This document shows, piece by piece, positions 1 to 36,746 of a stretch of DNA of 36,746 nt. The notes under the pieces were generated by a model. It searched no databases. It saw nothing but the letters and a program-made list of their open reading frames with translations, and was not told the DNA's origin. The stretch covers positions 1 to 36,746 of the IMG/VR virus record IMGVR_UViG_3300009428_000003; one strand, 5' to 3'. The position numbers were made by a program, and so were the translations under genes. Numbering within the stretch: the stretch's first letter is position 1; every line of letters starts with the position of its first letter. This stretch comes from a virus.

Positions 1-123
1 ATTCGTCAAGTGCTTCCGTGACAATTGAAGTCGGTTGTTGTGGTGTTGTTGGAACAAGACAAATCGATTGCGTCACAATTGGATTGTTTCCAAGTGTTCC
101 CGTTGATCCGATTTCCGTGTTGA
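1..123. repeat. Terminal direct repeat, copy 1 (circular closure)
   Basis: Bases 1-123 are identical to bases 36624-36746. The reading frame of a tail gene continues without interruption across the join (1 followed by 36623). This is what a circular or circularly permuted genome looks like when the assembler leaves an overlap, and it gives a unit of about 36,623 bp. A true short terminal repeat of the virion DNA cannot be excluded from sequence alone, but interruption of a gene makes an assembly overlap more likely. Confidence 0.95.
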
Positions 124-778
124 TCCATCCCGCTTTGCCCCCACTTAAGAACGCAAACGGTTTTGCGTCAATTGGCGTTCCTGGAACTGCGGGAAGTACG
201 TCTTGATATGTATATGAAAATGCTCCCGTTGTTGCGTTGTATGTGTATAAATGTCTTGTGTCGTTAACCGCAACCGCTAAACTTGTTTGCTTTTGAACTC
301 TAATAATAAATTCAAAGTTTTGTGTTTTGTCGAAATCAACGAAAAACGCGCCCGAACCACTTGAACCCGAAGAACCGCCCGAAGGCAAATCATTGATCGG
401 AACCGCTATTTTGTCGAAACCGAATCCCATCCCTTCAATTCCATAAAGGTTTGTTGAATTTGATTGAAGGAAACCGCCACGATTTTTTGTGTTTACTACG
501 TTATTGAATGAAGCGTTTAAATTTGAGAAAAAAGGATTCCAAGAATCGGAAACACCCGAAAGACCGCAAGCGTCAATCTTTGTTCCGTTGTCCGTACAAT
601 CCGAAAATTCCCATGTATTGATTGGAACTTCAAAGTTGTTTGTTGTTTCTGAAAAGTAATTCGCGGTTAATTTTTCGACACCTCCAACCTTTACAGAATG
701 AATCTTGCAAAGATATTTATCACTATTATTGATGACCGTTTCTTGAAAAATGTCTTTTATATAAAAATAAGCCTTCAT
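1..778 (-). CDS. Tail-associated structural protein, N-terminal part (split by contig ends)
   Basis: The ATG is at 778 and the frame is open to the left edge, giving residues 1-260. Joined to 36623-35830 it makes a 523-residue protein. A low-complexity Gly/Ser linker at about residues 133-143 separates an N-terminal domain of about 130 residues from the following beta-rich region. It lies downstream of the fibre-like genes and is the last gene before the lysis cassette, so a tail tip or adhesin role is inferred. I do not recognise a named family. No stop codon occurs in 260 codons. Confidence 0.85.
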   Translation of the reverse strand, partial: MKAYFYIKDIFQETVINNSDKYLCKIHSVKVGGVEKLTANYFSETTNNFEVPINTWEFSDCTDNGTKIDACGLSGVSDSWNPFFSNLNASFNNVVNTKNRGGFLQSNSTNLYGIEGMGFGFDKIAVPINDLPSGGSSGSSGSGAFFVDFDKTQNFEFIIRVQKQTSLAVAVNDTRHLYTYNATTGAFSYTYQDVLPAVPGTPIDAKPFAFLSGGKAGWINTEIGSTGTLGNNPIVTQSICLVPTTPQQPTSIVTEALDE

Positions 779-804
779 AAAATTACCTTTTAACTTTTAA
801 TAAA

Positions 805-1470
805 TTACATCAACAAGAAAAAGTCACCGCCCGTTGTATCAACCGAACCGCCCAAACCTTTGATTTCCGTTCGATCAAGTGTTAAATTCCCGAATGTTGA
901 AGTTGCCCGAACCGAAACAGTCCCCGCGCTTTCACCCGCATTTGCTGAAATCGAACCCGTTGCAACTTGTCTATTTGTGTTGTGCGTTGTGAAAGTCCTA
1001 TTCGTTCCCGTTGGTATTTGTTGCGTCAATATAGCATTCACACAACAAGATGTGATCATAATAAGCGAATCTTGTTCAACTGTCAAATTACCCGTGTGCG
1101 GTGAACTACTTCCCCCAGTTCTTAATGACGCACCAACTCCCCCGCAATCCGTGAAACTTCGAATGTGCATTGATATCGGATTGAATTGCGAACCGTTAAA
1201 ATTAACTCTCAATTGATTGTTTCCCGTTGGCGGGTTCTCTAAATAATAAAAAGCCATTCTTTGTGAAAGTCCGTTCCTATTTAGTTGATAAAGTTGAGTC
1301 ATTGCAACACCTCCATATGTGCAACCCGTATATGTTCGCGTGTTTGACATCGTGAATTGTGCGATTATCAAACCATTTGAACCCGTGTTTTGCGTGTGGT
1401 TTTGTGTTTTGTTGTTTGCCCCTGGCGTTTGATTTAGGTTCGTTGTATTCCCTTTCGTTGGCGCTGACAT
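805..1470 (-). CDS. Beta-sandwich tail fibre/adhesin-like protein
   Basis: This 221-residue protein has an Asn/Thr-rich N-terminus of about 35 residues. It then shows the pattern YGGVAMTQL, YYLENPPTGNNQLRVNF and HIRSFTDCGG, which resembles a beta-sandwich module found in many phage tail and exported bacterial proteins. Composition is rich in Thr, Ser, Gly and Asn, as expected of a tail appendage. It starts at 1470, directly next to the stop of the preceding gene (1471-1473), so it belongs to the tail operon. A host-contact role is inferred from position and composition, not from a catalytic motif. Confidence 0.8.
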   Translation of the reverse strand: MSAPTKGNTTNLNQTPGANNKTQNHTQNTGSNGLIIAQFTMSNTRTYTGCTYGGVAMTQLYQLNRNGLSQRMAFYYLENPPTGNNQLRVNFNGSQFNPISMHIRSFTDCGGVGASLRTGGSSSPHTGNLTVEQDSLIMITSCCVNAILTQQIPTGTNRTFTTHNTNRQVATGSISANAGESAGTVSVRATSTFGNLTLDRTEIKGLGGSVDTTGGDFFLLM

Positions 1471-1752
1471 CTAAAGTTCGTTTATATTTGTGATTGAAAG
1501 AAGTCCCATTTCGTCAACATTATCAACTTCGGTTCTTGCTTCATATACAAACGACGTTGTTTCAAAAAAAGTCGAAACACTAACTTGACCAAGTTCCAAT
1601 TTTGTTCGGTTTGCACCTAAAAATTCACCAAGCGTTGCATCGTAATCTTCATTTATTTGATTAACAATGTCTTGATCCGTTGTTGTTCCGTAATCTGAAT
1701 ACTTCAAATTGTCCGTTCCTTCAAGTTCTATTTTCGAAATTACAAAATACAT
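1471..1752 (-). CDS. Small tail-operon protein of unknown function
   Basis: This 93-residue acidic protein matches no family I recognise. Its ATG (1750-1752) overlaps the TAA of the upstream fibre gene by one base, and its own stop abuts the next start. That points to tight translational coupling inside the tail-fibre block. A short fibre-associated or attachment protein is possible, but this is only inferred from position. Confidence 0.75.
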   Translation of the reverse strand: MYFVISKIELEGTDNLKYSDYGTTTDQDIVNQINEDYDATLGEFLGANRTKLELGQVSVSTFFETTSFVYEARTEVDNVDEMGLLSITNINEL

Positions 1753-2423
1753 TATGCTTGTTCTTTAATTGCAACAACGTCCCATTTTGTCGCGGTTGCG
1801 TTGTAAATTAATCCAACATAAATCGTTTTATTTGCCGTTGTTGTTGTTGGCAATGTCACGCCGATCACCTCAAAAATTGCGTTCCAAGTCAAAGCGCGAT
1901 TTGTTCCGTTGTCGGTAATTCTTAAAACTAATTTTAAACCATTTGAAGGTGTTCCCGTTGGAGCGTTAATAGTTAACGCCGACGAAAGTCCCGTGATCGT
2001 TTCTTGATCGTGTTCATCAACATTCGGTGTCAAAGTTGCTGAACTTGAAACCGTGTTGTCAATCGGTGAAACAATTGTTTTTCTTTTTATACTTTTTTTA
2101 ACGAATGACGCTTCCGAATCTTCAAGAACAAATTCGTCTTGATTGTCAACGGTTGTTTTTTCAGCGATCGCGGTGATTTCGTTCGCAACATCAACATGAA
2201 TCGCCGTTGCGTCCGTTGTTCCTGGAATGTCACCAATCGTGATTTTTTTCTTGTTGTTACCGTCCGCAACATCTTCGATCAATAAAAAATCGTTTGTTGT
2301 TGGTGTTCCCTTTGAAGCAACCCCCGAAATTTCGGAAGCAACATTGACATGAACCGCGTTTGCGTCCGCACCACCACCGCTCGAAAACGGTTCATTCAAT
2401 GCGCCTTTGTAGAATTCTCCCAT
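1752..2423 (-). CDS. Tail fibre protein with internal duplication and conserved C-terminal domain
   Basis: This 223-residue protein contains two tandem repeats of about 47 residues (20-66 and 71-117). Each starts DAnAvHVnVAsEIs or a close variant and ends in a Lys-rich KKxI segment. Residues from about 130 to the end form a compact module with TLTPNVDEHD, LTINAPTGTP, RITDNGT.RALTWNA, GVTLPTT and YNATATKWDVVA, a C-terminal pattern I recognise from many phage fibre and head-decoration proteins. The repeat part probably forms a fibrous shaft and the C-terminus a knob. It sits in the fibre block with a one-base stop/start overlap downstream. Confidence 0.82.
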   Translation of the reverse strand: MGEFYKGALNEPFSSGGGADANAVHVNVASEISGVASKGTPTTNDFLLIEDVADGNNKKKITIGDIPGTTDATAIHVDVANEITAIAEKTTVDNQDEFVLEDSEASFVKKSIKRKTIVSPIDNTVSSSATLTPNVDEHDQETITGLSSALTINAPTGTPSNGLKLVLRITDNGTNRALTWNAIFEVIGVTLPTTTTANKTIYVGLIYNATATKWDVVAIKEQA

Positions 2424-2424
2424 T

Positions 2425-2787
2425 TTAATACGTATCTTGATTGTCTATTTGCGAATAATATCCCGTAATTGTTCCCGCCGTTGCGCTTGATCCGTCAACG
2501 GTAAATTTGATCCAATCGGAAACAATTGATTCAATTTCGATTGTTGCTGAACCACTCGCGCCCGAAATTGGAATTGAAGTCACTCGATTCCCGTCTTTGT
2601 CTACGAATGGAAACGTGTCGAAAGTTGTTCCATCCATTGAAACACCAACATCGAACGATCCCGTTCCGCTTAATCCAGACCAAACGATTTGCAAAGCAAT
2701 CGCATAGTTTGAGGAAATTTTTTCTTTTGATGTCGGACTTGTGCTGATTGTTAGTCCGTCAAAAATTTTAAAGTTCTTATTCGCCAT
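2425..2787 (-). CDS. Phage structural beta-sandwich protein
   Basis: This 120-residue protein starts at the ATG at 2787; an upstream TTG at 2814 would overlap the previous gene by 38 bases and is less likely. The pattern ALQIVWSG, TGSFDVGVSMDGTTFD and WIKFTVDGSSATAGTITGYYS resembles a small beta-sandwich domain common in phage tail and decoration proteins. Its place between DUF1353 and fibre genes suggests a tail or baseplate accessory protein. The exact role is not known. Confidence 0.78.
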   Translation of the reverse strand: MANKNFKIFDGLTISTSPTSKEKISSNYAIALQIVWSGLSGTGSFDVGVSMDGTTFDTFPFVDKDGNRVTSIPISGASGSATIEIESIVSDWIKFTVDGSSATAGTITGYYSQIDNQDTY

Positions 2788-2959
2788 TTTCTTTTGATTT
2801 GATACCGTCTTCAATTATTTCAAGTAATTCTTCAACGGCTTGATTTTTTGCTTTGATTTCTTCAAACGATCCTTGAACGGGAACGCCCGTCAAAATCATT
2901 TTTTTAATAACGTCAAACGCTTGTTCGATCGTCGCTTCATTTGTTTTAAGTTCCTCCAT
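2777..2959 (-). CDS. Small helical protein of unknown function
   Basis: This 60-residue protein is acidic and mostly predicted helical (Glu/Lys/Ile/Leu rich). It overlaps the next gene by 11 bases, which suggests translational coupling. It has no recognisable motif, signal peptide or membrane segment. It is likely a tail-operon accessory protein, because both neighbours are tail or structural genes. Confidence 0.65.
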   Translation of the reverse strand: MEELKTNEATIEQAFDVIKKMILTGVPVQGSFEEIKAKNQAVEELLEIIEDGIKSKENGE

Positions 2960-2983
2960 ATTTCAAAAATACGTTTTTTATCT

Positions 2984-3394
2984 TTATTCGTTCGGTGTGC
3001 GCTTGTATATTTTTGCGCCAAATGTACGAACACCCCAAAACATCGTTTGATTTTCAAATTTGTTTTTGTTGTATTTATTCGACCAAATCAACATTTCGCG
3101 ATCAGCTAACAACCGCGCTTTGTAATCACCCAATTCGTCACGCTTGAAATCAGTTTTATAAATCCAATCATGAATAAGTGATCCAATTAAAAAATCGCCG
3201 TATGTGTTAATTATAGAATTAAAAACACGCGGAACGCTTGCAAGATCGGTTTTGAATCCTTTTGGAATTACAATCTTTTCGTTTTGATAATTCTTTTGCG
3301 ACAAAGTGATGTGAAGATCGTCCCCGACCTCCCACAAATCGCCCGAATTAACAAGGAAATTCAACGGAATTTTATTTTCGTGACTAAATCGCAA
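2984..3394 (-). CDS. DUF1353 family phage protein
   Basis: This 136-residue protein shows the DUF1353 hallmarks: VIPKGFKTDLASVPRVF near residues 42-58, followed by the SLIHDWIY motif and a second helical half. Members occur in tail regions of many phages and their function is not established. No ATG lies in a useful position. The frame begins at a TTG two bases after the stop of the preceding gene, which suggests a coupled TTG start. The gene itself is well supported by the family pattern. Confidence 0.85.
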   Translation of the reverse strand: MRFSHENKIPLNFLVNSGDLWEVGDDLHITLSQKNYQNEKIVIPKGFKTDLASVPRVFNSIINTYGDFLIGSLIHDWIYKTDFKRDELGDYKARLLADREMLIWSNKYNKNKFENQTMFWGVRTFGAKIYKRTPNE

Positions 3395-3396
3395 TT

Positions 3397-3795
3397 TTAA
3401 AGCGTGTAATTTGTCACCGCAACAGTTCCGATTCCTTCAAAGTATTCTTCAATGATTTGTTTTCCGTAATTACTCATAATGTAAATTACCGATTTCAAAC
3501 CCGTATCACCTCCATCGTTCGTCAAATATTTGTCCGTTCCGTCTTCGTTCACCATGATGAAATCTTGTCCCATTATTGAAACGCTTTCGCCTTCAATACT
3601 TAATTGAACGGTGTTGTTTGCGTCCCATTCGTTCGATTCGCCATAGCACCAATTGAACGGAATGTTCCAAGTTGCCGAAACTTCACGTCCCGAATTTATA
3701 TTTGCGGGACAAGTTATTTTTCTTATTCCCGACGCGTATATGTCAAGACCTCCCGCCTTGATTCCGCAATTTTCATTCAATGTGATTGTGATCAT
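3397..3795 (-). CDS. Unknown tail-operon protein
   Basis: This 132-residue protein begins MITITLNENCGIKAGG and is rich in beta-forming residues and Asn/Gly. It has three cysteines in the first half and no catalytic motif I recognise. It sits between the fibre gene at 3816 and the DUF1353 gene, about 20 bases below the fibre gene's stop. A fibre chaperone or small tail protein would fit the position; neither can be demonstrated. Confidence 0.72.
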   Translation of the reverse strand: MITITLNENCGIKAGGLDIYASGIRKITCPANINSGREVSATWNIPFNWCYGESNEWDANNTVQLSIEGESVSIMGQDFIMVNEDGTDKYLTNDGGDTGLKSVIYIMSNYGKQIIEEYFEGIGTVAVTNYTL

Positions 3796-3815
3796 ATCTT
3801 TTAAAATTTATTATT

Positions 3816-4883
3816 TTATACACTTGTTATTTTTTCCCATGCTGAACCAGTCCAAACAAATTTTTTGTTTAATGTTGTATCAAAACATTCAAAACCCTTC
3901 TCAGCGGTTCCAAAAGTTGAAGAAGAGTTAACTCTCCCAGTCGTTGTCATTGCAATATTTGCAAAGAATTTTTGCTGAGAAACGTTTGTGCTTGGTGGGT
4001 ATAGTTGAAACAATGCTTTTGCATTCGCGGATAAAGGTTTACCAATCGCGAAACCAGTAACGTTCATGTACGATAAACCACCAGTTCTATATTTTATAAA
4101 AGCAGTGTTTGTATTGTCGAACATTTGGAAGTTTGGCACTCCACCTTGATAAAAAAGAGTAAAAATTTTGTTTGCGGTTCCTGGTCTATATGAATTAAAA
4201 CCACCGTTTATAGTAAATTCAGTCGAAGTTGTGTTGTCATTGTTTAAAAATTTCGCGATTACTGATTCGTTATTTGGATTTCTAAAAGTATGCCCTGCCG
4301 TATTTAAATAAGTACCCCCGTAACCGATTTGTCCGTTGTTTCTAATGTCTAATAAATTACTGTCATTAGAATCAGTAACCTTAAATCCCGTTGTTCCTTC
4401 TGCATTGTTTGATGCTTTTATTAATGTGTCTTTTTGTAGACTTATTTTTTCAGCTCCGATTGGCGCGGTTCCTCCAAGCGTCCACCTGAATGAAGACAAA
4501 TCAGCATAATGTGAACCGTCAAAAGTCAAATTCGCGCTTGCGATATTATCACCGCCCGTGATGTCCGACAACAACGCAATTGTTCCCGAATTGTCTGGAA
4601 AGTCCCAAGAACGACTTCCCGTTAACGTAAGCGAATCAAGAACACCAACGAACGAACCGCCTTTGTTGTATTTGATATTATCACCGTCTGTGATGTCAAT
4701 TGCAAAACCGCCCGTTGTGTTTCCCGTTCGCAATGTCGTTGACAATCCGTTTGCTAAGGTGTCAAGAATATTGACCAACAATCCGTTATGGTCGGACGGT
4801 TGAATTGCGTCGTTTGGTTGTAAATCATTCAACAACGTGTTCATTGCGATGTTTACATTTGCCCTATTAAGTAAATCAGTCAT
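3816..4883 (-). CDS. Tail fibre protein
   Basis: This 355-residue protein is dominated by Asn, Thr, Gly and Ser. Its N-terminus (MTDLLNRANVNIAMNTLLND) is helical and could attach it to the tail tip. The middle has beta-helix-like segments such as WDFPDNSGTIALLSD. The C-terminus GFECFDTTLNKKFVWTGSAWEKI is the ending seen in many fibre proteins (G.ecfDTt, then W.G..We.i). It follows the 824-residue tail protein by 11 bases. The role in host recognition is inferred from composition, ending and context. Confidence 0.85.
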   Translation of the reverse strand: MTDLLNRANVNIAMNTLLNDLQPNDAIQPSDHNGLLVNILDTLANGLSTTLRTGNTTGGFAIDITDGDNIKYNKGGSFVGVLDSLTLTGSRSWDFPDNSGTIALLSDITGGDNIASANLTFDGSHYADLSSFRWTLGGTAPIGAEKISLQKDTLIKASNNAEGTTGFKVTDSNDSNLLDIRNNGQIGYGGTYLNTAGHTFRNPNNESVIAKFLNNDNTTSTEFTINGGFNSYRPGTANKIFTLFYQGGVPNFQMFDNTNTAFIKYRTGGLSYMNVTGFAIGKPLSANAKALFQLYPPSTNVSQQKFFANIAMTTTGRVNSSSTFGTAEKGFECFDTTLNKKFVWTGSAWEKITSV

Positions 4884-4894
4884 AATTTTTTTTA

Positions 4895-7369
4895 TTAATC
4901 GTATTGCGGACCATATTGTGACCCATAAATTCCAGCAACCGCAAGATTTTTATATCCTATTCGCGCGGATGTTTTATAATTTGACTTCGTAAGATCAAGA
5001 TAATTGAAATCGATCAATCCTTCAAGTCTTATTTTTGTTGAACTTATTTTTGTGATTTTACATTTTGTTTGTCCCGTGATCGGAATTAATATTTCATTTT
5101 TATTGTCAAGAACAGTAGACAACATTTCAATTCCTTTTTGTCCCCCCTCTTGATATACTTCAATTCTTATGACACCGTAGTAATCAGCAATTGAACCAAC
5201 GTCACCCGCGACATCTTCAAGATCAAAATCGGCTTGAATTAATGTTGATGCGTTGTCCAGTATTGCGTTTGTCCGAACATTGTCAGCATTCACGCCCGTG
5301 AAAAGATTCGTTGTCCCAGCTTTATTAAAATGCGTGATTGCTCCATCCCAAACCGTTGATTCTTCATAGTTTGCAACAAATACATTTGAACTGTTTTTTG
5401 TGTTAACCAAAACACCGCCCGTGTTCAATTCAGTTTGAACCGAAAAGCGAAGTCGCCAATCGTTTGAAAAAGTGTCCTTCGATGGATAAAATTGATTTTT
5501 CCCATCAAGTTGTTCATTCGGATCAACCAAATCATTCGGGACGTTTGGATTCGCAACCCAATCTTCCCAACGGAATCGCATCGCGAACCGCATGATATAA
5601 GCCTTTTTCGTTCCGACATCGCTTGAAGCATCGCGAACAATTTGAACAATGTTTTTGTCCGATCCCGCGACCATTTGGAACCCCCTTGTGTCGTTAAAAT
5701 TTATTTGTTGAACCTTGCTTCCATCAACGGGAAAAGATGTTGTATTTACATCGTATTGATCAGCTAAAAAAGTTGCGCCCGTTAACGTGTTGAATCCTTC
5801 AATAATAAACGAAACCGAATCAACGCTTTCATTTTTTGCCGTGTCCAAAAACATCAAACTTTGTGTCAAAATTTCATCTTCAGCCGATCCGTTATAATTT
5901 AACGAACCCGAATTTGTGATTCCTTGCGCGTGGTTTAGAAAGTCAATACTAAGATCGCCCAATACAAACGAAATCGGCGCTTGAATAAACGAATCAAACC
6001 CGCAAAGGATTGAAACACGATCCGAAATGTTAGAAACAAGACTTTCGTACGCGCAACTAAACCAAATGATAAAATTACCGTCTGAAATATTAATTGAATC
6101 AAAATAGTCATCGAATAGCGTGTTTGGTTGGAATTGTCCCGCAATTGTCACCGTGTTCGAAACATTTGTAATTGAATCAAATCGAATGTCCATCTTTGCT
6201 CCGAAACTGTTTGTGTTCCCTGCAAAAGTTGTTTGCGGTGTTGATTGGGTCAAAACACCAGTTCCCAAGCCGTTGTAAAGTATATTTTTATAATTGAAAT
6301 TATTATTTTTTGCAATCAATGTTTGATCAAATGGAACAAATGCAAAACCGAATTTGTATGTCGAAGTTGCTGAATTGTTTGGTTGGTCAATACTGATTCG
6401 GAAGTTCGTGACCGCATCTTGTAAAATTGAAGAAATTGTTGATCCGTTCGTGTCGGTATAAGTTGTTCCTATATTTTTATAAATCGCGGGATTTCCGTCA
6501 AAATTTTCATTAAACCAACCAACATTTCCGAGCAAAGCGGTTGATGTTTGATCCGTTGTGATTGAAACATTCGGATTGTTTAGTTGTTGTAAAAAAGTAA
6601 GTTCAAAAACGTCCGTAATTGAATTAACGTCAAAAAATGGACTTGGTGAAACCATGTTTTGAAAGTCCGCAAGACTCAAAAACAACGGTGAAATAATAAA
6701 TTCAACCGTCACAATAAATGATTGTGTTGGTCCAACAACGCCCGCGCCTTTTATCGTTGCATTTAATACCGTTGACCCCGAAGTGAATCCAAGTGTTGTC
6801 ATCGGAACGATCGTCACCGTGTCGGTTGGATCGATATTGTCAGCCTTGAAAGTCGGTGTTGTTCCGTCAATTAATGAACTCAAAGATGCTCCCGCAACTT
6901 CATCGTTTGGGATTAAATTATAATTAAACAAAACACCTTCAACGTTGTCCGTTGATTGGATGTTCATTGATGTGTTTACTTGTGTGCTTATATTTATAGG
7001 GTAAGAACTTGAGGGAGGAAAATCACCCGTTATTGATCCCAATATCATTGTAGTTGGCGAAAGAACTGTGATGACACCCGTTCCCGCATAAGTTACTGGC
7101 GGAGGAACTTGTCCAATTATATCAAAAGTTGTTGACCATGAAACCGAAGTTCCAACATAAAAACCGTTGGAAGCGAAATCACCGATGTTTTGTGTTATTG
7201 TATTAACACCGTCCGATTCGAAAACATTTGAAAAAGATGAATCAACAGAAATTTCAACTTCAAGATTCAATTGAAGGGAAATTTTATCGCCTACATTTCC
7301 CAATAACCACGAAGTTTTTTCCGCTCTGAATTGGTTTGTGTATTCTCGAAGAATTATTTTAGCCCCCAT
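4895..7369 (-). CDS. Large tail protein (tail tip or baseplate region)
   Basis: This 824-residue protein is rich in Asn, Ser, Thr and Val throughout, with few charged clusters and no membrane segment, as expected for an extended beta-rich tail protein. It lies directly after the hub-like protein (7594-9318) and before the fibre gene. In siphoviruses this slot usually holds the tip, central fibre or receptor-binding platform. No lysozyme, peptidase or lipase motif was spotted. The start at 7369 overlaps the small upstream gene by 11 bases. Confidence 0.8.
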   Translation of the reverse strand: MGAKIILREYTNQFRAEKTSWLLGNVGDKISLQLNLEVEISVDSSFSNVFESDGVNTITQNIGDFASNGFYVGTSVSWSTTFDIIGQVPPPVTYAGTGVITVLSPTTMILGSITGDFPPSSSYPINISTQVNTSMNIQSTDNVEGVLFNYNLIPNDEVAGASLSSLIDGTTPTFKADNIDPTDTVTIVPMTTLGFTSGSTVLNATIKGAGVVGPTQSFIVTVEFIISPLFLSLADFQNMVSPSPFFDVNSITDVFELTFLQQLNNPNVSITTDQTSTALLGNVGWFNENFDGNPAIYKNIGTTYTDTNGSTISSILQDAVTNFRISIDQPNNSATSTYKFGFAFVPFDQTLIAKNNNFNYKNILYNGLGTGVLTQSTPQTTFAGNTNSFGAKMDIRFDSITNVSNTVTIAGQFQPNTLFDDYFDSINISDGNFIIWFSCAYESLVSNISDRVSILCGFDSFIQAPISFVLGDLSIDFLNHAQGITNSGSLNYNGSAEDEILTQSLMFLDTAKNESVDSVSFIIEGFNTLTGATFLADQYDVNTTSFPVDGSKVQQINFNDTRGFQMVAGSDKNIVQIVRDASSDVGTKKAYIMRFAMRFRWEDWVANPNVPNDLVDPNEQLDGKNQFYPSKDTFSNDWRLRFSVQTELNTGGVLVNTKNSSNVFVANYEESTVWDGAITHFNKAGTTNLFTGVNADNVRTNAILDNASTLIQADFDLEDVAGDVGSIADYYGVIRIEVYQEGGQKGIEMLSTVLDNKNEILIPITGQTKCKITKISSTKIRLEGLIDFNYLDLTKSNYKTSARIGYKNLAVAGIYGSQYGPQYD

Positions 7370-7607
7370 ATTTTTTTGTTAATTCGTCGATTCGTTGTTG
7401 GATATTTGAAACGCTTCCGTTTTTTGCGTCTTCCATCAACTTGCTTGACTCTTTAACAAGTGACTGCATTTTAATCTTTTCTTCATTCGTTAATTTCGGC
7501 ATCATTGATTCCATCATGTTGTTCAAAACATTTGGTGCCTTGTCCAACTCTCTTTGGAGATTTTCAGCCAATTTTAAGGAATCAATTAAAAATTTATTCG
7601 CCTTCAT
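7359..7607 (-). CDS. Small helical tail-region protein
   Basis: This 82-residue, mostly helical protein is Lys, Leu, Asn and Met rich. It lies between the hub-like gene (14-base overlap) and the large tail protein (11-base overlap). The overlaps on both sides indicate co-translation within the tail operon. There is no recognisable domain. A chaperone or spacer protein of the tail tip is possible but unproven. Confidence 0.68.
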   Translation of the reverse strand: MKANKFLIDSLKLAENLQRELDKAPNVLNNMMESMMPKLTNEEKIKMQSLVKESSKLMEDAKNGSVSNIQQRIDELTKKYGG

Positions 7608-9318
7608 TAAAAGCTAAGATAATGTTTTTTGTATAAAGTTGCGATATTTTATATCGAATATTTGCAACTTGATTTTGAAAGTCCCAATCAATCGACAAAA
7701 TTATTCCGTTTTGTCCGTTTGCCGTTGTGAATTCCCTATTTAAGAGTAATGAAGTCCAATCAGCATCGCAAAACGGAACTTTTTCGGCAACCTTAATGAT
7801 TGATTGATTGTGAATTGTCAAATTTGTCACGGGATCAACTATTTCCGCAAACGATTCGATAAAGTGAAATTTATCCCATAATGTTTGCGCGGTTATTTGC
7901 GTAGTTGACAATTGTTCTTCTGAAATAAAAAGAAATTTATCAACCGTTGTTGTGTCGTCCGACAATTCCATCATTCCAACGCGGTTCGTTATTTTTGGCG
8001 CAAGTTTTGATTTTCGGAAAACATCAACCGCCGTCGCAACGTCTTTCAATAATTCTTCATATTTTGTCAATCCGTTCTTTCGAAACGCCCTTGCAAATGG
8101 CGGTCGAATTGATGTCAATCCCTTTCCAAGAATATTTTTTTTGTTTACGATTGTGTTTGGTTCGGAAATTATTTGATAATTGTTTCCTTTGAAATTTTCC
8201 AAAGTGTTTTGATCCTGGATATCAGTTTGAAACGAAATAAAGTAATTTTTTACAAATTCGCTTGTGTTGTATGTGAATTCTGAAAGTCTTTTTGTTTGAT
8301 TCGTTTCCACGTCTGGCAAAATGTAGGACGAACTCCCTTTCCAATAGTCGCGCCTTTCAAATATAAAAACACCGTTCACAATTTTATAATCAGCATTGAA
8401 AGTTTGAATCATTTGACGAATGAAGTCCCCGAAATTATAAATTGCTGAACTTATATTTGGATGACCAACACCGTTCGCGCCCCCTCCGATTTGTCCACGT
8501 TTTGACTTTATTGGAAGGAATGTCGCATTTGAAAATGGCAAAGAATTGAAAATACTTGATTGAAAAGTAAGACCCAAAGATTCCAAACCAACTTCAAACA
8601 TTCTTTTGAAAGTCATCCCGTTGTATCTTCGAACGGGCGGAAAATACTGATCAACCAACCCCGCAACCGCTGAAATTAACGCCAAAATAACCGCACCAAC
8701 AAAAATAATTTCAGCGACTAATTTAATACTTGCCGAAATTATCAAACCAAATGCAAAACCCGAACCAATCGCCGAAATCAAATCGGCCGTACGGTAACCA
8801 ATTGATCTAATTCCGTAAATTGTTTCTTTTGCTAATAAAAAAGATGTGATCAACAACGGACCAACAATGAACGCGTCTGGTCTGAAAGTTAAAACATAAG
8901 GGACAACAACATAATCGGAAGCCTTAATGTATTTATTCGCAATCGAACCGAACGAAATCCCGTCAGCAACTTCACTCAACCAATCAACACCGTCTTCCTT
9001 CATTATTTCCGCGATGACTTTTTCACAATCAACAAAAGTCGCGTCGTTTGTCAAGTCAACCATTCCGTCAAAAATGGTTTTAGAATTCAATTTTATTTTA
9101 TATGGAACCCCTTCAAAGATTCCAGGACCACCCGTCAAGCCGTCCGCAACTTTTTGATTCAACAGTTTCGCGTCTTCCATTGCAAACTCAATTGATGTCA
9201 ATGAAATTTCCGATTCCTCTTGTCCTTCGCCCGTTTCCCAATTTGCCGACAAAGATAATTCGGGAGCGTTCACGGGTGTTCCTGCGGGTTGCCCGTCCAA
9301 TTCAAACGATAAACTCAT
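7594..9318 (-). CDS. Tail hub/distal tail-like protein with hydrophobic insert
   Basis: This 574-residue protein is encoded directly after the tape measure gene; the start ATGA overlaps the tape measure stop by 4 bases. That slot normally holds the distal tail protein or baseplate hub. The N-terminal 120 residues are beta-rich. Residues from about 145 to 245 contain several strongly hydrophobic stretches (for example VGPLLITSFLLA and IIFVGAVILALISAVAGLV). The C-terminal half is again beta-rich with FIFERRDYWKG. The hydrophobic block is unusual for a tail structural protein and could insert in the host membrane during DNA entry; that is inference. Assignment rests mainly on gene order. Confidence 0.75.
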   Translation of the reverse strand: MSLSFELDGQPAGTPVNAPELSLSANWETGEGQEESEISLTSIEFAMEDAKLLNQKVADGLTGGPGIFEGVPYKIKLNSKTIFDGMVDLTNDATFVDCEKVIAEIMKEDGVDWLSEVADGISFGSIANKYIKASDYVVVPYVLTFRPDAFIVGPLLITSFLLAKETIYGIRSIGYRTADLISAIGSGFAFGLIISASIKLVAEIIFVGAVILALISAVAGLVDQYFPPVRRYNGMTFKRMFEVGLESLGLTFQSSIFNSLPFSNATFLPIKSKRGQIGGGANGVGHPNISSAIYNFGDFIRQMIQTFNADYKIVNGVFIFERRDYWKGSSSYILPDVETNQTKRLSEFTYNTSEFVKNYFISFQTDIQDQNTLENFKGNNYQIISEPNTIVNKKNILGKGLTSIRPPFARAFRKNGLTKYEELLKDVATAVDVFRKSKLAPKITNRVGMMELSDDTTTVDKFLFISEEQLSTTQITAQTLWDKFHFIESFAEIVDPVTNLTIHNQSIIKVAEKVPFCDADWTSLLLNREFTTANGQNGIILSIDWDFQNQVANIRYKISQLYTKNIILAFNEGE

Positions 9319-12300
9319 ATTCTTTTCTTTTTAACTCGATAACGGTTAATTACTTTTTTATTATTTGATTTCCTTGTATCAACAAAATCAAGAATATTGT
9401 CCGACATTCTTTGAACGTCAATGACTTGTTCTGGTTTGTTTTGAATCGCTTTCCGCGTTTCTTTCATTTCTTGTAACAATGCACCGTCAACACTCGAACC
9501 GCTTTGAACGACTTGAAGCGCGTTGACTTGTGGTTGCATAAAGTTTGATCCGATCGAACCATTGTCAATTGATTTTGTTAATTGAATAAAGTTGTTCTTT
9601 CCGAATTTGTCCATTGTCGAACCCTTCCAAATCCCTTCGTTTCCTTCAGCTAATATCGGAACACCGAACCCGCGTTTTGAATGTGATTCGCCACGAATTA
9701 CGCCATTACTTATTGAATTACCGTTTTTGGATCCGTTTTGTCCCGCTTTCAATGAATCGTTTATGTCCCCGTGTTCGCCCGTTCCTTGACCGAATGAACT
9801 GATCGCGCTTTCAATACCTTGTAAGATGCTGAAATCACGTAAAACCGTTATGATCGCGTTCTTGTCACCAGAAGCCGAAGCGGAAGAATAAGCGTTGTAA
9901 AGTGCTTGAATCTTGTCAAGTGCGATTTGTTTCTTTTGCGCTTTGATCTTTTTTTGCTCCAAGTTCGCAAGTGCTGATTCTTCAAACGCTAAATTGTTGG
10001 ACAATCCTTCTTGCGCACGTTGTTCTTGCGTGTCAATGATTGACAATTGTTTTGCTTCCAATTTGTCCAATTCATCAATTTGTTTTTCAAGATTGTTTTG
10101 AAATGAATTGAAGATTGCTTCGGCGGTTTTGTCTTGAATGTCTTTGATCTTTTCCGATTTGTCTTTTTCAATGTCAACTTCTTTTTGCGCTCTCAATCTT
10201 GCAAGTTCAAGTTCTTGATCAATCGAATCTTTTCCAATCGATTTCCTTAGTTCAATTTCTTTTTTAAGTTGTTCGATTTTTAACGCGGTTAATTTTTCGT
10301 TAATTTCTTTTTGTGTTTCACCCGCCAACAACGACTTCAATTCTTCCGCTTTTGCGTTTCGTTCTTGGTCTTGAATGAAAAAGTCAAGGTTCAAATCTTT
10401 TCGCCTTTGATCAGCCTTTTTTTCAATTTCCGCAATTATTTCATCAAGTTTTTTGTATTCGGTTGTTGTGTCAGCAAATTTCTTTTGCTCCAACTTTGCC
10501 GAATCAATCGCGCGTTCTTCCTCCAATCGAATTGATTCAAGTTCGCGATCACGTTCCGAAATAAAATTTTCCGCTTTCAAATCTTCCAATTGCTGAATGA
10601 TTTCTTTTCGAATTTCGAAATGTTCTTGTTCTAAATCAATTGACGCTTGATCAAGATCGCGTTCTTGCGTCCTGGCTTCCCGAACAACTTCCAATAAACG
10701 CCCCTCCAATATTTCGGACAATTCATACCCACGAATCTTTTCATTCAACAATTTCGAATCGCTTGTTGCAATCAAATCGTTGATGTCAATTTGAGTTTTT
10801 GCAACCTTGTTGATTTCGGAAATTTCTTCAGCCAATATCTTTTTTTGAAGTTCTTCCGTTTCTTTCAACAATTTTTTTCGTTCGTCAAATTTCAATTTGT
10901 CACTTGCAATCAATTGTTCGTTAATCGTCTTTTGATTGTCAAACCCATCAATTAAAATGTCAAGATTCTTTTCGATTTCGTCTTGTTCCAATTGTCTTCG
11001 AACCTTTGAAAGTTGAAGCGATTTGATTTGTGCTTCTTTTCGTGCTGATAAAACTTCCCTTTCCGCGTCAAGTCTTTGAATTTTTTCATCCGTTGTCAAT
11101 TTTCTTTGACTTTCCGCAATTTTCAATTCTTCGTTGACCGCTTTCAAATTATTTTCGTCGATTTGTTGCGAAATCTTTGACGCTTTTTGTTGTGCGTCAA
11201 TACTTGTCAAAATCGCTTTTGTTCTTTCCTCAAATGATCGCGTCGCGTCCCCTTCGATTTCTTCCGCTTTTTCGCTGATTGATAGTTGCTTTTCTAATTC
11301 AACAGACAATTCCGCGTTTTCAAGTTTTATTTTATTAAGTATTTTTGACAACGCCATCGCCTTTGCAACCGCTTCGGAAATTGCACCGCCTAAACCTTCA
11401 AATGTTTCCGTGAATTGCTTTGTCGCTTCCGTGCTATCTTCCGAAATTGATTTGTTCAATTTTTTTATTTCGTCATCATTTGATTTGATTGATCCTTCAA
11501 TTGTTCCAAGTTCGTCATCAACGCCACCAAGCAAATTTTTCGCTTCCAAAAATATTTTTTTGATGCTTAATCCGAAGTTTTCAAATTTCAATCCAAGAAC
11601 GCTGAATTTGTCAGCCAATACCGAAAAGATGTTTCCCAAACCTTGACCGAAAGTGATCAAACGACCAACAACAACTTCCAGGATCGCACCGAATGACCGC
11701 ATCGCACCGTCAAGACCATTCAAACCCGCTTGCGTTTTTGTTAATGTTGCCAACAACGAACCAATTAAAACAAGAACGACACCGATTCCAGACGTAATCA
11801 ATGCCGCCTTCAAAATCTTCATTGCTTTCGCCGTTCCAAGTGTTGCAAGTCCGAACAATCGTTGCGTGAAAGTTGCTTTTTTCGTGACCTTATCTTGAAC
11901 CTCCGTTGCAACCGTTTCCGCTTGAACGCTATCTTTTAACTTGTCTTGTGCCTTTCGAAGTAATTCAACAATTGTGCTTAATTTACCCATAACGCCACCC
12001 AACGCGCCCGAAGTGTCAATCGCTCCAACCATCGATTCAGTGAACGCGCCCGTTTCTTCCAACGCTTCCTTCACTTGGTCCTTATAATTTCCGACCGATC
12101 TTTGTGTTTGTCCAACCGACTTGTCAACCGCTTTCAATTTTGTGTCCAATTCCGTGACGTTCAAAAGTAGTTTTCGCGCTTCCTCTGAGTTTTCTTTCCC
12201 CGCAACCGCTAAATCTTTATATTTTTTTCTTAAACTATTTAGAATTTTTGATTGCTTTTCATATTCCCCCGTCAATCCTTTGTTTCCTTTGGCTTGATCT

Positions 12301-12704
12301 TTCAACGCTTTTTGTTGCTCCCGAATTTCAAGTTTCAATTCTTCATTTGACAAGGCTTGATCGTCTGTCAATTCGATCAATTTCTTTTTCAATGTTTGTT
12401 CTTGTTTCGCTAATTTCAACGCCGATTTTTTTTGTGCGTTCATTTCGCCTTCAGCCGTTTTCAAATCTTCGTTCGCTTTCAAAAGTTTTTCAAGTTGCTT
12501 TTCCATCTTTTCAAGTTCTTTTTCTTGATCGCTTGTTGTGTCCGTTGAATCTTCCGTTGCTTTTTTTGTTTTCGCAATTTCTTTTTGAAACGTCTTTTGT
12601 GATTCAAGAAATGTTTTTTCAAGCAATTTGATTTTTTTGATCAAATCGTCAATCGCGCCGTCGTCAACTACTAAATCTGAATATTTGATTGGATTATCTG
12701 CCAT
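9315..12704 (-). CDS. Tail tape measure protein
   Basis: At 1129 residues this is the longest gene in the genome. Residues 20-200 and about 480-900 are long charged coiled-coil segments. A hydrophobic stretch at about 299-322 (ILKAALITSGIGVVLVLIGSLL) is typical of tape measure proteins. Near residue 1005 there is a G.SH..GG-like motif (GESHSKRGFGVPILAEGNEG), common at tape measure C-termini, and the end is basic. It follows the tail assembly chaperone pair directly. The product sets tail length and is delivered through the tube during infection, as known for the family. Confidence 0.93.
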   Translation of the reverse strand: MADNPIKYSDLVVDDGAIDDLIKKIKLLEKTFLESQKTFQKEIAKTKKATEDSTDTTSDQEKELEKMEKQLEKLLKANEDLKTAEGEMNAQKKSALKLAKQEQTLKKKLIELTDDQALSNEELKLEIREQQKALKDQAKGNKGLTGEYEKQSKILNSLRKKYKDLAVAGKENSEEARKLLLNVTELDTKLKAVDKSVGQTQRSVGNYKDQVKEALEETGAFTESMVGAIDTSGALGGVMGKLSTIVELLRKAQDKLKDSVQAETVATEVQDKVTKKATFTQRLFGLATLGTAKAMKILKAALITSGIGVVLVLIGSLLATLTKTQAGLNGLDGAMRSFGAILEVVVGRLITFGQGLGNIFSVLADKFSVLGLKFENFGLSIKKIFLEAKNLLGGVDDELGTIEGSIKSNDDEIKKLNKSISEDSTEATKQFTETFEGLGGAISEAVAKAMALSKILNKIKLENAELSVELEKQLSISEKAEEIEGDATRSFEERTKAILTSIDAQQKASKISQQIDENNLKAVNEELKIAESQRKLTTDEKIQRLDAEREVLSARKEAQIKSLQLSKVRRQLEQDEIEKNLDILIDGFDNQKTINEQLIASDKLKFDERKKLLKETEELQKKILAEEISEINKVAKTQIDINDLIATSDSKLLNEKIRGYELSEILEGRLLEVVREARTQERDLDQASIDLEQEHFEIRKEIIQQLEDLKAENFISERDRELESIRLEEERAIDSAKLEQKKFADTTTEYKKLDEIIAEIEKKADQRRKDLNLDFFIQDQERNAKAEELKSLLAGETQKEINEKLTALKIEQLKKEIELRKSIGKDSIDQELELARLRAQKEVDIEKDKSEKIKDIQDKTAEAIFNSFQNNLEKQIDELDKLEAKQLSIIDTQEQRAQEGLSNNLAFEESALANLEQKKIKAQKKQIALDKIQALYNAYSSASASGDKNAIITVLRDFSILQGIESAISSFGQGTGEHGDINDSLKAGQNGSKNGNSISNGVIRGESHSKRGFGVPILAEGNEGIWKGSTMDKFGKNNFIQLTKSIDNGSIGSNFMQPQVNALQVVQSGSSVDGALLQEMKETRKAIQNKPEQVIDVQRMSDNILDFVDTRKSNNKKVINRYRVKKKRI

Positions 12705-13089
12705 TATTGTTTTTGTTAACTAATTCAATTAAAACATAAACTTCTTTCACAGTCATTCGTTTGACATCTCGTCCGTTCGCGTTTGCGCTTAAACTGTGAC
12801 ACAGTTCTTCAAACGCCTTGTCGAATTCGATTTCGTAACTTCCCGACCCATTGAAAGATTTCGGCTTCACTAATGACAACAAATATCTTTCGATTTTGTC
12901 AGCAATTTCATTGTCTTCACCAGACAATAATTCATCACATATTGCTAAAATACGGTTTTTTCGTTGAATAAAGATATTTTTGCGATCCAAACCGTTGAAC
13001 TTTACGGGAAAAAACATTTCAAGTTCAAATTCTAGTTTTTTTTTACTTCGTCCGTTTTCGTGTAAACAATTGATTTTGTCAAGTCCCAT
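12694..13089 (-). CDS. Tail assembly chaperone, T-domain ORF (expressed by -1 frameshift)
   Basis: The open frame codes 131 residues from an ATG at 13089, but that ATG lies inside the preceding gene and is probably unused. The first 18 codons overlap the end of ORF 13032-13436 in the -1 frame. At 13041-13035 the minus strand carries the canonical slippery heptamer A AAA AAC in phase with the upstream frame, followed by its TAG. A -1 slip there joins 134 upstream residues to 113 residues starting LEFELEMFF, making a fusion of about 247 residues. Position immediately before the tape measure gene matches the lambda G/GT arrangement. The stop overlaps the tape measure start by 11 bases. Confidence 0.85.
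   Translation of the reverse strand: MGLDKINCLHENGRSKKKLEFELEMFFPVKFNGLDRKNIFIQRKNRILAICDELLSGEDNEIADKIERYLLSLVKPKSFNGSGSYEIEFDKAFEELCHSLSANANGRDVKRMTVKEVYVLIELVNKNNNGR
12995..13041 (-). promoter_or_regulatory. Programmed -1 ribosomal frameshift signal
   Basis: The heptamer A AAA AAC occupies 13041-13035, read in the frame of the G-like gene. After a 6-base spacer (13034-13029) there is a perfect 8-bp inverted repeat, TTGAACTT at 13028-13021 and AAGTTCAA at 13002-12995, which can form a stem with an 18-base loop. Heptamer, in-frame stop directly after it, spacer length and stem match known -1 frameshift sites. Confidence 0.85.
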
Positions 13090-13436
13090 TCAGACAATTG
13101 GTCCAGGATCAACCGTAAATTTTCGCTTGAATAGTCCGTGATTAGTTTCCCATCAATCCGACGGATCAATGAAGCGAAGGCAAACCCGCGCAAATTGTTT
13201 TCTGTTTGTGCGTTGTGGACCGTGTTTCGCAAATTATATAATTCGTTTAACGCTTCCTCCACCATTTCTTTTGACAAAAAGTTGTGAATCTTCACGGTCT
13301 TTTGATCGAAATCGGAAATTGTTGAACCAAGTTCCGCATCAAGCATAATATATTTGTTGAATGCGTTGAAGCGGTTGAACGGCAAATCGTCGATCGATTC
13401 GAATAATTCAATTTTGTGTTTTCCTAATTTAAGCAT
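13032..13436 (-). CDS. Tail assembly chaperone (G-like protein)
   Basis: This 134-residue protein corresponds in position to lambda gpG: it precedes the tape measure gene and ends in the slippery site GTA AAA AAA AAC TAG. Ribosomes that do not slip yield this short form; slipping ribosomes yield the longer G-T fusion. Sequence is helical and charged (for example LSKEMVEEALNELYNLRNTVHN). Both forms would coat the tape measure protein during tail assembly, as known for the family. No sequence family was recognised, so the call rests on gene order and the frameshift signal. Confidence 0.86.
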   Translation of the reverse strand: MLKLGKHKIELFESIDDLPFNRFNAFNKYIMLDAELGSTISDFDQKTVKIHNFLSKEMVEEALNELYNLRNTVHNAQTENNLRGFAFASLIRRIDGKLITDYSSENLRLILDQLSEWDLTKSIVYTKTDEVKKN

Positions 13437-13684
13437 TTTTGTACGGTTGTTGCTGATAATAAAGGTACAAATAAAATTGACATTTCAAAATCAAAAAATA
13501 TTTGTGGAATTATCAAAACAAAACAAACGTGATGCGCAAAACAAAAATTGCATTCAATCGCTTTTTGAATCAAACTGTTTGGAGCGCGTCCGCTTAATTC
13601 GTCACGGATTCCCCACTTGTCCAACAACAGAATGATCGACCAGGTAAGCAAAGAATAAAATACTATGTTTTCTATAAAGTACAA
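13424..13684 (-). CDS. Small membrane protein with Cys/His cluster
   Basis: This 86-residue protein has two hydrophobic segments (IVFYSLLTWSIILLL and VCFVLIIPQIFF) around a short loop with the motif CNFCFAHHVC. Phage membrane proteins with a Cys-x-x-Cys before a second membrane helix are seen in head-tail regions (DUF1360 is one such group), but I cannot confirm membership. No ATG is available near the beginning. The TTG at 13684 overlaps the previous gene's end by 13 bases, and a second TTG lies at 13651. It overlaps the chaperone start by 13 bases, so it is part of the operon. Confidence 0.68.
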   Translation of the reverse strand: MYFIENIVFYSLLTWSIILLLDKWGIRDELSGRAPNSLIQKAIECNFCFAHHVCFVLIIPQIFFDFEMSILFVPLLSATTVQKCLN

Positions 13685-14256
13685 TTTTCTTCGATTGTTA
13701 CTGTTAAATTAAATTTGAAACCCGCATAAGGATAAGAAAAAAACTGTTTGTCAATTTGATTGAATGAATAATTTGAATAAATTGAATCTATATCTTCCTC
13801 GATTGAATTGATGTTCAATTCCATTCCTATAGAACCGCCGTTTGTCAATTTGTCCCGAACTTCTTTTTTCAATTGTTCCGTGAAATAATAATTCGCGCCC
13901 TTTACAGAATCAATCTGACGTAAGTTGACCCAAACGATCAAACCAAGATCAACATCGTAAAAATTAGATGTGTTGCGTTCATATTCGCCGTTGATCGTTT
14001 GTGTTCCAACCTCAAAAAACGACATCGCTTGTAAATTGTCATTAAATTCAACGGAATAATATTCACCGCTTGATTGATACACCATCGGCTCGCGATATTC
14101 CTCCCCGTTTCGATTCGTCACTTTTATATATGACCGCCCGAATGAATGCGTCAACCAAGTCAACGATCCGACAAGGTTTTGAAGTTTAGCAATTGCCACA
14201 TCAATGAAAACGGGATTTGGCGGGATTGGAACGGTTGGATTCGCGTATGAACTCAT
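13672..14256 (-). CDS. Head-tail joining or tail terminator-like protein
   Basis: This 194-residue protein has a helical N-terminus (FIDVAIAKLQNLVGSLTWLTHSFGRSYIKV) and a mixed alpha/beta remainder. It lies between a gp10-like completion protein and the tail chaperones, the usual place of tail terminator or tail completion proteins. No diagnostic motif is visible. It is unlikely to be an enzyme. The name rests on gene order, and the call as a structural protein is safer than the exact role. Confidence 0.72.
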   Translation of the reverse strand: MSSYANPTVPIPPNPVFIDVAIAKLQNLVGSLTWLTHSFGRSYIKVTNRNGEEYREPMVYQSSGEYYSVEFNDNLQAMSFFEVGTQTINGEYERNTSNFYDVDLGLIVWVNLRQIDSVKGANYYFTEQLKKEVRDKLTNGGSIGMELNINSIEEDIDSIYSNYSFNQIDKQFFSYPYAGFKFNLTVTIEENCTL

Positions 14257-14260
14257 AATT

Positions 14261-14707
14261 TTATTTTATTATTTTTCTTCGTAATTGTTTCAATAAGTCT
14301 GGACGAACAACCAATTCTTGAAACAATTCAACATTGTCGTCAGTCAATCCAAACACCCGTTCGCCGTATCGTTTGACAAGATGTTTTGTTTTCTTGTCTT
14401 TTGCATCAATCCGAAACGATTCATTTCCAATATTAACAAAAAAAGATTTGTGAAAGTCCCCCGTCAATTTCAATGTCACTCGATCAGTCGGTTGGTTTAA
14501 CGCTTTTTTAATTTTTATATATGGATTCGAATATGAAGGTTTTAACTTTTGATCGTTGTTGTTCACACCATCGCGAAACAACTGATCCTTTGTGTTCAAA
14601 TCGATTATTTCATTCGCGTTGTCTTTGACAATCGCTTTGATAATTTCAAGAATGAAATCGTCCTGGACCGTCTTCAATGTGTTTATGACTCCCGCGAATG
14701 GCAACAT
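14261..14707 (-). CDS. Head-tail connector/completion-like protein
   Basis: This 148-residue protein shows a pattern common to a conserved phage family: QLFRDGVNNNDQKLKP, PYIKIKKAL, VTLKLTGDFHKSFFVNI and YGERVFGLTDDN. In related phages it stands between the capsid genes and the tail genes, like HK97 gp10-type proteins. The start (14707) overlaps the previous stop by one base (TAATG), so translation is coupled. The structural role is inferred from gene order and the conserved pattern, not from direct family proof. Confidence 0.75.
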   Translation of the reverse strand: MLPFAGVINTLKTVQDDFILEIIKAIVKDNANEIIDLNTKDQLFRDGVNNNDQKLKPSYSNPYIKIKKALNQPTDRVTLKLTGDFHKSFFVNIGNESFRIDAKDKKTKHLVKRYGERVFGLTDDNVELFQELVVRPDLLKQLRRKIIK

Positions 14708-15858
14708 TAAATTGCGCGTTTTTTAATTCCAAACTTATCGTTGCAAGGTAAACAAGGCGAATCAATTTTACTGAAATCAAAAGATGTTGCTTTGATCGAT
14801 TTTTCCAATCGCATAGCTAGACCTTCCTCGTGTGTTTCTCGATCGCCTTCCAAATCACGAATGATCATGTGTTCCGATACGTTCGCAATTCTATTCAAAC
14901 GAACTGAATGTTTCATATCGTTCAAAATATCAACCGCGACTTGTTTCCCAATTAGATCAGCCAACACAAATTTTTGTTCGCATAAGTAATTCGAAATATC
15001 ACATTGAACCGAAACACCGAAATTCAACCCGAAATTGTTTGTTGTTGAATAAACTTTTTCAGTATAATCAAACATTTTGACACCGTTCAAATTTCCGCTT
15101 TCAACAAAACACGGTGTAATTCGAATGAAATCAAGTCTTCTATTCCATATTTTCATAGCGTTCGCACCTCCCGAACAAGTATTGCAAGGACCATTCAACC
15201 AATTGAAATCTTTCTTGATCGCTTGTCCAACAATATCGGCTTGAAAATATCCAATATAAAACAAACCGCCCGAATCGTATTGGTTGGAAAGATATTCGAA
15301 ATCAATCACAGTCGACAAGGTGAGCCACTCAAACGAATTCCCCTTTGTCGTTGTTGCTGATATTGTTTGGATCGCGTCTTCTTGTGACGTGTGAAAAATA
15401 TATATATTCAAATTTGTTTGCGGTTGTGTAAATTGCAAACCGATTTTATCAATGATTGTTCGGACACCGTATGAATTTTTTAGCTCCAATTCAACCCCAA
15501 CGAATTGACCGCTTGAAGTGATTGTGTCCGTGAATCTTCCAATTCCATCGAACAGTCTGGATGAATTCAAAATTGTTTTTGAAGATTCGTTGAGTTTCTT
15601 ATCAATGCAAACTTTCGTGATCGCCTTCGAAATTCCTTGATCAACTTTTTGTTTCAAATATGCGTCGATCGTGTCCGTCTTCGGCATCGTGTTTGAAATG
15701 TTTTCGATCGTCAACAATGGATGAAAGTCGTTATAAATGAAACCCGAATCACTTTGTAAAAGTGTTGCATCCGTTATTTGCGGAACGTCTGGATTTGAAT
15801 CGTTTCGCCACCCAAGAAGCGAAGTCATGCATTGTTGAACGATACTGTTTTGAAACAT
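14707..15858 (-). CDS. Virion structural protein, cysteine-rich
   Basis: This 383-residue protein lies between the capsid/moron segment and the connector genes. It has a cluster GPCNTCSGGANA (about residue 225) and a C-terminal PCLPCNDKFGI, so two Cys-x-x-Cys pairs could bind metal or form disulphides. The middle is beta-rich. Similar Cys-containing proteins occur in Bacteroidota phages as uncharacterised structural genes, as far as I recall. It has its own promoter about 17 bases upstream (15875-15903). A minor head or neck protein is the best guess. Confidence 0.75.
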   Translation of the reverse strand: MFQNSIVQQCMTSLLGWRNDSNPDVPQITDATLLQSDSGFIYNDFHPLLTIENISNTMPKTDTIDAYLKQKVDQGISKAITKVCIDKKLNESSKTILNSSRLFDGIGRFTDTITSSGQFVGVELELKNSYGVRTIIDKIGLQFTQPQTNLNIYIFHTSQEDAIQTISATTTKGNSFEWLTLSTVIDFEYLSNQYDSGGLFYIGYFQADIVGQAIKKDFNWLNGPCNTCSGGANAMKIWNRRLDFIRITPCFVESGNLNGVKMFDYTEKVYSTTNNFGLNFGVSVQCDISNYLCEQKFVLADLIGKQVAVDILNDMKHSVRLNRIANVSEHMIIRDLEGDRETHEEGLAMRLEKSIKATSFDFSKIDSPCLPCNDKFGIKKRAI

Positions 15859-15874
15859 TTTGAAAGATTTTATT

Positions 15875-15903
15875 CAAATATACGAAAATTAACAATAAAA
15901 CAA
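15875..15903 (-). promoter_or_regulatory. Promoter before structural gene 14707-15858
   Basis: The minus strand carries TATATTTG at 15882-15875, a match to TAnnTTTG, with TTG 18 bases upstream (15903-15901). The start codon at 15858 is 17 bases from the -7 box, leaving a very short leader. It restarts transcription after the hairpin that ends the moron unit. Confidence 0.65.
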
Positions 15904-15971
15904 TTAAACAATTTTTTTGGTTTTATCAAATTATTTGCCAAAGTAAATTTTAAAACTATTTTTTAACGATC

Positions 15972-16000
15972 AATAAACGCCATTAAAACGGGCGTTTATT
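15972..16000. terminator. Perfect 10-bp inverted repeat, probable terminator of the 16022-16264 unit
   Basis: AATAAACGCC at 15972-15981 and its exact complement at 15991-16000 enclose a 9-base loop. It starts 22 bases after the stop of the small gene at 16022. The outer AATAA/TTATT pairs give a moderate U-rich end, but there is no long U tract on the minus strand. An operator role is an alternative. Confidence 0.55.
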
Positions 16001-16021
16001 TTGGTGTTAAAAAAAATTATA

Positions 16022-16264
16022 TCACAACAACCCAATCAAACGCGAATGGCGTAATTTAAGCCGATTTAAACCATTCAATAAAATTTCACTACGTTTCGGA
16101 TCGTTTCGGTTGAATTTGATCCGTAACATCATGACAGACATATTCTTTTCGATCAGAAGAATCACGTCAGTAATCGCACGAACACGCAAGACCGTTTCGG
16201 GCGTTTCGGGATAATCTTTCCAATAATCTTTGATAATTTCGTTTAATTGCGTTTCAAGTTTCAT
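16022..16264 (-). CDS. Small basic protein in a moron-like unit
   Basis: This 80-residue protein starts at the ATG at 16264; an upstream TTG (16282) lies too close to the promoter. It is helical with a basic C-terminal half (IKFNRNDPKRSEILLNGLNRLKLRHSRLIGLL) and could bind nucleic acid, though no named motif is visible. It is a single-gene unit between the capsid terminator and a hairpin. It is driven by the same promoter type as the early region, so it is probably made early even though it sits among late structural genes. Function unknown; a regulator or host-takeover protein would fit. Confidence 0.7.
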   Translation of the reverse strand: MKLETQLNEIIKDYWKDYPETPETVLRVRAITDVILLIEKNMSVMMLRIKFNRNDPKRSEILLNGLNRLKLRHSRLIGLL

Positions 16265-16279
16265 GTCACTAAGATATAG

Positions 16280-16306
16280 CAATTTAAGACACTGAACAAA
16301 TTTATA
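16280..16306 (-). promoter_or_regulatory. Early-type promoter box 1
   Basis: Minus-strand TAAATTTG (16304-16297) is followed by TTCAGTGTCTTAAATT, shared with the boxes at 27154, 33721 and 34687. TAAATTTG fits the Bacteroidota -7 consensus TAnnTTTG. No clear -33 TTTG is seen, so an extra factor may be needed. It lies 33 bases before the ATG at 16264. Confidence 0.72.
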
Positions 16307-16319
16307 TAATATATAAACG

Positions 16320-16356
16320 AAAAAAAACCGCCATGAAATTAATCACAACGGTTTTT
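16320..16356 (-). terminator. Rho-independent terminator after the major capsid gene
   Basis: On the minus strand AAAAACCG (16356-16349) pairs with CGGTTTTT (16330-16323). Six further inner pairs, three of them G-U, extend the stem, and a run of eight U ends at 16320. It starts 21 bases after the capsid stop and isolates the capsid transcript from the next unit. Confidence 0.82.
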
Positions 16357-16376
16357 CATATACAGAAACTTAATTC

Positions 16377-17438
16377 TTATGCGTCTAATTCAGCTTTGTG
16401 AATTGATCCCGCAAGTGTTACCGCATCCCTATTGTAAGAAGTAATCAATGCAACGTCAGTTGAAAAGATAAATGTTTCTTTAACAGAAGCGTCAAGTTGT
16501 GGTTGTGAACCTCCAACCGCAACATTGTTGTCAGCACATTCTTTGAAATATCTTAATCCCATTTCAAGATCAACTATTGGATATTGAAAAGTTGTGAAGA
16601 AATTGTCATCGTTTATTGTTTCACCGTTTATGAAATCTGGAGCGTTTCTATTCATAGTCGCTAAACTTCCCTTTGGAATACAATAAGCCGTTGCTTCTTT
16701 TCCTCCAGCAGTATCAACAGAAACTCTGTTTGAATAACCGAAATCAAATTGACCAAATTGGAATTCGCTATTCGTTCCATTTTGTGTTCCTTGATTCAAG
16801 TATTGATTCACCGTTGATTGTAAAGTTGTTGAACCAATCACGTTGTATCTTCCGTCGAAGTCATCACCTTCCATGATCACACCTAAATCGTTGAAAAAGA
16901 ATTGTTTTTGTGCAGAAGTTACTTGAACCGAATCACCAACTAATGCGCCATATTTTGCACCCGCTCCGATAAATGGTGAACCCATTATCGCCGTTTTGTC
17001 CGCTTCCAATTTTGTAATTGAAGCATTGTCCAAAGTTTCAGCGAACTTTTTTCCATAACGCTTTATCTTTCTTTCGAAATCAGCCATGTAGGAAATGTCG
17101 TTGTTGAAGTATTGTCCAGGTATCATTGTGAACCCGAATTGATACGTTGCAAAAGTAACCGTCACAAGTTTCGAAGTGCTTTCATCGTTTCCGATAGTAC
17201 ACGTTCTCGCGTTTGTGATTGTTACATCAGCTCCATCAATTACTGGAATGTCTAAAGTGTTTCCGCTTGAAATTCCCGCTTTCGCTAAGATGTCAGCGTC
17301 AACGATTGATTCTGGATCAGTTGTGTCTTCAACAAACTTCATCCATGCCCCATAAGTTGACAATCTATCTTCGTACTTGTCAAGGGTGTTTGCATATTGC
17401 GATCTTATCGCCTGCAATCTTGTGTTAACTAAACTCAT
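16377..17438 (-). CDS. Major capsid protein
   Basis: This 353-residue protein directly follows the scaffold gene, has a size typical of HK97-fold major capsid proteins and mixed alpha/beta composition, and is the only gene here with a consensus promoter before it and a strong terminator behind it. Segments such as FAETLDNASITKLEADK, MNRNAPDFINGE and FQYPIVDLEMGLRYFKECA fit the long helix and beta elements of the fold. No N-terminal coiled coil is present, which agrees with a separate scaffold gene. The family is inferred from order and features; I did not identify a specific family signature. Confidence 0.88.
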   Translation of the reverse strand: MSLVNTRLQAIRSQYANTLDKYEDRLSTYGAWMKFVEDTTDPESIVDADILAKAGISSGNTLDIPVIDGADVTITNARTCTIGNDESTSKLVTVTFATYQFGFTMIPGQYFNNDISYMADFERKIKRYGKKFAETLDNASITKLEADKTAIMGSPFIGAGAKYGALVGDSVQVTSAQKQFFFNDLGVIMEGDDFDGRYNVIGSTTLQSTVNQYLNQGTQNGTNSEFQFGQFDFGYSNRVSVDTAGGKEATAYCIPKGSLATMNRNAPDFINGETINDDNFFTTFQYPIVDLEMGLRYFKECADNNVAVGGSQPQLDASVKETFIFSTDVALITSYNRDAVTLAGSIHKAELDA

Positions 17439-17511
17439 TTTTTAAGTTTTAAATTATTAAAAATTATTTATTTTGCCGTTTATGTTTACCCTTGACAGTC
17501 GCGGTCTTGTT

Positions 17512-17542
17512 CAAAAATACAAAAAATTATTTGATTGGCAAA
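17512..17542 (-). promoter_or_regulatory. Consensus promoter of the major capsid gene
   Basis: Minus strand TTTG (17542-17539), a 19-base spacer and TATTTTTG (17519-17512) exactly match TTTG-N19-TAnnTTTG. The -33 element lies inside the last codons of the scaffold gene. The start codon at 17438 leaves a leader of about 65 bases. It gives the capsid gene its own transcript. Confidence 0.82.
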
Positions 17543-18459
17543 CCTTCCATGTGTTGCGCAAACAATTGATCCATTTGTTTTCGGTATTCTGGCGATCGTT
17601 TTGACAACCCTTTTGAAATCAAATCGTTTTCAATTGCGGTCATCAATTGACCTTGTGTTTTTGCCGATGAAATTGAAGCGGAAGTCATCAACGGATTCGG
17701 ATTGTTCAAATCCTTTTTGTTCGGATCAACACCGCCACCCGTCGCGTCTTTCTTTGCAAGAACTGATTCCAATCTTGTTCGAAGTAATTGTTCCGCTTTC
17801 ATATTTGCAAGATTCTTGTCACGGATCGGAATGTCACCATCGTAAAAAGTCACCGTTCCGTCCTCCATTACTTTCGCGCTTGATGTCAATGAAGCAATCA
17901 AATTGTTCACGTGGCCATCAACCAAGTCTTTCGGCAATGTTTCGTTGAAAGTTAATCCAGACAATGCTTTTGTCAAACTCGATTCAATTTGTCCCAATCT
18001 TGTTTTTTCTTTGAACCCTTCGATTTGACCCGTTAATTCTTTTATTCTTGTTTCCGTATCGATTTGTAATGAATCATACAATCCTTTGAAATGATCATTT
18101 GCCGAACCGTTTTCAATCTTCACGTTTAATTCTGAAATGATTCGATCTTTTTCAGCTAATATCGACGGATCGTTTGCGTTCGCTAATTGTTTTAACTTTG
18201 CCGTTTCTTCCTTGAAAAAATTATAAGTCTTCACACCGTCGGGACGTTTCTCCCCAAACGCCTCTTCAAAATCGTTGTCATAACCTTGATGTAATTCACC
18301 AATTGTTGTCTTGATCTTGTCGTTCCAATGGTTTTCAGCGTGATTGCTTAACAACGCTTGACCGCTTTCCGATCCTTTGAATCCTTCAATAAATTGTTCT
18401 TTCAATTCCGCGTTGTTTTCAAATGCTTCGTTGATCTTGTCAATGTTTAATTCGTCCAT
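17527..18459 (-). CDS. Capsid scaffolding protein
   Basis: This 310-residue protein is very charged and helical, with an acidic N-terminal half and long Glu/Lys-rich segments (for example AEKDRIISELNVKIE and ETRIKELTGQIEGFKEKTRLGQIESSL). A Gly-rich linker (ATGGGVDPNKKD) precedes a helical C-terminus rich in basic residues, the usual capsid-binding end of scaffolds. It stands between the portal region and the capsid gene, the standard place. The protein would guide prohead assembly and then leave or be degraded; no protease domain is visible. Confidence 0.87.
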   Translation of the reverse strand: MDELNIDKINEAFENNAELKEQFIEGFKGSESGQALLSNHAENHWNDKIKTTIGELHQGYDNDFEEAFGEKRPDGVKTYNFFKEETAKLKQLANANDPSILAEKDRIISELNVKIENGSANDHFKGLYDSLQIDTETRIKELTGQIEGFKEKTRLGQIESSLTKALSGLTFNETLPKDLVDGHVNNLIASLTSSAKVMEDGTVTFYDGDIPIRDKNLANMKAEQLLRTRLESVLAKKDATGGGVDPNKKDLNNPNPLMTSASISSAKTQGQLMTAIENDLISKGLSKRSPEYRKQMDQLFAQHMEGLPIK

Positions 18460-18489
18460 AAATTACTCGTTTTTATGATTTTGTTTGTT

Positions 18490-18834
18490 TTAAATTTCTG
18501 TTTTTGGTTCAATTTTTTTTGTTGCTTTTTTTTTCGGCGCGATATATAATGGATCATGTAAAACAAATAAATTTGTATATCCCAATAACGCCAAATAATT
18601 TGGAGCCTTTGCGCCCTTCTTTCCTTTACCTCCAATCTTCGTAATATAATCACTTTGATTCATCTTGATAATTGAAGAACGAACGTCATATTTCTTCAAC
18701 GATGGACGGTGAACGTCTTCGATCAATAAGATGTGATAAAACCTTGCTTCGGCTTCATTGATTTCGGTTGGAACTTGCACGTCGCTCCATGCGGACGCTC
18801 CTTTTTTACAATCTTCTAATTTGTTAGGCTTCAT
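18490..18834 (-). CDS. Unknown protein between portal and scaffold
   Basis: This 114-residue basic protein has a Lys-rich tail (KKKATKKIEPKTEI) and an internal KIGGKGKKGAKAP loop. The ATG at 18834 overlaps the portal stop by 11 bases, so translation is probably coupled. There is no recognised domain. A head-completion or packaging accessory protein would fit its place. Confidence 0.7.
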   Translation of the reverse strand: MKPNKLEDCKKGASAWSDVQVPTEINEAEARFYHILLIEDVHRPSLKKYDVRSSIIKMNQSDYITKIGGKGKKGAKAPNYLALLGYTNLFVLHDPLYIAPKKKATKKIEPKTEI

Positions 18835-20533
18835 TTGTTTCTGTTTTAATTATGTAAGATTTCAATATTTCCGTAATATTATCAATTTTTTTGTCGAAAT
18901 CCAAATCACGCCCGAAGTCAATGATATTTGTGTTTTCACGTTCGAACCTTGCAATGTAGTTTGAAAAACGCGCTTTGATAATGTATTCATCCATTGTCAT
19001 CGCCCCGTCCGTCAACAACTGTTTTGATTCGTTAACCGTTTTGTGTGGTTCTGGATTCAAGTTGTAAAGCGTCCACGCCCGTTTGATTCGGTCGTCATTC
19101 CCCTTGTATTTTGTTTCAAGGATTTGACGATAAATTTGATCGATTTCTTCATCTGGTTCGCCGTTCAATTTCGCGTCTTTGTATTCCTCCATCAAATCAC
19201 GAACCGATTTCAAAAAGAATTCATCGCCATAAAATACAACGGATGACAAAAATTGATCGCCATATTTCAAACGCGCAACCGTATCGTTCGCGAACTTATT
19301 AATCTTTTCTAAACTTGAAGCGATTATCAACAACACGTTTCGCCTTGATTCAAACGATCCGAAAACTTGTTTTTCATTCACGGATTGATTGTCCAAGACC
19401 GACGCGGTTGTTCCAATCGTCACCGATCGAACTTTGTCCGCGTATTCGTTTATTTTATTCTTTACGTATTCAAGGGACTTCGTGTCTGGTGTTGTAATCT
19501 TTACGGGATCGGACAAATTCGGGTCTTCACTCGATTGTGGCGCGGGTACTTCATAGAATGTTCCTGGACACATTTCAACGCGGTTTTCACACGCTTGACA
19601 TTTTACTTGATTCGTTTTGATTACTTCAACACCATTTTCCCAAATAGTATATTCGTTTTTTATATAGCCATCTTGACACCCTTCGAAATTGCAAAGTTCT
19701 TCGTATGCCGAAATGATTGGAAAAGTTCCGTATAAATCAGCATATTCTTTGAACGTGTCAAATGCAAGATAGCGATCCAATGTGGACAAAACGTCCGTCA
19801 ATGGTGATTTCTTCTCAATGGTGTTGTTTGCGTTTAGATTCTTATCCCAAAAATATGACGCGGGACAATAACCAAGACCGTGAAGTTGATCAACAACCGC
19901 ATCACCGACAATTTGATTCCCTTCGGTTTTGTATATTCGATATGATTCATCGTCATATACCGCGATCGTGTCTTTGTTGATTGTGAAAATAATATGATCA
20001 ACCGTTCCGTTCTTGTCTGAATGAATGTCAATGATGTTTGAAACATCAACAAAATAATAATACGGATTCGGTGTCGATCCCGTTTGTTCGGTTGGAATGT
20101 CCACAACCAAAACGGAATTGATTGAATACTTTAATTGTTCAAAACCGATTGTTTTGAAAAAATGTTTGTCGTTTAATTCGTTTCGTAAATAGTCGACAAA
20201 TTCTTGTGACAAGTCTGGATTCGAAAATTCGTAATTGAAAAAAGGATTCTGACCGTCGAAAACTCTTTGATATTCCGTGAAGATATCTTGTGTTATTTCA
20301 AGCGAAACAACGGGAAACCGCAACAACTGAATAAATCTTTGATATTTGTCATCAGTCAAATATGACTTGATCCAAGCAAACAATTCATCAAACGCGGGAT
20401 TCGATCGCGCATTTTCAATTTGTGTTTCGCTATGAAGTTTTAATCGATTTTGATGACGAACCGCGTTTTCTAGTTGTTTTCTTTTTGGTCTGTCCTCCAA
20501 TATCGATTGAAGTTGTTTTTTTTCTAATGACAT
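18824..20533 (-). CDS. Portal protein with Cys-rich insertion
   Basis: This 569-residue protein (ATG at 20533; a TTG at 20548 is less likely) forms the ring through which DNA enters the head. It lies downstream of terminase and upstream of scaffold and capsid genes. Residues 45-130 and 360-540 are helical as in portal stem and crown regions. Cysteines 281, 286, 312, 315 and 322 (CNFEGC, then CQACENRVEMC) form a putative zinc-binding insertion; similar inserts occur in portal proteins of other Bacteroidota phages, as far as I recall. Its start overlaps the upstream small gene by 104 bases. Size and order support the call strongly; no single diagnostic motif exists for portals. Confidence 0.87.
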   Translation of the reverse strand: MSLEKKQLQSILEDRPKRKQLENAVRHQNRLKLHSETQIENARSNPAFDELFAWIKSYLTDDKYQRFIQLLRFPVVSLEITQDIFTEYQRVFDGQNPFFNYEFSNPDLSQEFVDYLRNELNDKHFFKTIGFEQLKYSINSVLVVDIPTEQTGSTPNPYYYFVDVSNIIDIHSDKNGTVDHIIFTINKDTIAVYDDESYRIYKTEGNQIVGDAVVDQLHGLGYCPASYFWDKNLNANNTIEKKSPLTDVLSTLDRYLAFDTFKEYADLYGTFPIISAYEELCNFEGCQDGYIKNEYTIWENGVEVIKTNQVKCQACENRVEMCPGTFYEVPAPQSSEDPNLSDPVKITTPDTKSLEYVKNKINEYADKVRSVTIGTTASVLDNQSVNEKQVFGSFESRRNVLLIIASSLEKINKFANDTVARLKYGDQFLSSVVFYGDEFFLKSVRDLMEEYKDAKLNGEPDEEIDQIYRQILETKYKGNDDRIKRAWTLYNLNPEPHKTVNESKQLLTDGAMTMDEYIIKARFSNYIARFERENTNIIDFGRDLDFDKKIDNITEILKSYIIKTETNEA

Positions 20534-20669
20534 TTTTTGAAAATTCAAATTCAGAATCGTTCGGAAGTGACCAAACAGTATTGTTCAATGAAAGAATGTT
20601 GACGGCGTGTCCATAACTAAACGTCTGAACACGACCGCCTTTTTCCTTAAGTTTTATAAACTCAAACAT
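20430..20669 (-). CDS. Small basic protein overlapping the portal start
   Basis: This 79-residue protein starts at the ATG at 20669, 4 bases below the previous gene's stop. The N-terminal part (MFEFIKLKEKGGRVQTFSYG) is beta-like. The C-terminal 30 residues are very basic (KKKTTRKRGSSSKSIKTS) and overlap the first 104 bases of the portal gene in another frame. It could be a DNA-binding head protein. Without this gene a 125-base gap would precede the portal. The long overlap lowers confidence somewhat. Confidence 0.62.
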   Translation of the reverse strand: MFEFIKLKEKGGRVQTFSYGHAVNILSLNNTVWSLPNDSEFEFSKNVIRKKTTSIDIGGQTKKKTTRKRGSSSKSIKTS

Positions 20670-20673
20670 ATTT

Positions 20674-21288
20674 TTATAATCCCGTTAAAGGGTCAAAATC
20701 AGCAGGAACCGAAATCGCCTTGTACTTTGACCAATCTTTTTTGATGTTGAATGAAACCGCTGAAGCATCTTTTGTCGCGAATCCTTCATTTCCTTGATCA
20801 CCTACAAAGAAGCTTGAAATTGGAATTCCTTCAAATACTCCCGTTGTTTTTTCCCAAAGAATGATTTTTCCATCTTCGTTGAATAAATAAACAACAAGAT
20901 TCTTTTCACATCTAAGGTTGAAAAGTGCTTGAATTACTTCTTTGTTCATTGACTTAAACATTCCCGCGAATGCTGATGCGTTGATTCCAACAAGTTCAGT
21001 TTCACCGTTCAATGTTGAATTGTCGCCACCGCCGTTTGTGATCGCTTCACCTGGTGTGATAACCGCTTCAAATACGAATGGAGTCACAACAATGTGTGTG
21101 TCGCCAACGGCGGAAGTTCTTGTTTGCCAATCAGCCAACAAAGTGACATCGTTCCCCGCAGTACCGTCGAACTTATCGCCCGCTCTTTGGATTGCAAACT
21201 TTTGAATTTGTAAAATATTCTCTGGACAAGGTTGTGCAGGAATGTTCCCGATCGCGGTTGGTGATGGGCATAAACATGATAATGACAT
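20674..21288 (-). CDS. Probable virion structural protein
   Basis: This 204-residue protein has an N-terminus with several cysteines (MSLSCLCPSPTAIGNIPAQPCPENILQIQKFAIQR) and a beta-rich remainder (VVYLFNEDGKIILWEKTTGVFEGIPISSFFVGDQ). The CPENxxQIQK start resembles Bacteroidota phage proteins annotated as major tail or structural proteins, from memory. Tail tube genes normally sit just before the chaperones, where no obvious tube gene is found here, so this gene may be a displaced tail tube gene. That is inference. A 119-base AT-rich leader precedes it. Confidence 0.68.
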   Translation of the reverse strand: MSLSCLCPSPTAIGNIPAQPCPENILQIQKFAIQRAGDKFDGTAGNDVTLLADWQTRTSAVGDTHIVVTPFVFEAVITPGEAITNGGGDNSTLNGETELVGINASAFAGMFKSMNKEVIQALFNLRCEKNLVVYLFNEDGKIILWEKTTGVFEGIPISSFFVGDQGNEGFATKDASAVSFNIKKDWSKYKAISVPADFDPLTGL

Positions 21289-21407
21289 ATTTTTAATTTT
21301 AAAAGTAAATAATTACTTCGATCGCCTACCCATAAACCAAACCGAAACGTATTTTGTAAATATACAAATTTTTTATAATAAAAAAAGTATTAATTTTTTA
21401 GCAATGT

Positions 21408-21647
21408 TTAATTCAAAGCGATCGTTTCAAATGAATATCTTTTTTTTAGCAATTCGGACAATTCGTCAAACGTCAATTTTATGACCATAGGATAATTCAA
21501 CCCCGCCAAATGAAGACACGAACCGTCGTCATCAAATGCGTGACAAACATAATGATCAAGATTGAATTCGAATTCATCCCACCAAGACGTTCTTTTTTCG
21601 GTTGCTTCGTCAATACTTACACAAAGTATTTTTGTTTTTATTATCAT
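21408..21647 (-). CDS. Small acidic protein after terminase
   Basis: This 79-residue protein starts one base after the terminase stop codon, so it is translated from the terminase message. It contains SWWDEFEFNLDHYVCHAF and FDELSELLKKRYSFE; there is no known motif. Downstream lies a 119-base AT-rich gap before the next gene. The role is unknown; a packaging accessory is possible only by position. Confidence 0.65.
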   Translation of the reverse strand: MIIKTKILCVSIDEATEKRTSWWDEFEFNLDHYVCHAFDDDGSCLHLAGLNYPMVIKLTFDELSELLKKRYSFETIALN

Positions 21648-21648
21648 T

Positions 21649-22872
21649 TTAATTGCGTCGTTTAATTCCTCTTTTGTTTTCCTTATTCAATCCAATCTTT
21701 TCGAAACAAACATATCGAAACGCGTCAATCCCGTGATTGTAGTTGTCAATCGGTTTGTTTAGATATTCACCGTCTTTTGTCTTGGTCCATTGGTAATTGC
21801 TGAATTCATCGATTAAATTAATACTTTTTTTGTGAATATTTATTTTAAATCTTTTCATCACATCAATTCCCGAATTTATTGATCCTGGTCCTTTTTTTAC
21901 GCCACGAATCGCACGGAAGCCACCGCGACGGATTTCCGCGATTGATTTTGGTTCGGATGAATCAGCAATGATGTCTTCAAGCGTTCCAATACCAAACGCC
22001 CGCAATTTCTTCGCGATGTCTGGATTCGTCAACCCTGTTTCAAAACAAAGTTCTTCCACCCAAAGTTCCCCGCCTTGATATACAACTTTTATGATCGCGG
22101 TTGGATCGTTCGTAAATCCGAAGTCTAATCCGTACGCGGTCCACTTTCCAGATTCGGGAATTTGTTCGCACGTTTCCCAATTGTTAAAAATAACGCCTTC
22201 AAGCGATCCAATTTCGCCTAATCCGTAGACCTTCCAAAATTGTTCGTCACCGCTGATCAAATTTCCAACTTCATCGAATATTGGTTTCCTGGATTCGATC
22301 GCGTCAATAATTGATTGCTCCAACAATGGTTTCCCCGTCAAGTGATCAACATTGTCTTTGTAAGTTGATTTTATGAACGCGAATTTGTTTGATGGTTGCA
22401 TCAATTTAGAATGAACCCAAAATTTCGACACGGGATTGAAATCAAGAAAGACTTGATTCTTTGTTCTTATTTCCAATTGTGTGAAGGCATCCCACGAAAT
22501 CCGATTGCATTCATTCACAAAAAGAATATCACGACGCGCCCCGCGAAGTTTTGCGTCGTTGTCAGCCGAAAAGAATTCGATTGTCCAATTTCCAAGTTTA
22601 TATGTTGAATCTGTTTTGTTGTGATTGTCTTCTTTGTAAATTCCTAATTCAATAAGTATTTTAAAAGAGTCACGCATCACACCCCGTTTCAAATGCGGGA
22701 TTGTTTCAGCAACAACCGAAACCAATTTTGATTTTTTGCTTGTTAATGATTTGACAATAAGAATTTGAGCCGTCGAATAAGTCTTTGAACTTGACGTTCC
22801 GCCTTGCAACACGATGAACCGATTGTCTTTTGACGCTTCAGCAATCTTGACGAATAGGTTTGTAAATAACAT
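21649..22872 (-). CDS. terL: Terminase large subunit
   Basis: This 407-residue packaging motor protein has an N-terminal ATPase with Walker A-like GGTSSSKT (residues 24-31) and Walker B DILFVNE (115-121, Glu as catalytic residue). The C-terminal RNase H-like nuclease shows the expected acids: Asp250 (GLDFGFTNDPTA), Asp304 (ADSSEPKS) and Asp383 (YNHGIDAFRY). Length and motifs agree with the Terminase_3 type. It would translocate DNA into the prohead through the portal and cut it. It starts 2 bases after the small subunit stop. Confidence 0.97.
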   Translation of the reverse strand: MLFTNLFVKIAEASKDNRFIVLQGGTSSSKTYSTAQILIVKSLTSKKSKLVSVVAETIPHLKRGVMRDSFKILIELGIYKEDNHNKTDSTYKLGNWTIEFFSADNDAKLRGARRDILFVNECNRISWDAFTQLEIRTKNQVFLDFNPVSKFWVHSKLMQPSNKFAFIKSTYKDNVDHLTGKPLLEQSIIDAIESRKPIFDEVGNLISGDEQFWKVYGLGEIGSLEGVIFNNWETCEQIPESGKWTAYGLDFGFTNDPTAIIKVVYQGGELWVEELCFETGLTNPDIAKKLRAFGIGTLEDIIADSSEPKSIAEIRRGGFRAIRGVKKGPGSINSGIDVMKRFKINIHKKSINLIDEFSNYQWTKTKDGEYLNKPIDNYNHGIDAFRYVCFEKIGLNKENKRGIKRRN

Positions 22873-22874
22873 TT

Positions 22875-23246
22875 TTATTCTTCGTCGCTTAGTGCATCAT
22901 TTAATTTCTTTGAAACCTTGATTTCCAATTGTCCCGAATTAATATTTTCATTCAATGTCTTTTCAAAATAACCACGATTCTTTCCTTTGGTTTTCAAAAA
23001 GAAAATTGTTGAAGCGGGATTCCCCCCTTTGATTTGTTTATGCAATTGAGATTCCGCGAAGTCCAAAACAACATTTTCAATGTCATCGGCTTGTTTTTTG
23101 AATTCTGGATCATTGTTGTAATAATCATAAAAAGTCGAGCGATTAAGGCCGACAATCTTGCAAGCCGTTGTTATAACGCCAAGACATTTTTCCATCGCTT
23201 CAAGCAATGCTTTTTTATTATGTTGGGTTTTGATGGTCTTATTCAT
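22875..23246 (-). CDS. terS: Terminase small subunit
   Basis: This 123-residue protein has an N-terminal helix-turn-helix (residues about 13-45: LLEAMEKCLGVITTACKIVGLNRSTFYDYYNNDPEF) followed by helices for oligomerisation and GNPASTIFFLKTKGKNRGY, a common segment of phage small terminases. It recognises phage DNA and presents it to the large subunit encoded 2 bases downstream. The start overlaps the methyltransferase gene by 8 bases. Confidence 0.92.
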   Translation of the reverse strand: MNKTIKTQHNKKALLEAMEKCLGVITTACKIVGLNRSTFYDYYNNDPEFKKQADDIENVVLDFAESQLHKQIKGGNPASTIFFLKTKGKNRGYFEKTLNENINSGQLEIKVSKKLNDALSDEE

Positions 23247-24444
23247 TGATCCAGGTTTCTTTTGTTATGTCTTCGCCGTTTCTTTTTACCGTGAATTTTC
23301 TGTTGTTGTCAGTCATGTATTTGACCCACCGTTTCACAATAACGTCGCAATATTTCGGATCAAGTTCTTGTCCGTAACATTTGCGATTCGTTTGTTCCGA
23401 TCCAATCAATGTCGATCCACTTCCAAGAAACAAATCAAGAACAACGTCATTTATTTCAATTATGTTTTCAATTGCCATCTTAGAAAGTTCAACGGGTTTT
23501 TGTGTTGGATGCAAGTACTTATTTGCTCGGTCTTTTACTACTGACCAAACACTCCCAATTCGTTTGCCTTTTATTTCTGCGCCTCTGTGATAAACTAAAG
23601 CAACTTCAAAATCTGTCACAAATGTTTTTTTCAAATCTCCGATTCCACCGCCCCCTTTATCCCAAATTATAATATTTGACAAATCTCCAATTGGATCGCA
23701 AAATTCAATCCATTGTTTCAACACTTTCCAAGAAGTCCAAACAAAAACAAAACCTTTTGAGCAAAGATGTAAGTTATTAATCCACTCTGTGACAAAAACA
23801 TCGTCATTTTTTAAAACTTCGAACTTTTCGGATTTTTCTCTCATGTTTGACTGATACGAAACACCATAGGGAGGATCAGTGAAAACCATGTCCGCTTTTT
23901 TACCGTTCATTAATTTTTCAACCGCGTCAATTTCCGTTGAACTCGCGCAATGAACTCGATGTCCGTTCAATTCGTAAAGATCGCCAAGAACCGTTTTTGG
24001 TTCGGTTGGAAGTTCACCGTTGAAATCGTCTTCTTCTGGCGCGTCAATTTCTGTGACAACGTCTTCAAAATATTCATTATCAAAACCCCAATCAATCAAA
24101 TCGTCTTGATCGAAATATTCAACTAAAAGTTCTTTGTCAAATTCACCCGTGTTTTTATTCAATCGAACATTCAATTCTTTTTCTTGGTCCAGGTTCAAAT
24201 CAAGTTCAACGCAAGGCATTTTTTTGAATCCCATTTCGCGGGAAACTTTTGTTCTTTGGTGTCCTCCAATTATAATCCCAAATCTTTCTTTGTTTGTGTT
24301 GACAATTACGGGATCAACCAAACCGAAACGACTGATTGAATCTTTTATTTTTTGCTTTTGTTCTTCTGATAATTTTCGCGGGTTGTATTCGGCTGAAATT
24401 AGTTTGTCAATATTCCATTCGACAATCTTCAAGTTGCTTTCCAT
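23239..24444 (-). CDS. ParB-like/DNA methyltransferase fusion
   Basis: This 401-residue protein has an N-terminal ParB/Srx-like domain at about residues 8-85 (NPRKLSEEQ, GLVDPVIV and IIIGGHQRTKVSREMG). A DNA N4/N6-methyltransferase follows, with the DPPY catalytic motif at 190-193 and the AdoMet-binding FLGSGS at 339-344. DPPY before FxGxG is the beta-class order. Such fusions are frequent next to phage terminase genes and probably methylate phage DNA to evade host restriction or mark packaging sites. It is the first gene after the iteron region and has a consensus promoter; its stop overlaps terS by 8 bases. No partner nuclease was seen, so it appears to be an orphan. Confidence 0.94.
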   Translation of the reverse strand: MESNLKIVEWNIDKLISAEYNPRKLSEEQKQKIKDSISRFGLVDPVIVNTNKERFGIIIGGHQRTKVSREMGFKKMPCVELDLNLDQEKELNVRLNKNTGEFDKELLVEYFDQDDLIDWGFDNEYFEDVVTEIDAPEEDDFNGELPTEPKTVLGDLYELNGHRVHCASSTEIDAVEKLMNGKKADMVFTDPPYGVSYQSNMREKSEKFEVLKNDDVFVTEWINNLHLCSKGFVFVWTSWKVLKQWIEFCDPIGDLSNIIIWDKGGGGIGDLKKTFVTDFEVALVYHRGAEIKGKRIGSVWSVVKDRANKYLHPTQKPVELSKMAIENIIEINDVVLDLFLGSGSTLIGSEQTNRKCYGQELDPKYCDVIVKRWVKYMTDNNRKFTVKRNGEDITKETWINE

Positions 24445-24470
24445 AATTCGATAACTCTTTTCGATTCATT

Positions 24471-24501
24471 CAAATATAACTATTTAGATCGAATTATCAA
24501 A
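24471..24501 (-). promoter_or_regulatory. Consensus promoter of the methyltransferase-terminase operon
   Basis: Minus strand TTTG (24501-24498), a 19-base spacer and TATATTTG (24478-24471) match the Bacteroidota consensus exactly. The start codon is 27 bases downstream of the -7 box. TGACGC repeats begin 2 bases upstream of the -33 element, a suitable place for an activator or repressor. Confidence 0.8.
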
Positions 24502-24503
24502 AG

Positions 24504-24849
24504 TGACGCATAGAAACCCGAAATGACGCTTATGTGACGCTTAGACCCGTTTTTTGACTTAAAGTTTTACTTCAATCCGTCTACCCCTAATTACCTCTTT
24601 ATTAGTTCTTTATATCTTTATTTCTCTTTTTGACGGCTAAAAACAGTAAAAATAAAAGAAAAGGAAAAGAGAAATACAAAGTATAAAGGGTAATAGGGAA
24701 AAAATAAGCGTCAACGCGCCTGCGATATAGTGATAGCCGAACGCGAACCCCTTGACGGGTCATTTTTTAAGCGTCACGAATCGACCTTGTAAGCGTCATT
24801 TGATCAAAAACAAGGCAAAAAAAACGCCACCTTCAAAAAGTGACGCTTG
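24504..24849. repeat. Iteron region A (candidate origin or operator)
   Basis: Seven TGACGC-type 9-mers occur here: TGACGCATA 24504-24512, TGACGCTTA 24524-24532 and 24535-24543; inverted TAAGCGTCA at 24705-24713, 24768-24776 and 24790-24798; and TGACGCTTG 24841-24849. Between the two groups are ACTTCAATCCGTCT (24569-24582), TTCTTTATATCTTTATTT (24606-24623), TGACGGCTAAAA from 24631, and a purine/pyrimidine-asymmetric AT-rich tract to about 24705. The same elements, with the same 23-base and 7-base gaps, recur at 31.6-31.8 kb. This fills the only gene-free stretch over 300 bases (24445-24870), together with the promoter and a terminator. Confidence 0.8.
24817..24848 (-). terminator. Rho-independent terminator at the end of the early region
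   Basis: On the minus-strand transcript AAGCGTCAC (24848-24840) pairs with GTGGCGUUU (24830-24822), including two G-U pairs. The loop has 9 bases and a run of eight U follows (24824-24817). The wobble pairs make it specific to minus-strand RNA. The stem includes the last TGACGC repeat. It lies 22 bases after the stop at 24871. Confidence 0.78.
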
Positions 24850-24870
24850 ATTTGACTTGCGTTTTTAATT

Positions 24871-25101
24871 TTATTTATTGATCCAATGATCGATTTGTTC
24901 CTTTATTTCGAATATATTGAAACTGTTTTCGTTTGCTTTTATCCATCCGTAGAAAATTACCCAAACGGCGAACACGGACCAAAACGAATATTTCACAACT
25001 GGATCGTTGTTCAGCTGATCAAGTAACAACCAGAGAGCGATCCAAAACGACAATTCGAATCTTTGCGGGATATTATCTTTTGATATTACGTTTCTTTTCA
25101 T
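24871..25101 (-). CDS. Small membrane protein, last gene of the early region
   Basis: This 76-residue protein has two hydrophobic segments: LSFWIALWLLLDQL and YSFWSVFAVWVIFYGWI. The C-terminal tail is charged (FEIKEQIDHWINK). The start overlaps the previous ORF by 29 bases, and a terminator follows 22 bases after the stop. It is probably an inner-membrane protein made early in infection. There is no known family; superinfection exclusion would be one possible role, without direct evidence. Confidence 0.72.
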   Translation of the reverse strand: MKRNVISKDNIPQRFELSFWIALWLLLDQLNNDPVVKYSFWSVFAVWVIFYGWIKANENSFNIFEIKEQIDHWINK

Positions 25102-25309
25102 GGTAGTTGATTTTTTGAATTACAAAATTATGTTTTATTTCGTATCGATTGAATAGTTTATGAAATTCTTTTAAATTAATTTTTTCGTCTTCTGCCAATT
25201 GGTTTTGCTTTTCAGTTGTTTTCAATCGGTGTTTGTTGGCGCATCGTGAAATCACATCACGACGCAACCAACAAGTTTTTTTATTAAAATTCAACATCGA
25301 CCGCCTCAT
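25073..25309 (-). CDS. Small basic protein of unknown function
   Basis: The frame is open from a GTG at 25357, but the ATGs at 25309 and 25297 are better starts because they reduce overlap with the DUF3127 gene to 26 or 14 bases. The product has 78 or 74 residues and is strongly basic. It has two cysteines (CWLRRDVISRC) and a helical Lys/Glu-rich centre. The stop overlaps the next gene by 29 bases. No family was recognised. A DNA- or RNA-binding function is possible from charge only. Confidence 0.6.
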   Translation of the reverse strand: MRRSMLNFNKKTCWLRRDVISRCANKHRLKTTEKQNQLAEDEKINLKEFHKLFNRYEIKHNFVIQKINYHEKKRNIKR

Positions 25310-25574
25310 ATTTCCATAAAGTGATTGAATTGAAGACTTTTTCGACACCATCGACACCCATCCATTTACGACCGCGCAAATTGATGTAAGCCTTTATTTC
25401 AGTTCCGACTTGTAAAGATTGTATTTCGTCCGCTTTGTCCTTGACAACCTCTAAATTCAACGTCTGTGGATATTCACCGTCCTTGACTTCGATCCATAGT
25501 TCCGCCTTTTTGAATCCTTTCGATCCAAATGTTTCAACTTTTCCGATTTTGATAATCTTTCCTTGTATTTCCAT
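25284..25574 (-). CDS. DUF3127 family protein (OB-fold-like)
   Basis: This 96-residue protein matches the DUF3127 pattern: MEIQGKIIKIGKVETFGSKGFKKAELWIEV at the start, a central LNLEVVKDKADEIQSLQVGTEIKAYINLRGRKW, and TLWKYEAVDV at the end. The family is typical of Bacteroidota and their phages and looks like an OB-fold. A single-stranded DNA-binding role in replication or recombination is therefore plausible but inferred. It sits in the early region near nuclease genes. Confidence 0.85.
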   Translation of the reverse strand: MEIQGKIIKIGKVETFGSKGFKKAELWIEVKDGEYPQTLNLEVVKDKADEIQSLQVGTEIKAYINLRGRKWMGVDGVEKVFNSITLWKYEAVDVEF

Positions 25575-25597
25575 AGTTATTGATTAATTAAATTGTT

Positions 25598-25957
25598 TTA
25601 AATGTTTGCTCCAACTTTCGCCAGGTGTCTAATTGAATTAAACAATCCTTGAATGTCTTCTTTCAATTCTATTTTTTTGCGTTGTTCGTCTTTGGATTGT
25701 TGTTTCAAATCTTCAACTTCTTTTTTCCATTCGCCGTTGAATTTCATCACCGAATCAACTTCTTTGTTCAGCCTTGTAAGGTTAACCAATCGTTTTTCAG
25801 CGACTTTTTTCAATCTTTCGATATATTCTTCATTTGCTTGAATATCCTCTTCAAGTTCTTTTTTGATGTCAGAAAATTGTTTTCGTTCCTGGTCCAAACT
25901 CAAAATGATGTTGACCAATTCTTCTTTTTCTAATTTAATAAGTAGATTTTTTTGCAT
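25598..25957 (-). CDS. Coiled-coil protein of unknown function
   Basis: This 119-residue protein is almost entirely heptad-like and charged (for example ELEEDIQANEEYIERLKKVAEKRLVNLTRLNKEVDSV). This predicts a long coiled coil from about residue 20 to 105. It has no catalytic motif or membrane segment. It sits one base below the 43-residue gene and 23 bases above DUF3127. It may be a scaffold for a replication complex, but nothing shows this directly. Confidence 0.75.
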   Translation of the reverse strand: MQKNLLIKLEKEELVNIILSLDQERKQFSDIKKELEEDIQANEEYIERLKKVAEKRLVNLTRLNKEVDSVMKFNGEWKKEVEDLKQQSKDEQRKKIELKEDIQGLFNSIRHLAKVGANI

Positions 25958-25958
25958 T

Positions 25959-26090
25959 TTATTTGATTTTCATTCGTTTAAATTCAACCCATTTACCGCG
26001 ATTTGTTCGCCTTTCAAAAATTATTGTCGTTTCGTCTTCGGACAATCTTGATCGTGTTTTTTTTCGTTTTTCCGTTCTTGTTATTCCCAT
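25959..26090 (-). CDS. Very small basic protein (43 aa)
   Basis: An ATG at 26090, three bases after the VRR-NUC gene stop, opens 43 codons ending at 25959, one base before the coiled-coil gene start. The protein begins MGITRTEKRKKTRSRLSEDE and ends GKWVEFKRMKIK; it is very basic with a short acidic patch. Perfect packing between two genes supports it being real. Without it there would be a 136-base gap in an otherwise gap-free operon. Function unknown. Confidence 0.65.
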   Translation of the reverse strand: MGITRTEKRKKTRSRLSEDETTIIFERRTNRGKWVEFKRMKIK

Positions 26091-26093
26091 GTT

Positions 26094-26348
26094 TTAAAAG
26101 ATTATGTTTGTTGGTGAATCCATGACAATGGCTTCGAATCCTTGTTTGCGAAGTTGTTTAATTCGGTATTTTTGTAATTCTGAAATTTTGCCGTTTGGTT
26201 TCTTCACTTCAATAAATTTTGCTATACCATTGCGAAGACCCATCAAGTCTGGGATTCCGTTCGTTGATGTTTTCATCAATTTAACGACAACCCAACCGTC
26301 GGATTCAAGATTGTCGGTGATTTTCTTTTGAATTTGTTGTTCAGTCAT
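26094..26348 (-). CDS. VRR-NUC domain nuclease
   Basis: This 84-residue protein is a minimal VRR-NUC (PD-(D/E)xK) nuclease. N-terminal helix EQQIQKKITDNLESDGW is followed by GIPDLMGLRNG with the catalytic Asp, then FIEVKKPNGKIS with the Glu-x-Lys pair, and LQKYRIKQLRKQGFEAIVMDSP. Stand-alone phage VRR-NUC proteins are proposed to act on branched DNA such as Holliday junctions; here it may resolve replication or recombination intermediates before packaging. It overlaps the upstream gene by 8 bases. Confidence 0.92.
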   Translation of the reverse strand: MTEQQIQKKITDNLESDGWVVVKLMKTSTNGIPDLMGLRNGIAKFIEVKKPNGKISELQKYRIKQLRKQGFEAIVMDSPTNIIF

Positions 26349-26571
26349 GTAATTTTAATATTATTTTTTGAACATATTCAATAATTTCATTGTGATCAAT
26401 GAATTCGGCTTCAAGTAATCCCGTGACATCAACAAAACGATCGTTTTTGAACCATTCTATTTGAATGACGTTGATCGGTTCGAATTCGGGCGGTGTCATA
26501 AGATAGCCTGGACAATAAAGGCCACCTTCGTATTCAACACGGAATCGTTCACCTTTCATTTTTATTTCCAT
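26341..26571 (-). CDS. Small unknown early protein
   Basis: This 76-residue acidic protein begins MEIKMKGERFRVEYEGGLYCPGY. A second ATG five codons in is an alternative start. No recognised domain is present. It overlaps the VRR-NUC gene by 8 bases and begins directly after the membrane protein gene, so it is co-transcribed with them. Confidence 0.7.
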   Translation of the reverse strand: MEIKMKGERFRVEYEGGLYCPGYLMTPPEFEPINVIQIEWFKNDRFVDVTGLLEAEFIDHNEIIEYVQKIILKLHD

Positions 26572-26805
26572 TTAATTTTGTTTTTTTCTTTTAATTGCTT
26601 TTTTTCTTAGTCTTTGAAATCTTGACAATTTTTTTGCAAATATAAATTCATCTACTTTAAAAAAGATAAGTGAACCGATGAAATTTGAAATTGTCGCAAC
26701 GATCCAAAAATTTGAAATATTGTATTTCAGTAACACAAACGGAATTGTTGCAAGTATCGGAGTGCTTAATTGCCATCTAAAAATGTACTTCAATAGTTTT
26801 TTCAT
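26572..26805 (-). CDS. Small membrane protein with basic C-terminus
   Basis: This 77-residue protein has two hydrophobic segments (STPILATIPFVLL and FWIVATISNFIGSLIFF) and a very basic tail (RFQRLRKKAIKRKKQN), predicting a two-helix inner-membrane protein with a cytoplasmic end. Its start is about 10 bases after the U tract of a terminator, so its expression depends on read-through or an undetected promoter. The leader AACGCAACAAAATG resembles those of the genes at 33662 and 34542. Confidence 0.72.
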   Translation of the reverse strand: MKKLLKYIFRWQLSTPILATIPFVLLKYNISNFWIVATISNFIGSLIFFKVDEFIFAKKLSRFQRLRKKAIKRKKQN

Positions 26806-26816
26806 TTTGTTGCGTT

Positions 26817-26836
26817 AAAAAACGCCCCGAAGGGCA
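26817..26836 (-). terminator. UUCG-tetraloop Rho-independent terminator
   Basis: The minus-strand transcript forms GCCC-UUCG-GGGC (26835-26824) with a closing U-G pair, then a run of six U (26822-26817). It begins directly at the stop codon of the gene at 26837. UUCG loops are extra stable. This closes a single-gene unit that starts at promoter box 2. Confidence 0.82.
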
Positions 26837-27121
26837 TTAGTTTAGTTGTATTAAAGATATTCTTTCTTCGAACTTCTTATTTTGAAAAAAATCGGATTCA
26901 GAAATAAATTTGTCAAAATCAACACTAAATCTTGTTGTAGTCATTTCGCCAATTTCACAAGTTGACTCATATACAACAGTAACTGTACACTCAAAAAACA
27001 AGTCATCGTTTCTAGTTATTTTTTTAGTGTATTTTAACTTACCGTTACCTCTCATTAAGTTAACAATGTGTTTTTTTATTGCTTTATTTATTGCCGTTGT
27101 GTTGTGTACTGCGTTTCTCAT
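26837..27121 (-). CDS. Unknown protein in a single-gene early unit
   Basis: This 94-residue protein begins MRNAVHNTTAINKAIKKHIVNLMRGNGKLKY, helical and basic, followed by beta-like TVTVVYESTCEIGEMTTTRFSVDF. No family was recognised. It has its own early-type promoter 33 bases upstream and a UUCG terminator at its stop, so it is transcribed alone. This arrangement, shared with gene 16022-16264, is typical of morons or of highly expressed early host-interference genes. Confidence 0.75.
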   Translation of the reverse strand: MRNAVHNTTAINKAIKKHIVNLMRGNGKLKYTKKITRNDDLFFECTVTVVYESTCEIGEMTTTRFSVDFDKFISESDFFQNKKFEERISLIQLN

Positions 27122-27137
27122 ATTGTAAAGATAAGTG

Positions 27138-27168
27138 AAATTAAGCTACTGAACAAATTTATTTAGTA
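27138..27168 (-). promoter_or_regulatory. Early-type promoter box 2
   Basis: Minus strand TACTAAATAAATTTG, then TTCAGTAGCTTAATT: the -7 TAAATTTG lies at 27161-27154. The segment is nearly identical to box 4 at 34687-34694 over about 45 bases, including a downstream TTATCTTTA. It is 33 bases before the ATG at 27121. Confidence 0.78.
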
Positions 27169-27184
27169 AAAAAGTGAAATTATT

Positions 27185-28414
27185 TTATTTTTTATAATGT
27201 TTTTTAAAAATATTCAATGTAAAGTTTTTCTTTTTCGACACGGCTTGATAAATTCTTGATTCGATTCCACCTTTCGAAAATATCCAAAACACATCGTTTT
27301 CGGGTCTATCTTTCACGGTCAATCGATCACGCGCTTGGAAGTAAGAAACCGCGCTGAAGTCAATGTTTAAAAAAACAAGAACGTCGGCTTTCGATAAATT
27401 GACACCTTCGCGACTTGAAACGATTTGTCCCGCATAACTTTTATTTGTTGAATTGAATTCGTCCAGATCGGTTGTGATGTCATCGCCATAAACCGATTTT
27501 ATCATTTCAAGTTCAGCGATGAATTTATAAAATATCGCAATCTTTTGACCGTTCCATTTCTTTTTGATGTGTACCGCTTTTGAATCGTCAATGACCATTC
27601 GCGCACCCGATTCGAATTTGACCGTTCCCGAATACATTTGATGAAGTTTTTGTTGAAGTTTCACCGACGTGTCCGCAAGAATGTCTTCTTCGTTTCCCTC
27701 GATGACTAAATCTTTTGTTAATTTATCACAAAGTGAATAAGTGATCGGCTTCATTTCAACCATTTCAAAATGTTCGTTGACCTTTGATTTGAATCCCGCT
27801 TCCGCTTGCGTCATAACAACGCGCAACGGGTTAATAATTGGATCAACCTTGTCTTTGTTCGCCTTGTCGTATTTGGTAGCGTCAAACCCATTGATTTTCA
27901 TTGTGTATTTATTGACGTAATTGTTCGCCCATTTGTAAAAAGTCGGTTCTTCAAACGGTGTAAAATACGAAACCCATAATTGATGGTATATTTGCGAATA
28001 AGATTCGGACGTTGGTGTTCCACTTGAAAGAATAATATCACATCGGTTTCGATATGCGATTTCTTTGATTGCTTTGGTTCGTTTCGATGGTGTTGGAAAT
28101 GCTCCCATTGAATGGGATTCGTCACAAATAATCAAATCAATTTTTTTTGTGTCCGCTTTGTGAACTGATTCATAATTAATCAATATCATTTCATATTTGA
28201 ACCCACCAAGAACGAAATCGGATTGAATTGAAGACATCGCCTTTTTCTTTGTTACAAACAAAACTTTGCGTTTGTTCAGTTTTTCAGCGGTTGCAAGAAC
28301 GGTCAATGTTTTCCCGCTTCGAACCTCCCCCGCCAAGATTCCGATTCGATATTTTCGAACGACCGTTGCAAGATCGTCCGATTTGTCTTTTTGTATTTGT
28401 CGAAGTTCGAACAT
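27185..28414 (-). CDS. SF2 DNA helicase
   Basis: This 409-residue protein is counted from the ATG at 28414; an in-frame TTG two codons earlier is less likely. Motif I is GEVRSGKT (29-36), motif II is DESH (98-101), motif III is SGTPT (131-135), and motif VI is represented by QARDRLTVKDR near the C-terminus, with GQIVSSREGVNLSKAD before it. This is the compact SNF2/DEAD-like helicase found in many phage replication modules; it would unwind DNA using ATP. It starts 2 bases after a 55-residue gene. Confidence 0.93.
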   Translation of the reverse strand: MFELRQIQKDKSDDLATVVRKYRIGILAGEVRSGKTLTVLATAEKLNKRKVLFVTKKKAMSSIQSDFVLGGFKYEMILINYESVHKADTKKIDLIICDESHSMGAFPTPSKRTKAIKEIAYRNRCDIILSSGTPTSESYSQIYHQLWVSYFTPFEEPTFYKWANNYVNKYTMKINGFDATKYDKANKDKVDPIINPLRVVMTQAEAGFKSKVNEHFEMVEMKPITYSLCDKLTKDLVIEGNEEDILADTSVKLQQKLHQMYSGTVKFESGARMVIDDSKAVHIKKKWNGQKIAIFYKFIAELEMIKSVYGDDITTDLDEFNSTNKSYAGQIVSSREGVNLSKADVLVFLNIDFSAVSYFQARDRLTVKDRPENDVFWIFSKGGIESRIYQAVSKKKNFTLNIFKKHYKK

Positions 28415-28416
28415 GA

Positions 28417-28584
28417 TCAAATATCTTTCAAGTTTATTTCAAAATCTGTTTGTCTTAAAGCGATCGCAAATTTTTCGTTGATTGTTAATTTTCGAATGTT
28501 CCGACCGTCTTCATCAATTTCGATTGCTTCGGTAATGACAACGCGGTTCTTTTCGATTTTTATTCCCGTGATTTTGATTTGCAT
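28417..28584 (-). CDS. Small unknown protein (55 aa)
   Basis: An ATG at 28584 opens 55 codons (MQIKITGIKIEKNRVVITEA at the start; IALRQTDFEINLKDI at the end), stopping 2 bases before the helicase ATG. It fills an otherwise unexplained 174-base gap exactly between the HNH gene and the helicase gene. It looks like a small beta-rich domain. Function unknown; coupling to the helicase is likely from spacing. Confidence 0.65.
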   Translation of the reverse strand: MQIKITGIKIEKNRVVITEAIEIDEDGRNIRKLTINEKFAIALRQTDFEINLKDI

Positions 28585-28588
28585 TTTG

Positions 28589-29125
28589 TTAATCGTTTTC
28601 AGTATTTATTTTATTTAAAATATACTTTAAATGTTTTTCCTTAGTATCTAATAAGACACCAGTATCACTTTCTCGATACATCATTCTTTCTTGATCGTAT
28701 ATTATAAATCTATGCGCTTTATTATGATCATTTAAAGATAATTCAATCACATTTTTCTGATGTTCTTCATTATAACTCCAATGATGCAAATGATTATTTT
28801 TGTTTTTCTTTTTCATTCTTTTGCATTTTGTTGTTGCTTTGTATTTTTCAGGGTATTTATCCCTATACTCTTTTGTTCTTTGTCGACTCATCTCTAAAGA
28901 CGGCTTATATTTTTCTTTGTAGTTGTATTTATGATATTTTTCCCTATTCCTAAATCTTTCTTTTTCCAAGCCTTCTTTTGTTGACCTTAATTTCACCTCT
29001 CTTTCTCTAGCTTTTAACTTTACACAATTTTTACACCGTTTAGTATAACCGTCTTTATACCCTACCGACTTATAGAAATCTAAAATCGGTAGGGATTTAT
29101 CACATAAACTACAATTTTTCATCAT
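28589..29125 (-). CDS. HNH endonuclease, probably free-standing homing type
   Basis: This 178-residue protein has a zinc-ribbon-like start (CSLC then CKNC, residues about 5-35), a long Lys/Arg/Glu-rich linker, and an HNH-like core (LHHWSYNEEHQKNVIELSLNDHNKAHR) with HH, N and H residues. It ends GVLLDTKEKHLKYI, a pattern I know from phage HNH proteins. It lies between primase and helicase genes, is more Lys- and AT-rich than its neighbours, and is likely a mobile intruder. A 9-bp inverted repeat lies inside its early codons (29060-29094). Confidence 0.85.
   Translation of the reverse strand: MMKNCSLCDKSLPILDFYKSVGYKDGYTKRCKNCVKLKAREREVKLRSTKEGLEKERFRNREKYHKYNYKEKYKPSLEMSRQRTKEYRDKYPEKYKATTKCKRMKKKNKNNHLHHWSYNEEHQKNVIELSLNDHNKAHRFIIYDQERMMYRESDTGVLLDTKEKHLKYILNKINTEND
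29060..29094. repeat. 9-bp perfect inverted repeat inside the HNH gene
   Basis: CCCTACCGA (29060-29068) and TCGGTAGGG (29086-29094) are exact complements separated by 17 bases. They lie in codons about 10-22 of the HNH gene. A stem there could reduce translation of the nuclease or be coincidental; no U tract follows, so a terminator is unlikely. Confidence 0.6.
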
Positions 29126-29168
29126 AGTTTAAATGTACTAAATATAATTATTAAAACAAAACGGTAGT

Positions 29169-31544
29169 TTAAAACGGTAAACTTAATCCGTCGCGCGTTA
29201 TTGGATTGATTTCGGTCTTGATGTAACAACCGCGACGCGGTGTCCTAAATGGTTTATATTCGAAGCCTTTAAAATCACAATACTTTTTGACCCAACTCGA
29301 AAACAATTTGTTTGTCATCGATTTTCGAGAGTCTGGATATTCTTCTTTGAATTCGTTCACTATTTCCGACGGGTAAATTTTGCAATCTAATGAAAGATTG
29401 TCATCCGTGACCCAATCCCAAAATTCTTTGGATGTGTTTTGAATGAATCGTTTTGCGTTCGCGTTGATTGATTCCGTACAGATCAAACCAAAGTTCAAAA
29501 ACTTTTGAAGACATTCAATCATGTATTGATCGAAGGAAACCCAATCGTCAAGTTCCCACTGATCAAACAAAAGTTTTCCAAATTCTGTCAAAGGTGTTCG
29601 ATGTTGGTTGAAATATTGAAAAAATTCAACTTCGAATCGTCTTCGATCATGCGATGAACCTGCACCATTTATCACATAATTCGTTGTAATTACTATTTTA
29701 GGCGACTTTTCGAAAGGTATGAATATTTCATCCTTGTTTTTCCTATTCACGGATATTCCTTCAGTAATTAACGAAAACAATGATTCGAAGTTGAACTTTT
29801 TCTTTACATCGTCAAACGCCAGGATTTGAGTATCAACCGAAATTCGTTGATAATTGAACTCCCCTTTGTTTGGATCAAAAACCTTTCCGTCAATCTTGAC
29901 CATCTTTTTGAATTGTGAAAGTGCGGTCAAAACTAAACTTTTACCGCTCCCCCCGTTCGGATGGTCGTTGATTTCTTGATCATTGAAAATGATTGCTTTT
30001 TGATCAGTCTTGTCTTTGTGTGATGACATCAAATATCCAAGAACCGTTTCCATTGTATTGATTCGTTTCGGATCGTCTGCACAAACCCGCTGAACAAATG
30101 AACGAAAGTCATTTTCAACCGTTTCGGATTCGATAAAATTACGCTTGATTATTTGATCGTCCCAAATGTAACCGTCGCAATCTATAAATTCAAGCAACTT
30201 TTTATTGTCTTTTTGAACCTCAACAACCCCGTTTTGATAATAAAGAAAACATTTGTCTTTCGTGTCCTGGATCATTTCAAGGTCGATCGAATCCAAAAAA
30301 GACAAATATAAATCTTGAAAATATTTTGTTGATGACGCGAAGAAATTCCAAATTTTCAATTCCTCTTTGTCAAAAAGATAATTCAAAACGAAATCTTTAA
30401 TTTTTTGCGCTGAAGATGTTTTTACGATATTCGAACTAATATGAACAAAAACGGGCGAATCGGCTTTTTCTGGATAATATTTGTAAAAACCCGAAGTTTC
30501 TAAAAAGTGTTTAAACAAAATGTTGTCGATCACGATTCTTTGACCCGTCTTCCCCTCAATGATTTGCCAAAAAACAATTTCCGTTGAATTCTCTTTGATG
30601 TGTTTGATCGTTTCATCGTCAACCGTTGGAGTCGCTTTTTTTATTTCTTCAGACGAAACGCCTTTTTTGACTTGCAATTCAATCTTTCGGAATGTGTCGC
30701 GGTCCTCGAAATACTTTGTCCCGTGTTCGTTTCGTTTCTTGTATGCTGAACGAACGGTTGTTGTTATTTCGTGTTCCTTCATTGAACCTCGAACAACGTC
30801 GTGAATGATAATCGATTCCGCAATGTCTTGATTGATTCCGTAATTGTTCAACGATGAAGCCAAAATAAATAGGTTGTTGTTTCGGTTTCCGTCAACAAGA
30901 TCGTATTCACGATTCCACCAAACAAGAAGCCGATCCGAAATTTGCTTTGTATCTTCCAAGATAATTTGTGGAGCGCGTTCGAAAAACGAATACCCTTGTT
31001 CAGAATGTTTTTTTGTCCATTCCTTTGAATCATTATTGATGAATATTGTTGGATCGTAAGATTCGTAACAAACGCGCGAAACATTTTTGCAAGACGTGTC
31101 AAAATATTCACAATCGAAATGTTTTTCCAATGCGGTGAAATAAAGTTTGTGTTCTTCTTTGTCGCATTTCGGAATCTTGACAATCATTTTCAAACCGTTT
31201 CCGCTTGGTGATGTAAAGACCGACATTGTAAATTCGGACGCTTCCAAAGTATCGCGCCACGTTTGAAAGATTTCATCGTTTGGGAAACCGTCAAAATCAA
31301 GACAAATCAAACCCGAATGTTCTTCAAGTGCGTCGTCTTTTCGTTGGTTGAATTTACCCGAAAACAAAAAACACGGTAATTTCTTTTTAAGATCGTTTCG
31401 TTTTTCTTTGTCGGTTTCGTTTCTGATTGATTCTAAAAGTTCTTTTGATGAACCGTTTTTGATTCTTGTGAAGACCCGTTCCACATCTAAGTGAAACGCC
31501 CCACATTTCGGATTGAATAAATCCTTGTAACAAGTTATAGTCAT
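29169..31544 (-). CDS. VirE_N-type primase / SF3-like helicase fusion
   Basis: This 791-residue replication protein has an N-terminal VirE_N/BT4734-like primase-polymerase domain (about 40-175) containing LDFDG with Asp83 and Asp85 and SPSGNGLKMIV (112-122). A helical linker with NRNNNLFILASSLNNYGI (about 220-238) resembles PriCT regions. The C-terminal helicase has Walker A GGSGKS (531-536), Walker B-like AFDDV (576-580) and a sensor Asn in VITTNYV (618-624). It would prime and unwind at the phage origin. It is the first gene downstream of iteron region B. Confidence 0.92.
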   Translation of the reverse strand: MTITCYKDLFNPKCGAFHLDVERVFTRIKNGSSKELLESIRNETDKEKRNDLKKKLPCFLFSGKFNQRKDDALEEHSGLICLDFDGFPNDEIFQTWRDTLEASEFTMSVFTSPSGNGLKMIVKIPKCDKEEHKLYFTALEKHFDCEYFDTSCKNVSRVCYESYDPTIFINNDSKEWTKKHSEQGYSFFERAPQIILEDTKQISDRLLVWWNREYDLVDGNRNNNLFILASSLNNYGINQDIAESIIIHDVVRGSMKEHEITTTVRSAYKKRNEHGTKYFEDRDTFRKIELQVKKGVSSEEIKKATPTVDDETIKHIKENSTEIVFWQIIEGKTGQRIVIDNILFKHFLETSGFYKYYPEKADSPVFVHISSNIVKTSSAQKIKDFVLNYLFDKEELKIWNFFASSTKYFQDLYLSFLDSIDLEMIQDTKDKCFLYYQNGVVEVQKDNKKLLEFIDCDGYIWDDQIIKRNFIESETVENDFRSFVQRVCADDPKRINTMETVLGYLMSSHKDKTDQKAIIFNDQEINDHPNGGSGKSLVLTALSQFKKMVKIDGKVFDPNKGEFNYQRISVDTQILAFDDVKKKFNFESLFSLITEGISVNRKNKDEIFIPFEKSPKIVITTNYVINGAGSSHDRRRFEVEFFQYFNQHRTPLTEFGKLLFDQWELDDWVSFDQYMIECLQKFLNFGLICTESINANAKRFIQNTSKEFWDWVTDDNLSLDCKIYPSEIVNEFKEEYPDSRKSMTNKLFSSWVKKYCDFKGFEYKPFRTPRRGCYIKTEINPITRDGLSLPF

Positions 31545-31567
31545 TGTAATATTTTAAAGTTGCGGTT

Positions 31568-31799
31568 TAAATATAACATTTTTTTATTCATTTGTGACGC
31601 TTAAATTCTGTTTATGACGGGTCATTGACGCTTAAACTTTTAAAGTATCACTTCAATCCGTCTGGTCTTAACTGTCTATTATTTACTTCTTTATATCTTT
31701 ATTTTTTATTTTGACGGCTAAAAAAAAGAAAAAGAATAAAAAATAAAAAAGAAAAAGAATAGAAAGAAAGCTAATAAGGAAATAAGCGTCAATGCGTCA
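31568..31799. repeat. Iteron region B (candidate origin or operator)
   Basis: TGACGCTTA occurs at 31595-31603 and 31626-31634, inverted TAAGCGTCA at 31783-31791, and a shorter TGCGTCA at 31793-31799. ACTTCAATCCGTCT (31650-31663), TTCTTTATATCTTTATTT (31687-31704) and TGACGGCTAAAA from 31712 match region A with identical internal gaps. A purine/pyrimidine-asymmetric tract of about 60 bases follows. TGACGGGTCATT (31615-31626) is also shared with region A (24753-24764). A weak -7-like TATATTTA (31575-31568) lies before the primase gene. The right end touches the stop of the DnaA-like gene. Confidence 0.8.
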
Positions 31800-32219
31800 T
31801 TTTGTTAATTCTTGATTGATCTTGTCCAGAAATTCCATTGTTGGCGTGTAACAAGTATCGACATCGTTTTGAATCTTTTTGTTTGAGTGCGTCACGGTTG
31901 AATGATTGATCTTCATAAAATCACCGATTGCGTTGTTTGACAAACTTGTATGTTTTCGCGCGTAATGACAAAACATTTGACGAATCCAAAGAATCTGTCT
32001 GTCTTTCGACGTTCTTATGCTTTCGCGGTCGATTTTAGCGACTTTAGAAAAAGTTCCGAGTATTGACACCAAACTATTGTTTGAATGCTTTAAATCGCGT
32101 TCTTTCATCAATAAACCGTGTGCGTCATCAAAGTTCAAACCCCGCTTTGATAATAAATGAATGAATCGCATATCGGATTTGGTATAAATCCCGCTAATCA
32201 CTTTATTTTTTTTATTCAT
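31797..32219 (-). CDS. DnaA domain IV-like DNA-binding protein (putative initiator)
   Basis: In this 140-residue protein, residues 71-120 resemble the C-terminal DNA-binding domain of DnaA: RQILWIRQMFCHYARKH, then SLSNNAIGDFMKINHSTVTHSNKKI, where HSTVTHS matches the DnaA signature (usually DHSTV.HA). No ATPase domain is present. Stand-alone DnaA-C-like proteins occur in Bacteroidota phages. It probably binds the TGACGCTTA repeats, which begin at its own stop codon, and may start replication or regulate the flanking operons; the target is inferred. The gene is followed by the primase-helicase gene. Confidence 0.87.
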   Translation of the reverse strand: MNKKNKVISGIYTKSDMRFIHLLSKRGLNFDDAHGLLMKERDLKHSNNSLVSILGTFSKVAKIDRESIRTSKDRQILWIRQMFCHYARKHTSLSNNAIGDFMKINHSTVTHSNKKIQNDVDTCYTPTMEFLDKINQELTK

Positions 32220-32233
32220 TTTTATATATAAAA

Positions 32234-32572
32234 TTAAATTATCACAAACATTCTTTTGACCAAATCCAACGAATGATGATATTTGTATTTTCGATTAAAC
32301 AACATTTTGATATTTGTCTTTCCAGAATGTTTTGTGAAGATTTGCGAAGATTTTATTTGTCTTTGAAACCCACCTTCAACAATCACAACGCCGTCTTTGA
32401 TATCAGCTGGAAAGATTGGATCGAAACGGATTGACATCACGTCAGCCGTTTCCCCAATAACACCTTCAATCAATCCGATCATTTCTTGTTTGATTTCCCC
32501 TTCTTTTAAATTTGCGACAAATACAACATCGCCTGGAAGCGGTTTGTCGTTTCTTATGTTAAAATGTATCAT
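32234..32572 (-). CDS. Unknown early protein
   Basis: This 112-residue protein starts at the ATG at 32572; a TTG at 32605 would increase overlap with the exonuclease gene. It is beta-rich (LPGDVVFVANLKEGEIKQEMIGLIEGVIG) with a basic C-terminus. There is no known family. Its place between the exonuclease and the DnaA-like initiator suggests a replication or recombination accessory. Confidence 0.7.
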   Translation of the reverse strand: MIHFNIRNDKPLPGDVVFVANLKEGEIKQEMIGLIEGVIGETADVMSIRFDPIFPADIKDGVVIVEGGFQRQIKSSQIFTKHSGKTNIKMLFNRKYKYHHSLDLVKRMFVII

Positions 32573-33005
32573 TTGCAATTGCTTCGTTTGTGTTAACTTT
32601 TTCAATAAACTTCAATAATTTTGTTTTGAATTCGTTTATTTCGTTGCTCCAATCTTCGCGCGTCACCGTTATAATGTGAAGCGGTCGCGAAATATATCTT
32701 GGATCATAGGAAACAAAATACATTGTTTCAATCGTGTCCACTATTGTGAAATAATGCAAAAGTTGTTGTTTATATTCAGCGGGAACGCGGTTTGTTATAA
32801 TGTATTCAATATGTTTTTTTGAATCTGGACACTTTACTTCAACCCCTTCCGTCGGAATTTCTTGATCCATTATCAAACCGTCGGGCGATAAATGGCAATT
32901 CGGAAAGTTTTCGTTTGTTACCATTCCGAAATGTTCAACATCAAGTTCCATGAAGTCGCGAAATTCAGCGATTGCAATTGGTTCAAGATCGATCCCCCTT
33001 TGCAT
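32559..33005 (-). CDS. YqaJ-type exonuclease, C-terminal fragment
   Basis: The frame is open from 33044 (W T N I I E D S F, and so on) and its first ATG is at 33005. It holds the catalytic half of a lambda-exonuclease/YqaJ nuclease: GIDLEPIAIAEF, CHLSPDGLI with the metal-binding Asp, GVEVKCP with the Glu-x-Lys pair, and PAEYKQQLLHYF. Joined to the N-terminal fragment by one added base near 33044 it gives about 207 residues, the usual family length. The enzyme digests one strand of duplex ends for annealing-type recombination. It overlaps the following gene by 14 bases. Confidence 0.85.
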   Translation of the reverse strand: MQRGIDLEPIAIAEFRDFMELDVEHFGMVTNENFPNCHLSPDGLIMDQEIPTEGVEVKCPDSKKHIEYIITNRVPAEYKQQLLHYFTIVDTIETMYFVSYDPRYISRPLHIITVTREDWSNEINEFKTKLLKFIEKVNTNEAIANDTF

Positions 33006-33181
33006 CGCTTCCGAAACAAATGAATCTTCAATGATGTTCGTCCACGTTCAGCAATTAGTTCATACATTAAACTTGTATTTGTGGACGAAACAACTTTTTT
33101 CGCTCGTGTTCCTCCGATTGAACCTTGTCGGATTTTATACCAATCTTCAGTTCTTTGTTCTAAGTCTTTATGCAATTTCAT
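32918..33181 (-). CDS. YqaJ-type exonuclease, N-terminal fragment
   Basis: The ATG is at 33181. Residues 1-46 (LEQRTEDWYKIRQGSIGGTRAKKV, then MYELIAER) are the typical start of YqaJ-like recombinases, with the QRTEDW..IR.G motif. After the CGT codon at 33046-33044 the frame becomes nonsense until its stop at 32918, while the -1 frame continues with the conserved family sequence. There is no slippery heptamer at the switch. A one-base deletion or sequencing error is the simplest reading. It overlaps the upstream gene by 14 bases. Confidence 0.82.
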   Translation of the reverse strand: MKLHKDLEQRTEDWYKIRQGSIGGTRAKKVVSSTNTSLMYELIAERGRTSLKIHLFRKRCKGGSILNQLQSLNFATSWNLMLNISEW

Positions 33182-33662
33182 TTTTCATGTTGTTTTTTGC
33201 GGTTAATACTTGTTTGTTATTTCTTTCGTCGTTGGTTAATTCTTGCCAGACTTTTTTCATTTCTTTCAAATCAAGACAAGATTCGATTCTTGCGATCGCT
33301 TCCATTGGATCGATTTCAACTTTTGGTTTGTATGCTCTAATTCGAAGCGCGTCCGTTGTTTCACCAAACGCCGTGACTTTTTCAGTTCCAAGAACGATCT
33401 GTTTTCCGATCCATTCTTCAACATACGGTGTCCCGTGAACCGTTTGGATCATTTTTGCGTTGGTCTTGTTTAGGATCATTCCTTTTGCGTCTTCCTCGAA
33501 ATAGCAAACCATACAAGACTCATCGCGTCCCGACTGACCTTTGACCATTTCTTGTTGCGTTGCTTTGATTGTCAACGTCCAATCTTCACCGTTTTCCAAA
33601 GAATACGCTCCAAGATACTCATAATTGTGCATCGTCTTCCAATGCGTCTTTGTGTTTTCCAT
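33168..33662 (-). CDS. Conserved phage recombination-module protein
   Basis: This 164-residue protein shows the pattern W.TM.NYEYLGAYSL, DWTLTI, KGMILNKTNAKMI, YVEEWIGKQIVL and VTAFGETTDALRIR. I recognise this as a conserved phage protein usually encoded next to YqaJ-type exonucleases; its biochemical role is not established. It overlaps the exonuclease start by 14 bases, so they are co-translated and may work together. It is the first gene after promoter box 3. Confidence 0.82.
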   Translation of the reverse strand: MENTKTHWKTMHNYEYLGAYSLENGEDWTLTIKATQQEMVKGQSGRDESCMVCYFEEDAKGMILNKTNAKMIQTVHGTPYVEEWIGKQIVLGTEKVTAFGETTDALRIRAYKPKVEIDPMEAIARIESCLDLKEMKKVWQELTNDERNNKQVLTAKNNMKNEIA

Positions 33663-33699
33663 TTTTAGTTGCGTTAAAAATTAGTAATAAAATAAAAGT

Positions 33700-33732
33700 A
33701 GTTATAAAAATGTTAGTGAACAAATTTATATA
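33700..33732 (-). promoter_or_regulatory. Early-type promoter box 3
   Basis: Minus strand TAAATTTG (33728-33721) followed by TTCACTAACATTTTTATA. The -7 and the following TTCAsT are shared with boxes 1, 2 and 4; the downstream part diverges. A leader of about 50 bases ends in AACGCAACTAAAAATG at 33662. No clear -33 element is seen. Confidence 0.7.
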
Positions 33733-33740
33733 ATTGTTTT

Positions 33741-33938
33741 TTACATTTGAACTTCCGTTCCGTTTGATTTGCGAACAATTATTGTCGCGTCGCATAGTTC
33801 ACAAAACTTTTTGAATTCCGACAATTGAATTGTTTCATCGCGGACCGTTCTATGAAATGCGGTTGCGTGTTTTCGAAGTTGTTCCGCGATCGAATCAACG
33901 GTGTTCGGTTCTGCTATTTTGTTAAATTGTTTTTTCAT
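33741..33938 (-). CDS. Small unknown early protein
   Basis: This 65-residue, mostly helical, mixed-charge protein starts MKKQFNKIAEPNTVDSIAEQ and contains two cysteines (FCELCDAT). No family was recognised. It is the last gene before promoter box 3 and starts 10 bases after the preceding small gene. Confidence 0.68.
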   Translation of the reverse strand: MKKQFNKIAEPNTVDSIAEQLRKHATAFHRTVRDETIQLSEFKKFCELCDATIIVRKSNGTEVQM

Positions 33939-33948
33939 ATTTTTTTGT

Positions 33949-34128
33949 TTAGGTCAATGAACTGTCAAGACTATTACTGTAAACAATACACGAATTATTG
34001 TCGTGATCAATTACAACCGTGTCGATTGCCAGACAAACACGGTTTAAATCTTTTGTTTCTATTTTTATTATTCCTCTTTGCCACTTGTTAAAAGTCTTCA
34101 ATATCTCAATTGCTTCTTTTAGTTCCAT
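33949..34128 (-). CDS. Small early protein (59 aa)
   Basis: An ATG at 34128 opens 59 codons: MELKEAIEILKTFNKWQRG at the start and NRVCLAIDTVVIDHDNN in the middle. The pattern ELKEAIEIL...W.RG...aIDTVI resembles small conserved proteins of Bacteroidota phages, as far as I recall. It fits exactly between two neighbouring small genes (spacing 10 and 23 bases). Function unknown. Confidence 0.72.
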   Translation of the reverse strand: MELKEAIEILKTFNKWQRGIIKIETKDLNRVCLAIDTVVIDHDNNSCIVYSNSLDSSLT

Positions 34129-34151
34129 TATTTATTTTGTGATGTGTTTGA

Positions 34152-34304
34152 TTAATGTTTGTTTAAGTCTTGAATTATTTTTTCATATTGTTCAATTATT
34201 CGATCTTTCGCGTTTGCGACTTCAATCCATCCTTTAATTGTTTTGTCCTGGTTCTTGATGTGATCTTCCAAACCATCGATTTTGCTTTTTATATATATAT
34301 CCAT
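34152..34304 (-). CDS. Small coiled-coil-like protein (50 aa)
   Basis: The ATG at 34304 gives 50 residues (MDIYIKSKIDGLEDHIKNQD at the start; IIEQYEKIIQDLNKH at the end), a charged helix-rich protein. The frame is open further up to a TTG at 34439, but that part overlaps the neighbouring gene and looks like its shadow, so the ATG is preferred. It sits in the chain of small early genes after promoter box 4. Function unknown. Confidence 0.65.
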   Translation of the reverse strand: MDIYIKSKIDGLEDHIKNQDKTIKGWIEVANAKDRIIEQYEKIIQDLNKH

Positions 34305-34314
34305 TTTGTAAAGT

Positions 34315-34542
34315 TTAAAGGTGTTGCATATTGTACCCGTGCCCAACCATTTCGTCAAGATCGTTTTTTGTAATCGATGACCATCTTTTACAAATCTTTG
34401 TGACATCGCGACCGTCAAGTTCGATCGTTTCAATTTCAAGCGTTGTCATTGGCGGTGTGAAATAATCGCCGTCGCAATGGTCCATGTTGACGTGTGCGGT
34501 CAATTCTTTGTCATCAATATAAATAATTATTTGAATGTCCAT
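34315..34542 (-). CDS. Small acidic early protein
   Basis: This 75-residue protein starts MDIQIIIYIDDKELTAHVNM and ends DLDEMVGHGYNMQHL. It is acidic with a beta-rich N-terminus and no recognised family. The leader reads AAACGCAATTAAAATG, like two other early genes. It is the second gene of the leftward early operon. Confidence 0.72.
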   Translation of the reverse strand: MDIQIIIYIDDKELTAHVNMDHCDGDYFTPPMTTLEIETIELDGRDVTKICKRWSSITKNDLDEMVGHGYNMQHL

Positions 34543-34553
34543 TTTAATTGCGT

Positions 34554-34646
34554 TTAAATATTACTAAAAATAAAATACATGATCATTGTCGCGAAAATTA
34601 ATTTTGCGATTCTGTTTTCTATTTCTTTTTCTTTCCTTGTCTTCAT
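34554..34646 (-). CDS. Very small membrane peptide (30 aa), first early gene
   Basis: An ATG at 34646, about 40 bases downstream of promoter box 4, opens 30 codons: a charged start (MKTRKEKEIENRIAK) and a hydrophobic C-terminal half (LIFATMIMYFIFSNI). This predicts a single membrane-spanning segment. The stop is 11 bases before the next gene. Position as first gene of the early transcript and good spacing support it, although its length makes it uncertain. Function unknown. Confidence 0.55.
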   Translation of the reverse strand: MKTRKEKEIENRIAKLIFATMIMYFIFSNI

Positions 34647-34664
34647 AGCGTTTTTTTTTAAAGA

Positions 34665-34716
34665 TAATGATAATTAAGGTAGTGAACAAATTTATTTAGT
34701 AATAAAATCAAACAAA
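34665..34716 (-). promoter_or_regulatory. Early-type promoter box 4 (start of the early operon)
   Basis: TTTG (34716-34713), an 18-base spacer and TAAATTTG (34694-34687), followed by TTCACTACCTTAATTATC. It is almost identical to box 2 for about 45 bases. The -33 element lies in the U tract of the preceding terminator, so lysis transcription ends where early transcription starts. Confidence 0.8.
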
Positions 34717-34740
34717 AAAAAACCACCCTAAAAGGATGGC
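34714..34740 (-). terminator. Rho-independent terminator after the lysis cassette
   Basis: On the minus transcript GCCAUCC (34740-34734) pairs with GGGUGG (34728-34723) with one U-G pair and a 5-base loop, followed by nine U (34722-34714). It lies 38 bases after the stop at 34779 and separates late from early transcription. Confidence 0.85.
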
Positions 34741-34778
34741 TTGAGAAAAACGCAACTTTAACCCACTAAAAAAACACA

Positions 34779-34991
34779 CTAAATCAATATGTCGATCAAT
34801 TGAACGACCATTTCTTTGGTGATGACACCACAAATTAATAAAACCGCGATAATTATCAAAACCGCAATTTTGTATTTCATTTTTACAATTCTTTTTTGTT
34901 TCACACCTTCAGCAACTTCGCCAACAATTTTTTTTGTTGTTTCTTTGCTAAAAAGATTCTTTGTCAATTTTATCAATGCAAGTAATTTCAT
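34779..34991 (-). CDS. Small membrane protein of the lysis cassette
   Basis: This 70-residue protein has a basic N-terminal half (LTKNLFSKETTKKIVGEVAEGVKQKRIVKMKYK) followed by one strong membrane segment (IAVLIIIAVLLICGVI) and a short tail. It starts 4 bases after the endolysin stop and ends before the terminator. It may be a holin, antiholin or spanin-like accessory; sequence alone does not decide which. The membrane segment itself is clear. Confidence 0.75.
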   Translation of the reverse strand: MKLLALIKLTKNLFSKETTKKIVGEVAEGVKQKRIVKMKYKIAVLIIIAVLLICGVITKEMVVQLIDILI

Positions 34992-34995
34992 TTTA

Positions 34996-35223
34996 TTATT
35001 TTATTTGATAATGTGGGCAATCTCTCCAAGATGACCAATTTCCGCCCCATGAAATTTTGACACCTTCCAACGCTCCCGCTTCAAGAATAACCGACGCAAC
35101 TTTGTAAAAAAGAAAATCTTGTTCGATTGATGGCATTTCGTAAAAGTTGATCCCTTTAATGTACGGAATAACGTCAATCGCAAAACCGCTTTGATGCTCC
35201 GACTTTTTTCGAATCCATCGCAT
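34996..35223 (-). CDS. Endolysin, M15-type endopeptidase, C-terminal fragment
   Basis: The conserved part starts at KKSEHQSGFAIDVIPYIKG, the SxHxxGxAxD zinc motif of VanY/M15 peptidases. It ends with ISWGGNWSSWRDCPHYQIK, the WGG.W...D..H motif carrying another zinc-binding His. The ATG at 35223 is probably not a true start, because the preceding residues belong to the other frame. Joined to the N-terminal fragment with one more A at the A6 run (35204-35209), it gives about 141 residues. It would cleave peptidoglycan stem peptides at lysis. Confidence 0.85.
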   Translation of the reverse strand: MRWIRKKSEHQSGFAIDVIPYIKGINFYEMPSIEQDFLFYKVASVILEAGALEGVKISWGGNWSSWRDCPHYQIK

Positions 35224-35420
35224 TTTGAAACGCCATCTAAAAACAATTTGTTTTGTTGGTCGGCGGTCCTAATTCCACCCATCCAGGGAATAGTAATGTC
35301 GATACCGTCTTTTTTGCGTGACATTATTCGAATAGCGCGAAACAACACCCGAATGATTCGAGGATCAACCCCGTCCATTCTTCTTATGCTTGTTTGTCCC
35401 CATTGGAATTTTTTCGACAT
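35001..35420 (-). CDS. Endolysin, M15-type endopeptidase, N-terminal fragment
   Basis: The ATG at 35420 starts MSKKFQWGQTSIRRMDGVDP, followed by GGIRTADQQNKLFLDGVSKCDG (about 48-69), the normal beginning of phage L-alanyl-D-glutamate-type M15 peptidases. After residue 72 (about 35205) this frame loses family similarity, while the -1 frame continues with the zinc motifs. The open frame happens to run on to 35001, but that tail is not meaningful. It lies 28 bases after the holin-like gene. Confidence 0.83.
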   Translation of the reverse strand: MSKKFQWGQTSIRRMDGVDPRIIRVLFRAIRIMSRKKDGIDITIPWMGGIRTADQQNKLFLDGVSKCDGFEKSRSIKAVLRLTLFRTLKGSTFTKCHQSNKIFFFTKLRRLFLKRERWKVSKFHGAEIGHLGEIAHIIK

Positions 35421-35448
35421 ATAGTAAATTTAATAAAATAAAACTAAT

Positions 35449-35730
35449 TTATTTCTTTTTTCTTTTTTTATTGAAGAAACGCCAAAAAACAAAAATTGAT
35501 GTTCCGATCGATAAGAATGAATTTATCATTGAAAAAAACTTGTCCGTTTGATCGATAAGCGTTGGTGATGAAGACTTGATTGATACGTTTACGGTTGGCA
35601 ATGAATCGGACACAAAGAGAAAAAAACATTGAACACCTTCGAATTGAAAGAATAAACCAATCGACAAGGCAACCAAAGAAATCAATTCTTCTGAATATCC
35701 TTGAATCAGTTCGATAAAACTTTCTTTCAT
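35449..35730 (-). CDS. Holin-like membrane protein
   Basis: This 93-residue protein is counted from the ATG at 35730; an ATG at 35751 lies only 3 bases from a promoter-like -7 box. Hydrophobic segments are ISLVALSIGLFFQFEGVQCFFLFV and FLSIGTSIFVFWRFF, and the C-terminus is NKKRKKK. Two membrane helices, a basic tail and position just before the endolysin fit a holin. It has no family signature that I recognise. Confidence 0.72.
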   Translation of the reverse strand: MKESFIELIQGYSEELISLVALSIGLFFQFEGVQCFFLFVSDSLPTVNVSIKSSSPTLIDQTDKFFSMINSFLSIGTSIFVFWRFFNKKRKKK

Positions 35731-35753
35731 TTCTTGTGATCTTTCCCGCATAT

Positions 35754-35761
35754 CAAATATA
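35754..35761 (-). promoter_or_regulatory. Possible -7 box before the lysis cassette
   Basis: Minus strand TATATTTG matches TAnnTTTG. The nearest TTG upstream is 25 bases away, farther than usual, so activity is doubtful. If real, transcription would start within the first codons of the longer holin ORF and favour the ATG at 35730. Confidence 0.4.
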
Positions 35762-35829
35762 AATGATTTTTATTAATTTATAAAATAACAAACATCAATT
35801 CACAATAAAAAGATATACTAAAAATTTAG

Positions 35830-36746
35830 CTACTTACAAAATTTTCCCAAATAATTTTGAACAAAATCTTTGTATTTTAATTCTAAACTTACAAAATTAG
35901 TTGTCGAATTATATTCTATTGTTTCCATCGTGTCGAATACCACTTCTTTTTGTACGTAGTTTTTTTTGTGATTGTTCAAATTATAATCTGTAAATATTAA
36001 TTTGTTTGCAAAATTATGGTATTCAATTATTTCATCAGTGATGCAATCTGGAATCAACATCGTTTGACAAGAATAGTTGTTGATCAATTCCGTTCGGTTT
36101 CTTTTTGAATTTCTGTTTGAATAAATAATATATTCGTCCTCGTATTCCGCCTGGCGATTTCCGAAGAAACCTTGAACCCTTAAACCATCAACCCAATTAA
36201 GACCCGTGAAATCAAAATCAATATGTTCCAAATATCGGTTCATTACTGATTGAATTCGAAACGTCCCGTTTGCGCGTTCTTGACTATATTGTTTTAAATC
36301 AAAACTAATACTAAATTCCGTTATTGCTCCACTTATGAAATTTGATTCAACTTTCAACCTATACGATCCTTCGCCTTCCAACAATAATACTTTTTGCCAT
36401 TGGATTTGTATTCCTTTGTAATTTGGATAATTCGCAAGCGTTCCGAAATCGTAATATATTCCGTAATCGTTGTTGATGATTGGCAAATCTGTAACGCCAT
36501 TTTTCTGAAGTGTTAATGTGATCGTTTCGCTTGAAAAGTTTCTTTTAAACAAAAAAGAATTGATGTCGTTTTGCCATTCGCTTGGATCACTTAATGAAGC
36601 CAATACGGGCGACTTATAACAACATTCGTCAAGTGCTTCCGTGACAATTGAAGTCGGTTGTTGTGGTGTTGTTGGAACAAGACAAATCGATTGCGTCACA
36701 ATTGGATTGTTTCCAAGTGTTCCCGTTGATCCGATTTCCGTGTTGA
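35830..36746 (-). CDS. Tail-associated structural protein, C-terminal part (split by contig ends)
   Basis: This is the continuation of the gene at 778-1; the frame enters at the right edge and ends with TAG at 35830-35832. Bases 36624-36746 duplicate 1-123, so residues 261-523 are encoded from 36623. The part has repeated aromatic/Asn-rich beta-like segments (YYDFGTLANYPNYKGIQIQWQKVLL) and a Cys pair CC at 260-261. A GTG at 36699 could be mistaken for a start but is an internal codon. The role is unknown; late tail position suggests a tip or host-contact protein. Confidence 0.85.
   Translation of the reverse strand, partial: NTEIGSTGTLGNNPIVTQSICLVPTTPQQPTSIVTEALDECCYKSPVLASLSDPSEWQNDINSFLFKRNFSSETITLTLQKNGVTDLPIINNDYGIYYDFGTLANYPNYKGIQIQWQKVLLLEGEGSYRLKVESNFISGAITEFSISFDLKQYSQERANGTFRIQSVMNRYLEHIDFDFTGLNWVDGLRVQGFFGNRQAEYEDEYIIYSNRNSKRNRTELINNYSCQTMLIPDCITDEIIEYHNFANKLIFTDYNLNNHKKNYVQKEVVFDTMETIEYNSTTNFVSLELKYKDFVQNYLGKFCK
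36624..36746. repeat. Terminal direct repeat, copy 2 (circular closure)
   Basis: This is the second copy of bases 1-123, identical throughout. Removing one copy restores the complete 523-residue tail gene (778 to 1, then 36623 to 35830). Confidence 0.95.

Follow-up and report, generated by a model that had tools for sequence, protein, structure and literature searches.

Two intergenic regions of an uncultivated phage genome share a set of short direct and inverted repeats, and one of them is located between the gene for a DnaA-like protein and the gene for a primase-helicase. This raises the question of whether these regions are replication origins and which of the two neighboring proteins reads the repeats. 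The stretch of DNA analyzed here, the window, comprised all 36,746 bp of the IMG/VR record IMGVR_UViG_3300009428_000003, with the main genes on the minus strand. The regions and genes of interest are as follows.

23239 to 24444, minus strand: gene for a ParB_N plus N6_N4 methyltransferase, the first gene after region A
24445 to 24870, minus strand: region A, the duplicate of the iteron region, preceding the methyltransferase-terminase operon (0 of 100 shuffles)
29169 to 31544, minus strand: gene for a 791-residue primase-helicase with a BT4734-like_N domain, a weak PriCT_1 match and a D5-type helicase fold; the proposed iteron reader and initiator
31545 to 31796, minus strand: region B, the iteron region flanked by the genes for the DnaA-domain-IV protein and the primase-helicase; candidate origin and promoter (0 of 100 shuffles)
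31797 to 32219, minus strand: gene for a 140-residue stand-alone DnaA-domain-IV protein (PF08299)

Iteron regions and putative promoters of the window

The word TGACGCTTA had eight exact matches in the whole record, and all eight were inside the two intergenic regions: in region A at positions 24524 and 24535 on the plus strand and 24705, 24768 and 24790 on the minus strand, in region B at 31595 and 31626 on the plus strand and 31783 on the minus strand. The shared repeats of the original prediction are real. The “seven” copies counted there for region A were these five plus TGACGCATA at 24504 and TGACGCTTG at 24841, and the “about four” of region B were the three exact copies plus TGACGGGTCA at 31615. 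When one mismatch was allowed, 19 matches to TGACGCTTA were present in the whole record compared to 5.75 expected, which none of 100 shuffles reached. Both regions had 31 same-strand 10-mers in common, with a mean of 0.38 and a maximum of 4 after shuffling. The sites were arranged as follows.

24504 to 24543, plus strand: promoter-side phased iterons of A, TGACGCATA at 24504 and TGACGCTTA at 24524 and 24535, spacing 20 and 11 bp
24569 to 24642, plus strand: conserved core of A, blocks ACTTCAATCCGTCT, TTCTTTATATCTTTATTT and TGACGGCTAAAA starting at 24569, 24606 and 24631, gaps of 23 and 7 bp
24705 to 24798, minus strand: inverted iterons of A at 24705-24713, 24768-24776 and 24790-24798
24841 to 24849, plus strand: outer iteron variant TGACGCTTG of A
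31595 to 31634, plus strand: promoter-side phased iterons of B, TGACGCTTA at 31595, TGACGGGTCA at 31615 and TGACGCTTA at 31626, spacing 20 and 11 bp
31650 to 31723, plus strand: conserved core of B, the same three blocks starting at 31650, 31687 and 31712, gaps of 23 and 7 bp
31783 to 31791, minus strand: inverted iteron of B, adjoining the stop codon of the DnaA-domain-IV gene

The 20-plus-11 spacing of the three promoter-side sites was identical in both regions, and the previously described gaps between the three blocks were exact in both. Region A was about 150 bp longer than region B, and this surplus held three additional sites. A strand-asymmetric tract had also been described; in region B the coding strand contained 17 T in 20 positions, which was found in 0 of 200 shuffles. 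This tract is real in the window but not universal among the relatives, since it was significant in about one third of the representatives. A CTTATTA element beside the first site was likewise dropped as a universal component, its occurrence being limited to the window and several relatives.

On the minus strand, both arrays are closely followed by a −7 box of the Bacteroidetes type.

24471 to 24501, minus strand: putative Bacteroidetes-type promoter of A, TTTG-N19-TATATTTG, assigned from the sequence
31568 to 31575, minus strand: putative −7 element TATATTTA of the primase-helicase promoter

Other genes of the window were compared with those of a close relative, L011. The N- and C-terminal parts of the ParB_N-methyltransferase (23239-24444) were near-identical to those encoded at 10976-12226 in L011, and the middle part was wholly different; the divergent middle begins directly after the DPPY motif and looks like a swap of the target recognition domain. 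A YqaJ-type exonuclease, which is a single intact 207-residue open reading frame in L011 (1150-1773), is divided in the window (32559-33181) into two overlapping open reading frames of 87 and 148 residues in different frames, either by a frameshift or by an assembly error. Two overlapping open reading frames in different frames at 34996-35420 resemble one split peptidase- or endolysin-type gene.

Conservation of the array among relatives

Loci were collected by alignment-led scans, three on viral contigs and one on genome contigs, in addition to earlier single-protein scans. This yielded 243 loci in which a primase start was present; in 188 of them, a DnaA-domain-IV gene was located not more than 1 kb upstream. 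Close relatives keep the regions, and L011 possesses both A and B. The order of DnaA-domain-IV gene, iteron region of about 200 to 500 bp and primase-helicase gene was found in 121 non-identical loci. Counting of k-mers with one mismatch was too weak to score the repeats, and a Poisson score was used instead. In a first set of 67 regions, made up of gaps between the DnaA-domain-IV and primase genes (region B of the window among them) plus region A, 59 contained a repeated word matched by 0 of 100 dinucleotide shuffles; in the larger set, 107 of the 121 non-identical gaps passed at 0 of 50 shuffles. Repeats were present in 3 of 80 control intergenic gaps, one of these being the second array itself of locus L036, and in 0 of 65 coding stretches.

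Motif fitting gave TAAGCGTCA for the window, AACCGCCAA for L013 and L029, ATCGTCAC for L037 to L058, TTTGCGTCAT for the L066 group, AACTTGTCAT for the L072 group, CGTTACAA plus CGCGACAAA for L061 to L074, AGTTGTCACG for L100, TACCGGAAT for L101, TCGTAGTGA for L098, and further words elsewhere. The repeat words vary by lineage and the layout is broadly kept. At the DnaA-domain-IV end, an inverted site is typically located near the stop codon and a pair of sites about 8 bp apart follows 65 to 90 bp into the gap; at the primase end, forward sites are spaced by 10 to 11 or 20 to 21 bp. These phased sites end just upstream of the promoter in most relatives, and among 51 gaps, 42 had the motif TANNTTTR within their final 110 bp, compared to 9.5 expected.

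A second array was carried by the window, L011 and L036, in the last case directly 3' of the gene for the large terminase subunit. A search of whole records of relatives, each with its own word, gave a single array per genome unit, which indicates that the second copy is a lineage-specific duplication.

Two other records contained more than one array. In G013 (37,405 bp), loci L140 and L141 hold one and the same iteron array with unchanged internal spacing; the two copies are separated by 27,842 bp and each has a primase match beside it. This contig probably extends beyond one full length of a genome of about 27.8 kb that is circular or terminally redundant. Locus L208 contains two unlike arrays, CAAGTTGGC 13 times within 500 bp upstream of the primase gene and a different word, GACGCAAA, three times after its DnaA-domain-IV gene.

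Candidate readers of the repeats

The 140-residue protein had been described as a stand-alone DnaA domain IV, and this assignment was confirmed by its match to PF08299 (1e-10), by comparison of the family profile with 1J1V (3.5e-14), and by an AlphaFold model (pLDDT 86) that matched 1J1V with a TM score of 0.87. The match covered domain IV only; the AAA+ domain III is absent and the N-terminal half of the protein is helical. No close homologues were found by tblastn among named phages, and the literature searched, with subscription papers mostly outside the search, yielded no account of phages that encode DnaA domain IV as a stand-alone protein. The repeat is also, as predicted, unlike the classical DnaA box. 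Variants of TTATCGTCA come near TTATCCACA, yet 28 of 300 shuffled boxes matched equally well, so that the resemblance is not significant and an interpretation of the repeats as diverged DnaA boxes was rejected. DnaA boxes of the type TTATNCACA were not enriched, with 4 in 238 kb near the gene versus 25 in 718 kb elsewhere.

Short repeated words were also seen in two other records that encode such proteins. The unrelated G+C-rich contig L020 contains GACCACA eight times in about 165 bp (317-480) and also encodes a stand-alone DnaA-domain-IV protein (4064-4477). L018 (MW202828.1), the sole record of the annotated phage collection that matched the primase nearly over its full length, encodes two DnaA-domain-IV proteins and possesses three DnaA-box-like ATCCACA sites at 14086-14123.

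The original prediction had named the DnaA-domain-IV protein as the reader of the repeats and had proposed a comparison of orthologues for co-variation of repeat and protein. This comparison was done in three non-redundant sets of 51, 31 and 29 loci, and the repeats tracked the primase-helicase instead. Iteron similarity was correlated with primase identity with r values of 0.57 to 0.71, and of 0.55 to 0.69 (P ≤ 0.001) as partial correlation given the DnaA-domain-IV protein, in Mantel tests on non-independent pairs, which provide less than a full phylogenetic correction. Once primase relatedness was controlled, the DnaA-domain-IV protein did not co-vary with the repeats (partial r of −0.13 to −0.24). 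An SNF2-like helicase gene, available as a control in 6 loci only, was replaced by two commoner neighboring genes. The association with the primase given these two widespread genes was 0.26 to 0.48 (P = 0.001), and the control genes themselves were not associated with the iteron given the primase.

Single pairs of loci gave a similar picture, and the repeat was common to phages whose primases were almost identical and whose DnaA-domain-IV proteins had 30 to 40% identity. When the primases were at least 95% and the DnaA-domain-IV proteins less than 45% identical, the iteron was the same in 83% of the pairs (n = 35), and 28 pairs had a common iteron at less than 40% identity of the DnaA-domain-IV proteins and at least 85% identity of the primases. 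L037 and L039, for instance, share the iteron with 94% identical primases and 37% identical DnaA-domain-IV cores. L098 and L150 possess unrelated iterons (TCGTAGTGA versus TTTGCGTCAT), DnaA-domain-IV proteins about 94% identical over the full length and primases 68% identical; as the recognition helix or its vicinity holds four of the seven differences between these DnaA-domain-IV proteins, the pair by itself does not settle the matter. The pair L070 and L072, with near-identical DnaA-domain-IV proteins and different majority iterons, was discarded as weak because both words co-occur in most of the arrays of this group. Among 31 loci without an adjacent DnaA-domain-IV gene, the array was upstream of the primase gene in 17 (0 of 40 shuffles) and beside a DnaA-domain-IV gene in only 2. 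No DnaA-domain-IV gene was detectable in the approximately 9 to 10 kb of upstream sequence examined in L038, L103, L116, L113 and L120.

Array and primase can also separate, as indicated by L142, which combines a CTTGTCAT array with a primase 95 to 96% identical to TGCGTCAT-type primases; this case is tempered by the occurrence of both words in most of these arrays. The L142 gap is a mosaic, with both ends like L144 and the center like L072, indicating recombination inside the origin region.

The co-variation suggests the primase-helicase, and not the DnaA-domain-IV protein, as the reader of the repeats, and the reader originally proposed is probably wrong. A DnaA-like gene beside an array is no evidence that its product reads this array, and an easy misreading is thereby corrected.

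Among 32 members of the primase-helicase family, BT4734-like_N was found in all 32, PriCT_1 in 31 and DUF5906 in 9. The protein carries a Walker-type GGSGKS motif. A search of PDB sequences with the single primase gave no match. The structural model (pLDDT 85.5) had its best fold match in the SaPI5 primase-helicase 7OLA (E value of 1.7e-12), followed by the ASFV PrimPol and then poxvirus E5/D5. Two candidate recognition domains were predicted from the model.

29217 to 29462, minus strand: predicted C-terminal winged-helix-like domain, residues 695-776
30525 to 30701, minus strand: predicted winged helix, residues 282-340

Segment-wise co-variation gave a weak signal for residues 301-360 plus 671-710 and 731-780, which overlap both predicted winged helices; the segment partial r was 0.14 to 0.18 for residues 282-340, and the analysis favors neither domain. 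A single residue (417 or 297 in L072 numbering) as specificity switch was suggestive in 25 loci and is not claimed because both iteron words co-occur in most of these arrays.

Proposed function of the regions

It is fairly probable, in our judgment, that region B is the replication origin of the phage and, simultaneously, the promoter region of the primase-helicase gene, with the iterons being read by the primase-helicase, region A being a duplicate, and the DnaA-domain-IV protein being a fast-exchanged accessory encoded beside the origin. Like SaPI Rep or P4 alpha, the primase-helicase would be an initiator of the D5 type that loads itself, and it would contact the iterons through one of its winged-helix domains, residues 282-340 or 695-776. 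Binding to the phased sites may lead to loading of the helicase at the AT-rich center and to local priming, and could also autoregulate the adjacent promoter. Region A, the whole element duplicated at the start of the methyltransferase-terminase operon, may serve as a further origin, as a partner site similar to crr, or as a copy with a regulatory role. Of the original interpretation, the resemblance of both regions to iteron origins is retained and the DnaA-domain-IV protein as reader is not. The GC skew had no turning point at A or B.

SaPI Rep and SCCmec Cch2 use a C-terminal domain to recognize the iterons located beside their own gene, and the helicase activity of Cch2 requires the iteron (PMC7581432). 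In P4, the alpha protein uses a winged helix to bind the repeats of ori and also carries out unwinding and priming (PMC4234260). SaPI Rep, SaPI5 and Cch2 share with the window a fused or linked primase-helicase and multiple short intergenic iterons beside the helicase gene, and the SaPI5 protein is the best match of the modeled phage protein among solved structures. In the window, primase and D5/SF3-type helicase are in one protein, the array is beside the gene of this proposed initiator, and iteron and proposed initiator diversify together among the relatives, which may also result from linkage. The SaPI and SCCmec arrays are located downstream of the gene (PMC7581432), whereas the phage array is upstream and abuts the primase-helicase promoter; moreover, the phage system has a BT4734-like AEP N-terminal domain, an exchangeable DnaA-domain-IV neighbor, a phage genome as its context and, in the window, a second copy of the array. 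A further difference from the class of SaPI Rep, Cch2 and P4 alpha is the large number of words, each specific to a lineage, on a grid that stays broadly constant. The simplest reading is that the primase-helicase of the window works like this class.

The P4 ori and crr are separate sites, and the two distant repeat regions of the window recall this pair; as in P4, one protein would be expected to bind the repeats, to unwind and to prime. To our knowledge, P4 is without a DnaA-domain-IV neighbor. In contrast to the phage protein, the P4 primase is of the Toprim/DnaG type (PMC4234260), and a second array is not general among the relatives of the window. By analogy to P4, region A may be a partner site, with a second origin or an operator being equally possible. 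DnaA-oriC has in common with the window a neighboring gene homologous to DnaA domain IV (1J1V) and short repeats plus an AT-rich tract, but here the AAA+ domain, DnaA boxes and a co-variation of repeat and protein are absent. The pRN1-type AEP-helicase replicons and phage BIP-1 also combine an AEP primase, an SF3-type helicase and a winged helix in one protein, but are proposed to use a stem-loop and not iterons (PMC4234260).

Alternatively, the DnaA-domain-IV protein may be the iteron-binding initiator, with the primase-helicase being recruited afterwards. Its gene is directly beside the array in most loci (the 188 of 243 mentioned above), the protein has a genuine DnaA DNA-binding fold, and an initiator gene adjoining its own iterons is the classical layout of a replicon. 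This possibility is nevertheless unlikely: the iteron did not co-vary with this protein given the primase, the 28 pairs keep the iteron despite strongly diverged DnaA-domain-IV proteins, the arrays stay at the primase gene where the DnaA-domain-IV gene is missing or elsewhere, and the protein has no AAA+ domain and the repeat is not a DnaA box. A similarly low probability is assigned to purely regulatory arrays, which would serve as operators for switching between early and late transcription of the primase and methyltransferase-terminase operons, with no role as origin. Phased sites ending just before the promoter in most relatives and the position of both window copies at the head of operons would agree with such operators. 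Most relatives, however, possess a single array at the primase gene only, the second array of L036 directly follows the gene for the large terminase subunit, and the central pairs, inverted sites and AT-rich core would be superfluous for a simple operator; the initiator-type fold of the co-varying protein also favors an origin.

It is also quite unlikely that a host factor or another phage protein reads the array, with array and primase gene staying together only through joint inheritance and with recombination occurring mostly between the array and the DnaA-domain-IV gene. The physical linkage of array and primase gene, which could mimic co-adaptation, is the main caveat of the preferred reading, and DnaA-domain-IV alleles were clearly exchanged, with the L142 gap itself being a mosaic. 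The neighboring control genes, on the other hand, did not follow the iteron given the primase, and a host factor would leave the many unrelated iteron sequences in one family unexplained.

With the primase-helicase as the preferred reader, a wider picture may be drawn tentatively, and it is rather doubtful in all its parts together: an undescribed large replicon family of Bacteroidota phages, with a D5-type initiator, an iteron “code” that diverges by lineage on a broadly fixed grid, a repeatedly swapped DnaA-domain-IV protein that would have no part in reading the origin and may serve its adaptation to the host, for instance by engaging or competing with the host initiation machinery, and region A as a second origin or crr-like enhancer. 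The conserved yet exchangeable DnaA-domain-IV neighbor poses a testable question. The sequence now allows an origin to be predicted for considerably more than one hundred loci of uncultivated phages, and the many natural pairs of primase-helicase and iteron provide material to study DNA recognition by D5-type initiator helicases, to which SaPI Rep and poxvirus D5 also belong.

Follow-up and report, generated by a model that had tools for sequence, protein, structure and literature searches.

The stretch between a small DnaA-like gene and a primase-helicase gene in this virus carries a set of TGACG repeats, raising the question of what these repeats do and which protein reads them. The window analyzed here is the whole 36,746-nt stretch of the IMG/VR record IMGVR_UViG_3300009428_000003 (positions 1 to 36,746). 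It possesses an exact 123-nt terminal direct repeat (1–123 and 36624–36746), and both its ends are joined in a contig of a relative (L002; L-numbers denote related loci or contigs in the comparison); the window therefore very probably represents the entire genome, circularly permuted and about 36.6 kb long, of a tailed phage. It carries genes for portal, terminase and tape measure, and the main genes lie on the − strand, in the transcription order DnaA domain-IV-like gene, region B, primase-helicase, further genes, region A, ParB_N-methyltransferase, terminase and portal (Table 1). Judged by their promoters and relatives, these phages and their kin belong to hosts of the Bacteroidota. No known RNA family matched within the window. 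The comparison set comprised about 60 related viruses, and 80 related loci were obtained by an alignment search with the primase-helicase; no description of how replication starts in this phage group was found in the literature searched.

Region B, the intergenic array, contains six TGACG sites (31568–31799), arranged as two groups and one central site and flanking an AT-rich core. Elsewhere in the genome, windows of the same length hold at most four such sites (mean 0.70), and none of 5000 order-1 Markov versions of B reached six (mean 0.17). The preliminary description had located repeats in the gap between the two genes and overlapping the end of the DnaA-like gene; both observations were borne out, the outermost site including the stop codon of that gene, while the position assigned to B needed correction, as by the direction of transcription it lies downstream of the DnaA-like gene. 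The central site is unchanged in four copies of B, and the site closest to the promoter is separated from the −7 box by 19 nt (counted from GCGTCA), i.e., it occupies the −33 position. The AT-rich core is a candidate unwinding element. A conserved hairpin or cruciform within it was considered and dropped (folding z −0.21 for B and −2.13 for A); GC skew of the window gave no usable signal and no clear origin at B. Reasoning from sequence and from analogy with known systems, we suggest that region B is probably a replication origin and, at the same time, the operator of the primase-helicase gene.

Table 1. Features of the two repeat regions and their neighboring genes (window coordinates).
Feature	Position	Strand
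ParB_N + N6/N4 methyltransferase gene, downstream of A	23239..24444	−
Region A, second array, nine TGACG sites, early/late junction	24445..24870	−
Consensus Bacteroidota promoter TTTG-N19-TATATTTG, packaging-side operon	24471..24501	−
Core of A common to region B	24559..24718	−
Terminator-like hairpin CGTCAC...GTGGCG with a T run behind it, at the entry of A (folding z −3.76)	24817..24846	−
Primase-helicase, proposed repeat reader	29169..31544	−
Region B, iteron array between the two genes, containing the AT-rich core and the promoter of the primase-helicase; proposed origin/operator	31545..31796	−
−7 box TATATTTA, 31 nt ahead of the primase-helicase ATG	31568..31575	−
TGACG site (TGACGCTT), closest to the promoter	31595..31599	+
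TGACG site (TGACGGGT)	31615..31619	+
TGACG site (TGACGCTT)	31626..31630	+
Core of B common to region A	31640..31798	−
AT-rich core between site groups, 82% AT over 120 nt, pyrimidine/purine strand asymmetry	31666..31785	.
Central TGACG site (TGACGGCT; coding strand reads AGCCGTCA)	31712..31716	+
TGACG site (TGACGCTT)	31787..31791	−
TGACG site that includes the TGA terminating the DnaA-like gene	31795..31799	−
DnaA domain-IV-like protein (140 aa) lacking an AAA+ domain	31797..32219	−

In dozens of related loci the primase-helicase is preceded by a DnaA domain-IV-like ORF, and most of the intergenics between the two carry phage-specific repeats (CGTCAC, GCGTCAT, TTGTCAT, CGCC, GTGGAAT, ACCGGAAT and others). 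In 11 distinct phages the two genes are spaced by exactly 212 nt. Across whole contigs of distant relatives, the main cluster of the respective motif falls in this intergenic; the weaker clusters checked in those contigs lie inside coding sequence. Copies of the A type occur in close relatives only, and none was found in distant ones. Since B-type intergenics are family-wide and A-type ones confined to close relatives, B represents the general form and A was added in a particular lineage, which reverses the earlier ranking of B as the second copy.

In three relatives, the right-hand iterons are separated from the primase-helicase by an inserted HNH-like ORF of homing type, which brings a TATATTTG box and a hairpin of its own (L051, 4535–5228; L053; L067, 5249–6001). 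In L022 (MW202828.1), TGTCGA/TCGACATA repeats surround an AT-rich stretch before the primase-helicase (11750–11946); the dnaA-like gene is located 2.4 kb from this repeat set, and the region includes a run TTACTACTACTATT resembling DnaA-trios.

A −7 box had been reported beside the repeats of each region, and both boxes were found where described on the − strand (TATATTTA at 31575–31568 and TATATTTG at 24478–24471). The pattern TAnnTTT[G/A], which fits the Bacteroidota −7 element (PMC7366714, PMC6847099), is present in 30 of 37 distinct intergenics, compared with 3.3 expected from shuffles, and missing from the other seven; it is mostly located 26–32 nt ahead of the primase-helicase start. Checked against the Bacteroidota sigma-A promoter (−33 TTTG, −7 TANNTTTG), region A has both elements; the B promoter is off consensus, as TATATTTA ends in A for G and TTTG is missing at −33, an element that is weak in Flavobacterium (PMC6847099). 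Where the −7 box is present, the nearest upstream repeat ends 6–19 nt before it, and a further repeat overlaps its last base in three phages (L068, L075, L102). At such distances the repeats would fall inside or beside the polymerase footprint at the primase-helicase promoter. The idea that a protein bound there could affect transcription thus stands, given the conserved box and the adjacent repeats; its other part does not, as the promoter serves the primase-helicase instead and the DnaA-like protein is not supported as the binder. Autoregulation of the DnaA-like gene, also proposed, lacks anatomical support: the 200 nt upstream of this gene are free of repeats in 27 of 28 phages. The better candidate for autoregulation, if there is any, would be the primase-helicase gene, and repression of its promoter by occlusion would be the simplest inference.

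Cassettes of the GTGCAA type have a longer leader in three relatives (L165, L171, L186), in which a stem-loop, AACCCCTGCC...GGCAGGGG, lies between promoter and start codon and is possibly an attenuator. Three similar promoter-like elements without TGACG sites were also observed on the − strand of the window (34716–34659, 33728–33693 and 27161–27126). They read TAAATTTGTTCA[CG]TA and, some 20 nt further along, TA[TC][CT]TTTA. They may be promoters of early genes, and that at 33728 might serve the operon which includes the DnaA-like gene.

The TGACG sites of region A are to be compared with a maximum of five in windows of its length elsewhere in the genome. Its common core with B spans about 160 nt (72.8–77.9% identity in blastn comparison of the relatives' copies). 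One TGACG site is found within the stem of the terminator-like hairpin, and the promoter boxes, TATATTTG and TTTG, are invariant in six copies from relatives. Upstream of the −33 element, the nearest site directly adjoins its TTTTG, a placement that would be compatible with activation. Region A is kept in six contigs, and in two of them it has other gene neighbors.

The first gene of the packaging operon encodes a ParB N-terminal domain fused to an N6/N4 DNA methyltransferase. In the two contigs with altered neighbors, A is present at 92–95% identity (L028, 1–1700, and L030, 1740–2540, versus window 23239–25101), and other genes stand downstream of it in place of the ParB_N-methyltransferase; upstream, L028 has the end of a different, cytosine-methyltransferase-like gene. 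The ParB-methyltransferase was considered as the repeat reader and discarded, as it is missing from that place in both contigs, where A persists.

Both regions could, alternatively, be operators only, controlling two promoters through which a phage protein switches early to late transcription, with the origin located elsewhere. This would account for the conserved −7 box of B-type regions, for repeats that adjoin or overlap the core promoter, for the terminator and consensus promoter that A places before the packaging genes and for the persistence of A when the neighboring gene changes. However, the flanking sites and long AT-rich core, together with the constant 212 nt in 11 phages, exceed what a promoter needs, and the absence of A from the distant relatives searched means that the general function is something other than a two-site switch. 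We therefore regard a purely regulatory role as unlikely and retain the combined origin and operator as the preferred reading of B.

The earlier candidate for the protein that reads the repeats was the DnaA-like protein, proposed to bind those of A and B as an initiator and/or transcription regulator. Its assignment to the helix-turn-helix domain IV of DnaA is genuine (Pfam, 1e-10; profile match to 1J1V, 1.1e-12; Foldseek matches to DnaA domain IV), and its gene adjoins B, sharing its stop codon with a TGACG site. PF08299 is the sole Pfam domain in the 140 residues, where no AAA+ ATPase domain was found, and INPHARED yielded no close phage records for the protein. The relatives argue against it as the reader. 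In three pairs of phages (L166/L171, L183/L186, L196/L202), the DnaA-like proteins are one residue apart, outside the recognition helix, whereas the arrays are unrelated (GTCAT versus GTGCAA) and the primase-helicases about 25% identical. The same recognition helix, NQSHATVING, is found with GTCAT, GTAGTG and GTGCAA arrays; reciprocally, a CGTCAC array is retained while DnaA-like identity drops to 18%, the primase-helicases being 75–98% identical. Among 19 phages whose primase-helicase sequences were available, DnaA-like identity is only 0.006 higher for the same than for different repeat types, a difference as large arising in 625 of 2000 permutations, and a rank test over 1081 pairs revealed no link between recognition helix and repeats beyond overall protein similarity (partial correlation 0.01). 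Neither A nor B contains a DnaA box (TTWTNCACA), of which the whole window has 3 compared with 8.8 expected.

One comparison had at first favored this protein: between L097 and L078, whose DnaA-like proteins are 89% identical, the helix changes from NQTH to EKSH and the GTCA sites all change to CGTAGTGA. The hint was undone by L179/L180, where NQSH occurs with a GTAGTG array. On the evidence of these alignments, the DnaA-like gene is a linked neighbor of the array and primase-helicase and not the reader of the repeats, and binding by its product has become very unlikely. This corrects a natural misassignment: a DnaA-like gene adjoining repeats is not thereby their reader.

The repeats change instead with the primase-helicase. 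In the comparison of 19 phages, its identity is 0.83–1.00 in same-repeat pairs and 0.22–0.64 in different-repeat pairs, and the difference of 0.602 between the two classes was equaled in none of 2000 permutations. Homology at the DNA level breaks off at the DnaA-like stop codon and returns beyond the primase-helicase; in L183, where it is back at the primase stop, precisely the array plus the primase-helicase were exchanged. In some alleles the primase-helicase is followed by one or two additional small ORFs, with 94 aa in the case of L186; in other phages this position is taken by different ORFs. As far as sequence comparison can tell, the array travels with the primase-helicase, in inheritance as in exchange, within a single cassette that begins at the DnaA-like stop codon. 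The joint change of repeats and enzyme, the cassette ends and the reciprocal CGTCAC case all assign the array to the primase-helicase, although co-inheritance could be linkage without recognition, the array being adjacent to the primase gene. Reading by another product of the exchanged cassette, for which the extra small ORFs would be candidates, or by a host factor is the least probable explanation, since the L183 cassette holds only the array and primase-helicase and a host factor leaves different arrays within one phage clade unexplained unless the hosts differ too.

The primase-helicase, our proposed reader, has a BT4734-like N-terminus (PF08800, 1.6e-21), a weak PriCT-1 match and a P-loop GGSGKS (NPNGGSGKS in a five-phage alignment); the enzymes of the GTGCAA type possess a PF09250 Prim-Pol N-terminus. 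By annotation, related primase-helicases are encoded on the Salinibacter plasmids pSR14 and pSR31. Variation concentrates toward the end of the protein: L078 and L097 (GTCAT versus GTAGTG) share 24% identity in the primase C-terminus and 89% in the DnaA-like protein, and between L172 and L180, which carry the same two repeat types, primase-helicase identity is lowest in the last ~150 residues. The C-terminal domain, residues ~645–791, is predicted as H-E-H-H-E-E in a low-confidence model (pLDDT about 66) with weak structural matches (best Z 7.4, PurR winged helix), hinting at a winged-helix-like fold. A PDB sequence search with the primase C-terminus gave no useful match; the P4 origin-binding domain is absent among the structural matches listed for the model, which excludes nothing.

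We hypothesize that the primase-helicase binds the iterons that flank the AT-rich core, probably via its variable C-terminal domain, and that the bound protein would open the core and then prime replication there. As an iteron overlaps or abuts the −33/−7 region, the same binding would lower primase-helicase transcription, so that a rising level of the protein would limit expression of its own gene. Region A may represent a second origin or a fork-pause site, like SPP1 oriR or P4 crr, and possibly also a control point (operator) of the late promoter. A broader scheme, which we offer tentatively and consider doubtful, would make one primase-helicase the initiator, autorepressor and, via the duplicated origin, the switch between replication, late transcription and packaging-ready DNA, with cassettes of Bacteroidota phages interchanged like plug-in replicons while the DnaA-like gene in front stays constant. 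With our preferred reading of B, a large phage group gains a proposed origin, and the cassette swaps provide natural pairs for asking which part of the primase-helicase sets origin specificity.

Iteron plasmid origins and bacterial oriC with DnaA resemble region B in combining repeats and an AT-rich unwinding element near an initiator gene. Unlike oriC and DnaA, however, A and B are devoid of DnaA boxes, and the DnaA-like protein consists of domain IV only, without the AAA+ ATPase. Satellite phage P4 possesses two cis-acting iteron regions, ori and crr. Its alpha protein, according to the account of Yeo et al. (2002) given in PMC4234260, combines primase and helicase in one polypeptide with a winged-helix origin-binding domain. 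For our primase-helicase, no sequence match to P4 alpha was found; region A differs from the P4 arrangement in its promoter and terminator features, and the winged-helix prediction here is weak.

Bacillus phage SPP1 has two distant, similarly built origins, oriL and oriR, with direct repeats and an AT-rich unwinding element, one at the replication genes and the other between genes of the late region. The stalling of forks at oriR is proposed to switch the replication mode. The origin-binding protein, gp38, is a distinct product whose own gene contains oriL, and ~13 kb separate oriL from oriR (PMC6316719, PMC3485210). Regions A and B likewise form two distant, similarly built combinations of repeats and AT-rich sequence. 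However, both arrays lie between genes, with ~7 kb separating them, and it is the primase-helicase that we propose as their reader.

In PICIs, two iteron sets always flank an AT-rich region beside pri-rep, and the Pri-Rep-ori module of PICIs and SaPIs places a primase and a replication initiator, sometimes fused, beside an iteron origin and occurs in allelic Pri-Rep variants (PMC6092414). Two repeat sets around an AT-rich region are also found in B and recur with other repeats in the relatives; primase and helicase are united in one polypeptide, as in initiators of the PICI/P4 type, and iterons and initiator form matched, co-inherited pairs, as in PICIs and P4. The array lies 5′ of the primase-helicase and overlaps its promoter, whereas the PICI ori is 3′ of rep, and region B is therefore likened to a PICI origin in its working only and not filed as one. 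The carrier differs as well, being a complete tailed phage with a BT4734-like primase domain and a DnaA domain-IV-like gene ahead. A counterpart of the PICI-type module in complete tailed phages would widen the known picture.
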